This document shows, piece after piece, positions 1 through 64,000 of a DNA stretch of 64,000 bases. Below the pieces are notes generated by a model. It ran no database searches, was not told the DNA's origin, and saw only the letters and a program-made list of their open reading frames with translations. The stretch's first letter is position 1, and every line of letters starts with the position of its first letter. Source of the stretch: Gallionella sp. (GTDB taxonomy: Bacteria > Pseudomonadota > Gammaproteobacteria > Burkholderiales > Gallionellaceae); NCBI GenBank assembly GCA_028699065.1, contig JAQVVH010000003.1, forward strand, positions 62,001 to 126,000, read 5' to 3'. A program made the position numbers and the translations under genes.

Positions 1-131
1 GTGCTGATAAACAGCGAGTTGGGCAGGTGGCTGCTGAGATTCGCGCGTTCCGTTCGCCTGAGCCTTACAAGGGTAAGGGTGTACGTTACAGCGATGAGGT
101 TGTGGTTCTCAAAGAAACCAAGAAGAAATAA
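1..131 (+). CDS. rplF: 50S ribosomal protein L6, C-terminal part
   Basis: This is the last 43 codons (reading frame from base 3) of a gene cut by the window edge; the stop is TAA at 129-131. The peptide contains [19 protein letters not shown] and ends in a lysine-rich tail (KETKKK), which is the conserved C-terminus of bacterial L6, the large-subunit protein near the sarcin-ricin loop and factor-binding site. The next gene is rplR 12 bases downstream, the normal spc-operon order, so the identification is firm despite truncation. Confidence 0.95.
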
Positions 132-143
132 TCGGGGCTGATC

Positions 144-500
144 ATGTTGAACAAGAATGTAGCGCGTCAGCGCAGGGCACGCAAAACCCGTGCACGTATT
201 GCCGAGAAAAAATCGGTTCGTCTGGCTATTCATCGCACCAATCTGCATATTTATGCGCAGGTTATTTCTGCATGCGGCAGCAAGATTCTCGCGAGTGCGT
301 CCACGGTTGAGGCGGATGTGCGCAAGGAGTTGTCCAACGGCGGAAACGTGGCGGCTGCAGTTGTTGTGGGCAAGCGAATTGCCGAAAAGGCCAAGAGCGC
401 CGGTGTCTCTCAGGTGGCATTTGATCGTTCCGGTAATCGTTATCACGGTCGCGTAAAAGCGTTGGCCGAGGCCGCGCGCGAGCACGGTCTGCAGTTCTAG
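144..500 (+). CDS. rplR: 50S ribosomal protein L18
   Basis: A 118-aa protein of normal L18 length. L18 binds 5S rRNA and helps dock it in the central protuberance of the 50S subunit. The basic N-terminus ([16 protein letters not shown]) and the C-terminal [24 protein letters not shown] segment are family hallmarks. It lies between rplF and rpsE in the spc operon, with 14-nt spacing to rpsE, and is presumably translated from the polycistronic mRNA. A purine-rich GGGGCT stretch upstream of ATG 144 can act as ribosome binding site. No oddities. Confidence 0.97.
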
Positions 501-514
501 ATTGGAGTTGAGTA

Positions 515-1036
515 ATGGCTAAACCTCAAGGAAAAATGCAGCAACAGGAAGGGCGTGACGACGGCCTGATCGAAAAAATGATTTCGGTCAATCGTGTCAC
601 CAAGGTTGTTAAGGGTGGTCGAATCATGGGCTTCGCGGCGTTAACCGTTGTCGGCGATGGCGATGGTCGCGTGGCGATGGGCAAGGGTAAGTCCAAAGAG
701 GTGCCGGTTGCAGTGCAAAAGGCAATGGACGAGGCGCGTCGCAACCTGGTCAAGGTTAGTCTGAAAAATGGCACCCTGCATCATAAGGTTGTTGGCAAGC
801 ATGGTGCCGCAAAGGTCCTGATGCAGCCTGCTTCTGAAGGTACGGGCATTATCGCCGGCGGTGCGATGCGCGCGGTGTTTGAGGCGGTGGGTGTTCGTGA
901 TGTGCTGGCTAAGTGCATCGGTTCGAGTAATCCGTACAACGTGGTGCGTGCCACATTGAACGGTTTGAAGGCGTTGAATTCTCCTTCCGAAATTGCAGCC
1001 AAGCGCGGCAAATCGGTAGAAGAAATCCTGGGGTAA
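515..1036 (+). CDS. rpsE: 30S ribosomal protein S5
   Basis: 173 aa, normal length for S5, which with S4 and S12 controls decoding accuracy and lines the mRNA entry channel. The N-terminal double-stranded-RNA-binding-like domain is visible (about residues 18-80; motifs [20 protein letters not shown] and [16 protein letters not shown]), followed by the C-terminal S5 domain with [23 protein letters not shown] about 8 nt upstream of ATG 515 supports the start. It is followed after 3 nt by rpmD, as usual in spc operons. Confidence 0.97.
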
Positions 1037-1039
1037 GAC

Positions 1040-1225
1040 ATGACGCAAGCAAAGAAAATCAAGGTAACTCAGGTCAAAAGCCTGATTGGGACAAAGCAAT
1101 CACACCGCGCGACTATGCGTGGTTTGGGTCTGCGTCGGATCAACCACACCGTCGAACTTGAGGATACGCCCAATGTGCGCGGCATGATCAACAAGGTGTT
1201 CTACCTCGTTAAGTGTGAGGAATAA
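1040..1225 (+). CDS. rpmD: 50S ribosomal protein L30
   Basis: 61 aa, the size of bacterial L30. The core [20 protein letters not shown] and [16 protein letters not shown] are the characteristic L30 sequence; the protein sits on the 50S surface near 23S domain II. It starts 3 nt after the rpsE stop, so translational coupling is likely. The stop codon is directly followed by the rplO start, and the rplO Shine-Dalgarno (GAGG, 1217-1220) lies inside the rpmD 3' end. Confidence 0.96.
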
Positions 1226-1226
1226 G

Positions 1227-1661
1227 ATGCAACTGAATACAATAAAATCAGCGGAAGGTGCCAAACACGCCAAGCGTCGTGTTGGTCGCGGTATCGGTTC
1301 CGGTTTGGGTAAGACTTGCGGTCGTGGTCACAAGGGTCAAAAATCGCGTGCAGGTGGTTTCCATAAGGTGGGTTTCGAGGGCGGTCAGATGCCTTTGCAG
1401 CGCCGGTTGCCCAAGCGTGGTTTCGTGTCGTTGACGCGTGATGATACTGCTCAGGTTCGCCTCTCCGATTTGCAGCGTCTGCCGGTTGATCAGATCGATT
1501 TGTTGGCGCTCAAGCAAGCGGGCGTTATTGCCGCAACTGCTCTTGCAGCCAAAGTCATTCTCTGTGGTGAGTTGACTCGTGCCGTAAGTCTGCAGGGATT
1601 GCGTGTGACCAAAGGTGCGCGTGCCGCAATTGAAGCTGCCGGCGGCAGCATTGCCGAATAA
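1227..1661 (+). CDS. rplO: 50S ribosomal protein L15
   Basis: 144 aa from the ATG at 1227. An in-frame GTG at 1215 lies upstream, but 1227 is preferred because GAGG at 1217-1220 is correctly spaced and [22 protein letters not shown] is the normal L15 beginning. The glycine/basic-rich N-terminal arm ([20 protein letters not shown]) penetrates 23S rRNA and assists 50S assembly; the C-terminal globular domain (about 75-144) follows. It lies immediately upstream of secY, the standard spc-operon arrangement. Confidence 0.95.
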
Positions 1662-1674
1662 GAGGGCGATCTAG

Positions 1675-2985
1675 GTGCTCCCAAATGCAGCCAGCAAAAA
1701 CAAGTACGGCGACTTGAGTCGCCGCTTGTGGTTTTTGCTGGGCGCGTTAGTGGTCTTTCGGATCGGTGCTCATATTCCCGTTCCGGGTATTGACCCGAAT
1801 GTGCTTGCGGATCTGTTCAAAAACCAGAAAGACGGTATTTTGGGCATGTTCAACATGTTCTCGGGCGGCGCGCTGGAGCGCTTTACTATTTTCGCGTTGG
1901 GTATCATGCCGTACATTTCGGCGTCGATCATTATGCAGTTGGCCGCAATTGCGGTGCCGCATCTTGAGCAGCTCAAAAAGGAAGGCGAGGCCGGCCGGCG
2001 TAAAATTACCCAGTACACGCGTTACGGCACGCTGGGTTTGGCGATTTTTCAGGCTTTCGGGATATCCGTAGCATTGCAGGCCCAACCGGGTTTGGTGCCG
2101 GTTCCTGGGGCGATGTTCCAGATGACGACGGTGATTACGCTGGTCACGGGAACGATGTTTTTAATGTGGCTGGGTGAGCAGATTACCGAGCGCGGTTTGG
2201 GTAATGGCATCTCACTGATTATTTTCGCTGGTATCGCAGCCGGGTTACCTAGCGCGATCGGAAGCACTTTGGAGTTGGTGCGAACTGGGGCGTTTTCCAT
2301 CCCTCTCGTGTTGTTGCTCTTTATTGGTGCCATTGCGGTAACCGGGCTGGTGGTCTTTGTCGAGCGTGGTCAGCGCAAGATTCAGGTGAATTATGCCAAG
2401 CGCCAAGTGGGTAATAAGGTGTACGCGGGACAAACTTCGCATCTCCCGCTGAAGCTGAATATGGCCGGTGTGATTCCGCCGATTTTCGCCTCCAGTATTA
2501 TTTTGTTTCCGGCCACAATTGCAGGCTGGTTTGGTAGTGGCAGCAGCATGACTTGGTTGCGTGATGTGAGCGAGAAGCTTTCTCCGGGTCAGCCGATTTA
2601 TGTGATGACATATGCTGCGGCGATTGTGTTTTTCTGCTTTTTCTATACGGCGCTGGTATTCAGCCCAAAGGAAACAGCGGACAACCTGAAAAAGAGCGGT
2701 GCATTCCTGCCGGGTATTCGGCCTGGTGAGCAGACTGCGCGTTATGTAGAAAAGATAATGCTTCGCCTAACTATGGTAGGTGCTGTGTACATCACGCTGG
2801 TTTGTTTGCTGCCCGAGTTTCTTGTGGTTAGCTGGAATGTGCCTTTTTATTTTGGTGGGACATCCCTGTTGATTCTGGTGGTGGTGACCATGGACTTCAT
2901 GGCCCAGGTACAATCGTATTTGATGACCCATCAGTACGAACATTTGCTTAAGAAGGCAAATTTCAAGGGCGGGCTGGCACGCTGA
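1675..2985 (+). CDS. secY: Protein translocase subunit SecY
   Basis: 436 aa starting with GTG, preceded by AGAGGG (1661-1666) at proper spacing. SecY is the ten-helix channel subunit of the SecYEG inner-membrane translocon. Family motifs include [21 protein letters not shown] and IPVPGID near the N-terminus, [13 protein letters not shown] (plug/TM2 region), the cytoplasmic loop with [15 protein letters not shown], and the C-terminal [18 protein letters not shown]. The stop overlaps the infA start by one base (TGATG), implying coupled translation. It is the only integral membrane protein in this ribosomal cluster. Confidence 0.97.
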
Positions 2986-3203
2986 TGGCTAAAGAAGATG
3001 TTATTCAGATGCAGGGTGAGATTGTGGAGTCGTTGCCTAACGCAACTTTTCGAATCAAGCTCGAAAATGGTCATGTCGTCTTGGGGCACATTTCCGGCAA
3101 GATGCGGATGCATTACATCCGTATTCTGCCAGGCGATGCTGTGACGGTAGAGTTGACTCCGTATGATTTGAGTCGGGCGCGAATTGTTTTCCGCGCCAAA
3201 TAG
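2985..3203 (+). CDS. infA: Translation initiation factor IF-1
   Basis: 72 aa, the full single OB-fold of IF-1, which occupies the 30S A site with IF-2 and IF-3. Recognised by [40 protein letters not shown] and the end [14 protein letters not shown]. The ATG shares one base with the secY stop. rpmJ follows 22 nt downstream with AAGGAGA at 3214-3220. infA between secY and rpmJ is common in beta- and some other proteobacteria, whereas E. coli keeps it elsewhere. Confidence 0.96.
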
Positions 3204-3225
3204 TTGGGAAAGCAAGGAGAAGATA

Positions 3226-3339
3226 ATGAGAGTTCAAGCATCAGTAAAAAAAATCTGCCGTAACTGCAAAATCATTCGTCGCAACCGTGTTGTACGTGTG
3301 ATTTGCACAGAGCCTCGGCACAAGCAGCGTCAGGGTTGA
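3226..3339 (+). CDS. rpmJ: 50S ribosomal protein L36
   Basis: A 37-aa gene, ATG 3226 to TGA 3337-3339, with AAGGAGA as ribosome binding site. The peptide carries the zinc-ribbon residues CRNC ... C ... H of the C+ form of L36 ([15 protein letters not shown] at the start, EPRHKQRQG at the end). L36 is the smallest 50S protein and is located at the base of the factor-binding region. The zinc-binding form, rather than the zinc-independent paralogue, matches the zinc-binding rpsD product in the same cluster. Confidence 0.96.
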
Positions 3340-3369
3340 TTGAAAAAATCAATCAGTCGGTGATATAAT
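3340..3369 (+). promoter_or_regulatory. Sigma70-type promoter of the alpha operon
   Basis: TTGAAA at 3340-3345 and a perfect TATAAT at 3364-3369 are separated by 18 bp, with TG at 3361-3362 making an extended -10. It lies 28 bp before rpsM and just after the rpmJ stop, so rpsM-rpsK-rpsD-rpoA-rplQ can be transcribed separately from the spc operon. A small inverted repeat GATTGA/TCAATC (3338-3354) overlaps the -35. Predicted from sequence only. Confidence 0.7.
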
Positions 3370-3397
3370 TTTCGACTTTCTAAAATAGGGTAGCTTA

Positions 3398-3763
3398 ATG
3401 GCACGTATTGCAGGGGTAAACATCCCCAACCATCAACATGCTGTAATTGCGCTGACCGCAATCTACGGGATTGGACGGACGCGCTCTCAGGATATTTGTT
3501 CGGCGGCGGGTGTAAATTCATCCACCAAGATGAAAGATCTGACTGACGCAGAGGTTGAAAAACTGCGTGAGGAGGTAGGCAAGTACATCGTGGAGGGCGA
3601 TCTGCGCCGCGAAACCACGATGAACATCAAGCGCCTGATGGATTTGGGCTGTTACCGTGGTCTGCGTCATCGTCGTGGTTTGCCATGCCGTGGTCAGCGT
3701 ACACGTACCAATGCTCGCACTCGCAAGGGGCCGCGCAAGGCAATTGCCGGCGCCAAGAAGTAA
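3398..3763 (+). CDS. rpsM: 30S ribosomal protein S13
   Basis: 121 aa, normal S13 length. S13 sits in the 30S head, contacts the P-site tRNA and forms intersubunit bridges. Motifs are [19 protein letters not shown], the helix-two-turn-helix segment [12 protein letters not shown], and the basic tail [20 protein letters not shown]. It is the first gene of the alpha operon here, directly downstream of an extended -10 promoter. TAGGG at 3387-3391 is the likely ribosome binding site. Confidence 0.97.
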
Positions 3764-3790
3764 TTAGCTAAAGCGTTAGAGGAATAAATT

Positions 3791-4180
3791 ATGGCCAAGC
3801 CAAGCACTAAAGTGCGCAAAAAAGTTAAAAAGAACGTGGCCGAGGGCGTTGCCCACGTTCACGCCTCTTTTAACAACACCATCATCACCATTACTGATCG
3901 CCAGGGTAATGCCTTGGCATGGTCAACCAGCGGTGCGCAGGGTTTTAAGGGCTCCCGTAAGAGCACGCCGTTCGCGGCTCAGGTTGCGGCCGAAGTGGCG
4001 GGTAAGTCTGCCACTGAGTGTGGTGTGAAGAACCTTGAAGTTCGCATCAAGGGTCCCGGCCCTGGGCGTGAATCTGCTGTGCGTGCATTGAATGCTGCTG
4101 GATTCAAAATTACCAGCATTTCCGATATTACCCCGGTGCCGCATAACGGCTGCCGTCCGCCCAAAAAGCGTCGTATCTAA
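3791..4180 (+). CDS. rpsK: 30S ribosomal protein S11
   Basis: 129 aa. S11 forms part of the 30S platform near the Shine-Dalgarno/anti-Shine-Dalgarno helix. The conserved [37 protein letters not shown] and C-terminal [19 protein letters not shown] segments identify it. It follows rpsM by 27 nt, with GAGGAA at 3779-3784 as ribosome binding site, and precedes rpsD in canonical alpha-operon order. Confidence 0.97.
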
Positions 4181-4197
4181 AAGTTTAGGAGTGTATT

Positions 4198-4827
4198 TTG
4201 GCTAGAAATCTTGATCCGAAGTGCCGTCAGTGCCGTCGCGAAGGCGAGAAACTTTTCCTCAAGGGTGAAAAGTGCTTTACAGACAAGTGTGCTGTTGAGC
4301 GTCGTGCTTATGCGCCAGGTCAGCATGGTCAGAAAAAGAATACCCGTCTCTCCGAGTACGGTGGTCAGTTGCGTGAGAAGCAGAAAGTGCGCCGCATTTA
4401 CGGTGTGCTCGAGCGTCAGTTCCGTCTGACCTACAAGTCGGCCGAGCGTCAGCGCGGTATTACCGGCGAGAATCTGCTGCAAAGCCTGGAGTCGCGTCTG
4501 GACAATGTTTCCTATCGCATGGGTTTTGGCGCATCGAGGGCCGAAGCGCGCCAGGTTGTGCGCCACAATGCTGTGATGGTCAATGGCAAACGCGTCAATA
4601 TTCCGTCTTATCTGGTTCGTCCTGGTGATGTGGTTGAAGTCGCCGAAAAATCTCGCGGTCAATTGCGTATTAAGGCGGCCATCGAAGCTGCCGAGCAGCG
4701 CGGTTTCCCGGAATGGCTGGAAATGGATACCAAAGGATTTAAAGGTGTCTTCAAGGCCAAGCCGCAGCGTACCGAATTGCCTGCAACCATCAACGAGCAT
4801 CTCGTGGTTGAGTTGTATTCCAAGTAA
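4198..4827 (+). CDS. rpsD: 30S ribosomal protein S4, zinc-binding form
   Basis: 209 aa from a TTG start at 4198; TAGGAG at 4186-4191 and the invariant N-terminus [18 protein letters not shown] fix this start. S4 nucleates 30S assembly and in many bacteria represses its own operon by binding the rpsM leader. Cys9, Cys12, Cys26 and Cys31 form the C-X2-C-X13-C-X4-C zinc site seen in the thermophile-type S4. An S4 RNA-binding domain follows (about 99-160; [20 protein letters not shown]). The TTG start is unusual for so highly expressed a protein and could lower initiation rate. Confidence 0.96.
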
Positions 4828-4844
4828 TCCACGCGGAGTAGGTT

Positions 4845-5810
4845 ATGCCCAAAAATGAATTTTTGAAGCCCCGCATTATCGACGTTCAGCGAGTTTCTGA
4901 CACCCAGGCAAAAGTGGTGATGGAGCCGTTTGAGCGTGGCTATGGCCATACGCTGGGTAACGCACTGCGTCGTATCTTGTTGTCTTCGATGCCCGGCGCG
5001 GCGCCCACCGAAGTCAAGATCGCCGGCGTATTGCACGAATACGCCACTATCGACGGTGTGCAGGAAGATGTCGTTGATATTTTGCTGAATCTTAAAGGTG
5101 TGGTGCTGCGTTTGCATAACGTGCCGGAAGTTGTCCTGACCATCAAGAAGGACGGCCCGGGCGTAGTGACTGCTAGCGACATCAGTGGCAATGCCGATGT
5201 TGAAGTGTTGAATCCGGAACATGTCATCGCCCATTTGACGGCGGGTGGCAAACTAGACATGCAGCTTCAGGTCGAACAGGGGCGTGGTTATGTTTCCGCC
5301 ATTTCTCGTCAGGCCCCGAATGAAACTCGTGCGGTTGGTCATATTGCGCTTGATGCTTCGTTCAGCCCGGTGAGTCGTGTGAGCTATGCGGTTGAGAGTG
5401 CCCGCGTTGAACAGCGCACCGATCTGGACAAGTTGGTCATGCATATTGAAACCAATGGTGCGATCGATCCTGAGCAGGCTATCCGCAATGCAGCACGTAT
5501 TCTGGTGGATCAGTTCTCTGTATTTGCCGCACTGGAAGGTACCGAGCCCGAAGTCGAAAAAGCGCCGGCACCCAAGGTGGATCCGATCCTGTTGCGTCCG
5601 GTTGACGACCTCGAATTGACACCGCGTTCATCGAACTGCCTGAAAGCCCAAAGCATTCACTATATCGGTGATCTGGTGCAATACACCGAAAACGACCTCC
5701 TGCGTACTCCGAACTTGGGTCGCAAGTCGCTCAATGAAATCAAACAGGTTCTGGCCGAGCATGATTTGTCGCTGGGTATGAAGCTGGAAAATTGGCCAGT
5801 CGCTGCCTAA
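4845..5810 (+). CDS. rpoA: DNA-directed RNA polymerase subunit alpha
   Basis: 321 aa. The alpha dimer scaffolds RNA polymerase assembly, and its C-terminal domain contacts UP elements and activators. The N-terminal domain (about 1-230) has the dimerisation motif [21 protein letters not shown] linker with [20 protein letters not shown] joins the C-terminal domain (about 245-321), with [21 protein letters not shown] and [16 protein letters not shown]. Length and position between rpsD and rplQ are standard. Confidence 0.97.
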
Positions 5811-5843
5811 GCAGCACTGCATTAGAACTAGAGAGGCAATACC

Positions 5844-6230
5844 ATGCGTCACCGTTTAGGACTGAGAAAACTTAACCGTACCAGCAGCCACCGTTTGGCC
5901 ATGCTGCGCAACATGACCGTTTCCCTGCTGCGTCATGAAGCAATCAAAACCACCTTGCCGAAAGCCAAGGAGCTGCGCCGCGTTGCGGAGCCTATCCTGA
6001 CTCTCGGTAAGAACCCCAGTTTGGCTAATCGCCGTCTGGCATTCGCCCGTCTGCGTGATCGCGAAATGGTCGTCAAGCTTTTCGACGAGCTAGGCCCGCG
6101 CTATGCTGCGCGCAATGGCGGTTACCTGCGGATCCTCAAATTCGGCTTCCGTCAGGGCGACAATGCACCGATGGCTCTGGTCGAGCTGATGGATCGTCCT
6201 GCTGAAACTGCCGTGGTTGACGCCGAGTAA
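5844..6230 (+). CDS. rplQ: 50S ribosomal protein L17
   Basis: 128 aa, last gene of the alpha operon. L17 sits near the peptide exit tunnel. Motifs are [42 protein letters not shown] and [26 protein letters not shown] upstream of the ATG is the ribosome binding site. A strong intrinsic terminator begins about 20 bp after the stop, closing the operon. Confidence 0.97.
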
Positions 6231-6249
6231 GCAGGCAAGCGCTGTATCG

Positions 6250-6278
6250 AAAAAAGCCGGACATCGTCCGGCTTTTTT
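6250..6278 (+). terminator. Intrinsic terminator after rplQ
   Basis: Seven-bp GC-rich stem GCCGGAC (6256-6262) / GTCCGGC (6266-6272) with a 3-nt loop ATC, followed by six T (6273-6278) and preceded by an A-tract. The A/T flanks make it usable from both directions, so it can also stop uvrA transcription arriving on the minus strand. Confidence 0.9.
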
Positions 6279-6305
6279 GTTTTGTTGCGCCGGTTCAGTT
6301 AGGGC

Positions 6306-9125
6306 TCACACGCCAAAAAATGGACGTAGATATTGTCCGGTAACACTCTGTGGCATGCCGGCAAGTGTGCGGGGTGTTCCTTCGGCGATGATATGGCCGC
6401 CGCCTGCGCCGCCCTCGGGACCAAGATCGATCACCCAGTCCGCCGTTTTGATCACGTCCAGATTATGTTCGATGATCACCACCGTGTTGCCTTGATCGCG
6501 CAGTTTGTGAATGACCTTGAGTAACAGTGCAATGTCGTGGAAGTGCAGGCCCGTGGTGGGTTCGTCCAGAATGTACAAAGTGCGTCCGGTATCACGCTTG
6601 GAAAGCTCCAGCGACAGCTTCACTCGTTGTGCCTCACCGCCGGAGAGTGTTGTGGCGCTTTGCCCCAGCGTGATGTAACCCAATCCTACATCCAGCAGCG
6701 TTTGCAGTTTCCGTGCGATGACTGGAACAGGTGCGAAAAACTCGTGCGCCTGCTCAACGGTCATTTGCAGCACATCGTGGATATTCTTCCCCTTGTACAT
6801 GATTTCCAGCGTCTCGCGGTTGTAGCGCTGGCCGTGACACACGTCGCAGGGGACATAGACGTCCGGCAGAAAGTGCATCTCAACCTTGATGACGCCATCG
6901 CCCTGGCAGGATTCACAGCGACCACCCTTGACGTTGAAGGAGAAACGTCCCGGTCCGTAGCCGCGTTCACGTGCCGAAGGAACGCCGGCAAACAAGTCGC
7001 GCACCGGGGTAAACAGACCGGTATACGTTGCGGGATTGGAGCGTGGCGTGCGTCCGATGGGCGACTGATCCACGTTGATGACCTTGTCGAAAAACTCCAG
7101 GCCTTCGATGGCGGCATGCGGCGCGGGTTCGGTTGTGCTGCCGTATAAATGCTGTGCCACAGCGTGATACAGCGTGTCGTTGATCAGCGTGGATTTTCCC
7201 GAGCCGGAAACGCCGGTCACACAGACAAGCAGGCCAACCGGCAGGTTGAGGGTGACATCTTTCAGGTTGTTCCCGCTCGCGCGAACGATGGAAAGTATGC
7301 GCTCAGCATCGGGCGTGCGGATAGCTTCGGGCAGCGGGATGTTGCGTCTGCCGGCCAGATAGTCTCCGGTCAGGGATTCCGGATTGGCGCAAATGGCCTC
7401 GGGATCGCCTTGCGCGACCACCTGACCGCCGTGCTCGCCGGCTCCCGGACCCATGTCAACGACAAAATCGGCATGACGGATCGCATCTTCATCGTGTTCG
7501 ACAACAATGACGCTATTGCCCATATCACGCAGACGCTTCAGCGTATCCAGCAAGCGGTCATTGTCACGCTGGTGCAGGCCGATGGACGGCTCGTCCAGCA
7601 CATACATTACGCCGGTCAGACCCGAGCCGATTTGCGAAGCGAGACGAATCCGCTGTGCCTCACCACCGGAAAGCGTTTCGGCCGATCGCTCCAGCGATAG
7701 GTAATCCAGCCCGACGTTGTTGAGGAAGCGTAATCGGTTGCAAATTTCATGCACGATTTTTTCGGCAATCGCCTGTTTATGCCCCGGCAGCGTTAGTGTT
7801 TCGAAAAAAGCCAGCGCATCGCGCAATGGCAGATGGCTGATTTCATGCAGATGCCGATCCGCAATACGCACATGCCGTGCTTCTTTACGCAGACGCGCGC
7901 CGGCACAATCCGGGCAGGTGCACGTGTTGAGGTATTTTGCCAGCTCCTCCCGAACGGTCGGCGAATCGGTTTCGTGGTAGCGGCGTTCGAAGTTTTTCAC
8001 AATGCCCTCAAAGGCATGTTCGCGAATGACAGGCTTGCCCCGCTCGTTCATATACTGGAAAGGGATGACTTCCCCGTTGTTGCCGTACAGCACAATTTGC
8101 TGGATACGGTCGGGCAAGCTTTCAAAGGATCGTTCGATGTCAAAATCGTAGTGTTTGGCCAAGCTGCCGAGTAGCTGGTGATAAAACTGGTTGCGCCGGT
8201 CCCAACCTTTGATCGCGCCGGAACTAAGCGAAAGCTGTGGAAAAGCCACGATGCGTTTGGGATCGAAAAAACTGATGACGCCCAGTCCGTCACACTTCGG
8301 GCAGGCCCCTACGGGATTATTGAATGAGAAAAGCCTGGGTTCGAGTTCCTGCAGCGCGTAGTTGCAAATCGGACAGGCAAACTTCGCGGAAAACAGGTGC
8401 TCCTTGCCGCTGTCCATTTCCACCGCAAGCGCGCGGCCATTTGCATGACGCAGCGCGGTTTCAAAGGACTCGGCCAGACGCTGCTTGGCTTCTGAATTTA
8501 CCTTAAGCCGGTCGACCACGATTTCGATCGTGTGTTTGCGATTTTTTGCCAGTGTGGGCAGGGTGTCGATTTCATGCACCTTGCCATTGATGCGCAGCCG
8601 GACAAATCCCTGGGCACGCAATTCATCGAACAGATCCAGCTGTTCGCCTTTGCGTTCAACCACAACGGGCGACAGAATCATCACCTTGGTGTCTTCGGGC
8701 AGGGCCAGCACATGATCCACCATCTGGCCGACGCTTTGCGCCTGCAAGACGAGATCGTGTTCCGGACAATAGGGCGAGCCGGCGCGCGCGAAAAGCAAGC
8801 GCAGGTAGTCGTGGATTTCCGTGACGGTCCCCACGGTGGAGCGCGGATTATGCGACGTCGCTTTTTGTTCGATTGCAATGGCGGGGGACAGGCCCTCGAT
8901 CAGATCGACATCCGGTTTCTCCATCAGTTGCAGAAACTGCCGGGCGTAGGCGGACAGCGATTCGACATAGCGGCGCTGGCCCTCCGCGTAAAGCGTGTCG
9001 AAGGCCAGCGAAGATTTTCCGGAACCCGACAAGCCGGTAATCACTACCAGCCGGTTGCGGGGTAAATCCAGATCGATGTTCTTCAGATTGTGAGTCCGGG
9101 CGCCGCGAATTTTTATACTGTCCAT
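6306..9125 (-). CDS. uvrA: Excinuclease ABC subunit A
   Basis: 939 aa from ATG at 9125; an in-frame TTG at 9140 would add five residues but the family begins like [18 protein letters not shown]. UvrA is the damage-sensing ABC ATPase of nucleotide excision repair and loads UvrB. Seen: Walker [10 protein letters not shown] (31-39) and GVSGSGKST in the second half, ABC signatures [12 protein letters not shown] and [12 protein letters not shown], and zinc modules CPIC...CPKC and CESC...CDVC. It is divergent from the MFS gene over a short intergenic region. No LexA-box-like palindrome stood out there. Confidence 0.97.
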
Positions 9126-9193
9126 GGGTTCATGCGTCAAAAGAGGCGACCTGCTAATATACGCGACTTCAAAAATATTCCCAAACCCTGTAC

Positions 9194-10570
9194 ATGTCTG
9201 CTTCCGAACAATCCATGACCTCCACCGAACGCCGTGCCAGCTTTGGACTGGCGGGAATTTACGGACTGCGTATGCTGGGACTGTTCATCATCCTGCCGGT
9301 TTTTGCGCTGTATGCCGAACACCTGCCGGGGGGCGAGAGCCATCTGCTGATGGGAGTTGCACTGGGTGCCTATGGATTGACTCAGGCGATTTTGCAAATC
9401 CCCGCCGGCTGGATGTCGGACCGTTACGGCCGCAAGCCGGTAATCTATGTCAGTTTGCTGTTGTTTGCGCTGGGTAGTTTCATTGCGGCGAGTGCGGACA
9501 ATATTTACTGGGTGATTATCGGTCGTGTTGTTCAGGGCGCCGGCGCGCTTAATGCGGCGGTGATGGCGTTGACCGCCGACTTGACGCGGGAGGAAGTTCG
9601 CACCCGCGCTATGGCCATGATTGGAATGACGATAGGCGTCACATTCTCGGTGTCACTCGTGCTGTCGCCGCTGCTCAATCATCTGATCGGCGTTCCCGGC
9701 ATTTTTGCCATGACAGGTGTGCTTGCATTGCTGGCCATGCTGCTGGTGCGCTTTGGTATTCCCGATCCACAGATCGTCCGTTTCCATAGCGACACTGAAG
9801 TGGGACGCGGTCATTTTCGTGAAGTGCTGCGCAATCCTGATCTGCTGAGGCTGGATTTTGGCATTTTCGCGCTGCATGCGATCCTGATGTCGGTTTTCAT
9901 CCAGGTGCCTTTTCTGCTGCAGGATAACGGCCTCGAAGTTGCCCTGCATTGGCAGATTTACCTGCCGGTGATGCTGGTTGCCTTTGCCTTGATGGTGCCG
10001 CCGATCATCATCGCCGAGAAAAAAGCCAAGATGAAATTCATCTTCATGACGGCGGTCGCGCTGGCCGCGCTGGCGCAACTCATGCTGCTGACATTGCAAC
10101 ACTCCCTCTGGGGAATTGCCTTTGCACTGCTGCTGTTTTTCACGGCCTTCAACGTACTCGAAGCGACCTTGCCCTCGCTGATCAGCAAAATTGCGCCGCT
10201 GGCTGCCAAGGGTACAGCGATGGGCGTGTACAGCAGCGTGCAATTTCTGGGTGCCTTTTTCGGTGCGGCCGCTGGCGGCGCGCTGATGCAATACGTCGGC
10301 GGCAATGCGGTTTTCGTTTTTGCCATCGGCCTGTTGCTGGCGTGGCTGCTGGTCGCGGCCGGTATGCGCCCACCTTTGGCTGTGCGCACCAAGCTCTATC
10401 ATTTACCGGAACTCAGCGAGTCTGCTGCGGTAGAATTGCGCGGCCAACTGTTGCAGTTGAACGGTGTACGCGAGGCGATGGTCGTGGCGGCAGAACGCAT
10501 GGCCTGCCTCAAGGTGGAAATGCAGGGATTCGATGAATCGGCAGTAGAACAACTCGTGAAGGGAGCATGA
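9194..10570 (+). CDS. MFS transporter with C-terminal YAM domain (YajR-like)
   Basis: 458 aa, about the length of E. coli YajR. Twelve hydrophobic segments are evident over residues 15-395. MFS motif A reads [14 protein letters not shown], and motif B-like [16 protein letters not shown] follows. The last about 65 residues (after TKLYHLPEL) form a soluble ferredoxin-like domain resembling the YAM domain of YajR, with alternating hydrophobics ending EQLVKGA. This architecture suggests a proton-coupled drug/H+ antiporter of the DHA1 group, but the substrate cannot be told. ssb begins 1 nt after its stop, so the two are probably cotranscribed. Confidence 0.85.
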
Positions 10571-10571
10571 C

Positions 10572-11024
10572 ATGTCAGTGAATAAAGTAATTCTGATAGG
10601 CCGTCTCGGCAAAGATCCGGAGACCCGTTACATGACCAGCGGCGAAGCCGTCACCAATGCCACACTGGCAACTTCTGAAAACTGGAAGGACAAGAGCGGC
10701 GAAAAACAGGAAAAAACCGAATGGCATAACCTGGTTTTCTATCGTCGTCTTGCCGAAATCGCCGGTGAGTACCTGAAAAAGGGCTCGCAGGTCTATATCG
10801 AAGGCAAGCTGCAAACCCGCAAATGGCAGACCAAGGAAGGCCAGGATCGCTATACCACCGAGATCGTGGTGAACGAGATGCAAATGCTCGGCGGCAAGGC
10901 CACCGGCGGTGGCAGTTTCGAAGTGATGGAAAATCGCTCGTCGGCGCCGGCAGCTCAGTCTGCGCCCAAGGCCGCGCCGGCCAAGAGCAACTTCGACAAT
11001 TTTGACGACGATATTCCATTCTAA
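10572..11024 (+). CDS. ssb: Single-stranded DNA-binding protein
   Basis: 150 aa. It coats ssDNA during replication, repair and recombination. The OB-fold covers about residues 1-110 ([53 protein letters not shown]). A short linker rich in Ala/Pro/Ser leads to the acidic C-terminal peptide DDDIPF, the docking tip for SSB partner proteins. AGGGAG precedes the ATG. The linker is short compared with E. coli SSB. Confidence 0.97.
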
Positions 11025-11084
11025 AGTTTCCATGCCTTTGGGCACGATCACGGTTGCGGTAAGCGGCTTGCGGGTTTGAGTAGC

Positions 11085-11768
11085 ATGCCGCCGCTCGCAC
11101 CGGATGACTGGCTGGCCCTCTGGCTGACGCTCAAACTTGCCGGCGTCACTACTCTGTTGTTACTTTGTGTTGCAACGCCGCTGGCCTGGTGGCTGGCGTA
11201 TACGCGGCGCTGGTATGCCCCGGTTGTTTCCGCACTGGTGGCTTTGCCGCTGGTGTTGCCACCCACCGTGCTGGGGTTTTATCTGCTGGTGTTGATGGGA
11301 CCGCAAGGCGCGCTGGGGATGTTGTTCCAAACACTGGGGCTTGGCCGCCTGTCCTTTACCTTTGGTGGGCTGGTGTTGGGTTCCATGCTTTTCTCTCTCC
11401 CGTTCGCCGTCCAGCCAATTCGCAATGCCTTCGAAAGTATCGGACGCCGTCCGCTGGAAGTGGCCGCCAGCCTGCGCGCCGCGCCGCTGGACCGATTTTT
11501 CAGTGTTGCCCTGCCGCTGGCCCGCCCCGGTTTTCTGACCGCGATCATTCTGGCTTTTGCGCATACGGTCGGTGAATTCGGCGTCGTCCTGATGCTGGGC
11601 GGCAATATCTCCGGCGAAACCCGGGTGCTGTCGATCGCGATCTACAATCACGTTGAAGCCATGGAATACACGGCGGCGCACTGGCTTGCGGGTGGTATGG
11701 TGCTGTTCGCCTTTCTGGTGCTGCTGGGACTGTATCTGCTGGGGAACAAATTCAGGGTGGCGCGATGA
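11085..11768 (+). CDS. modB: Molybdate ABC transporter permease
   Basis: 227 aa from ATG 11085 (an in-frame TTG at 11076 is possible), close to the 229 aa of E. coli ModB. Five or six membrane segments and the ABC-permease EAA loop [15 protein letters not shown] followed by ALPLARPGF are visible; [22 protein letters not shown] is typical of ModB. It forms the inner-membrane channel for molybdate (possibly tungstate). modC overlaps it by 4 nt (ATGA). No periplasmic binding protein gene (modA) is next to it. Sulfate/thiosulfate specificity cannot be fully excluded, but the single-permease arrangement favours Mod. Confidence 0.87.
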
Positions 11769-12838
11769 GCGGAATTTATGCTCATTTTGTGTTGCGGCAT
11801 TCCGGGTTTGAGCTGGATGCCGGATTCGACGCGCCGGCGCGGGGGGTGACCGCCTTGTTCGGGCCGTCCGGTTCCGGAAAGACGACGGTTCTGCGCTGTC
11901 TCGCCGGACTTGAACGGGCATCCGGCCAACTGCAGGTGAACGGGGAGATCTGGCAGTCCGATGCTGTCTTTGTGCCGCCGCACCGGCGGGCCGTGGGTTA
12001 TGTATTTCAGGAAGCCAGCCTGTTTCCACATTTGTCCGTGCGCGAGAATTTGTTGTATGGCTACCGGCGAATTCCGGCGGCCGAGCGCCGGGTTCAGCTC
12101 GATCAGGTCGTCGAGTGGCTGGGGCTAGTGGCATTGATCGAACGGCGCGATCCGAATTCGCTTTCCGGCGGTGAACGACAGCGCGTGGCCATCGCCCGTG
12201 CTTTGCTGACCAGTCCGCGCCTGCTGCTGATGGACGAGCCACTGTCTGCACTGGATGGGCCGAGCAAACAGGAAATCCTGGCCTATCTCGAAACGCTGCA
12301 CTGTGAACTCGATATTCCCGTGGTTTATGTGACGCATGCGATGGAAGAAGTGACCCGGCTGGCGGATCATCTGGTCTATCTGCAACAGGGGCGGGTGAAG
12401 GTAGCCGGCGCGCTGCTGCCGATGTTGTCACAACCCGATTCGCCGCTGGCCAAATTTGAAGAGGCGGCGGTTGTGATTGAAGTGAGCGTGGGGGCGCTCG
12501 ACGAACCGTATCAGCTGGCCCGGCTGGACTTTTCCGGGGGGGCATTATGGGTCACGGCGGCTGACCTCACAGTGGGCCGTCAACTGCGCGCCCGCGTTCA
12601 GGCGCGCGATGTGAGCATTACCCTGCAGCCTCCGCAGGCTTCCAGTATCAACAACATTTTGCCCGCGACCATCGTCGCGCTGGCCGAGGCGGGTTCGGCC
12701 CGGATGAATGTGCAACTTCTGACGGGTGCCAATGTCATGCTCTTGGCACGCATTACCCGACGTTCCTGCGATACGTTGGGGCTGATGCCCGGTATGGCGG
12801 TTTACGCCCAGATCAAGACGGTGGCGCTGGCGGTTTAG
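11765..12838 (+). CDS. modC: Molybdate ABC transporter ATP-binding protein
   Basis: 357 aa. The ABC domain (about 1-235) has Walker [12 protein letters not shown]-loop [14 protein letters not shown], signature [16 protein letters not shown], Walker [13 protein letters not shown] and the switch histidine in [13 protein letters not shown]-terminal Mop/TOBE-like domain (about 290-355, [20 protein letters not shown]) is the oxyanion-sensing domain that gives ModC its feedback inhibition. It overlaps modB by 4 nt. The combination of ABC plus single Mop domain supports ModC over CysA or PotA. Confidence 0.88.
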
Positions 12839-12863
12839 CGCCCGGTTTGAAACAAGGATAAAT

Positions 12864-13448
12864 ATGAGCAAGGCATTCACGCGCGAAAACGATGGCGATG
12901 ATGACGATGATTTTGAAGGCGCCCCCAAACTACCGGAGGGCCTGAAAAATTATCTGACGCCGGGCGGTTTTCGTCAGTTGCAGGAAGAATACAAACATCT
13001 TTGGGATGTAGAACGGCCGGCGCTGGTGCAAACAGTTTCCTGGGCGGCTTCGAATGGCGACCGTTCCGAAAATGGCGATTATATTTACGGCAAGAAGCGC
13101 TTGCGGGAAATCGACCGGCGCCTGCGTTTCCTGGCCAAGCGGCTGGAAAACGCGCAAGTCGTCGACCCCGAGCAGCGCGGTGAATGCGAACAGGTATTTT
13201 TTGGCGCGACGGTGACCGTGCTGCATGGCGATGGCCAGTCACGGACGTACAGCATCGTCGGCATTGATGAAGCCAATGTCACGCGGGGACATATCAGCTG
13301 GGTCTCCCCGCTGGCGCGTGCGCTGCTCAAGGCGCGCGAAGGCGACGTGCTGAATCTGGCACTTCCGGGCGGCAGGGAAGAAATCGAAGTGCTTGAGGTG
13401 CGATATCTTGCACTGGAGTTTGTTGAGGATGACGCGTGCGGCCGCTGA
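12864..13448 (+). CDS. greB: Transcription elongation factor GreB
   Basis: 194 aa including an acidic N-terminal extension (DGDDDDDFEGAP) not found in E. coli GreB (158 aa). Gre factors enter the RNA polymerase secondary channel and stimulate cleavage of backtracked RNA. The N-terminal coiled coil carries the tip acidic motif in GDRSENGDYIYGKKRLREID; RFLAKRLENAQVVD and the C-terminal FKBP-like domain (VFFGATVTVLHGDG ... SPLARALLKAREGD) match GreB rather than GreA. The AAGGA ribosome binding site precedes ATG 12864. The stop lies 13 nt inside selO. Confidence 0.93.
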   Translation: MSKAFTRENDGDDDDDFEGAPKLPEGLKNYLTPGGFRQLQEEYKHLWDVERPALVQTVSWAASNGDRSENGDYIYGKKRLREIDRRLRFLAKRLENAQVVDPEQRGECEQVFFGATVTVLHGDGQSRTYSIVGIDEANVTRGHISWVSPLARALLKAREGDVLNLALPGGREEIEVLEVRYLALEFVEDDACGR

Positions 13449-14995
13449 CCTTTGACAATCGCTGGATCGGCGTATTGCCGGGTGACAAGTCGGGGGCGGT
13501 GCATTCCCGCCATACACACGGGGTTTGTTGGGCAGCGGTGACGCCGACGCCGGTGACACGGCCGCGTTTGCTGGCTTGGTCTCCCGAGGCCGCGGCCTTG
13601 CTGGATCTCGATGCAAACGATGTGCAGTCGGAAGCTTTTCGCGAAGCATTTTCCGGCAACGCCCTGTTGCCTGGGATGGCCCCTTATGCCACACGTTATG
13701 GTGGTCATCAGTTTGGCCAGTGGGCAGGGCAGCTGGGAGACGGCCGGGCAATCTCACTGGGCGAGGCGATCAATCCGCAGGGTAAACGCTGGGAATTGCA
13801 GCTTAAAGGCGCCGGACAGACTGCGTATTCGCGGCGTGCCGATGGCCGCGCCGTGTTGCGTTCATCGATCCGCGAATTTCTGTGCAGCGAAGCCATGTTT
13901 CACCTTGGCATTCCGACGACTCGCGCCTTGAGTCTTATTGCCACGAGTGACGTCGTCCGGCGCGATATGTTGTACGACGGGAATCCGCGCAACGAACCCG
14001 GGGCCATTGTTTGTCGCATGTCGCCCTCGTTTACACGATTCGGTCATTTTCAGATTCATGCGGCCCAAGGCGAGTTGGATGTTCTGCGGCAGTTGGTGGA
14101 TTTCACCATTGCGCGGGACTTTTCTCATCTCGCGGGGGCGCCGGCCGAAAAATTCGACGCATGGTTCGCCGAAGTTTGCATGCGAACGGCGCGGTTGATG
14201 ACGGAATGGATGCGCGTAGGTTTTGTGCACGGCGTGATGAATACCGACAACATGTCGATACTCGGATTGACCATCGATTACGGCCCCTATGGCTGGCTCG
14301 AAAATTTTGATCCGGGCTGGACGCCCAATACCACGGATGCGGAAACCCACCGTTACTGTTTTGGCAACCAGATCGTTGTTGCGCGCTGGAATCTCGAACG
14401 TCTTGCAGAAGCTCTGCATCCCATCGCGCCGGCTCCCGGTATTCTGGATGCCGGATTGGCGGCTTTCGATGCCGAGTCCGCGGGCACGATGCAATCCATG
14501 CTGGCGGGTAAATTCGGATGGTCTTGCTGGCAGGGTGAGGAAGATGCGGTGCTGGTGGGTGAGATCTTTGAGCTGATGCAGCGTAGCGAACTCGATATGA
14601 CGGAATTCTTTCGCGGGTTGGCGACGGTAGATCTGATGGCCCCCGAGGTCGAAATCCTGCGCGCCAGTGCTTACGACCCCGCGTTGTTTGAGAATCATCG
14701 GGAAGGTCTGTCGGTATGGCTGCATCGCTATGCGCTGCGCACGCGTCGGGAACAAACCAATGACAGCGACCGGCGCGCCCGGATGAACCGCCTCAACCCT
14801 CGTTTTGTGTTGCGTAACTATCTCGCACAACAGGCGATTGACGCCGCCGAACAGGGTGATCTCGAGCTCCTGCATCGATTGCTCGACGCCGCCCGACATC
14901 CTTACGATGACAGGCATCCGCCTGGATTGTTGGCAAACCGCCCGGATTGGGCGCGCAACAAACCCGGCGCGTCGATGCTGTCATGCAGCTCCTGA
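13436..14995 (+). CDS. selO: Protein adenylyltransferase SelO (YdiU/UPF0061)
   Basis: 519 aa from a GTG at 13436 that overlaps the greB end by 13 nt. SelO is a pseudokinase-fold enzyme that transfers AMP to Ser/Thr/Tyr of target proteins in redox homeostasis. Seen: RYGGHQFGQWAGQLGDGRA (nucleotide-binding loop), ELQLKGAGQTAYSRRADGRA, GVMNTDNMSILGLTIDYGP (active-site Asn/Asp region) and the C-terminus MLSCSS. The antepenultimate Cys takes the place of selenocysteine in animal SelO. Length is somewhat greater than E. coli YdiU (478 aa). It is convergent with the methyltransferase gene, with 15 nt between stops. Confidence 0.94.
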   Translation: MRPLTFDNRWIGVLPGDKSGAVHSRHTHGVCWAAVTPTPVTRPRLLAWSPEAAALLDLDANDVQSEAFREAFSGNALLPGMAPYATRYGGHQFGQWAGQLGDGRAISLGEAINPQGKRWELQLKGAGQTAYSRRADGRAVLRSSIREFLCSEAMFHLGIPTTRALSLIATSDVVRRDMLYDGNPRNEPGAIVCRMSPSFTRFGHFQIHAAQGELDVLRQLVDFTIARDFSHLAGAPAEKFDAWFAEVCMRTARLMTEWMRVGFVHGVMNTDNMSILGLTIDYGPYGWLENFDPGWTPNTTDAETHRYCFGNQIVVARWNLERLAEALHPIAPAPGILDAGLAAFDAESAGTMQSMLAGKFGWSCWQGEEDAVLVGEIFELMQRSELDMTEFFRGLATVDLMAPEVEILRASAYDPALFENHREGLSVWLHRYALRTRREQTNDSDRRARMNRLNPRFVLRNYLAQQAIDAAEQGDLELLHRLLDAARHPYDDRHPPGLLANRPDWARNKPGASMLSCSS

Positions 14996-15010
14996 GCTGT
15001 TTGCCCGTGA

Positions 15011-16273
15011 TTAGTTGCGCTCGAGGATCGCGGCGAAAAAACCGTCGGTGTTGTGCGTGACCGGTGAAAGTTGCAGGTAATTTCCAGTTTGCAGGGAAAT
15101 TTTTTGTTGTTGCAAAACATCGTCCGCGGGTACCAGCACAAACTCGGGATGTGCCGCGAGAAACGCTTCGACGATGTGCTGGTTTTCCTCCTGCAACAGG
15201 CTGCAAGTTGCATACACCAGGCGTCCGCCTTTTTTCAGCAGGCGTGCGGCCGACGCCAGAATTGCCGACTGTTTTTGCGTGAGCTCCTCAATGCTGCCGG
15301 GAGACTGACGGAATTTCAGATCCGGATTGCGGCGCAGCGTACCCAGCCCGCTGCAGGGCGCATCAACCAACACGCGGTCGATCTTGCCGGCCAGCCGCTT
15401 AACCTTCAAATCATTTTCGTGCGCGATCAACATCGGCTGGATGTTGCTCGCACCGGAGCGCTTCAGTCGCGGCTTCAGATTGGCGAGGCGTTTTTCCGAA
15501 ACATCCAGCGCATAAAGACGTCCCTGCGAATTCATCAGTGCCGCGAGCAGCAATGTTTTTCCGCCGGCACCGGCGCAAAAATCCACCACCATGTCGTTGC
15601 GTTTCGGCGCCAGTAACAATCCCAGCAGCTGGCTGCCTTCATCCTGAACTTCAACTTTACCTTCGGTAAAGAGCGGATCCTTGTTCAGCGGAATTTTGTC
15701 CTTGAGTCGAATACCGAGCGGTGAATACGGTGTTGGCGTGGCATCGATCTGCTGGGACTGGAGCTGCGCCAGCACTTCATCGCGTTTAGCCAGCAGTGTG
15801 TTGACGCGCAGATCCAGCGGTGCGGCATTTTGCAATGCCTGACCGAGGGCGAGAATATCTGCCTCGGAATGGCTTGCGCGTAATTTCTCAATCAGCCACT
15901 CCGGAAATTCTGCTTGTATCGCCAGTGACAGCGCGGAAATTTTCAGGCCCTTCACACTGCCCAGCCACGCCTTCTCGTCATGCTTCAAAACGGGTTCGAT
16001 TTCGCGCAGGTTATAACCGCCGAAGCGGAACAGGTGCGCGAGCGCCATGCGGCGCGCGGTGGGTTGTCCCTCGTTCAGGGCGCAGGCGTGTTCCAGCAGC
16101 AGACGGTGACGCAGCACGCCGAAAACGGTTTCAGCGACCAGCGCGCGTTCCTTCGAACCAATCCGGTTGTCCTGAAAAAAGTAGCGCAGCGTGGTGTCTG
16201 CGGGGTGTGCCAGCGGCAGAATGGCACGCAGGGCCTGGATGACAAGATCCAGCCGGTATTCGGTGATTAGCAT
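15011..16273 (-). CDS. RsmB/NOP-family rRNA (cytosine-C5) methyltransferase
   Basis: 420 aa. The N-terminal RNA-binding domain related to NusB (about 1-140) is followed by a Rossmann methyltransferase domain. SAM-binding motif I is VVDFCAGAGGKTLLLA; motif IV VDAPCSGLGTLRRNPD and motif VI VYATCSLLQEEN contain the two catalytic cysteines of m5C methyltransferases. The RRNPD sequence resembles RsmB (16S C967), but this lineage may also carry a separate rsmB near fmt, so the exact target is left open. It is the last gene of the purM-purN-DUF3108 cluster, beginning 30 nt after the preceding stop. Confidence 0.88.
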   Translation of the reverse strand: MLITEYRLDLVIQALRAILPLAHPADTTLRYFFQDNRIGSKERALVAETVFGVLRHRLLLEHACALNEGQPTARRMALAHLFRFGGYNLREIEPVLKHDEKAWLGSVKGLKISALSLAIQAEFPEWLIEKLRASHSEADILALGQALQNAAPLDLRVNTLLAKRDEVLAQLQSQQIDATPTPYSPLGIRLKDKIPLNKDPLFTEGKVEVQDEGSQLLGLLLAPKRNDMVVDFCAGAGGKTLLLAALMNSQGRLYALDVSEKRLANLKPRLKRSGASNIQPMLIAHENDLKVKRLAGKIDRVLVDAPCSGLGTLRRNPDLKFRQSPGSIEELTQKQSAILASAARLLKKGGRLVYATCSLLQEENQHIVEAFLAAHPEFVLVPADDVLQQQKISLQTGNYLQLSPVTHNTDGFFAAILERN

Positions 16274-16303
16274 TTTGTGTTCAATTTTTGAGAGGCGCGC
16301 AGT

Positions 16304-17386
16304 TTAACAAACCGCAGCGCCTTGCGTGCAGGCAGGCGGTGAAGTTTCCGGAGGCAGCGTGTCGGGTGATTTTTGTGGTGGAGCAAATTCCGCGTTTTCT
16401 TCCGAGACCCGTATTTCGGAAATGCGCATTTCACCCTGCACCTTGCCGGCGCGGTCGAGCTGCTGCAGCTTGATCGGCAGCAAACGATATTCGAGCGCCA
16501 GCCAGACGATGAGGCCTTCCTCGCCGGGCTGATGGAGTTTTCGCAGCGGCAGCGCCCGCAATTTTCCCAGCGGTGTGTCGATGGTTTCTTCCGCGCCGAT
16601 CTCCAGTTCGTAGTGCTCCAGTTTTTTGCCGTTGCTGATCTCGACCGGCGCGATTTCGCGCCCCGCCAGCGTGAGCTGCGAAAGTTGATAAAGAAAGCTG
16701 AGGAAATCCTGCGCGTTATCAGGCAACGCCGCTTTGCCGCCGTGCGAAAAATGAATGGAGTGTCCGGCGAAATCAAATTCGGCGCTGACATCCTGTGTGC
16801 CGCTCGCCTGTTTGCGGGCTTCGCTGAAACGTTGCGGGTGCAATCCCAGTGTGTCGGCTTTTCCCTGGCTGGATTGCGTCATCAGAAACGTTTTGAAAAT
16901 ACTGGCCAGCCCGGTGGTCTGCGTTTCCGAGCTCAGCACATATTCCCCATTTTCGATTTCCAGACGATGCACCGTTTCACCCAGCTTCAATCCGCCTGCG
17001 CCCTGATATACCGCAAATGTCAGCTTGGCCTGGCGAGGCAGAGGAATGCGCGGTTGTGGCGGCGCTTCAGTAAGCGATTCTTCCGCGGGCGGTTCGTCGA
17101 TCTGCGGCTCTTCTTCTGCCGCTGGCATGAGGGGTTCCGTCACGTTTTCTTGCGGTAATGTTTGAACAGGTGCGGGTGTGACAGGCTTTGGGGGGGCTGG
17201 TTTCTTTGCCGGTTTTGGCGCGGGGACAATCTTCGGGAGCGGTTCGAGTTTTGCCATCAGCGGCGGCAAGGGCGTTTCTGCAGGCTTGAGATGCACCAGA
17301 GGTACAAACATCACCAGCCCGTGCAGCAGAAGGGAAAGCCCGATAGCGAACGCCGCCCGGGCCGCGGGCGATTGAGGCAGGGACAT
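16304..17386 (-). CDS. DUF3108 protein with TonB-like membrane anchor and proline-rich linker
   Basis: 360 aa. Residues about 10-30 form a single membrane helix (AFAIGLSLLLHGLVMFVPLV), followed by a Pro/Ala/Lys/Glu-rich periplasmic linker (about 35-115, with PKPAKKPAPPKPVTPAPVQ) like that of TonB or TolA, and a C-terminal DUF3108 domain (about 120-335). A TonB-type energy-coupling C-terminus is not recognisable. The tail is Pro-rich and ends in Cys (GAAVC). Function is unknown; the layout suggests an inner-membrane anchored protein reaching across the periplasm. A second DUF3108 gene lies directly upstream, so they may form a pair. Confidence 0.75.
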   Translation of the reverse strand: MSLPQSPAARAAFAIGLSLLLHGLVMFVPLVHLKPAETPLPPLMAKLEPLPKIVPAPKPAKKPAPPKPVTPAPVQTLPQENVTEPLMPAAEEEPQIDEPPAEESLTEAPPQPRIPLPRQAKLTFAVYQGAGGLKLGETVHRLEIENGEYVLSSETQTTGLASIFKTFLMTQSSQGKADTLGLHPQRFSEARKQASGTQDVSAEFDFAGHSIHFSHGGKAALPDNAQDFLSFLYQLSQLTLAGREIAPVEISNGKKLEHYELEIGAEETIDTPLGKLRALPLRKLHQPGEEGLIVWLALEYRLLPIKLQQLDRAGKVQGEMRISEIRVSEENAEFAPPQKSPDTLPPETSPPACTQGAAVC

Positions 17387-17391
17387 GAGCT

Positions 17392-18093
17392 TTAGCGCAT
17401 TTCCAGTGAGCTCAATACCTGGGTCATGGTGCTGCCATCGGCTTCGGTAATCACCATTTTGCAGGGCAGGGAACGCAATTCGCTGGCCAGCCAGATTTCG
17501 TTGTGCCGCTCGCCGGGTTTGGCCTGGTCATCGAGATAGCGCGTATGGAAAGTGCCGGCAGGCGTTTCCAGCACCGGGCCGGATGTGATGGCGTAATGAT
17601 AATCACTGACTTTCGTGCCGTCGGTTAGCGGAAAATTTGCGGTGCGAGCCCCTGCGGCTAAAAACAGGAACTGGTACATCGCACTCAGACGGTCCTGCGT
17701 GCCCTCGCGCAGGGGCAATTGCTTGCGTTGTCCCTGATGGGTGAGGGTCAGCGTGTTGTGCGACCAGTCGAATTCGGCATCGCTGTTTTTATTGCTGTCG
17801 AGATCGCGGCGATGGCTGGTTTTTGCAGGGCGCAAACCTTGCCCGGTGATGTTGCCCGTGCTGGTCACCACGACCTTTTCCGGCTTGAACAGCGCGAGGA
17901 TACCAATCGGAGCTGTGACACTGTGCAGTGTGTAGTGATCGCCCTCGCGGGTAAACGTTTCTTCCATGGTGCCGATCTTGATGCCGCTTTTGTGGACATC
18001 GTAAACGGCGTGGATGTAGGCGGGCGGTGCCGCAAAAACCCGCGACGCGGCCAGCCACAGCAAGACTGCCAGCAAACTCGAAAATACTTTCAT
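17392..18093 (-). CDS. Secreted DUF3108 protein
   Basis: 233 aa with a clear signal peptide (VFSSLLAVLLWLAASRVFA, cleavage likely after AFA/ASRVFA near residue 21), so periplasmic. The rest is a single DUF3108 domain, with YDVHKSGIKIGTMEETFTREG and TPAGTFHTRYLDDQAKPGER; the family is predicted to be beta-rich. No catalytic motif is evident. It is separated from the anchored DUF3108 paralogue by 5 nt and from purN by 4 nt, so all are likely in one transcript. Function unknown; envelope-related role inferred from the signal peptide only. Confidence 0.75.
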   Translation of the reverse strand: MKVFSSLLAVLLWLAASRVFAAPPAYIHAVYDVHKSGIKIGTMEETFTREGDHYTLHSVTAPIGILALFKPEKVVVTSTGNITGQGLRPAKTSHRRDLDSNKNSDAEFDWSHNTLTLTHQGQRKQLPLREGTQDRLSAMYQFLFLAAGARTANFPLTDGTKVSDYHYAITSGPVLETPAGTFHTRYLDDQAKPGERHNEIWLASELRSLPCKMVITEADGSTMTQVLSSLEMR

Positions 18094-18097
18094 TGAA

Positions 18098-18736
18098 TTA
18101 CTCCAGGCCGGGAGAAATCAGTGCGTGCCCGGCTTGTTTATCACGCCGGAATATGACGTGTTCATCCGGGCCCAGTTCAATCTGGGCATGGCACAGCCAC
18201 TGCAATGCCTGAGGATAGACGCGATGTTCCTGTTGCAGAACGCGCGCTGCAAGCGATTGTTCCGTATCGTTTTTCATTACGGAAACGGCGGCCTGGATGA
18301 TGATTGGGCCGTGGTCCAGCGCGGGTGTAACAAAATGTACGGTACACCCGTGAATGCATACACCATCCTGCAATGCGCGGGCATGGGTGTGCAGACCGGG
18401 ATATGCGGGCAGCAGCGACGGGTGGATATTGATCAGACGACCACGGTAATGATTGACGAAATCCTCCGTGAGGATGCGCATGAATCCGGCCAGCACAACG
18501 AAGTCCGGCTGGAATTCGTCGATTACTTGGGCCAGCGCCGCATCGAACCCGGCGCGATCCGGGTGGTCATGATGCGAGACCACGGCCGTCGGAATGCCTC
18601 GCGCTTCGGCATACGCCAGACCGCCGGCATTGGCCCGGTTGCTGATCACCGCCGCGATCCGGCAGGGCAGTTGCGCCTCCACCAGTGCCTGCATGTTGGA
18701 GCCGCGCCCGGAAATCAGAATGACGATTTTTTTCAC
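18098..18736 (-). CDS. purN: Phosphoribosylglycinamide formyltransferase (GAR transformylase)
   Basis: 212 aa, the usual PurN length. It transfers the formyl group of 10-formyl-THF to GAR, step three of purine synthesis. Seen: KIVILISGRGSNMQALVEA at the N-terminus, catalytic region INIHPSLLPAYPGLHTHARA (Asn and His) and VHFVTPALDHGPIIIQAAV with the third catalytic residue Asp. It begins 6 nt after purM, matching the common purM-purN operon. Confidence 0.96.
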   Translation of the reverse strand: MKKIVILISGRGSNMQALVEAQLPCRIAAVISNRANAGGLAYAEARGIPTAVVSHHDHPDRAGFDAALAQVIDEFQPDFVVLAGFMRILTEDFVNHYRGRLINIHPSLLPAYPGLHTHARALQDGVCIHGCTVHFVTPALDHGPIIIQAAVSVMKNDTEQSLAARVLQQEHRVYPQALQWLCHAQIELGPDEHVIFRRDKQAGHALISPGLE

Positions 18737-18742
18737 GGCAGC

Positions 18743-19783
18743 TTAGCGCACCTGGGTTTGGTGTTCTTCGCCCTGCCGGGTGCGAATGACACCGATGCGG
18801 AAGACCTGTTCTCCGGCCTCCTGCAAATGCGCCATCGCTGCGTCAGCATCGCCGGCGGCGACAATGACTACCATGCCGATGCCGCAGTTGAAAGTGCGAT
18901 ACATTTCCTGCGGCTCGACGTTGCCGCCTTCTTGCAGCCAGCGGAACAGCTTTGGCATGGACCAGGCTGTGCTGTCGATGTCGGCGACCACGTTTGCGGG
19001 CAGCACGCGTGGAACGTTTTCCGTGATGCCGCCGCCGGTAATGTGCGCCATGCCTTTGACGGTCAGTTTTTCCATCAGCGACAGCATTGGCTTCACGTAC
19101 AGTCGGGTTGGCGCCATGATGCAATCGGCCAGCGTGCGCTCGCCATCGAAGCGTGCGTTCAGATCCGGCTGGCTGCGCTCGATGATTTTGCGCACCAGCG
19201 AGTAGCCGTTTGAGTGCGCGCCGTTGGAGGCCAGACCCAGTACCACGTCGCCCGGCGCAATGTGTTCGCCGGTAATGATTTTGGATTTTTCCACCACGCC
19301 GACGGCAAAGCCGGCGAGATCATATTCACCCACCGGATACATCCCGGGCATTTCGGCCGTCTCGCCGCCGATCAGCGCGCAACCGGATTGTTCGCAGCCG
19401 GAAGCGATGCCTTTCACCACTTCGGTCGCCGCCGCCACGTCGAGTTTTCCGCAGGCGAAGTAATCGAGGAAGAACAGCGGCTCGGCGCCCTGCACCAGAA
19501 TGTCGTTGACGCTCATGCCGACCAGATCGATGCCGACGGTGTCGTGACGGTTCAGTTCGAAAGCCAGCTTGAGTTTTGTACCCACGCCATCGGTGCCGGA
19601 AACCAGCACCGGCTCCCGGTATTTTTTAGAGATTTCCACCAGGCCGCCGAATCCGCCGATACCGGACAGGACTTCCGGCCGCATGGTGCGCCTGGCGTAG
19701 GGTTTGATGTTTTCGACCAGCTGATCACCGGCATCGATATCGACACCGGCATCGCGATAGGAAAGTGAAGATGGCGTGCTCAA
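18743..19783 (-). CDS. purM: Phosphoribosylformylglycinamidine cyclo-ligase (AIR synthetase)
   Basis: 346 aa from a TTG start at 19783, which reproduces the family N-terminus ([20 protein letters not shown]). PurM closes the imidazole ring of AIR using ATP. Seen: [51 protein letters not shown] and [16 protein letters not shown]. It heads a minus-strand cluster purM-purN-DUF3108-DUF3108-methyltransferase. The 62 bp to the divergent AI-2E-type permease gene must hold both promoters; no clear hexamer pair was found. Confidence 0.96.
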
Positions 19784-19845
19784 GTTGAGTTCTCGCTTTC
19801 AAAAAGGTAGAGTTCAGGCGTTTTTCGCCGCGAATTTTACCCGAA

Positions 19846-20904
19846 ATGACTTTTTCCCGCTTTGCCGCCGCACAATGGTTGTTGGTACTGGTGCTCTTCG
19901 TCGCCGCACTCTATGCGTTGGGCCCAATCCTTGCCCCGTTTCTGGTGGCCGCCATTCTGGCTTACGTTTGTGCGCCGCTGGTGGAGCGCCTGTGCCGCTG
20001 GAGATGGCCGCGTACGCTTGCTGTGCTCTCCGTGATGGCGGGTATGGTTTTGCTGGTCGTCGTATTCCTGTTGATCTTGCTGCCGTTACTGGAGCGCGAA
20101 TTCAGCCTATTGCTGGTGCGTATGCCGGACTGGCTGGAAACCGCAAAGCTCCGTCTGCTGCCATGGTGGCAGCAACAGTTCGGTACCGAATTGCAGTGGG
20201 ATGCCGTCGCCCTGAAACAGATGGCGCAATCGCATTGGCAAAGTGCCGATGGCTCAGCTACACAAGTGTTGTCCTGGCTTGGCGCCCGGGGTGCGGCGCT
20301 GGCCACGCTGCTCACCAATGCCTTGCTGATCCCGCTGGCCATGTTTTATTTGCTGCGAGATTGGAATCAACTGCTTGTGCGTATAGATGCACTGGTGCCA
20401 CGCCATTGGCATGCCCGGATCACCCAAATTGCCGTGGAGATCGACGATATTCTGGCCGAATTTCTGCGCGGGCAACTGTCGGTCATGTTGCTCATGAGTA
20501 TGTTTTACGCGGTCGCGCTGTGGCTGGCCGGACTGGAGTTTGCCCTGCCGATTGGTTTACTGGCCGGACTGCTGGTTTTTATCCCGTATCTGGGCATGCT
20601 GCTGGGCGTGTTGCTGGCGACGCTGGCAGCCGCGATGCAATTCGGAACCCTGAGCGGGATGCTGGTAATCTGGGGTATTTTTGCGGTCGGCCAGTTGCTC
20701 GAAGGTATGCTGATTACCCCCTGGCTCGTCGGTGACCGCATTGGCTTGCATCCGCTCGCCGTGATTTTTGCGCTCATGGCGTTCGCACAGTTATTCGGAT
20801 TTGTCGGATTGCTGCTGGCTTTGCCGATGGCCGCCATTGTGCTGGTGGGTCTGCGTCATTTGCGTGATGCCTATCTGGCGAGCGATCTGTACGGAAAATC
20901 ATGA
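19846..20904 (+). CDS. AI-2E-family permease (PerM/YhhT type)
   Basis: 352 aa, with seven to eight hydrophobic helices: pairs near residues 10-75, a soluble stretch (about 80-150, WLETAKLRLLPWWQQQFG), then a membrane cluster with LSVMLLMSMFYAVALWLAGLEF and the family signature LPIGLLAGLLVFIPYLGMLLG. Despite the family name, AI-2 export has been shown for few members, so the substrate is unknown. hda overlaps it by 4 nt (ATGA); this pairing with purM and hda is usual in betaproteobacteria. Confidence 0.85.
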   Translation: MTFSRFAAAQWLLVLVLFVAALYALGPILAPFLVAAILAYVCAPLVERLCRWRWPRTLAVLSVMAGMVLLVVVFLLILLPLLEREFSLLLVRMPDWLETAKLRLLPWWQQQFGTELQWDAVALKQMAQSHWQSADGSATQVLSWLGARGAALATLLTNALLIPLAMFYLLRDWNQLLVRIDALVPRHWHARITQIAVEIDDILAEFLRGQLSVMLLMSMFYAVALWLAGLEFALPIGLLAGLLVFIPYLGMLLGVLLATLAAAMQFGTLSGMLVIWGIFAVGQLLEGMLITPWLVGDRIGLHPLAVIFALMAFAQLFGFVGLLLALPMAAIVLVGLRHLRDAYLASDLYGKS

Positions 20905-21566
20905 GTCAGCTTTTACTCGATATCGCCCCCGAACATTCGCCGACGCTGGACAATTTTGTTACCGGGCGCAATGCGGAGTTATTGCGGCTGTTGCAGGACA
21001 TGACGACGGGCGGAGAACTGCATAACGTGCATTTGTGGGGCGAGACGGGGAGCGGCAAAACCCACTTGCTGCGTGCCTGTGTGCGTGCTTTTGCCGAACG
21101 CGGCTACACGGCTGTGTATGCCGCTGCCGAAGTGCCCGAAACGTCTACCGACGTGGTCGCGATCGACGATGTCGAACGTCTGGATGAGGCCGCCCAAATC
21201 CGCATGTTCGATTTGTTCAACCGCATGCGCGAAGCGCAGGGCATCATGTTGGTGGCGGGAAGTGCGGCACCGTTGCATCTCGCCTTGCGCGATGATCTGC
21301 GCTCGCGCCTTGGCTGGGGACTTATCTACCAGCTGCATGCGCTGAATGATGACGAGAAATGTGCGGCTTTGCGCGAACAGGCGCGTCAGCGTGGATTTAC
21401 GCTGCCGGAAGAGGTCGTGCGCTATCTGCTGACGCACGTTCGTCGTGATCTGCCGGGACTGGTGACGATTCTCGACGCGCTGGACGAACACTCGTTGCGC
21501 TTGCAACGCCAGCCCTCAATTCCCATGCTGAAAGAAATTTTGCAAGATTTGCACAGGAGTCTTTGA
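20901..21566 (+). CDS. hda: DnaA regulatory inactivator Hda
   Basis: 221 aa, a DnaA-like AAA+ domain without DnaA's C-terminal DNA-binding domain. Hda with DNA-loaded sliding clamp promotes hydrolysis of DnaA-ATP and prevents re-initiation. Seen: N-terminal QLLLDI, the clamp-binding type motif (residues 3-8), Walker A HLWGETGSGKTHLL, Walker B DVVAIDDVERLDE, sensor-type SRLGWGLIYQL and the lid. It overlaps the upstream permease by 4 nt and the HAD phosphatase starts 1 nt after its stop. Confidence 0.92.
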   Translation: MSQLLLDIAPEHSPTLDNFVTGRNAELLRLLQDMTTGGELHNVHLWGETGSGKTHLLRACVRAFAERGYTAVYAAAEVPETSTDVVAIDDVERLDEAAQIRMFDLFNRMREAQGIMLVAGSAAPLHLALRDDLRSRLGWGLIYQLHALNDDEKCAALREQARQRGFTLPEEVVRYLLTHVRRDLPGLVTILDALDEHSLRLQRQPSIPMLKEILQDLHRSL

Positions 21567-21567
21567 A

Positions 21568-22230
21568 GTGAAACTAACCCTGTTTGATCTCGACAACACC
21601 CTGCTGAACGGAGATAGCGATTTTGAGTGGTCGCAATTTTTAATCCGCATTGGCGTGCTTGATCGCGAGTTGTTTGAAGTTAAAAATCTTCAGTTCTACG
21701 AACAGTACAAGGCGGGGACATTGGATATCGGCGAATTTCTGGATTTCCAGCTCAAGCCCTTGTCGCGGCATTCCCGCAAGACGCTGGATGCCTGGCATGC
21801 GCAATTCATGCACGAAAGTGTTTTGCCCATGATTACGCAAAAATCGCGCGAAATTGTGAATGAACATCTCGCGGGGGGCGACGTCTGCGTCATCATCACT
21901 GCCACAAACAGTTTTGTCACTGCGCCGATTGCGCGCGAATTCGGTATCGATCATCTGATTGCCACCGAGCCGGAGCATTGTGCCGGTGAATTTACCGGGC
22001 GCGTCAGCGGCGTGCCTTCGTTTCGCGAGGGAAAAATTACCCGGTTGATGCAATGGTTGGCCACACAAAACCGCTCGTTGCAATCATTTTCCCGGAGCAC
22101 GTTTTACAGTGATTCGTTGAACGATTTGCCCTTGTTGCAGCAGGTCTCACATCCAGTGGCGACCAACCCTGATGCAACGCTGCGCGCACACGCCGAGCAG
22201 CAGGGCTGGCCGATCCTGCAACTGCATTAA
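21568..22230 (+). CDS. HAD-IB family phosphatase
   Basis: 220 aa from GTG 21568, right after the hda stop. HAD motif I is LFDLDNTLL (nucleophile Asp7, acid/base Asp9), motif II CVIITATNS, motif III lysine in FREGKITRLM and motif IV FYSDSLNDLPLL. The all-helical cap between motif I and II places it in subfamily IB, related to SerB and the CicA/TIGR01490 group. The substrate is unknown; small phosphomonoesters such as phosphoserine or histidinol phosphate are possible. It overlaps the glutaredoxin-like gene by one base (TAATG). Confidence 0.85.
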   Translation: MKLTLFDLDNTLLNGDSDFEWSQFLIRIGVLDRELFEVKNLQFYEQYKAGTLDIGEFLDFQLKPLSRHSRKTLDAWHAQFMHESVLPMITQKSREIVNEHLAGGDVCVIITATNSFVTAPIAREFGIDHLIATEPEHCAGEFTGRVSGVPSFREGKITRLMQWLATQNRSLQSFSRSTFYSDSLNDLPLLQQVSHPVATNPDATLRAHAEQQGWPILQLH

Positions 22231-22460
22231 TGTTCGGGTTGGCACTTTACGGTACCGCGCACTGCCACTTGTGCGAAGCCGCAGAAAGCGTGTTGCGAGC
22301 GACCGGTGTGGTGGCGGAGAAAATTGACATCATGGAAACGCCCGCGTTGCTGGCGCGTTATGGCGAGCGAATCCCGGTTTTGCGTCGTCGCGATACCCAG
22401 GCTGAATTATCATGGCCGTTCGACGCGTCGGCGGTGCGGCTATTTTGCGCTGAAGCCTAG
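22230..22460 (+). CDS. Glutaredoxin-family (DUF836-like) small redox protein
   Basis: 76 aa, a minimal thioredoxin-fold protein with the active-site-like motif GTAHCHLCEAAE near residue 10 (Cys-His-Leu-Cys) and cis-Pro region ERIPVLRR. Such proteins in betaproteobacteria are annotated as glutaredoxin-family proteins of unknown partner. The start overlaps the HAD gene stop by one base; the 3' end overlaps the convergent yajL gene by 4 nt. Lengths and motif support a real gene; the redox partner is inference. Confidence 0.82.
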   Translation: MFGLALYGTAHCHLCEAAESVLRATGVVAEKIDIMETPALLARYGERIPVLRRRDTQAELSWPFDASAVRLFCAEA

Positions 22461-22999
22461 CGGACCAGACCGATTTCCACCTGCCGGCGCGTTTGATTTC
22501 CGGCCAACAATTCCAGAAGATACAAGGCGAAATCCATTGCCGTACCCGGTCCGCGCGAGGTGAGCAGAAATCCATCCTGCACGATCGCACCGTCCTGAAC
22601 GAACACCTTCGGAAATTCCTTGAGGCTGCCGGGATAGCAGGTGGCGCGTTTCTCATCGAGCAAGCCGGCCGCTGCCAGCACCGAAGGTGCGGCGCAAATT
22701 GCCGCGACCCATTTGCCGGCCTGCGCCATTTGCTGCACCAGTGCGATGACGCGCGCATCGTTGCGCAGATGGGTCGTGCCCGGCATTCCGCCCGGCAGAA
22801 TGACCATGTCGTAGTCGTGTGCGAGTGCGGCATCGAGTGTGCCGTCGGGCAGAATCTGAGTGCCGCGGCTGCCGCGCAAAGGAGCATCGGAAAGACCGGC
22901 GAGGGTGACTTCGATACCGCCGCGTCTCAGAATGTTGACGAGCGTGACGGATTCCAGCTCTTCGCTACCTTCGGCGAAAATGACAAGTACGCGGCTCAT
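22457..22999 (-). CDS. yajL: DJ-1/PfpI family protein YajL-like
   Basis: 180 aa. DJ-1 superfamily fold with the nucleophile-elbow cysteine in AAICAAPSVLAAAGLL (Cys102) and the conserved acid in FAEGSEELESVT (Glu15). VILPGGMPGTTHLRND and GFLLTSRGPGTAMDFAL are typical of YajL/ThiJ, E. coli's covalent chaperone and proposed deglycase. Its ATG overlaps the upstream hypothetical gene by 4 nt, and its end overlaps the convergent glutaredoxin-like gene by 4 nt. The physiological role in this organism is inferred from family. Confidence 0.88.
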   Translation of the reverse strand: MSRVLVIFAEGSEELESVTLVNILRRGGIEVTLAGLSDAPLRGSRGTQILPDGTLDAALAHDYDMVILPGGMPGTTHLRNDARVIALVQQMAQAGKWVAAICAAPSVLAAAGLLDEKRATCYPGSLKEFPKVFVQDGAIVQDGFLLTSRGPGTAMDFALYLLELLAGNQTRRQVEIGLVR

Positions 23000-23424
23000 T
23001 GTTCTGCGCCCAGTTGATAGGCCTGTAGCAGTGCTTGTTGCAGTTGCGGATGCTGCGCCAGATCATCAATGCCCATCTCGCGTGAGGCAATGGTCTGCAG
23101 GGATGCCAGGCAGTGTTCGCGTTTGTGCGCGTGCGCATAAGCCTCGAAATCAAATCTGTCCGCGTCGTGGAAATGAACCGCGAGTCCACGCGGATTTTCA
23201 AACACGACAGGATCGACTTCCATGACCTCAAATAAATAGGAATAGGTGTCGATGCCATGTGTTTCCGCCAGCCACTGATGCAGGGCATCCGGATCAAGGC
23301 GACGATCGATCATCCAGTCCAGATCCAGCGTGGCAATGAGACTGTATTCCTCTCCCTTGAATGAAAACTCGGAACGGACGTCGATGGCGTTCGTGGGTTG
23401 TGCTGCGCCGGGGGAGGTAGTCAT
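22996..23424 (-). CDS. Conserved hypothetical protein between yajQ and yajL
   Basis: 142 aa starting at ATG 23424, only 7 nt after yajQ; a longer reading frame exists, but its first 40 codons run antisense-free inside yajQ in another frame and look like out-of-frame sequence. The product is soluble, acidic, His/Asp-rich (AVHFHDADRFDFEAYAHAHK), with no signal peptide or membrane segment. A moderately conserved start VRSEFSFKGEEYSLIATLDLD looks like a beta-strand pair. I do not recognise a family. Four-nt overlap with yajL suggests cotranslation; the context (yajQ, yajL) gives no clear function. Confidence 0.72.
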   Translation of the reverse strand: MTTSPGAAQPTNAIDVRSEFSFKGEEYSLIATLDLDWMIDRRLDPDALHQWLAETHGIDTYSYLFEVMEVDPVVFENPRGLAVHFHDADRFDFEAYAHAHKREHCLASLQTIASREMGIDDLAQHPQLQQALLQAYQLGAEQ

Positions 23425-23431
23425 GACAGCT

Positions 23432-23920
23432 TTAGTCGCGAAAATTCTGGTACTGCAACGGAAAATCGGTGATGGATTTTTTGACGAAGGCGATAGCGGC
23501 CTGCAGGTCGTCGCGGTTCTTGCCGGTGACACGCACGGTGTCACCCTGGATGCTGGCCTGCACCTTCATCTTGCTTTCTTTGAGCAGCTTGACGATCTTT
23601 TTGGCAAGCTCGGTTTCCACGCCCACTTTCACGGTGCAGCTGCGTTTCACCTTGTTGCCGCTGATTTTTTCGGTCTTGTCGCTAATGTCTAGGCTGCGGA
23701 TATCCACGCTGCGCTTGGCCAGCTTGCCGTTCAGAACGTCCTGCACCTGGTCGAGCTGGAAGTCGTTATCGGCGAACACCGTCAGCACCAACTCAGCCTG
23801 TTCGACCCGCGCATCGCTGCCCTTGAAATCGAAGCGCGTGCCAACTTCCTTATTGGTCTGTTCGACCGCATTTTTGACTTCAGTTTTTTCTACTTCGGAA
23901 ACGATGTCGAAGGATGGCAT
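23432..23920 (-). CDS. yajQ: YajQ-family nucleotide-binding protein
   Basis: 162 aa, standard YajQ (UPF0234) length: two ferredoxin-like domains. [33 protein letters not shown] and [18 protein letters not shown], ending [11 protein letters not shown], are family-defining. A Xanthomonas homologue binds cyclic di-GMP and acts with a LysR regulator; others bind nucleotides or tRNA. It lies downstream of a long hairpin that separates it from ppnP. Confidence 0.94.
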
Positions 23921-23971
23921 GGTTCTCTCCTGAGCTTGAGTGTTTTGACGTTACTTGCAAAAGCGTTACGA

Positions 23972-24026
23972 GCAATCCGAGTGCAAGAAGCCGCACAGAG
24001 AGCACGCGGCGCTGCACTCGGATTGC
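23972..24026 (-). repeat. Long perfect inverted repeat between ppnP and yajQ
   Basis: A perfect 14-bp inverted repeat, GCAATCCGAGTGCA (23972-23985) and TGCACTCGGATTGC (24013-24026), encloses a second inner stem GCCGC (23990-23994) / GCGGC (24006-24010). As RNA on the minus strand this is one long hairpin starting 14 nt after the ppnP stop. There is no clean U-tract, so it may be a 3'-end stabiliser, processing site or factor-aided terminator rather than a classical terminator. Confidence 0.8.
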
Positions 24027-24039
24027 GCAGTAGCTTATG

Positions 24040-24354
24040 CTAATTGAAGTGACAGATGTAGTGATAAGCGTCGCCCGTGACTTCGATGTCGAAGCTGGAA
24101 TTGCCCGGTACCGAGAAAGATTCTCCGGCATGACACGATTTCCAGTCCTCACCCTTCAGCTTGTAGCGGCACGCGCCGGCCACGGTTTGCATGACCTCCG
24201 GGGCGCCGGTGTTGAAGGTCAAAGTGGACGGCAGAATGACGCCGACGGATTTTTTGCTGCCATCGGGATACTGCACGGTGTGCGAGATGCACTTGCCGTC
24301 GAAATACACGTTGGCTTTGGTTTGTACGCTGACGTTGTCGATCTTGTCGGTCAT
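24040..24354 (-). CDS. ppnP: Pyrimidine/purine nucleoside phosphorylase (YaiE/DUF1255)
   Basis: 104 aa, single cupin-like beta barrel of the PpnP family, which cleaves nucleosides with phosphate to base and ribose-1-phosphate. Seen: NVYFDGKCISHTVQYPDGSKK, VGVILPSTLTFNT, PEVMQTVAGACRYKL and SFSVPGNSSFDIEV, matching E. coli YaiE along its length. It begins 10 nt after argG and is followed by a strong hairpin, so it may be read through from the arg operon. Confidence 0.9.
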   Translation of the reverse strand: MTDKIDNVSVQTKANVYFDGKCISHTVQYPDGSKKSVGVILPSTLTFNTGAPEVMQTVAGACRYKLKGEDWKSCHAGESFSVPGNSSFDIEVTGDAYHYICHFN

Positions 24355-24364
24355 GACGATTTCC

Positions 24365-25591
24365 TTACTTGCGATTTTTGAGATTGGCGGCGATGCGCAT
24401 ACGCAGCGCGTTCAGTTTGATGAAACCGCCGGCATCTTTCTGGTCATACGCGCCTTGGTCGTCTTCAAAAGTGGCGATGCTCGAATCGAACAGCGAATCG
24501 GTCTTGGAGTCGCGACCGACCACAATCACGTTGCCCTTGTACAGTTTGACGCGCACCCAGCCGTTGACGGTCTGCTGCGTGTGGTCGATCAGTTTCTGCA
24601 ATGCGATACGCTCAGGTGCCCACCAATAGCCGTTATAGATCATGCTGGCGTAGCGCGGCATCAGGTCATCCTTCAGGTGGGCGACTTCGCGATCCAGCGT
24701 GATGGATTCGATTGCGCGGTGCGCCTTGAGCAAAATTGTGCCGCCCGGGGTTTCGTAGCAGCCGCGCGACTTCATGCCGACATAACGGTTTTCGACAAGG
24801 TCGAGACGGCCGATGCCGTGCTTGCCGCCGAGGATATTGAGGTGGGTCAGCACGTCAGCCGCTGACATCCGATTGCCGTTCAGCGCGACGGCATCACCGT
24901 GCTCGAATTCAATGTCGAGATATTCTGCCGCATCCGGTGCCTTCTCAGGCGACACGGTCCAGCGCCACATGCTTTCCTCGGCTTCGGCAGCGGGGTCTTC
25001 CAGGTGACGTCCTTCATAGCTGATGTGCAGCAGGTTGGCATCCATGGAGTAGGGCGAGCCGCCTTGCTTATGCTTCATGTCCACCGGAATGCCGTGTTTT
25101 TCGGCGTAGGCCATCAGCTTCTCGCGCGAGAGCAAATCCCATTCGCGCCACGGTGCGATGATTTTGATGTTTGGATTCAGCGCATACGCACCCAGTTCGA
25201 AACGCACCTGATCGTTGCCCTTGCCGGTTGCGCCGTGGGCGATCGCTTCGGCGCCGGTCGCTTGGGCGATTTCAACCAGCCGTTTGGCGATCAACGGGCG
25301 GGCGATGGAAGTGCCCAGCAGGTACTCGCCTTCATAGATTGTGTTGGCGCGGAACATCGGAAACACATAGTCGCGCACAAACTCCTCGCGCACATCCTCG
25401 ATGAAAATCTGCTCCGCCGGGATGCCAAACTGCAGCGCCTTCTGGCGTGCGGGTTCCAGTTCTTCGCCCTGTCCCAGATCGGCGGTGTAGGTCACCACTT
25501 CGCATTGATATGTGTCTTGCAGCCACTTCAGGATGACTGAGGTGTCGAGTCCGCCGGAGTAGGCGAGGACGGCTTTTTTGATGTCGCTCAT
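24365..25591 (-). CDS. argG: Argininosuccinate synthase
   Basis: 408 aa, normal for the type of ArgG found in most proteobacteria. It condenses citrulline and aspartate with ATP. Seen: the PP-loop [15 protein letters not shown] near residue 10, [30 protein letters not shown] and [20 protein letters not shown]. It is the third gene of argD-argF-argG, giving the last steps from ornithine toward arginine except argininosuccinate lyase. The 111-bp gap upstream contains a hairpin and AT-rich DNA that could hold an extra promoter. Confidence 0.97.
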
Positions 25592-25668
25592 GATGAATAC
25601 CTGTTGATAATTAAATTGATTTTTTGATACGAATCTTGTTGTTGATTAAGCCGATGTGAATTTGCCGC

Positions 25669-25691
25669 GACGCTTCGTCCCCGAAGTCGTC
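25669..25691 (-). other. Bulged hairpin in the argF-argG gap
   Basis: GACG-CTTCG (25669-25677) pairs with CGAAG-CGTC (25682-25691) with one bulged base and a 4-nt loop. It starts about 11 nt beyond the argF stop on the minus strand. No T-run follows, so it looks more like an mRNA processing or stabilising structure, or a weak attenuator between argF and argG, than an intrinsic terminator. No clear ArgR box was seen in the same gap. Confidence 0.5.
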
Positions 25692-25702
25692 AAGCACGTG
25701 TT

Positions 25703-26626
25703 TTATGCCACTTTGCCCAGCAACAGATACTCCATCAGCGCTTTCTGCACATGCAAACGATTTTCAGCTTCGTCCCAGACCACGCTTTGCGGGCCGTCGA
25801 TGACTTCGGCGCTGACTTCCTCGCCGCGATGCGCGGGCAGACAATGCATGAACACGGCATCCGGTGCGGCAACGCGCATCATGTCGCCATCCACCTGCCA
25901 GTCGGCGAAGTCTTTCATGCGTTCCTCGTTTTCGGCTTCCCAGCCCATTGAGGTCCAGACATCGGTGGTGACGAGGTCGGCGCCGCGCGCGGCTTCCATC
26001 GGATCGCCAAATGACTCGTAATGATCCGTGCCATAAAGCCCGGCGCGTTCCGGCTCAACCTCATAACCCGGCGGGGTTGAAACGTGCACATTGAAATCCA
26101 GAATTTCCGCCGCCTGCAGCCAGGTATTGCACATATTGTTCGAGTCGCCTATCCAGGCCACGGTTTTGCCGCGGATGCTGCCGCGATGTTCGATGTAGGT
26201 ATAGATATCGGCCAGAATCTGGCACGGATGATATTCATTGGTCAGGCCGTTGATGACGGGCACGCGCGAGTTGCGCGCGAAGCGTTCGATGATGTCCTGC
26301 TCGAAGGTGCGGATCATCACGATATCGCTCATACGCGAGATCACTTTGCCGGCGTCTTCCACCGGTTCGCCGCGACCGAGTTGTGAGTCGCGAGTGTTCA
26401 GGTAGATGGCCGAGCCGCCGAGTTGATGCATCCCGGCTTCAAAGGACAGACGCGTACGGGTGCTGGCCTTTTCGAAAATCATCACCAGCGTGCGGTCCTG
26501 CAGCGGCCAATACTGCTGATAGGATTTGAAACGCTCCTTGATGATGCGCGTCCGCTCGAACAGATACTCAAATTCGTCGCGGGTGAAATCCTTGAACTGC
26601 AAAAAATGTTTTATGGGCGTACTCAT
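25703..26626 (-). CDS. argF: Ornithine carbamoyltransferase
   Basis: 307 aa. Makes citrulline from ornithine and carbamoyl phosphate. The carbamoyl-phosphate motif is FEKASTRTRLSFEAGM; the ornithine-binding/catalytic cysteine lies in FMHCLPAHRGEEV, and GDSNNMCNTWLQAAEIL is also conserved. ATG 26626 is 12 nt downstream of argD. The combination and order argD-argF are common in betaproteobacteria. Length is on the short side of the family, typical of anabolic enzymes. Confidence 0.97.
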   Translation of the reverse strand: MSTPIKHFLQFKDFTRDEFEYLFERTRIIKERFKSYQQYWPLQDRTLVMIFEKASTRTRLSFEAGMHQLGGSAIYLNTRDSQLGRGEPVEDAGKVISRMSDIVMIRTFEQDIIERFARNSRVPVINGLTNEYHPCQILADIYTYIEHRGSIRGKTVAWIGDSNNMCNTWLQAAEILDFNVHVSTPPGYEVEPERAGLYGTDHYESFGDPMEAARGADLVTTDVWTSMGWEAENEERMKDFADWQVDGDMMRVAAPDAVFMHCLPAHRGEEVSAEVIDGPQSVVWDEAENRLHVQKALMEYLLLGKVA

Positions 26627-26638
26627 GATGTATTGCCA

Positions 26639-27811
26639 TCAGGATTGCAGAAAAGTTTCGATCAGCGGGCTCAGCGTGTCGATCAGATGCCGGGCCTCAT
26701 CTTCGGACAGAACGAGTGGCGGCAGCAGGCGGACCACGCTGTCGGCAGTGACGTTGATCAGCAGCCCGTTTTCCAGCGCTGCTGTTACCAGCGCGCCACA
26801 GGGTTTATCCAGCTCGATGCCGATCATCAGTCCTTGGCCGCGAATTTGTTTGACGCCGGCCAGTTTGCCCAGTCGCCGCGTGAATCCTTCACGAATGAAA
26901 TTGCCCAAAGCCTCGGCATGCGCCAGCAACCCGTTTTGCTCCAGCAAATTCAGGGTCGTCAAGCCGGCAGTGCAGGCCAGCGGATTGCCGCCAAAGGTGG
27001 AGCCGTGATTGCCCGGTTTGAACGTGCCCGCAGCCTTGCCCGCAGTCAGGCAGGCGCCAATGGGCACGCCCGAACCCAGGCCTTTGGCCAGCGTCATTAC
27101 ATCGGGCAGAATGCCGCTGTGTTGGTGGGCGAACCATTTGCCGGTGCGGCCGATACCGCTCTGAACTTCATCCAGCATCAACAGCCAGCCCTGCTGGTCG
27201 CAAATCCGGCGCAGGCCTTGCAAGTAGGACGGCTCTGGCGTGCGAATGCCACCTTCCCCCTGAATCGGTTCGACCAGAATGGCCACAATGCTCGGGTTGT
27301 GTGCGGCGGCCTGTTCAACGGCGGCGAGGTCATCATAAGGAACGCGTACAAATCCTTTGACCAGCGGCTCAAAGCCTGCCTGCACCTTGCGGTTGCCGGT
27401 GGCGGAAAGCGTCGCCAGTGTGCGGCCGTGAAAGGATTTTTCCATCACGATGATGTTGGGAGTTTCGATGCCTTTGCCGTGGCCGTACATGCGGGCCAGT
27501 TTGATCGCGGCCTCGTTGGCCTCGCACCCGGAATTGCTGAAGAAAACTTCCTGCATGCCGGATAGTGCACAGAGTTTGTCGGCTAGCCATTCCTGCTCGC
27601 GCACCTGGTACACATTGGAGCAGTGAATAAGCTTGCCGATCTGGGTTTGCAGGGCGGCCGTGAATTGCGGATGCGCGTGCCCCAGCGTATTGACCGCGAT
27701 GCCGGATAAGGCATCGAGATAACGTTTGCCGGCTGTATCCCAAAGCCAGGCGCCTTCGCCCCGCTCGAACGCGACAGGCAGGCGAGCATACGTGTTCATT
27801 ACATGCGACAT
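26639..27811 (-). CDS. argD: Acetylornithine aminotransferase
   Basis: 390 aa from ATG 27811, supported by GGGGA at good spacing; upstream in-frame codons do not resemble the family. PLP-dependent class III aminotransferase converting N-acetylglutamate semialdehyde to N-acetylornithine. Seen: YLDALSGIAVNTLGHAHP, EVFFSNSGCEANEAAIKLAR, LLMLDEVQSGIGRTGKW and the PLP lysine in TLAKGLGSGVPIGA. It starts the argDFG cluster. Succinyldiaminopimelate aminotransferase activity, known for some ArgD, is possible as well. Confidence 0.95.
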   Translation of the reverse strand: MSHVMNTYARLPVAFERGEGAWLWDTAGKRYLDALSGIAVNTLGHAHPQFTAALQTQIGKLIHCSNVYQVREQEWLADKLCALSGMQEVFFSNSGCEANEAAIKLARMYGHGKGIETPNIIVMEKSFHGRTLATLSATGNRKVQAGFEPLVKGFVRVPYDDLAAVEQAAAHNPSIVAILVEPIQGEGGIRTPEPSYLQGLRRICDQQGWLLMLDEVQSGIGRTGKWFAHQHSGILPDVMTLAKGLGSGVPIGACLTAGKAAGTFKPGNHGSTFGGNPLACTAGLTTLNLLEQNGLLAHAEALGNFIREGFTRRLGKLAGVKQIRGQGLMIGIELDKPCGALVTAALENGLLINVTADSVVRLLPPLVLSEDEARHLIDTLSPLIETFLQS

Positions 27812-27900
27812 TACGGAATCCCCAAATTGAAGACGGCGGACACGCCGCCGTCGAGTCATTGATTTCAGGCTGCATTATCCCGCTAAACGCGGCCTGAAAG

Positions 27901-27932
27901 CAAACAAGCCGACATTTCTGTCGGCTTGTTTG
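27901..27932 (-). terminator. Terminator hairpin after rpsT
   Basis: A perfect 14-bp stem CAAACAAGCCGACA (27901-27914) / TGTCGGCTTGTTTG (27919-27932) with a TTTC tetraloop lies 26 nt beyond the rpsT stop and about 90 nt before argD. The stem has a GC-rich core and a TTGTTTG end followed by CTTT on the minus strand, fitting a rho-independent terminator for rpsT; A/T-rich flanks would make it work in either direction. Confidence 0.8.
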
Positions 27933-27958
27933 ACGAAGCGGAAGCCGCCGGCAGATGC

Positions 27959-28222
27959 TTAGGCCATTGCCTTGATCGCTGCGGACAGACGGCTCTTGTG
28001 GCGCGCGGCCTTGTTCTTGTGCACGATCTTCTTGTCGGCGATGCTATCCACCACGCTGACGGAAGATTGATATACGGCTTGTGCGGCGGCCTTGTCACCA
28101 GCCTGGACTGCCTTGATCACTTTTTTGATCGCAGTGCGGAATTCGGAACGCAGACTGCTGTTGTGAGCATTCTGTTTAACTGCCTGACGGGCACGCTTGC
28201 GAGCTTGTGCGCTATTTGCCAT
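27959..28222 (-). CDS. rpsT: 30S ribosomal protein S20
   Basis: 87 aa from ATG 28222 (AGGAG six nt upstream); two extra in-frame codons upstream begin with TTG and are not needed. S20 is a three-helix bundle protein binding the 5' domain of 16S rRNA. Seen: [37 protein letters not shown] and [18 protein letters not shown]. It is monocistronic here, with its own promoter and terminator, and divergent from murJ, an arrangement (rpsT beside murJ) found in many proteobacteria. Confidence 0.96.
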
Positions 28223-28263
28223 GTACAACTCCTAAATTGATATCGGCTTTACGAGAGGCGCGC

Positions 28264-28292
28264 ATTCTAGTGACACATCCGGTTTTTTGCAA
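28264..28292 (-). promoter_or_regulatory. rpsT promoter
   Basis: On the minus strand TTGCAA (28287-28292) and TAGAAT (28264-28269) are spaced by exactly 17 bp. The -10 is followed by GCGCGCC, a GC-rich discriminator of the kind linked to stringent control of ribosomal genes. The start site would lie about 35-40 nt before the rpsT ATG. Confidence 0.65.
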
Positions 28293-28326
28293 ATTCTTTT
28301 TTCGGGCACAGTCAGTTAGCCCATTT

Positions 28327-28355
28327 TCGGCACACCGGCACACGGGTGATATGAT
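28327..28355 (+). promoter_or_regulatory. murJ promoter candidate
   Basis: TCGGCA (28327-28332) is 17 bp from TATGAT (28350-28355). TG at 28347-28348 gives an extended -10, and GCGCGCC follows the -10. The murJ ATG is 25 bp downstream. Divergent from the rpsT promoter with about 35 bp between the two -35 elements. Confidence 0.5.
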
Positions 28356-28379
28356 GCGCGCCATTCACCGATAAACACT

Positions 28380-29918
28380 ATGAATCTGCTCAAAGCTCTC
28401 GCCACCATCAGCAGCCTGACGCTGGTTTCGCGCATTCTGGCCTTCATCCGCGATGTGCTGATCGCCCGGATTTTCGGCGCGGGCGCCGCCACCGACGCTT
28501 TTTTCGTCGCCTTCAAACTGCCCAACCTGCTGCGCCGGCTATTTGCCGAAGGCGCGTTTTCCCAGGCTTTTGTGCCGATTTTCGGTGAATACAAAAACCG
28601 CCGTGGCCCTGATGAAACCAAATTGCTGGTCGATCATGTTGCAACCCTGCTGGCCCTGATCCTGTTCGTCGTCACCCTGATCGGCATCATTGCGGCGCCG
28701 GTGCTCGTCTTCATCAGCGCCCCGGGATTCGTCAAGGATGCGGAGAAATTCGATCTCACCGTCCAGCTGTTGCGTATTACGTCGCCCTATATATTCTTTA
28801 TTTCCCTGGTCGCCGTCGCCGCCGCCATCCTGAATACCTACAACAAATACTGGGTTCCGGCCTTCGCCCCGATTCTGCTCAATCTTTGTTTTATCGGCGG
28901 CGCGCTCTGGTTTGCCCCGTATTTCGATCCGCCCATACTCGTGCTGGCCTGGGCCGTTTTCGTGGCCGGTATTGTGCAACTTCTTTTTCAGCTGCCTTTC
29001 CTGAAAAAGATCGGCATGCTGCCCCGCTTCCGTTTCAACCTCAAGGACGAGGGCATGTGGCGCGTTGTCCGTCAAATGGGCCCGGCGGCGTTTGGCGTAT
29101 CCATCGCCCAGATCAGCCTAATCCTCAACACCATCTTCGCTTCATTTCTCGTGGCGGGCAGCGTTTCCTGGCTGTATTACGCCGACCGGCTGATGGAGTT
29201 TCCGACCGGCATGCTGGGCGTCGCACTCGGCACCATTCTGCTGCCATCACTTTCCAAACTGCATGCCAACAATAACACCGCCGAATATTCCAGATTGCTG
29301 GATTGGGGGCTGCGCCTGACCTTTTTGCTGGCACTCCCGGCAGCACTGGCGCTCGGCATGATTGCCGTGCCCCTGCTGGCGACTTTTTTCCAGCATGGCC
29401 AATTTACCGTGCATGACGTGCTGATGTCGCGCAATGCGCTGGTCGGCTACAGCGTTGGCCTGATCGGCCTGATCCTTGTCAAAATCCTCGCGCCGGGTTT
29501 TTACGCCAAACAGGATATTCGCACCCCCGTGAAAATCGGCATTGCCACACTGATTGCCACACAGCTGATGAACCTTGCCTTCATCGGCTGGATCCAGCAT
29601 GCCGGACTGGCGCTTTCCATCGGACTCGGCGCCTGTTTCAACTCCGCGATACTGTTTTACTTCCTGCGCAAGCGCGGCATCTACCAGCCCGAGGCCGGCT
29701 GGCCCAAGTTTGCATTAAAACTCGCGCTCGCGTTACTGGCGCTGGGGCTTGCACTCTGGTTGGGCATGGGTACGGAACAGCACTGGCTGGAAAGCCACGG
29801 CTGGGCGCGCATCGCGCATCTGAGCGGGCTGGTTGCCGGTGGCGCAACCGCGTATTTCGCAGCGCTCTTTCTGCTCGGTTTTCGCTTGCGGGATTTTCAC
29901 AAACGCGAGGCGGAGTAG
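28380..29918 (+). CDS. murJ: Lipid II flippase MurJ
   Basis: 512 aa, full MurJ length, with about 14 membrane helices. It flips lipid II across the inner membrane for peptidoglycan synthesis (MOP exporter superfamily). Seen: [39 protein letters not shown] (with the essential arginines), [20 protein letters not shown] and [17 protein letters not shown]. It is divergent from rpsT. The type I restriction operon lies convergently downstream, 100 bp past its stop, which makes this the left edge of the accessory block. Confidence 0.96.
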
Positions 29919-30018
29919 GCGGGGTGATGGCGGGGCGCTTATTGCGCAACCCCTGCGACACAATTACCCAAGATTCGGGACACCTTAAGTTAAACGGCTT
30001 TCTCCATAACTGCTCAGA
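29919..30018. other. murJ / hsdR convergent gap
   Basis: 100 bp between the convergent ends of murJ and hsdR, the left boundary of the restriction-modification block. I looked for a copy of the tRNA-Ser 3' end (an attachment-site repeat) and for a terminator; neither is evident. The composition becomes AT-richer from about 29980 onward. Confidence 0.5.
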
Positions 30019-33000
30019 TTAGACTTGCCCACCAACGCCTTTGAACTTCTCAACGAAAGCAGCGATTTTCTGGAACACGCTTTGCTTTTTGGTTAGGTAT
30101 TGCGGATTTAACGGGCTCATCTTTGGAAGAACAGCATTCAGCTCCGTGCCACTATCACTGGCAAATTCCCGCTTCAGAGACGTGGCGATATAACGCTTGG
30201 CCGCTTCCACATTCAGGTTCTCGGCGCTGATCAGCGCTTGGGCCTCACGCTGCTGTTCCGCTTGGGCAAAGGTGAAGAAGGCATCAATCACAGTGGCTTT
30301 ATCGCCAAGCTGGTCCAGGTCGGTCTGATTGATGAAATCCACCAGCAGGCTCTCCTTGGCGCGGTTCCCCAGGCTGGCACGAATCACGCGACGCACTTCA
30401 TCGACCAGTTCTGCTTTGCTCCTGGTTTTTTTGTTGTGCTCAAAAATCAGCTCAAGAATGTAATCCAGGTTGATTTCTTGAGACTTCAGCAGATCCACCT
30501 CAAAGACCACGTCATCCCAGTCGATAGTTGACTTATTCTTCTCGTCGGAGTTTTTCTCCCGCCGCAGCCAGTCGCGTATATCGTTATAAGTCGAGCGGTA
30601 ATCCTGAATTTTACGTTCCGCAGGAATCTTGATCGATTGCAGCGCGCTCAAGTCCGCATCGCTCAAGTAATGCTTAGCCTTGAACGCCTCAACCACTACC
30701 GGGTCGCTCATGTCCATGCTTTGCAACGCCTTCAGGCTGGCAAACTCATCGTAGTTTTGCAGTACGTTCTCAACGCGCAAATACTCGCCAAACAGCTTGG
30801 CAAATGCCTTTTTGTCGGATTCTTTTTCAATGGCTGCGGGATCGGGGAAGCGCGCTTCCAGCTCCTGTACCACCTCTACAAAGCCACGCCGCGCCTCACC
30901 GGTGATCACATCGGTGAAGCCACCCATGTATTCCTTGTAGCTCTTTTCCAGCACCACGTTCTTGGTGTTTTTGTCACCGAACAGGGTAATGGCGTCGATA
31001 GTCGCCTGCTCCAGATCGCGGAAGGAGACGATGTTGCCAAAGGTCTTGGTGGCATCGTAAATGCGGTTGGTACGCGAAAACGCTTGCATCAAGCCGTGGT
31101 AGCGCAGGTTCTTATCCACAAACAAAGTGTTCAACGTGGGAGCATCGAAGCCGGTGAGGAACATGCCCACCACAATCAACAGGTCGATCTCCTGGGCCTT
31201 TACCTGCTTGGCCAGATCGCGGTAATAGTTCTGGAAGCCATCGCTATCCACACTGAAATTAGTCTTGAATAGCGCGTTGTAGTCTGCGATGGCCGCGCTT
31301 AAAAACTCCTTGGCGCTGCTGTTCATGGCCGACACATTAAAGCCCTCGTCCTGAATGTCGCCCACCGCATCCTGCTCCTCGTTGGCGGCAAACGAGAAGA
31401 TGGTGGCCACCCGCAACGGCTTGTCGCTGCCTTTCTGCAACTCCCGGAACGACTCGTAATACAGCTTGGCAGCATCTACGCTGCTGACAGCGAACATGGC
31501 GTTGAAGCCTTTATTGCCCGCTTGCAGGCGGTGGGTTTTTTGTCGGAAGTTATTCAAAATGTACTGCGAAATTTCCCGAATACGGTCGGGGTGCAACAAG
31601 GCTTGTTTGTTTTCCGCCGCGGTGAGCTTTTTCTCATCCCGCTCGGTTTCAATGGCTTTGAACTGCGGGTGCACATCGTTGTAGTCCACCTTGAACTTCA
31701 ACACCTTTTCATCACGAATCGCATCGGTGATGACATACGAATGCAACTCGCGGCCAAATACACTGGCGGTGGTTTCGGCGCCCAGCGCGTTTTCCGGGAA
31801 GATCGGCGTGCCGGTAAAACCAAACTGATAGAACTTTTTGAACTTTTTCTTCAGGTTTTTCTGTGCTTCACCGAATTGACTGCGGTGACATTCATCAAAA
31901 ATAAACACCACCTGCTTGCCGTAGATCGGTAAATCATTTTCACTTTTCATCAGGTTGTTCAGCTTCTGGATGGTGGTGACGATGATCTTGTTGTCGTCTT
32001 TATCCAGGTTGCGCTTAAGCCCGGCAGTGCTGTCCGAGCCATTCACGCTATCCGGCGAAAAGCGCTGGTACTCCTTCATGGTCTGGTAATCCAGATCCTT
32101 GCGGTCCACCACAAAAAACACCTTGTCGATGAAATCGAGCTCGGTCGCCAAGCGCGCCGCTTTGAAACTGGTCAGGGTTTTACCTGAACCAGTGGTGTGC
32201 CAGATAAAACCGCCGCTTTCCGCGTTGCTCCAGCGCTTTGCCTGCCATGCGCTTTTGATTTTCCACAAGATGCGCTCGGTGGCGGCGATCTGGTAAGGGC
32301 GCATCACCAGCAAAGTGTCGCTCACATCAAACACCGAATAATGCAGCAGCACATTGAGCAAGGTATTTTTCTGGAAGAAGGTAGCGGTGAAGTCTTTCAG
32401 GTCTTTGATTAGGCTGTTATCCGCCTTCGCCCAATTCATGGTGAAGTCAAAACTATTCTTGTTGCGCTGTGTGGTGTTGGCGAAATAACGGCAATCCGTA
32501 CCGTTGGAAATCACGAACAACTGCAAATACTTGAACAACGAATGCTCGCTGTTAAAACTCTCTTTGCTATAACGATGCACCTGATTAAAGGCTTCCCGAA
32601 TCGCCACGCCGCGCTTCTTCAGCTCCACCTGCACCAATGGCAGACCGTTGATCAGTATCGTGACGTCGTAGCGGTTGGCGTGGCTGCCGGTCTGCACAAA
32701 CTGCTTGATCACCTGCACCTTGTTGCGGGCGACGCTCTTCTTATCCAGAAGGTAAATGTTCTGGATACGCCCATCGTCAAAGACAAAATCATGAATGTAA
32801 TCGTCGTGAATCTTCCGGGTCTTCTCGACGATGCCATCGCTGGGCTTGTCCAGGTATGTTTCGACAAAACGCAGCCACTCACCATCGGAAAATTGCGTGT
32901 TATTCAGCGCCTGCAACGCTACGCGCACATTCGTCAACAGCTTCTCGGGCGTATTTAAATCGGGCAGATATTCATAGCCCTGATTCTGCAAATCCTGAAT

Positions 33001-33117
33001 GAATTCCCGCTCCAAATCGTATTCGCTTTGGTAGCTTTCGCTGACTTTCCATTCCTGGGTGTATTTATCCAGAACGATAAAGTTGTTCGATTCGGCGATG
33101 GTCTTGTAGTCAGTCAT
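30019..33117 (-). CDS. hsdR: Type I restriction enzyme, R subunit
   Basis: 1032 aa from ATG 33117, which overlaps the end of the BRO-type gene by 8 nt; codons upstream belong to that neighbour. HsdR translocates and cleaves unmodified DNA within the HsdR2M2S1 complex. The N-terminal endonuclease domain has the PD-(D/E)XK core Asp151 ... Glu165-Leu-Lys167 (QVELKKRG). The SF2 motor follows with Walker [10 protein letters not shown] (about 306-314), DECH box [12 protein letters not shown] (408-411), and motif VI-like [14 protein letters not shown]. All key residues are present, so it looks active. It is the last gene of a tight operon, and sequence is closest in style to the EcoR124-type (IC) family. 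Confidence 0.95.
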
Positions 33118-33961
33118 CTTTTCTACCCTTGGCCGGTGGCAATAAGTGGTTGGCATTTTGCCTGCTGACCACTTTCTTGCCGGTCTCTGCCTCCAGTTTT
33201 AGCCTCGCTTGCTTGGCAACACCGCCGCCGCGCTTGGCCACATCTTCATGCTCATCCATCGACTGCGGATTGACGACTTCCGAAATCTCCTTGGTGGATA
33301 ACTCAGCCAGCATATTGATGACCAGCTCTTTATTGCTCATGTTGTCGCGCAGGTTTTCTTTTTTCAGCCCTTTGTACTGCTTGTATTCCCGAGCGGATTT
33401 ACCGGCCCAGGTCTTGTAAATCACATCGGTTAAAAAAGCGAATTCCGCCCCTTCCTGCAAACCATGCTTTTTCCACTCGTCGGTCAGCTCTTTGCGGATC
33501 TCGATGCTCTTGAGCCGCTGGTTGATCCAGTTGTCTGTGTACCCCAGGCGCTTGTAGTCAAGCATGGCTTGCTCGATGCTGAGTTCAGGGTCTTGCAGCT
33601 GGTCCAGGCGCTGACTGCCTACTTCGGCCAGCCAGAGCTTGAAAGGTTCGGCTCGCTTGCTGGGGATGGACTGGATGAGCCGCAGGATTTGCTCGGTGTC
33701 GGCCACATCGGTCAGGTATTTTTTGCCGTCGGCGGCGGTCAATTTCAGTTGACTACAGTTTGTAGCCAACTGACTGCCTTCGTTTTTCAGGCGAACTTTG
33801 AGCACGCTCCAGTACTTGCGCGCCCGCGTGTAGTCGGGCTGATCGGTCAGCACTGCCACAACGTCGACCACCGAAAACCACCATTTCTCAGCTTCCGCAT
33901 CCCACTCGTTGCGAATCAGCTGCGACTCAAACAGTTTGACTTTGCTGTCCTTATCGCTCAT
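33110..33961 (-). CDS. BRO-N / antirepressor-like protein inside the hsd operon
   Basis: 283 aa. The N-terminal about 110 residues ([25 protein letters not shown], then [13 protein letters not shown] and [18 protein letters not shown]) resemble the BRO-N domain of phage antirepressors and of DinD, a DNA-damage-inducible protein. The middle ([45 protein letters not shown]) and [26 protein letters not shown] resemble versions found with restriction systems. The C-terminus is basic. It overlaps hsdS by 4 nt (ATGA) and hsdR by 8 nt, so it is translated with the enzyme subunits. Its role is unknown: regulation of restriction, or an accessory DNA-binding subunit, are inferences. Confidence 0.8.
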
Positions 33962-35175
33962 GCCATCACCTCTTGCGGTTTGGGAAAGGTCAGCAGCAAA
34001 TCGCGGTAGTGCTCGTATTGCTTCTGGCGCAGTTCGATTTCGCGGGGCAAGCCTTCGGTGAGGGAGTTCGTCAGCGCATCGAATTTATCGAGGATGGCGA
34101 CGATGCGGGCTTGTTCAGCGAGGGATTTAACTGGATCGTTTGCGAACGGAATAGGTACTTGCAAATTTTTAACAATCTGCGCATTTATGTTTGTTTGCGA
34201 CCCAGTTCCTAGCGACTTGATGTATTCGTACTGACTCGTCAAGAAATGAAATACATAACTATAGTCAGCAACTTTTTCATCAAGGTTTATGTTGGCACAA
34301 GCTTGATTTGTGGTCATTGGAATCTTATTGATTCCGATTTTTCCAACAGTTGCACCATACATCGCGACGATTACGCAGTTTGCTGGTATCCATTTCGCAC
34401 TGGAATTTTTTACACCAGCTTCAGTAATTTTTATTTCGGTGTCCCATATATCGCGGAAATCTACTTCCTGGGTTCTCAACCATGGAATATCGCCATCGTA
34501 ATACTCCGACACACTAGTCGAAGGTGTTCCGCCAGACGAAATCTTTTGGGAGATTTCGTCCAATGTCTTCCACTCCACCACCCCATCTTCAAAACTAAAC
34601 AACTGGTCACGGTAGTGCTTGTATTGTTTTTTGCGGGTGGTCAGCTCGGCAGTCAGCTCGGCAGTCAGCTCGGTGAAGGCGTCCAGTATGCGGGCGATTT
34701 CGGCTTGGATTTCAAGCGATTTTTTGGGGTTGTCTGGGCAGGGGATGGGGACTTGCAACTCTTTCAAGTTGCCTGCGTTCAAAGCGGGGATTCCGTCATA
34801 CGTGCAAAGAGACTGAATTTCGGGCTGCATTTCAAGCAGCAAGTGATAAAGGTATCTCGTGCTAACTAGCTGAACGTTTTTGATCGTGACGGAATAATTC
34901 AGATTACCTCGAAAATATTTGCCGGGCTGCCAAGTCACTGAACCAACCCCCGCACCACGTGACGTTATCCCAATTGGGTCGTTATCAGTGTTCCAGTCAT
35001 CGATAAATCCAAGCGGATCACGCCCACTATTAATTACGGGATATTCGCCAGGGTTGGCCGAAATCATTTGCTTGTTTACTGACTGGCCCGTTTTGATCGA
35101 GGTAACTTCGCCCAGAGGTTTCCACTCCACACTCGTCCCATCCAGCAGCTTGTTCAAAAAGTCCACGCCGCTCAT
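33958..35175 (-). CDS. hsdS: Type I restriction-modification specificity subunit
   Basis: 405 aa. HsdS holds two target-recognition domains: TRD1 (about 15-160, [20 protein letters not shown]) and TRD2 (about 200-350, [19 protein letters not shown]). They are separated by conserved helical spacers ending in the similar motifs [14 protein letters not shown] (about 182-195) and [15 protein letters not shown] (near the C-terminus). The central spacer carries TAEL-TAEL (171-178) coded by a 12-bp tandem repeat. TRD2, and less so TRD1, is visibly AT-richer than hsdM, as expected for exchanged recognition cassettes. Target sequence cannot be read from this. ATG overlaps hsdM by 4 nt. Confidence 0.94.
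34642..34677 (-). repeat. 12-bp in-frame repeat in the hsdS spacer (TAEL)
   Basis: CAGCTCGGCAGT occurs twice in tandem on the plus strand (34642-34653, 34654-34665), followed by a third partial copy (CAGCTCGGT, 34666-34674). On the coding strand each unit encodes Thr-Ala-Glu-Leu. In the EcoR124 family, gain or loss of one such 4-residue unit in the same place changes the spacing between the two half-sites by one base. Confidence 0.9.
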
Positions 35176-36743
35176 GCCTCTTGCTCCTCGCCTTCAATCT
35201 CGGCCACGATGGCGTCGATGTCTTTGCGCAGCTGGTCGATCTTGGCGACGGTGGTTTTGAGCTGGGCGTTGAGCTGGGCAATGTCCACCACTTCGCGGGT
35301 GTCTTTGGCCTCCACGTAGCTGCTGACGGACAGGTTGTAGTCGTTGGCGGCAATCTCGGCATGGCTGACCGAGCGGGCGAAGTGGTCCACGTTGGCCTTG
35401 TTGTCGAACACGGCCATGATTTGGTCGATGTGTTCATCCAGCAGCGTGTTGTTGTTGGTTTCTTTTTTGAACAGGGCGCTGGCATCGATGAACTGGGTGG
35501 TGGTGTCGGCCTTGTGTTTGGACAGCACCAGAATGGTCACGGCAATGGTGGTGCCGAAGAACAGGTTGGGCGCCAGCGAGATGACGGTTTCCACATGGTT
35601 GCTGTCCACCAGGTATTGGCGGATTTTTTGCTCCGCACCGCCCCGGTAAAAGATGCCCGGAAAGCAAACAATTGCAGCGCGGCCCTTGCTGGAGAGGTAG
35701 CTGAGCGCGTGCAGCACAAAGGCAAAGTCGGCCTTGCTCTTGGGGGCCAGCACGCCAGCAGGGGCAAAGCGGTCGTCGTTGATGAGGGTGGGGTCGTCGC
35801 TGCCGATCCACTTCACCGAATACGGCGGGTTGGAGACGATGGCGTCAAACGGTTTGTCGTCACCAAAGTGCGGGTCAATCAGCGTGTCGCCCAGCTGGAT
35901 GTTGAATTTGTCGTAGTTGACGTTGTGCAAGAACATGTTCATGCGCGCCAAGTTGTACGTGGTGTGGTTCAGCTCTTGCCCCCAAAAACCGTCTTGAATC
36001 AAATGCTGGTCAAAGTGTTTTTTGGCTTGCAGCAGCAGAGAGCCGGAGCCGCAGGCGGGGTCGTAAATCTTGTTGACGCTGGTTTGTTTGTGCATGGCCA
36101 GCTGGGCGATCAGCTTGGACACATGCTGGGGCGTGAAGAACTCACCGCCCGATTTGCCCGCGTTGGCGGCGTAGTTGGAAATCAGGAATTCGTAGGCGTC
36201 GCCAAACAGGTCGATTTGGTTGGTTTCGAAATCGCTGCCGCCAAAGTCGCCAAAATCCAGCTCGGCCACGCCTTTGAGCACGGCGGCCAAGCGGGTGTTT
36301 TTGTCTTTGACGGTGTTGCCCAAGCGGTTGCTGGTGGTGTCAAAGTCGGCAAACAGACCTTTGATGTCTTTTTCGGACGGATAACCATTGGCTGAGCTTT
36401 CAATGGCGGCAAAGATAGCGGCTAAATCGGTGTTTAAGCTTTCGTTGGTGTTGGCACTGGCAACCACTTTGGCAAACAGCTGACTGGGATAAATGAAATA
36501 GCCCTTGGTCTTGATGGCATCGTCTTTGATGTCTGCGGTGATCACGCTATCCGCCAGCTCTGCGTAGTGGATGCTGTCGTCACCCGCTTCGATGTAGCTG
36601 GCAAAGTTTTCGCTAATGAAGCGGTAGAACAAGGTGCCCAGCACGTACTGCTTGAAGTCCCAACCGTCCACGGCGCCCCGCACATCGTTAGCGATCTGCC
36701 AGATTTGGCGCTGCAGTGCGGCGCGTTGTTGGGTGCTGGTCAT
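35172..36743 (-). CDS. hsdM: Type I restriction-modification DNA methyltransferase subunit
   Basis: 523 aa, N6-adenine methyltransferase of the M2S1 complex. The N-terminal helical domain (about 10-150, [33 protein letters not shown]) is followed by the catalytic domain: [14 protein letters not shown] (200-212), SAM motif [13 protein letters not shown] (about 227-238) and catalytic motif [13 protein letters not shown] (NPPY 305-308). All are intact. It is the first gene of hsdM-hsdS-BRO-hsdR. TAGGA lies properly before the ATG. hsdS overlaps by 4 nt. Confidence 0.96.
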
Positions 36744-37030
36744 TCTGTCATTCCTATTTTGATGTGTTATTACAAACGAGAGCCGCTTTAAATTTTTTGA
36801 ACACTATACCTTGGAAGGAAGTCATTGTCCGTACCGGCTTGATGCCTAAGCCGGGCTCGAATTAGGCCCGTTTTGCAATTGTGCAAGGTGTCGGATGCAA
36901 CCTGGCCGGCGCTGAACTATTACAATTGGTCATCCAATGGGGGTTGATACCGGCTGAGCGGATATTTTTGGATAATTTTATTAAAATCAGTGTGATATTG
37001 TGTTTCTTGAGGTGGGATGAGAAGGGCTTC
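36744..37030. other. hsdM upstream region up to tRNA-Ser
   Basis: 287 bp without a convincing gene. On the minus strand CGGACA/TATAGT (18-bp spacing; TATAGT complement at 36803-36808) is a possible hsdM promoter. Two small hairpins follow one another further upstream: CCGGCTT/AAGCCGG (36834-36854) and CGGGC/GCCCG (36852-36870, followed by TTTT on the plus strand). An AT-rich stretch (about 36965-37005) separates this from the tRNA. A tRNA terminator is not obvious. Confidence 0.45.
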
Positions 37031-37121
37031 TGGCGGAAGCGGTGAGATTCGAACTCACGGAGGGGTATAAGCCCTCGGCGGTTTTCAAGACCGCTGCCTT
37101 CAACCACTCGGCCACGCTTCC
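37031..37121 (-). tRNA. tRNA-Ser(UGA)
   Basis: 91-nt class II tRNA including encoded CCA (complement 37031-37033). The acceptor stem GGAAGCG/CGCTTCC is complete, with discriminator G, the D-arm contains GCCGAGTGGTTGAAGGC, the anticodon loop CTTGAAA gives anticodon UGA, a long variable arm (CCGAGGGCTTATACCCCTCCG) is present as needed for serine tRNAs, and the T-arm has GTTCGAATC. It decodes UCA and other UCN codons. Its 5' half is duplicated twice upstream in a 140-bp tandem repeat. Confidence 0.96.
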
Positions 37122-37224
37122 ATAAGAGGGTGCTGCATTTTGCCACGACGGCGGTTTTAGTTCCGACGTCACATTGGCTGGTGCCAATATGAGTCTTCAC
37201 TGCCACTGCCGCTGCGCGTGGTGG

Positions 37225-37261
37225 TCAAGACCGCTGCCTTCAACCACTCGGCCACGCTTCC
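37225..37261 (-). pseudogene. Truncated tRNA-Ser copy (5' half), second copy
   Basis: 37 nt identical to the 5' part of tRNA-Ser(UGA), from the first base of the acceptor stem to the last anticodon base. There is no 3' half, so no functional tRNA can form. The 3' junction on the minus strand is directly followed by repeat flank (CCACCACGCGCAGCGG). Confidence 0.9.
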
Positions 37262-37364
37262 ATAAGAGGGTGCTGCATTTTGCCACGACGGCGGTTTTAG
37301 TTCCGACGTCACATTGGCTGGTGCCAATATGAGTCTTCACTGCCACTGCCGCTGCGCGTGGTGG

Positions 37365-37401
37365 TCAAGACCGCTGCCTTCAACCACTCGGCCACGCTTC
37401 C
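37365..37401 (-). pseudogene. Truncated tRNA-Ser copy (5' half), third copy
   Basis: A further 37-nt copy of the tRNA-Ser 5' half, identical to the other two. Unlike the other copies its own upstream flank is different DNA (CATTTTTTGGAGGCGCGC on the plus strand), which contains the best promoter match of the array, so this copy probably marks the ancestral 5' end of the tRNA gene. Confidence 0.88.
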
Positions 37402-37418
37402 ATTTTTTGGAGGCGCGC

Positions 37419-37447
37419 ATTTTGACTGAAGCGGGGCGGGGTGTCCA
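37419..37447 (-). promoter_or_regulatory. Probable original tRNA-Ser promoter
   Basis: On the minus strand TGGACA (complement 37442-37447) is 17 bp from CAAAAT (complement 37419-37424), followed by GCGCGCC. It is directed at the third 5'-half copy and lies about 300 bp before the intact tRNA. It overlaps the last codon of queD and its stop region. Confidence 0.5.
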
Positions 37448-37448
37448 G

Positions 37449-37892
37449 CTAGGCGCGTACGCAGTCGGCCCAGTTGTTGGGGGTTTCGTACAGCCGGACG
37501 CGTTCCAGTCGCAGGTTGTTGCCGTAGGTGTCGCGATAAGCGCTGTCGAGCAGTTTGAAGGCAGTTTGCGCGAGGTGCTCGGCGGTGGGGACGACGTCAA
37601 GGATGACGGTTTTGTGGCCCGGCAGGCTGTTGAGGAAGTCGCAAACGGTGTGGTCGCCGCGATAAACAAGGAAGGCGTGATCCCAGGCGTCGACGACGGT
37701 GATCTGCGCGATACGTTTGACGTCGGTGAAGTCCATGACCATGCCTTGTTCGGATTGGCCTTCGGTGGTGATGATGTCGCCGGAAAGGGTGATTTCGATG
37801 GCGTAGCGGTGGCCGTGCAGGTGTTTGCACTGGCTGTTGTGGTTGGGGATGCGGTGTCCGGCATCAAATTCCAGGCGGCGGGTGACGAGCAT
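37449..37892 (-). CDS. queD: 6-carboxytetrahydropterin synthase QueD-like
   Basis: 147 aa from ATG 37892 (a TTG at 37907 would add five). 6-pyruvoyl-tetrahydropterin synthase fold; in bacteria usually QueD, second step to queuosine/7-deazaguanine. Zinc histidines are visible in FDAGHRIPNHNSQCKHLHGHRY; QGMVMDFTDVKRI and the catalytic DAWDHAFLV segment follow, with the Glu in RVRLYETPNNWADC. The active-site Cys in QCKHLHGH is present. It starts 29 nt after the Mth938-domain gene. Pterin synthesis rather than queuosine cannot be excluded. Confidence 0.88.
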   Translation of the reverse strand: MLVTRRLEFDAGHRIPNHNSQCKHLHGHRYAIEITLSGDIITTEGQSEQGMVMDFTDVKRIAQITVVDAWDHAFLVYRGDHTVCDFLNSLPGHKTVILDVVPTAEHLAQTAFKLLDSAYRDTYGNNLRLERVRLYETPNNWADCVRA

Positions 37893-37921
37893 GTTGGTCG
37901 GCTTCAATAAAGTGGCGCGGA

Positions 37922-38338
37922 TTATACCTTGGGGGAAGATTCGGCTTCGAACAGGATGGCGGCGATGACTCTGCGGTCATCGGCGACGAGGATGTTGTAG
38001 GTACGGCAGGCGGCTTTGGTGTCCATGAATTCCACGGCGATGCCGGCGTTGGTGAGCGCGCGGTAGAGACGGGGATGAGCAAAGCGTTGCCGGGCGCCGG
38101 TGCCGAGCAATACCAGTTCGGGCTGGAGCCGGATGAAGTATTCAAAACTCGCTTCGCTCAGGGAGTCGAATTCGGCGACGGACCAGTCGGTATGCACGTC
38201 ACCGGCCTGAACGACCACGCTGTGGTCATAGCGCTGGTAGTTGACCATGACGTGATCATCACCGTGACCGGTGAAAATCTTGATGTTGCCGAGGCGGCTG
38301 AGTTGCAGTTTCAAGGGGTGCTCCGTTCCGCGATACAT
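37922..38338 (-). CDS. Mth938-like domain protein (DUF498, NDUFAF3-related)
   Basis: 138 aa, matching the single-domain Mth938/DUF498 family related to mitochondrial complex I assembly factor 3. Seen: YQRYDHSVVVQAGDV, PELVLLGTGARQRFAHPRLY and GIAVEFMDTKAACRTYNILV. The bacterial role is unsettled; in some genomes it is linked to membrane protein insertion genes. It is upstream of queD on the same strand and divergent from alaA. Confidence 0.82.
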   Translation of the reverse strand: MYRGTEHPLKLQLSRLGNIKIFTGHGDDHVMVNYQRYDHSVVVQAGDVHTDWSVAEFDSLSEASFEYFIRLQPELVLLGTGARQRFAHPRLYRALTNAGIAVEFMDTKAACRTYNILVADDRRVIAAILFEAESSPKV

Positions 38339-38368
38339 TTGCCGCAGGCGGGGGTGCGCGGTTAGAAT
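38339..38368 (+). promoter_or_regulatory. alaA-hom-thrC promoter candidate
   Basis: TTGCCG (38339-38344) and TAGAAT (38363-38368) with 18-bp spacing, followed by CGCGCCCC. It would start a transcript with an about 80-nt leader before alaA. The leader shows no Thr/Ile-rich leader peptide of the E. coli thr-attenuator kind. Confidence 0.45.
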
Positions 38369-38453
38369 CGCGCCCCTGCGGCATTTTCGTGACAGGGCCG
38401 GATTCTATCACCGGCGATGCCTGTTTCGAGCCGAATCCTGTTAGGTGTGAATT

Positions 38454-39710
38454 GTGAAACCGATCCTGAAATCGACCAAGCTGGCAAACGTGTGCTACGA
38501 CATTCGCGGCCCGGTGATGGAGCGCGCCAAGCAAATGGAGGAAGAAGGCCAGCGCATTATCAAACTGAACATCGGTAATCTCGCGCCGTTCGGCTTTGAG
38601 GCGCCGGAAGAGATTCAGCAGGATGTGATCCTCAATTTGCCGAATTCGTCCGGCTATTCCGATTCCAAGGGCATGTTTGCGGCGCGCAAGGCGATCATGC
38701 ATTACTGCCAGTCGAAGAAGATCAAGGGCGTTGTGCTGGATGATATTTACATCGGCAATGGCGCTTCCGAGCTGATCGTGATGGCGATGCAGGGCTTGCT
38801 GAATCCCGGCGATGAAGTGCTGGTGCCGGCACCGGATTATCCGCTGTGGACGGCGGCGGTGACGCTGGCCGGCGGTACGCCGCGACACTATGTTTGCGAT
38901 GAGGCGAACGAGTGGATGCCCAACCTGGCCGACATGCGCAGCAAGATTACGCCGAACACCCGCGCCATCGTGGTGATCAATCCGAATAATCCCACCGGCG
39001 CGCTGTATTCGGACGAGATGCTCAAAGACATCATCCAGATTGCGCGCGAAAATCATCTGGCCATTTTTGCCGACGAGATTTACGACAAGATGGTGTACGA
39101 CGAGGCCAAACACACGTCGATTGCCGCGCTAGCCGACGATGTGCTGTTTGTGACGCTCAACGGCTTGTCTAAAAATTATCGCGCCTGCGGTTATCGTGCG
39201 GGCTGGATGGTGCTTTCCGGCGAGAAGAAACATGCGCACGATTACATCGCGGGGCTGACGATTCTTGCGTCGATGCGCCTGTGTTCCAACGTGCCTGGAC
39301 AATTCGCGATCCAGACGGCGCTGGGCGGTTATCAGAGCATTGACGATCTGGTGGCGCCGGGCGGCCGTTTGCGCAAGCAGCGCGATTTGGCTTACAAACT
39401 GATTAACGCCATTCCGGGCGTGAGCTGCGTCAAGCCCAAGGCGGGACTGTATCTGTTTCCGAAATTCGATCCGGAAATCTATCCCATCGAGAATGATCAG
39501 CAATTCATCCTGGAACTGCTGGAAGAAGAGAAGGTGCTGGTGGTGCAGGGCAGCGGATTCAACTGGACGCGTCCGGATCACATTCGCATTGTGTTCCTGC
39601 CGATCGAGGATGATCTCACCGAGGCGATGGGACGCATTGCGCGCTTCCTGGAAAATTACCGCAAGCGCCACGGGACCAACAAAAAAATGAAAAAAGAGAG
39701 TCAAGCATGA
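38454..39710 (+). CDS. alaA: Alanine-type aminotransferase (AlaA/YfbQ family)
   Basis: 418 aa from GTG 38454. PLP fold type I, class I aminotransferase: KLNIGNLAPFGFEAPEEI at the N-terminus, IYIGNGASELIVMAMQGLL, VVINPNNPTGALYS, ADEIYDKMVYD and the Schiff-base lysine in NGLSKNYRACGYRAGW. This pattern is of AlaA (glutamate-pyruvate aminotransferase). The Lys-rich tail (GTNKKMKKESQA) is slightly extended. The hom ATG overlaps its stop by 4 nt, an order (alaA-hom-thrC) common in betaproteobacteria, where it links alanine and threonine synthesis. Confidence 0.92.
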   Translation: MKPILKSTKLANVCYDIRGPVMERAKQMEEEGQRIIKLNIGNLAPFGFEAPEEIQQDVILNLPNSSGYSDSKGMFAARKAIMHYCQSKKIKGVVLDDIYIGNGASELIVMAMQGLLNPGDEVLVPAPDYPLWTAAVTLAGGTPRHYVCDEANEWMPNLADMRSKITPNTRAIVVINPNNPTGALYSDEMLKDIIQIARENHLAIFADEIYDKMVYDEAKHTSIAALADDVLFVTLNGLSKNYRACGYRAGWMVLSGEKKHAHDYIAGLTILASMRLCSNVPGQFAIQTALGGYQSIDDLVAPGGRLRKQRDLAYKLINAIPGVSCVKPKAGLYLFPKFDPEIYPIENDQQFILELLEEEKVLVVQGSGFNWTRPDHIRIVFLPIEDDLTEAMGRIARFLENYRKRHGTNKKMKKESQA

Positions 39711-41020
39711 AAGCAATCAATGTAGGTCTGTTAGGTATCGGCACTGTCGGTGGCGGCACGTTTACCGTTTTGCAGCGCAACGCCGAGGAAATTACCCGCC
39801 GGGCCGGTCGGCCGATCCGTATCACCGTGGTGGCGGATAAAAATTTAGAACTCGCGAAAAAAATCACCGCGGGCTCCTGCCGTGTGACCGACGATGCTTT
39901 CTCGGTGGTGACTGATCCCGAAGTCGATATTGTCATCGAGCTGATCGGCGGCTACGGCGTGGCGAAAGAGCTGGTCATGCAGGCGATTGCGAATGGCAAG
40001 CACGTCGTCACGGCGAACAAGGCGCTGCTCGCCACGCACGGCAATGAAATTTTCAAAGCGGCGCAGGACAGGGGCGTGATGGTGGCGTTCGAGGCGGCCG
40101 TGGCCGGCGGCATTCCGATCATCAAGGCACTGCGTGAAGGGCTTACCGCGAACCGCATTGAATGGATTGCCGGCATCATCAACGGCACGACCAACTTCAT
40201 CCTGTCCGAAATGCGCGACAAGGGACTGAGCTTCGACACGGTATTGAAAGAAGCGCAGCGTCTGGGTTACGCCGAAGCCGATCCGACCTTCGACATCGAG
40301 GGCGTGGATGCCGCGCACAAGATCACCATTCTCGCGTCGCTGGCTTTTGGTATTCCAATGCAGTTCGACAAGGCCTATATCGAGGGGATCTCTAAACTGG
40401 ATGCGGCCGACATCAAATACGCCGAACAACTCGGCTATCGCATCAAGCTGCTGGGTATCACCAAGCGCACGCCGGAAGGTGTCGAGCTGCGCGTGCATCC
40501 CACGTTGATTCCGACCAAGCGTCTGATCGCCAATGTTGAAGGCGCAATGAATGCCGTGCTGGTCGAGGGCGATGCCGTCGGTGCCACGCTGTATTACGGC
40601 AAGGGCGCGGGCGCCGAGCCGACCGCGAGCGCAGTCATCGCCGATCTGGTGGATGTGACGCGCATGCACACAGCCGATCCGCAAAATCGTGTGCCTCATC
40701 TCGCGTTCCAACCCAACCAAATCGCCGACCTCAAAGTACTGCCGATGGATGAGGTGCAGACCAGCTACTACCTGCGTTTGCGCGTGCAGGACAAACCGGG
40801 CGTGCTGGCCGATATCACCCGCATACTCGCCGACGAAGACATCTCTATCGATGCCGTGATTCAAAAGGAGCCCGGCGAAGGCGAGACCCAGACCGACCTC
40901 ATTTTGCTGACGCATCAAACCCGCGAGAAGCGCATCAACGCGGCGATTGCGAAGATCGAGGCACTGGGCGTGGTGGCGGGCAAAGTCACCAAGCTGCGTT
41001 TGGAAGCGCTGGGCAAATAA
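39707..41020 (+). CDS. hom: Homoserine dehydrogenase
   Basis: 437 aa, monofunctional. NAD(P)-binding Rossmann domain starts with VGLLGIGTVGGGTFTVL; AFEAAVAGGIPIIKALREGL, GIINGTTNFILSEM and AEADPTFDIEGVDAAHKI are catalytic-domain motifs. A C-terminal ACT domain (about 355-430, LRVQDKPGVLADITRILADE) implies feedback regulation by threonine or related amino acids. It is between alaA and thrC with 3 nt to thrC. A homoserine kinase gene (thrB) is not adjacent. Confidence 0.96.
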   Translation: MKAINVGLLGIGTVGGGTFTVLQRNAEEITRRAGRPIRITVVADKNLELAKKITAGSCRVTDDAFSVVTDPEVDIVIELIGGYGVAKELVMQAIANGKHVVTANKALLATHGNEIFKAAQDRGVMVAFEAAVAGGIPIIKALREGLTANRIEWIAGIINGTTNFILSEMRDKGLSFDTVLKEAQRLGYAEADPTFDIEGVDAAHKITILASLAFGIPMQFDKAYIEGISKLDAADIKYAEQLGYRIKLLGITKRTPEGVELRVHPTLIPTKRLIANVEGAMNAVLVEGDAVGATLYYGKGAGAEPTASAVIADLVDVTRMHTADPQNRVPHLAFQPNQIADLKVLPMDEVQTSYYLRLRVQDKPGVLADITRILADEDISIDAVIQKEPGEGETQTDLILLTHQTREKRINAAIAKIEALGVVAGKVTKLRLEALGK

Positions 41021-41023
41021 GTC

Positions 41024-42478
41024 ATGAAATACATTTCTACCCGCGGTAATTCTCCCGCCAAGACGTTTACCGAAATTCTGCTGGGCGGCCTGGCGCCTGA
41101 TGGCGGTTTGTATTTGCCGGAGGAATATCCGCAGGTAACGCGCGCCGAGCTGGATGCCTGGCGCAAACTGTCGTATGCCGATTTGGCGTTCGCGGTGCTG
41201 TCGAAATTTGCGACGGATATTCCGGCGGAGGATTTGCGCGCGATTGTCCGCAAAACCTATACCGCCGACGTCTATGGCAATGGCCGCGCCGATTCCGATT
41301 TCTCGCAGATCACGCCGCTGCGTACGCTCGCGCCCAACCTGCATATTCTCGAGCTTTCCAACGGTCCGACGCTGGCGTTCAAGGATATGGCGATGCAGTT
41401 GCTGGGCAACTTGTTTGAGTACGCGCTGGCGAAGCAGCATGCTGAGCTGAATATTCTCGGGGCGACTTCTGGCGATACCGGTTCCGCCGCCGAATACGCG
41501 ATGCGCGGCAAGCGCGGTATTCGCGTGTTCATGCTGTCGCCGGAAGGCAAGATGTCCGGCTTCCAGCGCGCGCAGATGTATTCGCTGCAGGACCCGAATA
41601 TTTTTAATATCGCCATTCACGGCTTCTTCGATGACGCGCAGGATATGGTGAAGGCCGTTTCCAACGACCACGCGTTCAAGGCGCAGTACAAGATTGGCAC
41701 GGTGAACTCGATCAACTGGGCGCGCGTGTCGGCGCAGGTGGTGTACTACTTCAAGGGTTACTTCGCTGCGACGCAATCCAATGACGAGAAGGTGGCGTTC
41801 TCGGTGCCTTCCGGCAATTTCGGCAACATTTGCGCTGGCCATATCGCGCGCATGATGGGGCTGCCGATCGGCCAGCTCATTCTGGCGACCAACGAAAACG
41901 ATGTGCTGGACGAGTTTTTCCGGACGGGCGTTTATCGTCCGCGCGGCACGGCGCATACCTATGAAACCAGCAGCCCGTCGATGGATATTTCCAAGGCCAG
42001 CAACTTCGAGCGTTTCGTGTTTGATCTCGTCGGGCGTGATGGTGCGAAGGTGCGCGAATTCTGGGCCAATGTTGACCGCGCTTCCGGTAATGCCGATGTT
42101 GCCGCCTTCGACATCAAGGACACGCCTTATTGGGACAGTTTGCCGAAATTCGATCTTGCTTCCGGCAAGAGCGCGCATCTGGATCGCCTCAAGACTATTC
42201 GCGAGGTTTGGGAAGAATATGGCGTGATGGTTGATACACACACCGCCGACGGTATCAAGGTGGGATTGGAGCAGCGCCGCCCCAGCCTGCCGCTGATTTG
42301 TCTCGAAACCGCGTTGCCGGCAAAGTTTGCCGAAACCATACGGGAAGCCCTGGGCTGCGAGCCGGAGCGTCCGGTCGGTCTGGCCGGGATCGAGTCTTTG
42401 CCGCAGCGCGTGGAAGTGATGGCGCCGGATGTGGAGAAACTCAAGGCTTACATCTCAGCCAATGTAGGTGATCAGTAA
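41024..42478 (+). CDS. thrC: Threonine synthase
   Basis: 484 aa, the long form. Converts O-phosphohomoserine to threonine with PLP. Seen: MKYISTRGNSPAKTFTEILL, GLAPDGGLYLPEEYP, PLP lysine in TLAFKDMAMQLLGNL, ATSGDTGSAAEYAMRGKRG and VPSGNFGNICAGHIARMMG (phosphate-binding). It is translationally close to hom. An AEC transporter begins 18 nt downstream, so the operon may continue. Confidence 0.96.
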   Translation: MKYISTRGNSPAKTFTEILLGGLAPDGGLYLPEEYPQVTRAELDAWRKLSYADLAFAVLSKFATDIPAEDLRAIVRKTYTADVYGNGRADSDFSQITPLRTLAPNLHILELSNGPTLAFKDMAMQLLGNLFEYALAKQHAELNILGATSGDTGSAAEYAMRGKRGIRVFMLSPEGKMSGFQRAQMYSLQDPNIFNIAIHGFFDDAQDMVKAVSNDHAFKAQYKIGTVNSINWARVSAQVVYYFKGYFAATQSNDEKVAFSVPSGNFGNICAGHIARMMGLPIGQLILATNENDVLDEFFRTGVYRPRGTAHTYETSSPSMDISKASNFERFVFDLVGRDGAKVREFWANVDRASGNADVAAFDIKDTPYWDSLPKFDLASGKSAHLDRLKTIREVWEEYGVMVDTHTADGIKVGLEQRRPSLPLICLETALPAKFAETIREALGCEPERPVGLAGIESLPQRVEVMAPDVEKLKAYISANVGDQ

Positions 42479-42496
42479 AGAAGTCCGGGCGGCAGC

Positions 42497-43402
42497 ATGA
42501 ATAATCTCATTCTGCTCGTCCTGTGTTTTATTGCCGGCATGTTGCTGCGCCGTTTCCGGCGCATGCCGGACAACGCTCCCGCAACGCTCAACAGCTTCAT
42601 CATTCACGTCTCGCTGCCGGCGCTGACGCTGCTCTACATTCACGAGTTGCAAATTTCCGGCGATGTGTTGCTGACGGCGCTGATGGCCTGGCTGGTGTTT
42701 GGGCTGTCCGCAGGGTTTTTCTGGCTGGTTGGACGCCGCCTGCAATTGTCCCGCGCAAGCACAGGTGCGCTCATGCTGACCGGCGGTTTGGGAAATACCT
42801 CGTTTTTCGGTTTGCCCATGGTCGAGGCTTATTACGGCGCATCTGGTCTGACGACCGCCATCATTGCCGATCAGCTGGGTTCCTTTTTTGCGCTGTCGGT
42901 GCTGGGGATTACCGTCGCCGGGATTTATTCTTCAGGGCGGCCCAGCGCGCGTGAAATCGTGCTGCGTATCGTGCGCTTCCCGCCGTTCATTTCGCTGCTG
43001 GTGGCTTTGCTGCTGATCCCCGTCGAGTACGCCGACTGGTTCTCCATGTTGCTGAAACGTCTGGGCGATACCCTGGCGCCGCTGGCCTTGCTGTCGGTCG
43101 GCATGCAATTGCGGCTCGGACACCTCGCGGAACATGGTCGCAATCTTGCGCTGGGATTGGGTTTCAAGCTGCTGCTCGCGCCGCTGCTGATCTATCTGTT
43201 GTATGTTCAACTGCTCGGTGCGCAAGGGCAGGCGATTCAGGTGACGCTGTTCGAGGCGGCGATGCCGCCCATGATTACGGCGGCGATTGTCGCGAGTGAA
43301 CATGATCTCGATCCTCCGCTCGCGAATTTGATGGTAGCAGTGGGGCTCTTGTTGTCATTCATTACCCTGAGCGGGTGGTGGTATCTGTGGAGGGGAATAT
43401 GA
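42497..43402 (+). CDS. AEC-family transporter (auxin efflux carrier type)
   Basis: 301 aa with about ten hydrophobic helices in two inverted five-helix halves: LILLVLCFIAGMLLRRF at the start, ALMLTGGLGNTSFFGLPMVE in TM4-5 with the GNTSFFGLP signature, and PPMITAAIVASEHDLDPPLA in the second half. The family exports or imports carboxylates such as malate in bacteria; the substrate here is unknown. GCAGC/CGGGCGG upstream gives a weak ribosome binding site. Its stop overlaps the next methyltransferase by 4 nt (ATGA). Confidence 0.85.
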   Translation: MNNLILLVLCFIAGMLLRRFRRMPDNAPATLNSFIIHVSLPALTLLYIHELQISGDVLLTALMAWLVFGLSAGFFWLVGRRLQLSRASTGALMLTGGLGNTSFFGLPMVEAYYGASGLTTAIIADQLGSFFALSVLGITVAGIYSSGRPSAREIVLRIVRFPPFISLLVALLLIPVEYADWFSMLLKRLGDTLAPLALLSVGMQLRLGHLAEHGRNLALGLGFKLLLAPLLIYLLYVQLLGAQGQAIQVTLFEAAMPPMITAAIVASEHDLDPPLANLMVAVGLLLSFITLSGWWYLWRGI

Positions 43403-43998
43403 GTATCTGGAACGAACGCTTTGCCGGCGAGGAATATCTTTTTGGCACCGAACCCAATACGTTTTTGCGCAGCCAGCAGGCTTTGCTCAAACCGGGGATG
43501 AGCTGCCTTGCAGTGGCTGATGGCGAGGGACGCAATGGTGTCTGGCTGGCCGAACAGGGGCTGGACGTGCTGTCGGTTGATTCCTCACCCATTGGGCTGG
43601 AGAAGGCCCGCAGGCTCGCGCAGCAGCGCGGCGTGATGCTGCAGATCGAACAGGCCGATCTGGCCGGCTGGACGTGGGGCGAGGCGCGCTTCGATGTGGT
43701 CGTCGCAATTTTTATCCAGTTCGCGCCGCCGGGCATGCGCGAAACCCTTTTCACGCAGATTAAAGCCTGTCTCAAACCCGGTGGATTGCTGCTGCTGCAG
43801 GGTTACACGCCGCGCCAGTTGGAATACAAGACCGGCGGCCCGTCACAGATTGAAAATCTTTATACCGAGCCGATGCTGTGCGCGGCTTTTGCGGATATGG
43901 AGATTGTGCAACTGCACGAACATGACGAGGTGATCCGTGAGGGTGCCGGCCATAGCGGCATGTCTGCGCTGATCGATCTGGTCGCGCGCAAGCGCTAG
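43399..43998 (+). CDS. Class I SAM-dependent methyltransferase (TehB/thiopurine type)
   Basis: 199 aa from ATG 43399, with GGAGGGG just upstream and a 4-nt overlap with the AEC gene. SAM motif I is CLAVADGEGRNGVWLAEQG, acid loop VLSVDSSPIGLEKAR, and post-I FDVVVAIFIQFAPPGMRE. The start MSIWNERFAGEEYLFGTEPN (WnerF..eeylyG..pn) is typical of a family of small methyltransferases annotated as TehB-like or methyltransferase-11. Substrate unknown. It is convergent with trxC with a 4-nt overlap of the ends. Confidence 0.83.
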   Translation: MSIWNERFAGEEYLFGTEPNTFLRSQQALLKPGMSCLAVADGEGRNGVWLAEQGLDVLSVDSSPIGLEKARRLAQQRGVMLQIEQADLAGWTWGEARFDVVVAIFIQFAPPGMRETLFTQIKACLKPGGLLLLQGYTPRQLEYKTGGPSQIENLYTEPMLCAAFADMEIVQLHEHDEVIREGAGHSGMSALIDLVARKR

Positions 43999-44429
43999 GC
44001 GTTTCGGCGCGCCCAGGCCACGATACCGCCGGTATCCATTGCGCCGGCTTGACGCGCAACTTCGCGGCCGCCCTTGAATAGGGCGAGTGTCGGAATGCTG
44101 CGTATGTTGAATTGCGCGGCGAGCTGCTGGGCTTCTTCCGTGTTGAGTTTGACAAGACGTATCTGCGGTTCGAGTTGGGCGGCAGCCTGACTAAATGCCG
44201 GGGCCATCATGCGGCACGGTCCGCACCAGGGGGCCCAAAAATCCACCAGCACTGGGATGTCGCTGTTGCCGATATGGCGCATGAAGTTTGCCGCACTCAG
44301 TTCCAGCGGGTGTGACGTAAACAGCGCTTGTTTGCATTTGCCGCAAACAGGTTGGGCGTTCAGACGTTCGGCGGGAACGCGGTTCACCGCGTCACAGTGC
44401 GGGCAGACGATGTGCAGTGAGTCGCTCAT
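43995..44429 (-). CDS. trxC: Thioredoxin 2 (zinc-containing)
   Basis: 144 aa. N-terminal zinc finger from CPHC (Cys9, Cys12) and CGKC (Cys29, Cys32) followed by a thioredoxin domain with active site WAPWCGPC (Cys69, Cys72) and cis-Pro IRSIPTLALFKGG. This is the TrxC layout: a cytosolic reductase for disulfides under oxidative stress. Monocistronic; convergent with the methyltransferase gene. Ends in AWARRNA. Confidence 0.94.
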   Translation of the reverse strand: MSDSLHIVCPHCDAVNRVPAERLNAQPVCGKCKQALFTSHPLELSAANFMRHIGNSDIPVLVDFWAPWCGPCRMMAPAFSQAAAQLEPQIRLVKLNTEEAQQLAAQFNIRSIPTLALFKGGREVARQAGAMDTGGIVAWARRNA

Positions 44430-44485
44430 GATGCTTTCCTCAACAGTGGATCATGTTCTGCGAAGTGGGGGCATCGCCGGGAAAT

Positions 44486-45298
44486 TCAATTCCCCGCCAG
44501 CGTTTTGACCGGACTGGGATGGGTAATGCGGTGGATAACCACATCGCCGTCATTAAACAGCCAGAGCGATCCGGGTGTCATGCCGATCCAGTTTTCATTA
44601 TCGGTCAGCGGCAGCGTTGCGATGACGGCGACGCGGTCATTCGGCGTGGTGACCGAGCTAAAATCCACGCTGACATCTTCGTCCTTTAAATGGGCCACAT
44701 TAAAGGGGGCGCGGCGCACGATGTAGCTAAGCTCGGTTGAACAATGGGCGAACAGGCAGCGGCCGTTGGAAAGCAGAAAATTGAAAATGCCCATGGCCGA
44801 AACGGGCAGGATCAATTCGTGCAGGGCATCTAGCAAGACATCCTGCACCGGGGGCTGGTTGCCAAAACGCTGGCGCAGGCTTTGCAGTAGCCAGCAGAAA
44901 ATCCGTTCACTGTCAGTATTTCCGACGGGCACGAAGCTGCCGTCCAGTTCCGGCTGGAATTGCGGTAGATTGCCGTTGTGTGCCCAGACCCAGTATTGCC
45001 CCCAGAGCTCGCGCTGGAAGGGGTGGGTGTTTTCCAGCGTGACCGTACCCTGGGTTGCCTTGCGAATATGGGCGATGACATTCAGCGAGCGAATCGGGTA
45101 ACTCCGCACCAGTTCCGCGACGGGTGATTGGGCGGAAGGCTTGGGGTCGAGAAACAGGCGCACGCCCTTGCCTTCAAAGAAGGCGATGCCCCAGCCATCG
45201 GCGTGGACATCGGTTGCACCGCCGCGTTTCTGGAAACCCGTAAAGGAAAAGCAGATGTCCGTGGGGACGTTGCAGTTCATGCCGAGTAGTTGACACAT
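44486..45298 (-). CDS. Class II glutamine amidotransferase (YafJ-like)
   Basis: 270 aa. Ntn-hydrolase glutaminase domain: Cys2 after the initiator Met (MCQLLGMNC) is the nucleophile; VIAHIRKATQGTVTLENTHPF and WAHNGNLPQF are the conserved glutamine-binding segments, and DSERIFCWLL follows. No synthetase domain is attached, so it is a stand-alone amidotransferase like YafJ, whose physiological acceptor is uncertain. nadC lies 3 nt upstream; the two are probably cotranscribed. Confidence 0.86.
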   Translation of the reverse strand: MCQLLGMNCNVPTDICFSFTGFQKRGGATDVHADGWGIAFFEGKGVRLFLDPKPSAQSPVAELVRSYPIRSLNVIAHIRKATQGTVTLENTHPFQRELWGQYWVWAHNGNLPQFQPELDGSFVPVGNTDSERIFCWLLQSLRQRFGNQPPVQDVLLDALHELILPVSAMGIFNFLLSNGRCLFAHCSTELSYIVRRAPFNVAHLKDEDVSVDFSSVTTPNDRVAVIATLPLTDNENWIGMTPGSLWLFNDGDVVIHRITHPSPVKTLAGN

Positions 45299-45301
45299 AA
45301 C

Positions 45302-46144
45302 TCAGTCCTCGAACCTCATCGACAGGTCAATGGCCTGGATGTCTTTGGTGAGCCCGCCGATAGAAATGCGATCCACGCCGGTTTCGGCGATGCCGCGTAC
45401 GGTTTCCAGCGTGATGCCACCGGAGGCTTCCAGCTCGGCACGCCCCGCCGTGAGTGTGACCGCTTCGCGCATTTGTGCGGTGCTGAAATTGTCCAGCAGG
45501 ATGAGCGTGGCACCGGCTTCCAGCGCTGTGCGAAGTTCATCCAGACTTTCGACTTCAATCTGGATCGTAACGCCGGGCGGTGCAATACGGAAGGCTTGTG
45601 CCAGCACGTCGGCGATCCCGCCGGCCGCGGCGATGTGATTTTCCTTGATGAGAATGCCGTCGAACAGACCGGTGCGCTGATTGTGCCCGCCCCCGATGCG
45701 AACCGCATATTTTTGTGCGAACCGCAGTCCGGGCAGGGTCTTGCGGGTATCCATGATTTTCGCGCGGGTACCGCCAACGGCATCGACATAACGTCGGGTC
45801 AGCGTGGTGGTCGCGGAGAGGGTTTGCAGAAAATTTAGGGCCGGCCGCTCGGCGCTGAGCATGGCGCGGGCGTTGCCGTGAATCTCGCACAGGCGCTGGC
45901 CGGCAACGATGCGGTCGCCTTCCTGTGAAAACCAGTTGATTCGGGCATCGGGGTCAATCGCACGGAAACAGGCGTCGAACCATGGTGTGCCGCATAACAC
46001 GGCGTCCTCGCGCGTGATGACGGTCGCGTGCGCCGTACCGGCTTCCGGGATCAGTTGCGCGGTGAGATCTCCCGCGCCGATATCTTCCTTGAGTGCGGCA
46101 CGGATATTTTCCCGGATATGTGAATTCAGTTTTGAGTCGGACAT
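45302..46144 (-). CDS. nadC: Quinolinate phosphoribosyltransferase (nicotinate-nucleotide pyrophosphorylase, carboxylating)
   Basis: 280 aa. Makes nicotinate mononucleotide from quinolinate and PRPP, in de novo NAD synthesis. Seen: LKEDIGAGDLTAQLIPE, LSAERPALNFLQTLSATTTLT, RAKIMDTRKTLPGLRFAQK, VRIGGGHNQRTGLFDGILIKEN and the C-terminal LEASGGITLETVRGIAETGVD. nadA/nadB are not in this window. It is divergent from clpB over 112 bp. Confidence 0.96.
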   Translation of the reverse strand: MSDSKLNSHIRENIRAALKEDIGAGDLTAQLIPEAGTAHATVITREDAVLCGTPWFDACFRAIDPDARINWFSQEGDRIVAGQRLCEIHGNARAMLSAERPALNFLQTLSATTTLTRRYVDAVGGTRAKIMDTRKTLPGLRFAQKYAVRIGGGHNQRTGLFDGILIKENHIAAAGGIADVLAQAFRIAPPGVTIQIEVESLDELRTALEAGATLILLDNFSTAQMREAVTLTAGRAELEASGGITLETVRGIAETGVDRISIGGLTKDIQAIDLSMRFED

Positions 46145-46193
46145 GGTGCATTCCCGTGTTAACGCGCGCAGTATAGTGGATGAGGGCGCGGGG

Positions 46194-46220
46194 TTGAAAT
46201 TTTGCCGTGACGCCCCATTT
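46194..46220 (+). promoter_or_regulatory. Heat-shock (sigma32/RpoH) promoter of clpB
   Basis: TTGAAA (46194-46199), 13-bp spacer, CCCCATTT (46213-46220): nearly the full RpoH consensus (TTGAAA-N13/14-CCCCATnT). It lies 37 bp before the clpB ATG in the nadC-clpB divergent region. AAGGAG at 46242-46247 is the clpB ribosome binding site. Confidence 0.88.
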
Positions 46221-46256
46221 GTGTGTCATTCGAATTGACCCAAGGAGTGCGTTGCC

Positions 46257-48839
<2,583 letters not shown>

Positions 48840-48843
48840 ACTG

Positions 48844-48880
48844 CAAACAACGAGCCCGGTACTGCCGGGTTTGTTGTTTG
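48844..48880 (+). terminator. Terminator hairpin after clpB
   Basis: Outer stem CAAACAAC (48844-48851) / GTTGTTTG (48873-48880), inner stem CCCGG (48855-48859) / CCGGG (48865-48869), with a 3-nt mismatch between them. It begins 5 bp after the clpB stop. The right arm is T-rich (TTTGTTGTTTG), consistent with rho-independent termination though without a pure T-run. Confidence 0.7.
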
Positions 48881-48918
48881 GATAGACTCCAAATTAACTG
48901 AACAACGAGGCGCTGTAA

Positions 48919-49242
48919 ATGAAGATTCTTTTCCCTCCTCAGGGTAACAAACCTGGCCTGTTCCAGAAGGTGATTGTTATGGTGGTGGCCGTGCTGTTTG
49001 CCGCCCTGATACTGACGTTCTCGGCGGTGTTTTTTATGGTGGCGCTGATCGTCGGGGCAATGGTCTGGGGCTGGCTATGGTGGAAGACACGTGCATTGCG
49101 CAAGCAGATGCAAGCCTTTTCCGCGCAGACCCTGAACAGGGAAAGCGAAGTCTTTCGCGGTGAAGTTTATTCCGGTGAGGTGATCGAGGGCGAGGCGATT
49201 CGCGTTGACGAATCCGGTTCCGGTACGAATCGAAACCGTTAA
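48919..49242 (+). CDS. Small inner-membrane protein of unknown function
   Basis: 107 aa. A hydrophobic core of about 35 residues (VIVMVVAVLFAALILTFSAVFFMVALIVGAMVWGWLWW, residues about 20-56, quoted here as position only for its two helices) is followed by a basic stretch (KTRALRKQMQAF) and a charged C-terminal tail with EVFRGEVYSGEVIEGEAIRV. Topology by positive-inside would put the tail in the cytoplasm. I do not recognise a named family. It is separated from clpB by a terminator and convergent with feoB. ATG is preceded by an AACGAGG ribosome-binding-like sequence. Confidence 0.7.
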   Translation: MKILFPPQGNKPGLFQKVIVMVVAVLFAALILTFSAVFFMVALIVGAMVWGWLWWKTRALRKQMQAFSAQTLNRESEVFRGEVYSGEVIEGEAIRVDESGSGTNRNR

Positions 49243-49247
49243 ACCGT

Positions 49248-51035
49248 TCAGAATCCCAGGCCGCGTGCGCCTTGATAAAACGCGAAGCTGGCCAGCCAGG
49301 CAAATCCCAGCGACCAGAGTAGTGTCAAGGCCGTGTAACGGGCGTCGCGGCCTTCGCTACGCAGGGTGGCGATGGTCGATAAACAGGGTGTGTAGATCAG
49401 TGTAAATAGCATGAAGCTGTAGGCTTGCACCCAATCCAGCTGCTGCGCGAGCGCATTGCCGAGCATGTCGCCCGACAAGCCATAAATCACCGCCAGGGAC
49501 CCGATAACAATTTCCTTGGCGACAAAGCCGAAAATCAGCGCAATGGTGAGCTGTTCGTTGATGCCGATCGGCGCGAAAATCGGATGAAGAAAACTGCCAA
49601 TTAGCCCGGCCAGTGTGTCGGCACTCCCCGGGGCGGCCGACGAAGGAAGATGGGTCAGCAACCAGACCAGCACCACGCCGGCGATGATGAACTGGGTGGC
49701 GCGCGAGAGAAAATGCCGGACTTCCAGCCAGCCGCGCAGCAGCATCTGGCGCACGGTGGGAAAACGGTAGGGCGGCAATTCCAGCACAAACGGTTCCTGG
49801 CTGCGGAATTTGTTTTTGAAGATGAGCGCGGTCAGCAGCGCGGCGGCGAAACTGAACAGATAAAGGCTGAATAAAACCAGCGGTGCCATTTTCGGGCTGA
49901 ACAGTGCGGCCGTGATGAAAACAAACACTTGCAGGCGCGCAGAACATAGCGAGAACGGAATAACCAGCATGGTCAGCAACCGCTGCGCGCGCGATCGCAT
50001 AACGCGGGTCCCCATCAGCGCCGGCACATTGCAGCCGAAGCCCATCAGCATCATCACAAAACCACGGCCATCCAGCCCGAGGCGGGCCATCAGGGCATCC
50101 ATGAGAAAGGCCGCGCGGGACAGATAACCGCTGTCTTCGACGATCGCCATGAACAGGAAAAACAGGATGATGATGGGAACGAAAGCCGCGACCGTGGCGA
50201 CGCCGTTGTAGATGCCATCGAGCAGTAATCCGGACAGCCAGGCCGGCCACCCGCTGACGGCGGGATTGAGTAGCGTGGTGCGCAGCCACTCCAGCACATC
50301 CGCGGTCGCCACTTGCAGGGGTTGTCCGAGCAGGAATACGCCCTGGAACAGCAAATACATGATGCCGAAGAAGATGGGCAGGCCGAGCCAGGGGTGCAGC
50401 ATCACACGGTCCAGTTTGTCGCTGAGATTTTCCGGGAGTTGCGCCGGTACCTGCACGGCGTGACGCATGATGCGTGCCATTTCAGCTTCGATTTGCTCGT
50501 CCTGCTCGAGCTGGCTGCGCAGCTGTTCGGCCATGCCCGGCGTGGGGTAGCGCAATGCCTTGGCAATCGCATGCAGGGCTTCCGGATAGCCGGTGCCGTA
50601 TTTTCCGCTAAGCTGGAAAATGGGCATATCAAGGAGCTCGGTCATGCGTTTGCTGTCGATAGTGATGCCGTATTTCTTGGCCTCGTCCGCCATGTTGAGC
50701 AGGACAACGATGTTCATGTTGAGCTGCTTCAGTTGCAGCAACAGACTCATCTGGCGTTCGATCTGGGTGGCGTTGATGACAACCAGCGCCAGATCGGGAA
50801 TGTTTTCATGCAGGAAATGGCGGACAACCTGTTCATCTTCGGAAAAACCATGGAGGTCGTAAATGCCTGGCAGATCGATAATTTCGACCAGGTCGCTGCC
50901 GAGCGGAATTTTGCCCGAGAGCAGTTCGACGGTAATGCCGGGCCAGTTGCCGACCCGCGCGGCCCCCCCGGTCATGCGGTTGAAGAGGGTGGATTTGCCC
51001 GTGTTGGGCATGCCGAGCAATGCAATGCGCTTCAT
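49248..51035 (-). CDS. feoB: Ferrous iron transporter FeoB
   Basis: 595 aa from ATG 51035; a much longer open frame continues upstream but is antisense to dapA and unlike any FeoB. The G-domain has G1 LLGMPNTGKSTLFN, G2/switch NWPGITVE, G3 IDLPGIYDL and G4 LLNMADE. Membrane part includes gate motifs GFGCNVPALMGTR and IPFSLCSARLQVFVF, and FGFVAKEIVIGSLAVIYG. It is shorter than E. coli FeoB (773 aa), mainly in loops, as in many compact FeoBs. feoA overlaps by 4 nt upstream. Imports Fe(II) under low-oxygen conditions. No feoC follows. Confidence 0.94.
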   Translation of the reverse strand: MKRIALLGMPNTGKSTLFNRMTGGAARVGNWPGITVELLSGKIPLGSDLVEIIDLPGIYDLHGFSEDEQVVRHFLHENIPDLALVVINATQIERQMSLLLQLKQLNMNIVVLLNMADEAKKYGITIDSKRMTELLDMPIFQLSGKYGTGYPEALHAIAKALRYPTPGMAEQLRSQLEQDEQIEAEMARIMRHAVQVPAQLPENLSDKLDRVMLHPWLGLPIFFGIMYLLFQGVFLLGQPLQVATADVLEWLRTTLLNPAVSGWPAWLSGLLLDGIYNGVATVAAFVPIIILFFLFMAIVEDSGYLSRAAFLMDALMARLGLDGRGFVMMLMGFGCNVPALMGTRVMRSRAQRLLTMLVIPFSLCSARLQVFVFITAALFSPKMAPLVLFSLYLFSFAAALLTALIFKNKFRSQEPFVLELPPYRFPTVRQMLLRGWLEVRHFLSRATQFIIAGVVLVWLLTHLPSSAAPGSADTLAGLIGSFLHPIFAPIGINEQLTIALIFGFVAKEIVIGSLAVIYGLSGDMLGNALAQQLDWVQAYSFMLFTLIYTPCLSTIATLRSEGRDARYTALTLLWSLGFAWLASFAFYQGARGLGF

Positions 51036-51265
51036 ACCCGGCACACCGTGATTTTGGTGGCCTCGTTGCGGCGAAGCAGGATGTCCGTCGTGCCGATTCT
51101 GACCTGCAGCGGGCCCGAAAATGCGGCCGAACGTATGAGTTCGATGTGTTTGCCGCTGCGGAATCCCAAAGCCAGCAGCCGCTGGTGCAGCGCTTCTTCG
51201 GCATGGATAGACACGATGGTCGCGATATCGCCGGGATTCAGGGAGTTTAGGGTGGTGGCCGACAT
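51032..51265 (-). CDS. feoA: Ferrous iron transport protein FeoA
   Basis: 77 aa SH3-like domain protein, required for FeoB function. Seen: LNSLNPGDIATIVSI at the N-terminus, HQRLLALGFRSGKHIELIRS and the C-terminal DILLRRNEATKITV. The stop overlaps the feoB ATG by 4 nt, giving a two-gene feoAB operon. The upstream 91 bp to dapA start would hold its promoter; a Fur box was not evident by eye. Confidence 0.92.
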   Translation of the reverse strand: MSATTLNSLNPGDIATIVSIHAEEALHQRLLALGFRSGKHIELIRSAAFSGPLQVRIGTTDILLRRNEATKITVCRV

Positions 51266-51356
51266 GGTGGCGCATTATTCCATACCGCAAGCGCTCCTGT
51301 CGCGTAAGCCGGAAGGAATAAGGTAGAATGCGGCCTCGTTTTTTCGGATGGTCAAA

Positions 51357-52235
51357 ATGATCAAGGGTAGTCTGGTCGCAATCGTTACTCCCATGCACGA
51401 GGATGGCAGCCTCGATCTGCCCGCGTTTCGCGCGCTGATTGATTTTCACGTGGCCGAGGGGACGGACGCGATTGTTGTGGTGGGGACCACCGGCGAATCG
51501 CCCACGGTGGATGTCGAGGAGCATGAGCTGCTGATCGTCGAGGCGGTAAAACACGCGGACGGTCGTCTTCCGGTGATTGCCGGAACCGGCGCAAATTCGA
51601 CTCGCGAAGCCATCGAGCTGGCAACCTTCGCCAAGCAGGCGGGCGCACAGGCTTCGCTGAGTGTGGTGCCGTATTACAACAAGCCGACGCAGGAAGGCAT
51701 GTATCTGCACTTCCGCGCGATTGCCGAGGCGGTCGATATGCCGCACATTCTTTACAATGTGCCGGGCCGCACCGTCGCCGACATGAGCAACGATACCGCG
51801 CTGCGCCTGGCGGAGATCACTAATATTGTGGGCATCAAGGATGCGACGGGTAATATTGAGCGTGGCAGTGATTTGTTGCGCCGTGCGCCGAAGGATTTCG
51901 CGATTTACAGCGGCGACGATGCCAGCACGCTGGCGCTGATGCTGCTCGGCGGACATGGCACGATTTCGGTGACGGCGAACGTCGCTCCGGGGCTTATGCA
52001 TGAAATGTGCCGCGCGGCTTTTGCGGGTGATGTGGCGACGGCACGCGAGATTAATTTCCGCCTGCTGGGTTTGCATCGCACCCTGTTTGTGGAAGCGAAT
52101 CCCATTCCGGTGAAGTGGGCGGTTTCCCGCCTCGGAAAAATGAAAAACCATTTACGTTTGCCATTGACGCCGCTTTCACCCGGCGCGCAGCCTGCGGTTG
52201 AAGCTGCCATGCGCCAGGCGGGTATTCTGAATTAA
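51357..52235 (+). CDS. dapA: 4-hydroxy-tetrahydrodipicolinate synthase
   Basis: 292 aa from ATG 51357; an in-frame ATG at 51348 would add three residues but has no ribosome binding site, while [13 protein letters not shown] matches the family start. Condenses pyruvate with aspartate semialdehyde, first lysine-branch step. TIM barrel with GTTGESPTV, tyrosine in [14 protein letters not shown], and the Schiff-base lysine in [19 protein letters not shown] at 51324-51329 followed by GCGG is a likely -10. bamC follows after 26 nt, the normal dapA-bamC pairing. Confidence 0.96.
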
Positions 52236-52261
52236 CGACTCGGTCGGACCGGAGATAACTT

Positions 52262-53377
52262 ATGAAGTTTTTGCGTATCGGATTGTTCAGTGTGCTGTTT
52301 GTCTCGCTTGCGGGCTGCGGTGCCATGGGGTTGGGAAACAAGCGGATTGACTATCGTGCCGGCGCTGTCCAAGCTCCGTCGCTGGAGCTGCCGCCCGACT
52401 TGGATATGCCCGCCGCCGACGATCGTTACAGGGTGCCGGGCAGCGAGAATGAATCCGTCGCCACGTATTCCGGTTATCAGGGAACAACGGGTGCCGGGCC
52501 TGCCGCTCAGCCAGTGTCGAAAGTACTGCCGCAATCCGCCACAGTTCGTCTGATGCAGGAAGGAACTCAGCGCTGGCTGGTGGTTGATCAGACACCGGAT
52601 GCTGTTTGGAGCCTTGTCAGGTTGTTCCTCCAGGAAAATGGACTCAGCATCAAGAGCGAAGATCCCGCTGCAGGTGTGATCGAAACGGACTGGGCGGAGA
52701 ACCGCGCCGCAATTCCGCAGGATGCAGTGCGCAATGTCATCGGCAAGGTATTCGACGGGCTGTATTCTTCAGGGCAGCGTGACCAGTATCGCGTGCGTCT
52801 GGCGCGGACGGCGGATGGCTCGCAAACCGAAATTCACCTGACACATCGCGGTATGGAAGAGGTGATGGATGCCGATGGCAATACGTCCAAATGGCAACCC
52901 CGTGCGGCTGATCCGGAGCTCGAAGCGGTGATGCTGCAAAAACTGATGGTGCGTTTGGGTGGCAGTGAATCACAGGCTGTTCATTCCAGTGTGGCCGGGG
53001 AGTCTGCGGTTTCCGCACAAGGAGATGGCAAGGCGAGCCTGCAGGAAATTTTTGATGGTAGCCAGATTCTGCTGATTAACGATGCCTTCGATCGCAGTTG
53101 GCGTCGTGTCGGGTTGGCGATCGAGCGTGCAGGCTTGGCGGTGGAAGACCGCGACCGCGCGCGCGGCATTTATTTTCTGAAGACCGTACCCGTCGAGCAG
53201 GGGTGGTTGGATAGCCTGAAGTTTTGGGAAGATGCGCCGGCATCGGATCGTCATTATCGCGTTAACGTGAAAGATGGCGGTGCCGTGTGCGAAGTATCTG
53301 TGACAGATCAGGATGGCATCAAGGACGACACCGCGAAGCAGATGATCGAAGCTGTTTATAAGCATATCGGCGACTAA
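52262..53377 (+). CDS. bamC: Outer-membrane assembly lipoprotein BamC (NlpB)
   Basis: 371 aa. Lipoprotein signal with lipobox LFVSLAGCGAMG (Cys at about 19). BamC is a peripheral lipoprotein of the BAM complex that inserts beta-barrel proteins. After a Pro-rich unstructured BamD-binding region (RAGAVQAPSLELPPDLDMP, residues about 35-60) two helix-grip domains follow (about 95-215 and 255-370), e.g. DAVWSLVRLFLQENGLSI and DAFDRSWRRVGLAIERAG. GGAG lies before the ATG. Downstream of dapA as in E. coli. Confidence 0.91.
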   Translation: MKFLRIGLFSVLFVSLAGCGAMGLGNKRIDYRAGAVQAPSLELPPDLDMPAADDRYRVPGSENESVATYSGYQGTTGAGPAAQPVSKVLPQSATVRLMQEGTQRWLVVDQTPDAVWSLVRLFLQENGLSIKSEDPAAGVIETDWAENRAAIPQDAVRNVIGKVFDGLYSSGQRDQYRVRLARTADGSQTEIHLTHRGMEEVMDADGNTSKWQPRAADPELEAVMLQKLMVRLGGSESQAVHSSVAGESAVSAQGDGKASLQEIFDGSQILLINDAFDRSWRRVGLAIERAGLAVEDRDRARGIYFLKTVPVEQGWLDSLKFWEDAPASDRHYRVNVKDGGAVCEVSVTDQDGIKDDTAKQMIEAVYKHIGD

Positions 53378-53386
53378 ACACTGCCT

Positions 53387-54145
53387 ATGAAATTTGCTTC
53401 ACTCGGCAGCGGCAGCGAGGGAAATGCGCTGCTGGTGTCGGCCGGCGGGACCCGCGTGCTGATGGACTGCGGTTTCGGGTTAAACGAGACGCTCTCGCGT
53501 CTGGCTCGTTTGGGGGTTGAACCCTCCGATCTCTCGGGCATTCTGGTGACGCATGAACATGGCGACCATGCCCGTGGTGTTGTCCGACTGGCGCGCAAGT
53601 TTGGTCTCACGGTGTGGTTGACACATGGCACTTGGCGCAATCTTCAGGAGAGTGGAATACGGGTGCAGGAGATCAGTCCGCACGATGTTTTCGCTATTGG
53701 CGATCTCGAAGTCATCCCCTATCCCGTCCCTCACGATGCCGCAGAGCCGGTTCAGTTTGTGTTTGGTGATGGTCAGCATCGGCTGGGCGTGTTGACCGAC
53801 GCGGGCTGCGCCACGCCGCATATCGAAAGCACTTTGGATGGCTGTGACGCGCTCGTACTGGAATGCAATCACGACCGGGAAATGTTGCAAAATGGCCACT
53901 ATCCGGCTAGCCTTAAACAACGTGTTGGCGGTCGTCTGGGACATCTTAGCAACGAGCAGGCCGCGGGTATTCTGGCGCGGCTGGAGACTGGACGTTTGCA
54001 GCATTTGTTGGCGGCGCATTTGAGCGCACAAAATAACCAGCCGTCGCTGGCGGTTAATGCGTTGAGTGCTGTAATGGGATGTGCGCCGGACTGGATTGGT
54101 GTGGCGACGCAAGCCGGCGGATTCGATTGGCGCGAAATTAGTTGA
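53387..54145 (+). CDS. MBL-fold metallohydrolase (YycJ/WalJ type)
   Basis: 252 aa. Metallo-beta-lactamase fold with KFASLGSGSEGNALLVSAG at the N-terminus, metal motif VTHEHGDHARG (HxHxDH), VLTDAGCATPHIES and ECNHDREMLQ. These match the YycJ/VicX group of predicted exonuclease-like hydrolases. C-terminal LLAAHLSAQNNQP carries the further metal His. Nucleic-acid substrate is inferred from the family. It begins 9 nt after bamC and is followed by a bidirectional terminator. Confidence 0.85.
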   Translation: MKFASLGSGSEGNALLVSAGGTRVLMDCGFGLNETLSRLARLGVEPSDLSGILVTHEHGDHARGVVRLARKFGLTVWLTHGTWRNLQESGIRVQEISPHDVFAIGDLEVIPYPVPHDAAEPVQFVFGDGQHRLGVLTDAGCATPHIESTLDGCDALVLECNHDREMLQNGHYPASLKQRVGGRLGHLSNEQAAGILARLETGRLQHLLAAHLSAQNNQPSLAVNALSAVMGCAPDWIGVATQAGGFDWREIS

Positions 54146-54166
54146 ATGTCAGGACAACGACAAAAG

Positions 54167-54195
54167 AAAAAAGGCCGACTTGCGTCGGCCTTTTT
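54167..54195. terminator. Bidirectional terminator
   Basis: AAGGCCGAC (54171-54179) / GTCGGCCTT (54184-54192) with TTGC loop, A-run on the left and T-run on the right. It sits between the convergent MBL hydrolase gene (+) and the small lipoprotein gene (-), 22-28 bp from each stop, and can serve both. Confidence 0.9.
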
Positions 54196-54213
54196 ATTTG
54201 CTACAGCTTAACC

Positions 54214-54411
54214 TTACTTGGTTTCGGCAGCAGGTGCAGCAGCAGCGTCAGCAGCAGGTGCAGCAGCTTCAGTTGCGGAAGCAGCAGGTGCAGCAGCTTC
54301 AGTTGCAACAGGAGCAGCAGGAGCTTCAGCAGCAGGAGCAGCTTCTTCCTTGGCGCCACAAGCAGTCAGAGCCAGAGCCAGCAGGGCAGCGATCAGAGCA
54401 GAGTGTTTCAT
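54214..54411 (-). CDS. Small Ala/Pro-rich lipoprotein
   Basis: 65 aa. Lipoprotein signal MKHSALIAALLALALTACGA with lipobox LTAC (Cys18); the mature part is almost only Ala, Pro, Glu, Thr (EEAAPAAEAPAAPVATEAAA and so on) and contains a direct repeat (period 30 bp). Related tiny Ala-rich lipoproteins are common in betaproteobacteria without known function. A good ribosome binding site (GAGGA) and a TGCTACAAT extended -10 support expression. The opposite strand is also open but Gln-rich and non-coding looking. Confidence 0.75.
   Translation of the reverse strand: MKHSALIAALLALALTACGAKEEAAPAAEAPAAPVATEAAAPAASATEAAAPAADAAAAPAAETK
54251..54306 (-). repeat. 26-bp direct repeat within the lipoprotein gene
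   Basis: GCAGCAGGTGCAGCAGCTTC plus AGTTGC occurs at 54251-54276 and again at 54281-54306 (period 30). It codes for the ATEAAAPAAS/ATEAAAPAAD repeats. Slippage-prone GCA-rich DNA, so length may vary among strains. Confidence 0.85.
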
Positions 54412-54466
54412 CGTTTATTTCCTCGGGAGTATCAAATTAATCAAAAATTAAATTCCGCCTTCCAAG

Positions 54467-54504
54467 CAGAAGACTTCTGTCAGGAAAGCGCGCGCATTGT
54501 AGCA
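54467..54504 (-). promoter_or_regulatory. Lipoprotein gene promoter with palindrome
   Basis: On the minus strand TGCTACAAT (complement 54496-54504) is an extended -10 with GCGCGCGC discriminator; no good -35 was found. Just downstream is the near-palindrome CAGAAG-A-CTTCTG (54467-54479), which could be an operator or leader hairpin in the roughly 78-nt 5' UTR. Confidence 0.5.
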
Positions 54505-54587
54505 ACTCTTTACAGGAAATCTAGGGGGCGGACAATAATTTTTTTCAATTTATGTTTATTGTTTTTATTTCAAAACAAATATTTGGG

Positions 54588-55706
54588 TTAGCCCAGATAA
54601 CCATTCAGATAGTTTTCATATAACCATTTGCGTAAGGTCTGGGTATGTATACCGGCAGCGGGCAGTCGACGCGTGTCGGCCAGCTCACGTAGCTGCTCGT
54701 AGTCGGTTTTCGGCGGTTCAAATGATTCGCCGTTGAGATAAACCCTGCCGGCGTGGCAGAGCATCAGGCTTTTGAGTGCAAGCGTGATGCCTTGCTTCCT
54801 GATCTGTTGGGTGAATTGGGCTGAAGTCAGCGGAAGCTCCGGTGTGTCGAAGTAGATGTGGGGCTTGGGTTCGCTGAGGTAACAGCCCAGAAAATTGGCG
54901 ATATCTTCCCGATCCCAGCGGATTTGCGCGATGGCCCCCGCAACCTGCCTCAGCATGGCGGTGCCGATTTCCGAGGGGTGGGTTTGTAGTTTGAGGTCAG
55001 GGTCGGCATAGGTGCCACTGATTTCGATGCGATCCTGCAAATACACCAGAAACTGTTCGGCCAGCTCCTGGTAAGCGGGTGTGCGGAAACCGATGGAGTA
55101 GGTCATGCAGTCGTCTTCTGCGATCCCGTTGTGGGCGCAGTGCGGAGGCAGGTAAAGCATGTCACCCGGTGCCAGCACCCATTCCTGTTCCACCTGGAAA
55201 TTCCTGAGGATACGCAAGGGCGCGCCCTCGATCAGCGAATGGTCGGACTGGGTGGAAATTTGCCAGCGACGGTGTCCGTGGCCCTGCAGCAGAAAAACAT
55301 CATAGGCGTCGAAATGCGGTCCCACGCCGCCGCCTTTGGGTGCATAGCTGACCATCAGGTCATCCAGCCGGGCATGCGGGATAAAGCTGAAATGCCCGAG
55401 CAAATCGGCGGCTTCCGGCAGGAAATGATTGACGCCCTGCACCAGCACGCTCCATTTTCGGTTGCCGAAATGTCCGAAATCTTCGGGCTCGAACGGCGAA
55501 TATTGCAAGCCGAACTTGCCCCGACTTTGCGTGACGATGCGTGCCTGCACATCCTCGGCACAGGCCAGATGGACAAGCTCCGTAGGATCGAGCAGCCCGC
55601 GAAAATCGGGAAAGGCCTGGCGAATCAGCAAGGGTTTTTTTTGCCAGTAATCGCGGAGGAATTCTGCGGCCGTCAAGCCACCAAGCATGGAAAGTGGTGT
55701 TTTCAT
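54588..55706 (-). CDS. roxA: Cupin (JmjC-like) ribosomal oxygenase, RoxA/YcfD type
   Basis: 372 aa from ATG 55706. Family proteins hydroxylate Arg81 of ribosomal protein L16 with Fe(II) and 2-oxoglutarate. Seen: FLRDYWQKKPLLIRQAFP, FIPHARLDDLMVSYAPKGGG, iron ligands His/Asp in GGVGPHFDAYDVFLLQG and the second His in LYLPPHCAHNGIAEDD, then a winged-helix C-terminal domain. YcfD-type name based on these motifs; other cupin-type oxygenases remain possible. A TATAAT lies only 7 nt upstream of the ATG on the minus strand, suggesting a very short leader. Divergent from the SlyD-like gene. Confidence 0.87.
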   Translation of the reverse strand: MKTPLSMLGGLTAAEFLRDYWQKKPLLIRQAFPDFRGLLDPTELVHLACAEDVQARIVTQSRGKFGLQYSPFEPEDFGHFGNRKWSVLVQGVNHFLPEAADLLGHFSFIPHARLDDLMVSYAPKGGGVGPHFDAYDVFLLQGHGHRRWQISTQSDHSLIEGAPLRILRNFQVEQEWVLAPGDMLYLPPHCAHNGIAEDDCMTYSIGFRTPAYQELAEQFLVYLQDRIEISGTYADPDLKLQTHPSEIGTAMLRQVAGAIAQIRWDREDIANFLGCYLSEPKPHIYFDTPELPLTSAQFTQQIRKQGITLALKSLMLCHAGRVYLNGESFEPPKTDYEQLRELADTRRLPAAGIHTQTLRKWLYENYLNGYLG

Positions 55707-55848
55707 GGTCGGATTATATGTCCGCTCCCGTGAGACGGGGGCATGGAATTTTTCATAAGATGAGACCAAAAGCGCTAGAATGCGCGGCGTTGCTGCGGTC
55801 GTATTTTCCGGCCGGTGCCGATTCTTACATTTGACTCAAGGAGCAAAA

Positions 55849-56334
55849 ATGAACATTGCCAAGGATTGTGTGGTTTCGCTGCGTTATGAACTGTTTGATG
55901 CGGCGGGAGAGTTGCTCGAAAAAGTGGACGAGCCGGTCAGTTATCTGCACGGTGGTTACGACGGTATTTTCCCGCTGGTGGAAGAAGCGCTGCACGGCAA
56001 GCCGGTCGGTGAACGCTGCATTGTTACCATGCAGCCGGATGATGCTTTCGGCGAATATGATCACGCGCTGGTAGAAACCGAACTGCGCAGCAGCTTTCCG
56101 AAGGATGTGGAAGTCGGCATGCAATTCGAAGGCGGCCCGGAAGGCCAGGACGATGAGGACTTCATTCTCTATACCGTTGTTGAGGTGACAGACGATGAGG
56201 TTACGGTGGATGGCAATCATCCGCTGGCTGGCAAGGCGTTGACCTTTGATTGCACGATTACCGGTGTTCGTCCGGCCTCTGCCGAAGAGCTGGCGCACGG
56301 CCATGTTCACGACGAACACGGCCATCATCACTAA
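55849..56334 (+). CDS. slyD: FKBP-type peptidyl-prolyl isomerase, SlyD-like
   Basis: 161 aa from ATG 55849 (AAGGAG ribosome binding site); upstream codons are not family-like. FKBP domain interrupted by an insert-in-flap (IF) domain: VVSLRYELFDAAGELLEK, SYLHGGYDGIFPLVEEALHG, GERCIVTMQPDDAFGEYD and the IF region. The C-terminus HGHVHDEHGHHH is His-rich, fitting nickel/metal binding by SlyD. Chaperone and prolyl isomerase, with possible role in hydrogenase nickel delivery. TAGAAT with GCGCGG follows at 55776. Confidence 0.88.
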   Translation: MNIAKDCVVSLRYELFDAAGELLEKVDEPVSYLHGGYDGIFPLVEEALHGKPVGERCIVTMQPDDAFGEYDHALVETELRSSFPKDVEVGMQFEGGPEGQDDEDFILYTVVEVTDDEVTVDGNHPLAGKALTFDCTITGVRPASAEELAHGHVHDEHGHHH

Positions 56335-56345
56335 ATCCGGCGGTT

Positions 56346-57413
56346 TTATTTTCCCAGCCGGGTAGCCAGCCAGCCGGCAACCTCTGTTGCTCCGGCGGGC
56401 TGGATGTCGCGCCGCGTGCGTCCCAAAAGGTCTGCAAGCGCCGCGGACAAATCTCCATGATTTAACACCTCGCGCGAAATTTCGCGGCCGTTGCCGTGCG
56501 CCTGTAGCCATGCGGTCAACGCGGCGGATTCCGGCCAGTCGGCCCGGCCGACGTAAAGTACTGGCACACCGCCGGCCGTGGCTTCGACAAAACTGCCGTA
56601 GCCCGGTTTGGTCAGCAAGACATCGCAGCTGGCGAGCAGGTCGCTGAAGCCGAGCGCGGCGGATTCCAGTGGAATCGCATCCGGATGCTGGACTTGCCAG
56701 CTTTCCTGTACCAGCCAGCGCACGCCTTCAATGCGCGGCCATTGCTCTATGGGCAGTCGGCTCGCAATGCCGCCCAGACTTACCAGCACGAGAACTTCAC
56801 CGCCCGACAGTCCGAGCGCACGGTTTAGTTCATCGCGCCGGTTTTTGCCCACGGCTGCGATGGGGGCGACCGCAAGCACATTGCCCAGGTTGTCCATCGT
56901 CATACCAGGTGTTGCACGGAAAAAAACTTCGGCTGCGGCATAGCCTTCCCGCATGGCATCGCTGACAGCATCCTCGCCGCAGTAGTGGCGGTAAATATCA
57001 AACCAGTTCAGCGAGCACATCGCCGCGTTGGGAAGGCCGGCACGCTGCGCACCCGCAAGGGGCAAATAACCCACATTGGAGAGCACAAAATCTGCGTGCA
57101 GATTTTTCAGCAGTCTGGCTTCGGCCGCGACGCGATCCGCCCAATTGCGGTGGAAATCCCGATAAGCAGCCCGGCTTTCCGAAGCCAGGACATCAATGGC
57201 GGAAGACATGAGCATGCCGATGTCCCCTTCACTCTGCAGATGTTCGAACGGCGCGTTAATTCTGGATCGCAGGTGTGCGAGCGGCACGGTGGAGCGCAAC
57301 GTGATGCGAAGATCCGGCCGCAGGGTATGCAAGTGGTTCAGCACGGGTGCGGTCTGCGCAACATGGCCGAAGCCGTGACCGGAAATGGAAACAACGAGAT
57401 GGGGCGCGCTCAC
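56346..57413 (-). CDS. MurG/glycosyltransferase-28-like protein
   Basis: 355 aa from GTG 57413, overlapping the mutS stop by 4 nt. The GT-B-like layout shows an N-terminal nucleotide/acceptor domain ([20 protein letters not shown]) and a C-terminal donor domain with [15 protein letters not shown] and the glycosyltransferase-28-type [20 protein letters not shown]. Similar proteins are annotated as hypothetical, or related to sugar kinases' N-terminal domain. Acceptor and donor unknown. Overlap with mutS suggests cotranslation, though a functional link is not evident. Confidence 0.75.
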
Positions 57414-59953
57414 AGGATTTTTTTGAGCTGATACAGTTTTTCGAGTGCAGCTTTCGGACTGAGATCGTCGGGTTGCAGATCGCGCATGGCGGTCAGCACC
57501 GGATGTTCTTCCGGTTCCGGCTGTTCCGGCAGGGAGGCAAAGAGATCGCCCTGCGGGTTTTGCGCGGCGCTTTGTTGCTCAAGACGCGCGAGTTGCTTTT
57601 TAGCATTGCGGATGACGCTGTTCGGCACGCCGGCAAGTGCGGCGACCTGTAGCCCATAACTTTGGCTGGCCGCACCTTCGTTTACGGCATGCAGGAAGAC
57701 AATGCTGTGCTGGTGTTCGATCGCGGCGAGGTGCACGTTGGCAAGCTGCGTAAATTCTTCGGCTAGTCGCGTGAGTTCAAAATAGTGTGTGGCAAACAGG
57801 GTATAGCTGCGGTTGATTTCCAGCAGGTGACGCGCGATGGCGTAGGCCAGTGCCAAGCCGTCGAAGGTGCTGGTGCCGCGTCCGATCTCGTCCACCAGCA
57901 CCAGACTTTTGTCGGTGGCGTTGTGCAGAATGTTGGCAGCTTCGGTCATCTCGACCATGAAGGTGGAGCGTCCGCTGGCGAGATCGTCCGATGCGCCGAT
58001 GCGGGTGAAGATCTGGTCGATCTCGCCCAGCATCGCTTCCTGCGCGGGGACGAAACAGCCGACATGCGCGAGTAGCGCGAGGATGGCAACTTGCCGCATA
58101 TACGTGGATTTGCCGCCCATGTTGGGGCCGGTGATGAGCAGCATGCGTCGTGCATCGTGCAGCGTGGCATCGTTGGCCGTGAACTGTTCCACTTGGGCTT
58201 CCACCACCGGATGACGGCCTTGCTTGATGACGAGTTGCGCGTCGTCGCTGAACTGCGGCGCGCTGAAATTGAGTGTGGTCGCGCGTTCGGCGAAGGTGGT
58301 GAGCACGTCCAATTCCGCGATGGCGGCGGAGATGCGTTGCAGTTGCGGAATATGTGGTGCAAGCGCATCCAGTAATTGTTCGTAGAGAAATTTCTCGCGT
58401 GCCAGTGCGCGGTCATTGGCGGAGAGCGCCTTGTCCTCGAAGGCTTTCAGTTCCGGCGTGATGTAGCGCTCCACGTTTTTCAGTGTCTGCCGGCGGCGGT
58501 AGTCGTCCGGCACCTTGTCCGCGTTGGCAGCGCTGACCTCGATGTAAAAGCCATGAACGCGGTTGTATTCGACTTTTAGTTTGTCGATGCCGCTGCGTTC
58601 CCGCTCGCGCGCTTCAAGTTGCAGCAGGAAATCGCCGCAGTTGTTCTGGATGTTTCTTAATTCATCCAGCTCCGCATCGTAGCCGTCGGCAATGACGCCA
58701 CCTTCTCTGAGAATAGAGGCGGGTTCTGCTTTAAGTGTCTGCTCCAGAAGCGCCGGCAGCGTGGTATCTGATCTTAATTCCGTGCCGAGCGATTGGATGC
58801 GGGAGGTGTTTACGCCGGACAACAAGGTGTGCAGTTGCGGCAGTTGTTTCAGCGTGTCGCGCAGGCCGGACAAGTCCCGCGGTCTTGCGCTGCGCAGGGC
58901 GATGCGCGCGGTAATGCGTTCCACATCCACGCAGGATTTAAGATGCTCATGCACTGCGTCGGAGAGGGAATGCAATGCTTCCACCGCATCGAGGCGGGCA
59001 CGCAATGTGTCGCGTTTGCGCAGCGGGTGGTGCAGCCAATGGGCAAGCAGACGGCTGCCCATGTTGGTGGCGCAGGTGTCGAGCAGCGAACGCAGTGTGG
59101 GTGCGGGTTCGCCGCGCAGTGTCTGGGTGATTTCCAGATTGCGTCGCGTCGCGGCATCCATGCGCACGAATTCGTCGGCGTGATAAATCTGCAGTGCGCG
59201 GATATGGGCGATACCTTGTCCCTGCGTGAGTTTTGCGTAACCGAGCAGGGCGCCGGCGGCCGCGAGGCCAGGATCAAATTCTTCGCAGCCGAATCCCGCG
59301 AGATCGCGCGTGCCGAACTGCTGGCAAAGCGCGCGGTGCGCGGCATCGCGATCAAAATGCCAGTCCGGCAGGGATTTGTAAGCCGCGTGTCGGAATTGCG
59401 GTGCTGCTATCCCCTCGGCATGCAGAATTTCAGAAGGTTGCAGGCGTTCCAGCTCTGCAGTGAGTTGCGGGGTGTCCACTTCGGCGAGCATGAACTGGCC
59501 CGAAGCAAGATTCAGCCAGGCGAGGCCAGTTCGTTTGCCCTGCTGATGCAGGGCTAGCAGCAGGTTGTCGCGCTTTTCATCGAGCAGCGCGGCATCGGTC
59601 AGCGTGCCGGGCGTGATGATACGCACGACTTTGCGTTCAACCGGCCCCTTGCTTGTCGCCGGATCGCCGATTTGTTCGCAGATGGCCACCGATTCCCCGA
59701 GGCGAATCAGGCGTGCGAGGTATTGCTCGACCGCGTGATACGGCACACCGGCCATTTTGATGGGCTGGCCGTTGGAACTACCGCGCTGGGTGAGCGTGAT
59801 GTCGAGCAGTTTTGCGACGCGCACGGCGTCATCAAAAAACAGTTCGTAGAAATCCCCCATGCGGTAGAACAACAGCATGTCCGCATGTTGTGCCTTGAGC
59901 GCCAGATACTGGCGCATCATCGGCGTGTGTTTTTCCGTGGTAGCTTCGCTCAC
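57410..59953 (-). CDS. mutS: DNA mismatch repair protein MutS
   Basis: 847 aa from a GTG at 59953; the longer open frame upstream overlaps suhB in another frame. MutS binds mismatches as a clamp-forming dimer. Seen: mismatch-binding [20 protein letters not shown] and [15 protein letters not shown] (Phe-x-Glu), Walker [16 protein letters not shown], Walker B region [17 protein letters not shown] and ATHYFELT. The C-terminal beta-clamp/MutL parts are normal. It lies 8 nt after suhB. GTG start gives MSEATTEK before HTPMM, as expected from E. coli. Confidence 0.96.
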
Positions 59954-59961
59954 GTCCAAAG

Positions 59962-60759
59962 CTATTTTTTCAGGGGGTCGGTCAGATGTGGTGCAATGCT
60001 CTTCAGCAGGAGTGCATGGATGTCCGGATTGCCGGCGCAGATGTGACCACTCTTGAGCTGGTTGGAATTTCCCGCGAGGTCGCTGACGATGCCGCCTGCC
60101 TCGGTGATTAGCAGGCAGCCTGCCGCAATGTCCCAAGGTTTCAATCCGGTTTCGAAGAAGCCGTCGTAGCGTCCGGCGGCGGTCCATGCCAGATCCAGTG
60201 ATGCCGCGCCTGGACGGCGCATCCCGGCGGTTTTTTGCATCAGATCCTGGAAGATGGCCATATAGGCATCCATGTGTTCAAAGCGTGTGTAAGGGAAACC
60301 GGTCCCGATCAGGCTGTCGGTCAGCTCCCTGCGCTTGCTAACGCGCATGCGTTTGTCGTTAAGAAATGCACCCCGCCCGCGGGTGGCGGTGAACAGGTCG
60401 TTCTTGGTGGGGTCGTATACCACGGCCTGCGTCAGTACGCCGTTTTGCTGCAAAGCGATCGAGACGGCGTACTGCGGAATGCCGTGTAAAAAATTGGTGG
60501 TGCCGTCGAGCGGATCGATAATCCAGACGAATTCCGAGTCGCCTTGGGCGCCGCTCTCTTCTGCTAGAATCGCGTGCCCTGGATAAGCCTCGAGCAGGGT
60601 TTCGATGATGATGCGCTCTGCGGCCCGGTCAACTTCGCTGACGAAATCCGCGTGGGATTTTTTGGTGATGGTGAGGTGATCGATGTTGTCCGAGGCGCGG
60701 TGAATCAGGTTGCCGGCGCGACGGGCGGCTTTCACCGCGATGTTGAGCATGGGGTGCAT
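59962..60759 (-). CDS. suhB: Inositol-1-monophosphatase (SuhB)
   Basis: 265 aa. Lithium-sensitive Mg-dependent phosphatase family; SuhB also joins NusA complexes in rRNA antitermination in E. coli. Seen: [40 protein letters not shown] (metal Glu/Asp), [31 protein letters not shown]. Divergent from trmJ across 61 bp, the usual suhB/trmJ arrangement. mutS follows after 8 nt. Confidence 0.95.
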
Positions 60760-60820
60760 AAAATTTTGACCTTGTGTTAATGAGCGAAGAAACGGCTCGC
60801 ATTTTAGTTGGAATCGCGTT

Positions 60821-61585
60821 TTGAATAAACCTGAACCTTTGAATAATATCCGCGTTGTCCTAAGTCATACCACTCATCCGGGCAATATCGGCGCGGCCGC
60901 GCGGGCGATGAAGACTATGGGGCTGCGGCACCTGTATCTTGTTAATCCCAGGCATTTCCCCGATTCCCAGGCGACCGCGATGGCGGCGGGTGCGGATGAC
61001 ATTCTTGCAAATGCCGTGGTTTGCAGCTCGGTCGACGAGGCTTTGCGCGATGCGGCGCTGACGGTGGGGATGACCGCCCGCTTGCGCGATATTTCCATTG
61101 AAGTGGTTCAGCCGCGCGCGGCGGCGCCTGAAATTCTGCAGTATGCCGCGACACAGCCGGTGGCGCTGCTGTTTGGCACTGAGATGTCCGGGCTGACCAA
61201 TGAGGAGGTGGCCAAGGCGCAGATCCTCGTGAATATTCCGGCAAATCCCGAATACACCTCCCTGAATCTGGCCGCGGCTGTCCAGCTGATGGCCTATGAA
61301 TTGCGGGTCGGGGTCATCGATTTTTCACCCGCTCAGGTTTCACAGATGCTGGCGCCGCAGGCGCAGATCGAGGGGTATTTCCGGCATTTGGAACAGACCC
61401 TGCAGGAAATCGGTTTTTTTACCTCGCAAAAACCCGCGCGATTGATGCAACGTCTACGGCGGTTGTATGCGCGGACCCGGCTTGAAGAGGATGAGGTCAA
61501 TATTCTGCGCGGCATTTTGAGTGTAACAACCGAGTACAATGCGCGCCTCAGAAAGCGCTATCAGGAAGAGCATCCAGATGTTTGA
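60821..61585 (+). CDS. trmJ: tRNA (cytidine/uridine-2'-O-)-methyltransferase TrmJ
   Basis: 254 aa from TTG 60821. SpoU/TrmH-type SPOUT methyltransferase with trefoil knot: [55 protein letters not shown] and [21 protein letters not shown]-terminal helical extension (about 170-254, [19 protein letters not shown]) distinguishes TrmJ, which methylates position 32 of tRNAs. A start at a second TTG (60839) is possible. It is upstream of cysE with an 8-nt overlap, and precedes iscR as in many proteobacteria. Confidence 0.93.
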
Positions 61586-62306
61586 AAATATCCGGGAAGA
61601 CATTGCGGGCGTCTTTGATCGTGACCCTGCCGCACGCACGACCTTCGAGGTGTTGACCTGCTATCCGGGACTGCATGCGCGCATGGCGCACCGTTTGTCG
61701 CATCGACTCTGGCATGCCAACTTCAAGTGGCTGGCCCGTTTTGTGTCGCATCTGGCACGTGGCTTGACCGGCATCGAAATTCATCCCGGTGCAACTATCG
61801 GCCGGCGTTTCTTTATTGATCACGGCATGGGTGTGGTGATCGGGGAGACGGCGGAAATCGGGGATGATGTGACGCTGTACCACGGCGTGACGCTGGGCGG
61901 AACTTCTTGGAAAGAGGGTAAACGTCACCCTACGCTGGGCGATGGGGTGGTGGTCGGAGCTGGGGCCAAGATTTTGGGGCCCATTCATGTGGGAAGCGGC
62001 GCCAAGGTCGGCTCAAATGCGGTTGTCGTCAAAGATGTTCCTCCCGGTGCGACGGCTGCCGGGATTCCGGCGCGTATTCTCGATGAAGAGCGCAAGTCGG
62101 CCGGTTTCAATCCTTACGGTATTGGCGGTGACCAGAATGACCCGGTCTCCAAGGCATTGCATGGATTGATTGGTCATAGCGTTACGGTCGACCAACGTAT
62201 CGAGTTCATTCTGCAGCAGCTGGAAAAGATGGGTGTTCCGGTCGAGGAGGAGCGTGCCACGGCCGACAAATTTGACCCGAATCACCTGAACAATATAGTT
62301 GATTAA
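61578..62306 (+). CDS. cysE: Serine O-acetyltransferase
   Basis: 242 aa from ATG 61578, with AGGAAGAG at 61563-61570. Makes O-acetylserine from serine and acetyl-CoA. N-terminal helical domain ([18 protein letters not shown]) is short, so this is the EpsC/SrpH-like compact form. Left-handed beta-helix hexapeptides run from [20 protein letters not shown] to [18 protein letters not shown]; catalytic region [21 protein letters not shown]-terminal extension ends NHLNNIVD, without the typical C-terminal Ile peptide that binds OASS (it ends VD). It feeds cysteine to the following isc genes. Confidence 0.94.
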
Positions 62307-62327
62307 AAAACTCGGCTATTCTACAAT
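62299..62327 (+). promoter_or_regulatory. iscR promoter candidate
   Basis: TTGATT (62299-62304) and TACAAT (62322-62327) with 17-bp spacing, overlapping the last cysE codon. The transcript would have an about 65-nt leader with the AGGAGG ribosome binding site at 62388-62393. A type 1 IscR palindrome could not be matched by eye. Confidence 0.55.
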
Positions 62328-62399
62328 TCGTCCACAGCGAATGATCTTGGCAAGACGCGAGATTGTTGGATCCGGGTTCAATACAACAGGAGGCGTTAC

Positions 62400-62867
62400 A
62401 TGCGATTGACCACCAAGGGGCGTTTTGCAGTGGCAGCAATGGTTGATCTGGCGATGCGGGGAAACCGTGGGCCGGTGACGCTGGCCGCGATCAGCGAGCG
62501 CCAGAATATATCCCTGTCCTATCTTGAGCAGCTTTTTGGCAAGCTGCGTCGCAACAATATTGTGGAAAGCGTGCGCGGGCCGGGTGGTGGCTATTATTTG
62601 GCCAGACAGGCTAACAAGATCAATATTGCTGAAATCATTCAGGCCGTAGATGAACCCATGGATGCGACGAATTGCGCGGGACGTGGCGACTGTTTCAGCG
62701 GGCAGCCCTGTGTGACCCATGACCTGTGGATGGGGCTCAACGAGAAGATTTTTGATTATCTGGAATCCGTGAATTTGCAGCAGCTCGTGGATGGCTACAA
62801 CAAACGCAACAATGGCGCCACCCCCGTGATACTGGAAAAAGTTTCCAGGGTGTCACATTCCGCATAA
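62400..62867 (+). CDS. iscR: Fe-S cluster assembly transcription factor IscR
   Basis: 155 aa. Rrf2 family: winged helix ([20 protein letters not shown], recognition helix [20 protein letters not shown]), wing [20 protein letters not shown], and cluster ligands Cys92, Cys98, Cys104 with His107 ([20 protein letters not shown]), the same positions as in E. coli. It binds [2Fe-2S] and represses isc when cluster supply is sufficient. A near-perfect AGGAGG ribosome binding site precedes the ATG. iscS follows after 11 nt. Confidence 0.96.
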
Positions 62868-62878
62868 AGGACGAAAAC

Positions 62879-64000
62879 GTGAAGTTGCCGATTTATATGG
62901 ACTATTCCGCGACCACGCCGGTTGATCCGCGCGTTGCGGAAAAAATGATTCCCTATCTGACCGAAAGATTTGGCAATCCGGCCAGCCGTTCCCACGCGTT
63001 TGGCTGGGAGGCGGACGAGGCGGTTGAGCAGGCGCGTACGGAAGTGGCTGCGCTGGTGAATTGCGACCCGAAGGAGATTGTCTGGACCTCGGGAGCGACC
63101 GAATCGAACAATCTGGCGATCAAGGGCGCGGCCCAGTTTTACCAGGGTAAGGGCAAGCACATCGTTACCATGCGTATCGAACACAAGGCGGTGCTGGATA
63201 CGGCCCGCGAGTTGGAGCGCGTGGGTTTTTCCGCCACGTATCTGGATCCGGAGCCCAGCGGTTTGCTGGATTTGGAGAAATTCAAGGCAGCTTTGCAGCC
63301 CGATACAGTGCTGGTTTCGATCATGCTGGTAAATAACGAAATCGGCGTCATTCAGGATATTGAGGCCATTGGCGAGATTTGCCGCGAGCGCGGTATTTTG
63401 TTCCATGTTGATGCGGCGCAGGCAACCGGAAAAGTCGGGATTGATCTGCAAAAACTCAAGGTGGATCTGATGTCTTTTTCCGCCCACAAGACTTACGGGC
63501 CGAAAGGGGTCGGTGCCTTGTATGTCCGACGCAAGCCGCGCGTCAGGCTGGAAGCGCAAATGCACGGCGGCGGGCATGAGCGCGGTATGCGTTCGGGCAC
63601 GCTGGCGACCCACCAGATCGTGGGTATGGGTGAAGCGTTTCGCATTGCCCGGGAAGAAATGGCAACCGAAAATGCGCGCATTCGGATGTTGCGCGACCGA
63701 TTGCTTGCTGGATTGCAGCGCATGGAAGAGGTGTATATCAACGGGGATATGACTCATCGCATTCCGCACAACTTGAATTTGAGTTTCAATTTTGTCGAAG
63801 GCGAGTCGCTGATTATGGCGATTAAGGATGTTGCGGTATCGAGCGGCTCAGCCTGTACCTCGGCGAGTTTGGAACCCTCCTACGTGTTACGGGCGCTGGG
63901 GCGCAGCGATGAGTTGGCGCACAGCTCCATCCGTTTTAGTATTGGCCGTTTCACGACGGTGGAAGAGGTTGATTACGTGATCGAGTTGCTGCACAACAAG
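62879..64000 (+). CDS. iscS: Cysteine desulfurase IscS (incomplete at window end)
   Basis: 374 codons visible from GTG 62879 (AAAGGA upstream), frame open to the last base; the family is about 404 aa, so about 30 residues lie outside. PLP enzyme that gives sulfur from cysteine to IscU, tRNA thiolation and others. PLP lysine Lys204 in [12 protein letters not shown]; catalytic Cys326 in [30 protein letters not shown] and [16 protein letters not shown] fit IscS/NifS group I/II. Downstream iscU is expected. Confidence 0.95.

Follow-up and report, generated by a model that had tools for sequence, protein, structure and literature searches.

How does a bacterium come to carry three copies of the 5' half of its tRNA-Ser(UGA) gene, one of them in an intact tRNA that is the only tRNA-Ser(UGA) found in the genome? 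This question is raised by the 64,000-bp stretch of Gallionella sp. DNA analysed here (the window), in which Tandem Repeats Finder reports a 140-bp period at positions 37085–37403, present in 2.3 copies with 100% matches and no indels; this result and the three 5'-half copies in the sequence confirm the perfect 140-bp tandem repeat described in the first-pass annotation. On our best reading the insert involved, which we call E, is a small hairpin element that is non-autonomous and whose insertions in genes, where they survive, restore the gene end.

Organization of the tRNA-Ser(UGA) locus

All of the features of the locus lie on the reverse strand. ARAGORN places the intact tRNA-Ser(UGA) at 37031–37121; its 5' half (37086–37121) and 3' part (37031–37085) are delimited by the sequence and by the split point of other loci (below). 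Read in the direction of the tRNA, the locus begins with a promoter-like sequence and a 5' half (37366–37401), followed by two units that each consist of a 67-nt E, 10 nt of the tRNA 3' part (the stub), a 27-nt spacer and a 36-nt 5' half, the last 5' half being that of the intact tRNA. In the outer unit E occupies 37299–37365, the stub 37289–37298, the spacer 37262–37288 and the middle copy of the 5' half 37226–37261 (the stub is placed by the sequence and comparison of unit rows, the others by the sequence and the tandem-repeat call). In the inner unit E occupies 37159–37225 (alignment and unit-row comparison), the stub AAAACCGCCG 37149–37158 (sequence and unit-row comparison) and the spacer 37122–37148 (sequence and comparison with leaders). 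The stub is the beginning of the tRNA 3' part, namely the 3' strand of the anticodon stem, and the inner spacer holds CAAAATGC, which is found in the ancestral leader too. Both units have the same 140-bp sequence (the copy number being as assembled), and our core model of E (R2, below) matches the inner copy at 37155–37205 (G000:C7:99155–99205) and the outer one at 37295–37345 (G000:C7:99295–99345). E breaks the anticodon loop at CTTG|AAAA, and the unit re-creates a whole tRNA directly downstream of the broken one.

The geometry previously drawn for this array is borne out by the sequence. The 5' half is indeed duplicated, but the break had been put after anticodon base 36 (a 37-nt half) and really falls one base earlier in the gene, after nt 36. 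Base 37 (A) is common by chance, because the insert here starts with A; since inserts elsewhere start with G (CTTG|GCGC...), the shared break follows the second anticodon base, and the split lies at nt 36 in 58/58 serine unit rows. What had been missed is the makeup of the 103-bp flank attributed to each half: it is a structured insert, an anticodon-stem 3'-strand stub and a spacer. The assignment of the best promoter to the outermost copy is supported; TGGACA-N17-CAAAAT (37419–37447, reverse strand) is the only promoter-like site found in 36950–37520. In G027 and G008, which belong to the same genus, a matching promoter directly precedes an undisturbed tRNA; the outermost 5' half is therefore the ancestral one and keeps the ancestral promoter, and the 280 bp that now separate the intact tRNA from its original promoter, a distance already recognized, correspond to an insertion at CTTG|AAAA.

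Among the three origins offered in the first-pass annotation, serial insertion of a tiny unit comes nearest. An assembly error is not supported, because independent assemblies, among them a 2.56-Mb contig of G056, show the same architecture with E sequences that differ. Nor is unequal exchange between two tRNA-Ser loci: a second locus of this kind was not found, and tRNA-Phe and coding genes show the pattern as well. A second locus with the same flank had been suggested as a check on simple duplication; a search of the genome gave two matches, one to the array itself and one partial, 52 bases long, that covers the tRNA 5' part, and therefore no such locus.

Beside the 3' end of the tRNA lies what appears by eye to be a type I restriction-modification operon (30019–36743), of which hsdM (35172–36743) is confirmed by NCBIfam and the rest was named by eye. 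Tandem Repeats Finder also reports an imperfect tandem repeat of AGCAGC-rich units in the window at 54227–54345.

Similar insertions in other tRNA genes

The same architecture, with diverged E sequences, is present at tRNA-Ser(UGA) in other genera and also at tRNA-Phe, tRNA-Ser(GGA) and tRNA-Ser(CGA) genes. A pattern composed of the 5' half, a gap and AAAAC has matches in 17 of 399 genomes of the order; by the printed matches, ten of these are split copies and seven are ordinary tRNAs. A pattern-based scan of named genomes gave 56 stretches, at least 27 of which have E behind a serine-tRNA 5' half, and the E-bearing records are titled Thiobacillus, Rhodocyclaceae, Hydrogenophilaceae, Burkholderiales and others. 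Some of the 56 were rejected, among the matches listed, as chance matches in unrelated genes (for example in Halomonas, Bacillus and Planctomycetota records). Genome G056, one of the ten with split copies, has three such units that match the 5'-half pattern and a fourth, with another insert, further out.

Unit rows were extracted by a script from all fetched loci after removal of identical stretches, with stubs shorter than 6 nt and left matches shorter than 5 nt discarded; this gave 59 rows from 47 loci (56 Ser(UGA) and one each of Phe, Ser(GGA) and Ser(CGA)). The junction is at G|AAA of the anticodon loop in all 59. The intact tRNA lies downstream in 57 rows and upstream in two (L107 and L133), and the stub is 9–13 nt long in 55 of the 57 rows with a downstream intact tRNA and 6 or 7 nt in the other two. 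In many rows the unit's 5' half is identical to the host's own tRNA at 36/36 positions. The E core is present at the tRNA-Ser locus in three of the 33 loci given (the window's own, G020 and G032), likewise in G372 and G285 of the same genus, and similar E sequences occur in the related genomes G082, G409 and G126. Other records contain arrays of three to five units (L091, L003, L119), and different units are mixed inside single arrays at L003, L053 and L074. At the tRNA-Phe gene of the window's genome (L164, G000:C5:722300–723500) a 5' half that runs to TTG is followed by E, AAAATCCTTGTG, a spacer and the intact tRNA.

In the L053 and L074 arrays the stub after E fits the tRNA half that follows and not the one before it, as though recombination between alleles had taken place. 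The shortest insert (L146, G160:C1:314037–314093) is 35 nt long and has its core reduced to TAGC-GAA-GCTA, a type of hairpin known for its high stability in DNA. Loci L096 and L185 show a tRNA cluster with a serine tRNA-like remnant, which has E in its anticodon loop, plus a 3' half.

Structure of the insert

Alignments A1 (16) and A2 (20) were made from 39 non-redundant inserts (L066, L084 and L108 were left out as not tRNA). Sixteen short-form inserts fold into the anticodon stem, a first hairpin, a short stem (for example UAGU/ACUA or GGC/GCC), a 3x3 GNA/GNA internal loop and a second hairpin. Both sides vary in 14 of the 22 pairs of the 16-insert alignment, which has a covariation score of 0.356 versus 0.135 for shuffled alignments (0/500 as high) and at most 0.102 when the structure is slid. 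A third alignment (A3) holds 45 of the 49 listed cores, the core being 46 positions long; its covariation score is 0.443 versus 0.206 shuffled (0/500) and at most 0.085 when slid, six of its 11 pairs vary on both sides, and a measure of further pair types is not above shuffles (465/500). The structures were drawn from members of the tested alignments, which favours them somewhat. The core structure of E is supported by covariation. A known RNA family was rejected: in the 17 loci given, the Rfam gathering score was reached by tRNA alone, and no Rfam family was found for E.

Dispersed copies and coding-gene ends

Copies of E are also found outside tRNA genes. With model R1, matches at E-value ≤ 0.001 were obtained for 75 of 399 genomes of the order, in a scan whose filters lose weak ones. 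Of 18 chosen genomes, 11 have 3–45 matches to the core model R2 (E-value ≤ 0.1); the remaining seven, which include G001 and G031 of the same genus, have none. The window's genome has five core matches in three places, the tRNA-Ser gene, the tRNA-Phe gene and the 3' end of hisC, and all three are of the duplicated type. E is a short palindromic repeat with many dispersed copies and no gene of its own. A unit of about 280 bp in G056 that carries the core has the ends GGAAACGCTGAA/TTCAGCGTTTCC and is present at four sites at 96–98% identity and partly at a fifth; at L205–L208 (G056:C1) these ends are terminal inverted repeats, and L205 and L206 have no Rfam match. Some E copies in G355 (L151–L155) are seemingly nested in another E, at its second-hairpin loop.

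At hisC (an NCBIfam name) the gene reads through the copied end and stops, and E and then the apparent old end follow. Among ten same-genus genomes read at the hisC-hisB junction, four have units (two in G000, three in G022, one each in G005 and G006), G003 has a probable remnant, and G007, G018 and G013 are empty. The units at the hisC 3' end (L204 in G000:C5, L272, L274, L278 and L277), in one to three copies, replace the protein's C-terminal residues, and a different inverted repeat (GTAGCGTGCGCTGTGCGCAC...) is present at the junction in G017 and G008 (L273, L276). The end of metK in G419 (L183) and of an aminotransferase gene in G372 (L219) have a layout like that of hisC; both names come from cut fragments that score below curated cut-offs. 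The start of radC in G372 (L162) is alike by eye, yet not above shuffles.

Sixty-one non-tRNA cores, from loci taken from the top search matches and not at random, were tested for a direct repeat between their flanks (two further cores were skipped for N). Thirteen of these, at six loci (L183, L165, L219, L212, L218 and L169), have one above all 200 shuffles; L212 and L218 consist of E copies in tandem, and the match at L169 is gapped and probably unrelated. No flanking duplication above shuffles is seen for the remaining 48 cores. The flanks of 40 non-tRNA copies do not pair clearly better than permuted ones (24/300 as good), and a general targeting of hairpin loops was therefore rejected; at 18 tRNA sites permuted partners are equally good in 216/300, as expected of like sequences.

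Proposed coupling of insertion and duplication

We infer that E is mobile and that its insertion and the duplication are simultaneous. E would enter at G|AA, here in the anticodon loop of tRNA-Ser(UGA), and would be joined into one DNA strand during replication; the folded E hairpin might then cause the strand being copied out to prime again farther upstream, on the template that lacks E, and one E-bearing and one intact copy would result. In tRNA genes the hairpin would be closed by the anticodon stem, which under this proposal explains the stub of 9–13 nt, and hairpin-driven re-priming during insertion, itself a guess, fits the stub length best. In essential genes only those insertion events that leave an intact copy would survive, and later recombination between the direct repeats could multiply the unit or remove it scarlessly. 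Taken as a whole, the model of a hairpin-forming interspersed repeat that enters G|AA, with insertion and re-priming duplication, seems to us evenly balanced between right and wrong. A further possibility, which we put forward tentatively and with some doubt, is that E belongs to a new class of mobile hairpins whose insertion is mechanistically coupled to the copying of a piece of the target gene, which can enter essential genes, at anticodon loops and coding ends, and leave them working, and whose folded form in tRNA genes includes the anticodon stem.

The model is supported by the empty sites at tRNA-Ser and hisC in the same genus, the patchy dispersal, the covariation and the constant junction and stub, as well as by the hisC units in four of ten same-genus genomes, the like layouts at the metK and aminotransferase ends and the near-identical core-bearing 280-bp copies at four sites in G056. 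Other results count against it. A strand bias is expected of single-strand insertion at forks, and with the skew read from 20 windows per genome none is significant (6/20, p 0.12, in G372; 14/26, p 0.85, in G056). The spacers resemble the outer leaders over 40 loci (mean score 3.6 versus -2.3 permuted, 0/2000), but the top scores belong for the most part to arrays in which the outer copy is apparently itself a unit, and the likeness is not seen in many single-unit loci. In-place duplication alone does not explain the stubs of L053 and L074, the flanks of non-tRNA copies do not pair above permutation, no enzyme for E in the form of a shared Y1 transposase or reverse transcriptase turned up in the genomes searched, and no fresh insertion between strains was seen.

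Insertion and duplication could instead be separate events, E inserting at any G|AA and only cells already duplicated at the gene end surviving in needed genes. Tandem duplications are common in bacteria, and the 48 of 61 tested intergenic cores that lack a flanking duplication above shuffles fit this reading; however, the duplication border is 9–13 nt from E in 55/57 tRNA rows, and this speaks against it because independent duplications should have scattered borders, so that we consider it unlikely. We find it harder to believe in an integron-like cassette, a circular unit of E, stub, spacer and 5' half that recombines site-specifically at the anticodon stem-loop, and give equally little weight to the detailed form in which E and both anticodon-stem strands make up the folded attachment site and a bare anticodon hairpin is the target. 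The tandem units with a single sharp junction, the heterogeneous units within one array (L003, L053, L074) and the folded site with its covariation would all suit it, but copies are dispersed outside such hairpins, with flanks that do not pair above permutation, the 5' halves resemble the host's own tRNA (36/36 in many rows) and do not suggest import, and attC boxes were not seen by eye.

An RNA route, in which a transcript from the leader to past E is reverse-transcribed and recombines with the gene, the stub being an exonuclease-trimmed remainder at the base of the hairpin, would account for a stub length that matches the anticodon stem plus 1–5 nt and for the spacer and 5' half, which may be like a transcript start; it appears very unlikely, as the reverse transcriptase domain RVT_1 is missing from six E-bearing genomes (G372, G107, G255, G183, G056 and G250) and 3' gene ends are duplicated too. 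The array might also be a selected regulatory tRNA leader, E and the half tRNAs acting in the precursor RNA and mobility being minor. Strong covariation, the similar E sequences in G082, G409 and G126 and the identity of the 5' halves in many rows fit such a role, but the patchy presence, varying copy number and copies outside tRNA genes make it highly improbable. Finally, the second unit of the window's genome could be an assembly artefact added to one real unit, given that both units are identical over 140 bp and the copy number rests on assembly; arrays of three to five units in other records (L091, L003, L119) leave this hardly any credence, and at least one unit is required anyway to explain E here.

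Helper functions and relationship to known elements

Y1_Tnp (PF01797) is absent from the E-bearing genomes G000, G372, G285 and G056 and present in some E-free ones (G001, G031, G343 and G045). Twelve fetched Y1 loci, some of which carry repeats other than E, contained no convincing E when searched with R1 (four weak matches, best E-value 0.0029, 19.7 bits), and a RAYT/REP system was rejected on these grounds. A retroelement was rejected on the six genomes that lack RVT_1, which has two matches in G000. Carriage by phages or plasmids was rejected as well, on limited queries that diverged copies could escape: two patterns gave 0 matches in viral_contigs, and one 86-bp query gave no match in plasmids and phages. 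No integrase or cargo lies inside the 140-bp unit, which is made up solely of E, stub, spacer and 5' half.

REP/BIME elements are short hairpins dispersed in bacterial chromosomes and mobilised by RAYT (Y1) transposases; E is likewise a dispersed short hairpin, but Y1_Tnp is absent from the four E-bearing genomes. Integron cassette arrays have tandem units with a folded imperfect hairpin (attC) and cargo genes, and the E array has short tandem units that each hold a folded imperfect hairpin; unlike integrons, it shows no attC boxes by eye, its 140-bp unit has no cargo gene, and E also occurs outside arrays. Genomic islands in tRNA genes use a tyrosine integrase and duplicate the tRNA 3' end. 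As with these islands, the insert breaks the tRNA in its anticodon loop and comes with a copy that makes the gene whole again; unlike them, E is accompanied by a duplicated 5' half rather than a 3' end, with neither integrase nor cargo in the unit. Rickettsia palindromic elements (RPEs) are also located inside genes. Like E they are short, palindromic, found by profiles and present in many copies per genome, and RPE-6 repeats flank an inversion in R. africae (PMC2694212). E differs from them in sequence and host group, and the passages covered mention no duplicated gene end (PMC2694212). Hairpin elements of mitochondria include single and double hairpin repeats that are potentially mobile, with no enzyme named; they are organelle DNA, and the passages covered do not speak of a copy that restores a split gene, as E has (PMC2800124). 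In those parts of the open-access literature that our search covered, no description of E was found.

E resembles small hairpin repeats in kind, its gene-preserving insertion pattern is unusual, and the feature is recurrent. Small hairpin repeats are common in bacteria, some of them without an enzyme of their own; gene insertions of E leave a record, the 9–13 nt stub and the duplicated gene end, that constrains the mechanism of spread. They suggest a route into a coding sequence, or into a tRNA gene present in one copy, that does not kill the host, and E explains repeated tRNA halves that could otherwise be mistaken for errors.

Within the same genus, reversed E-like cores (L032–L036) lie just upstream of a gene that starts MKFRFP, which we take to be decarboxylase-like, and beside these cores there is an apparent copy of the first 15 bases of that gene.
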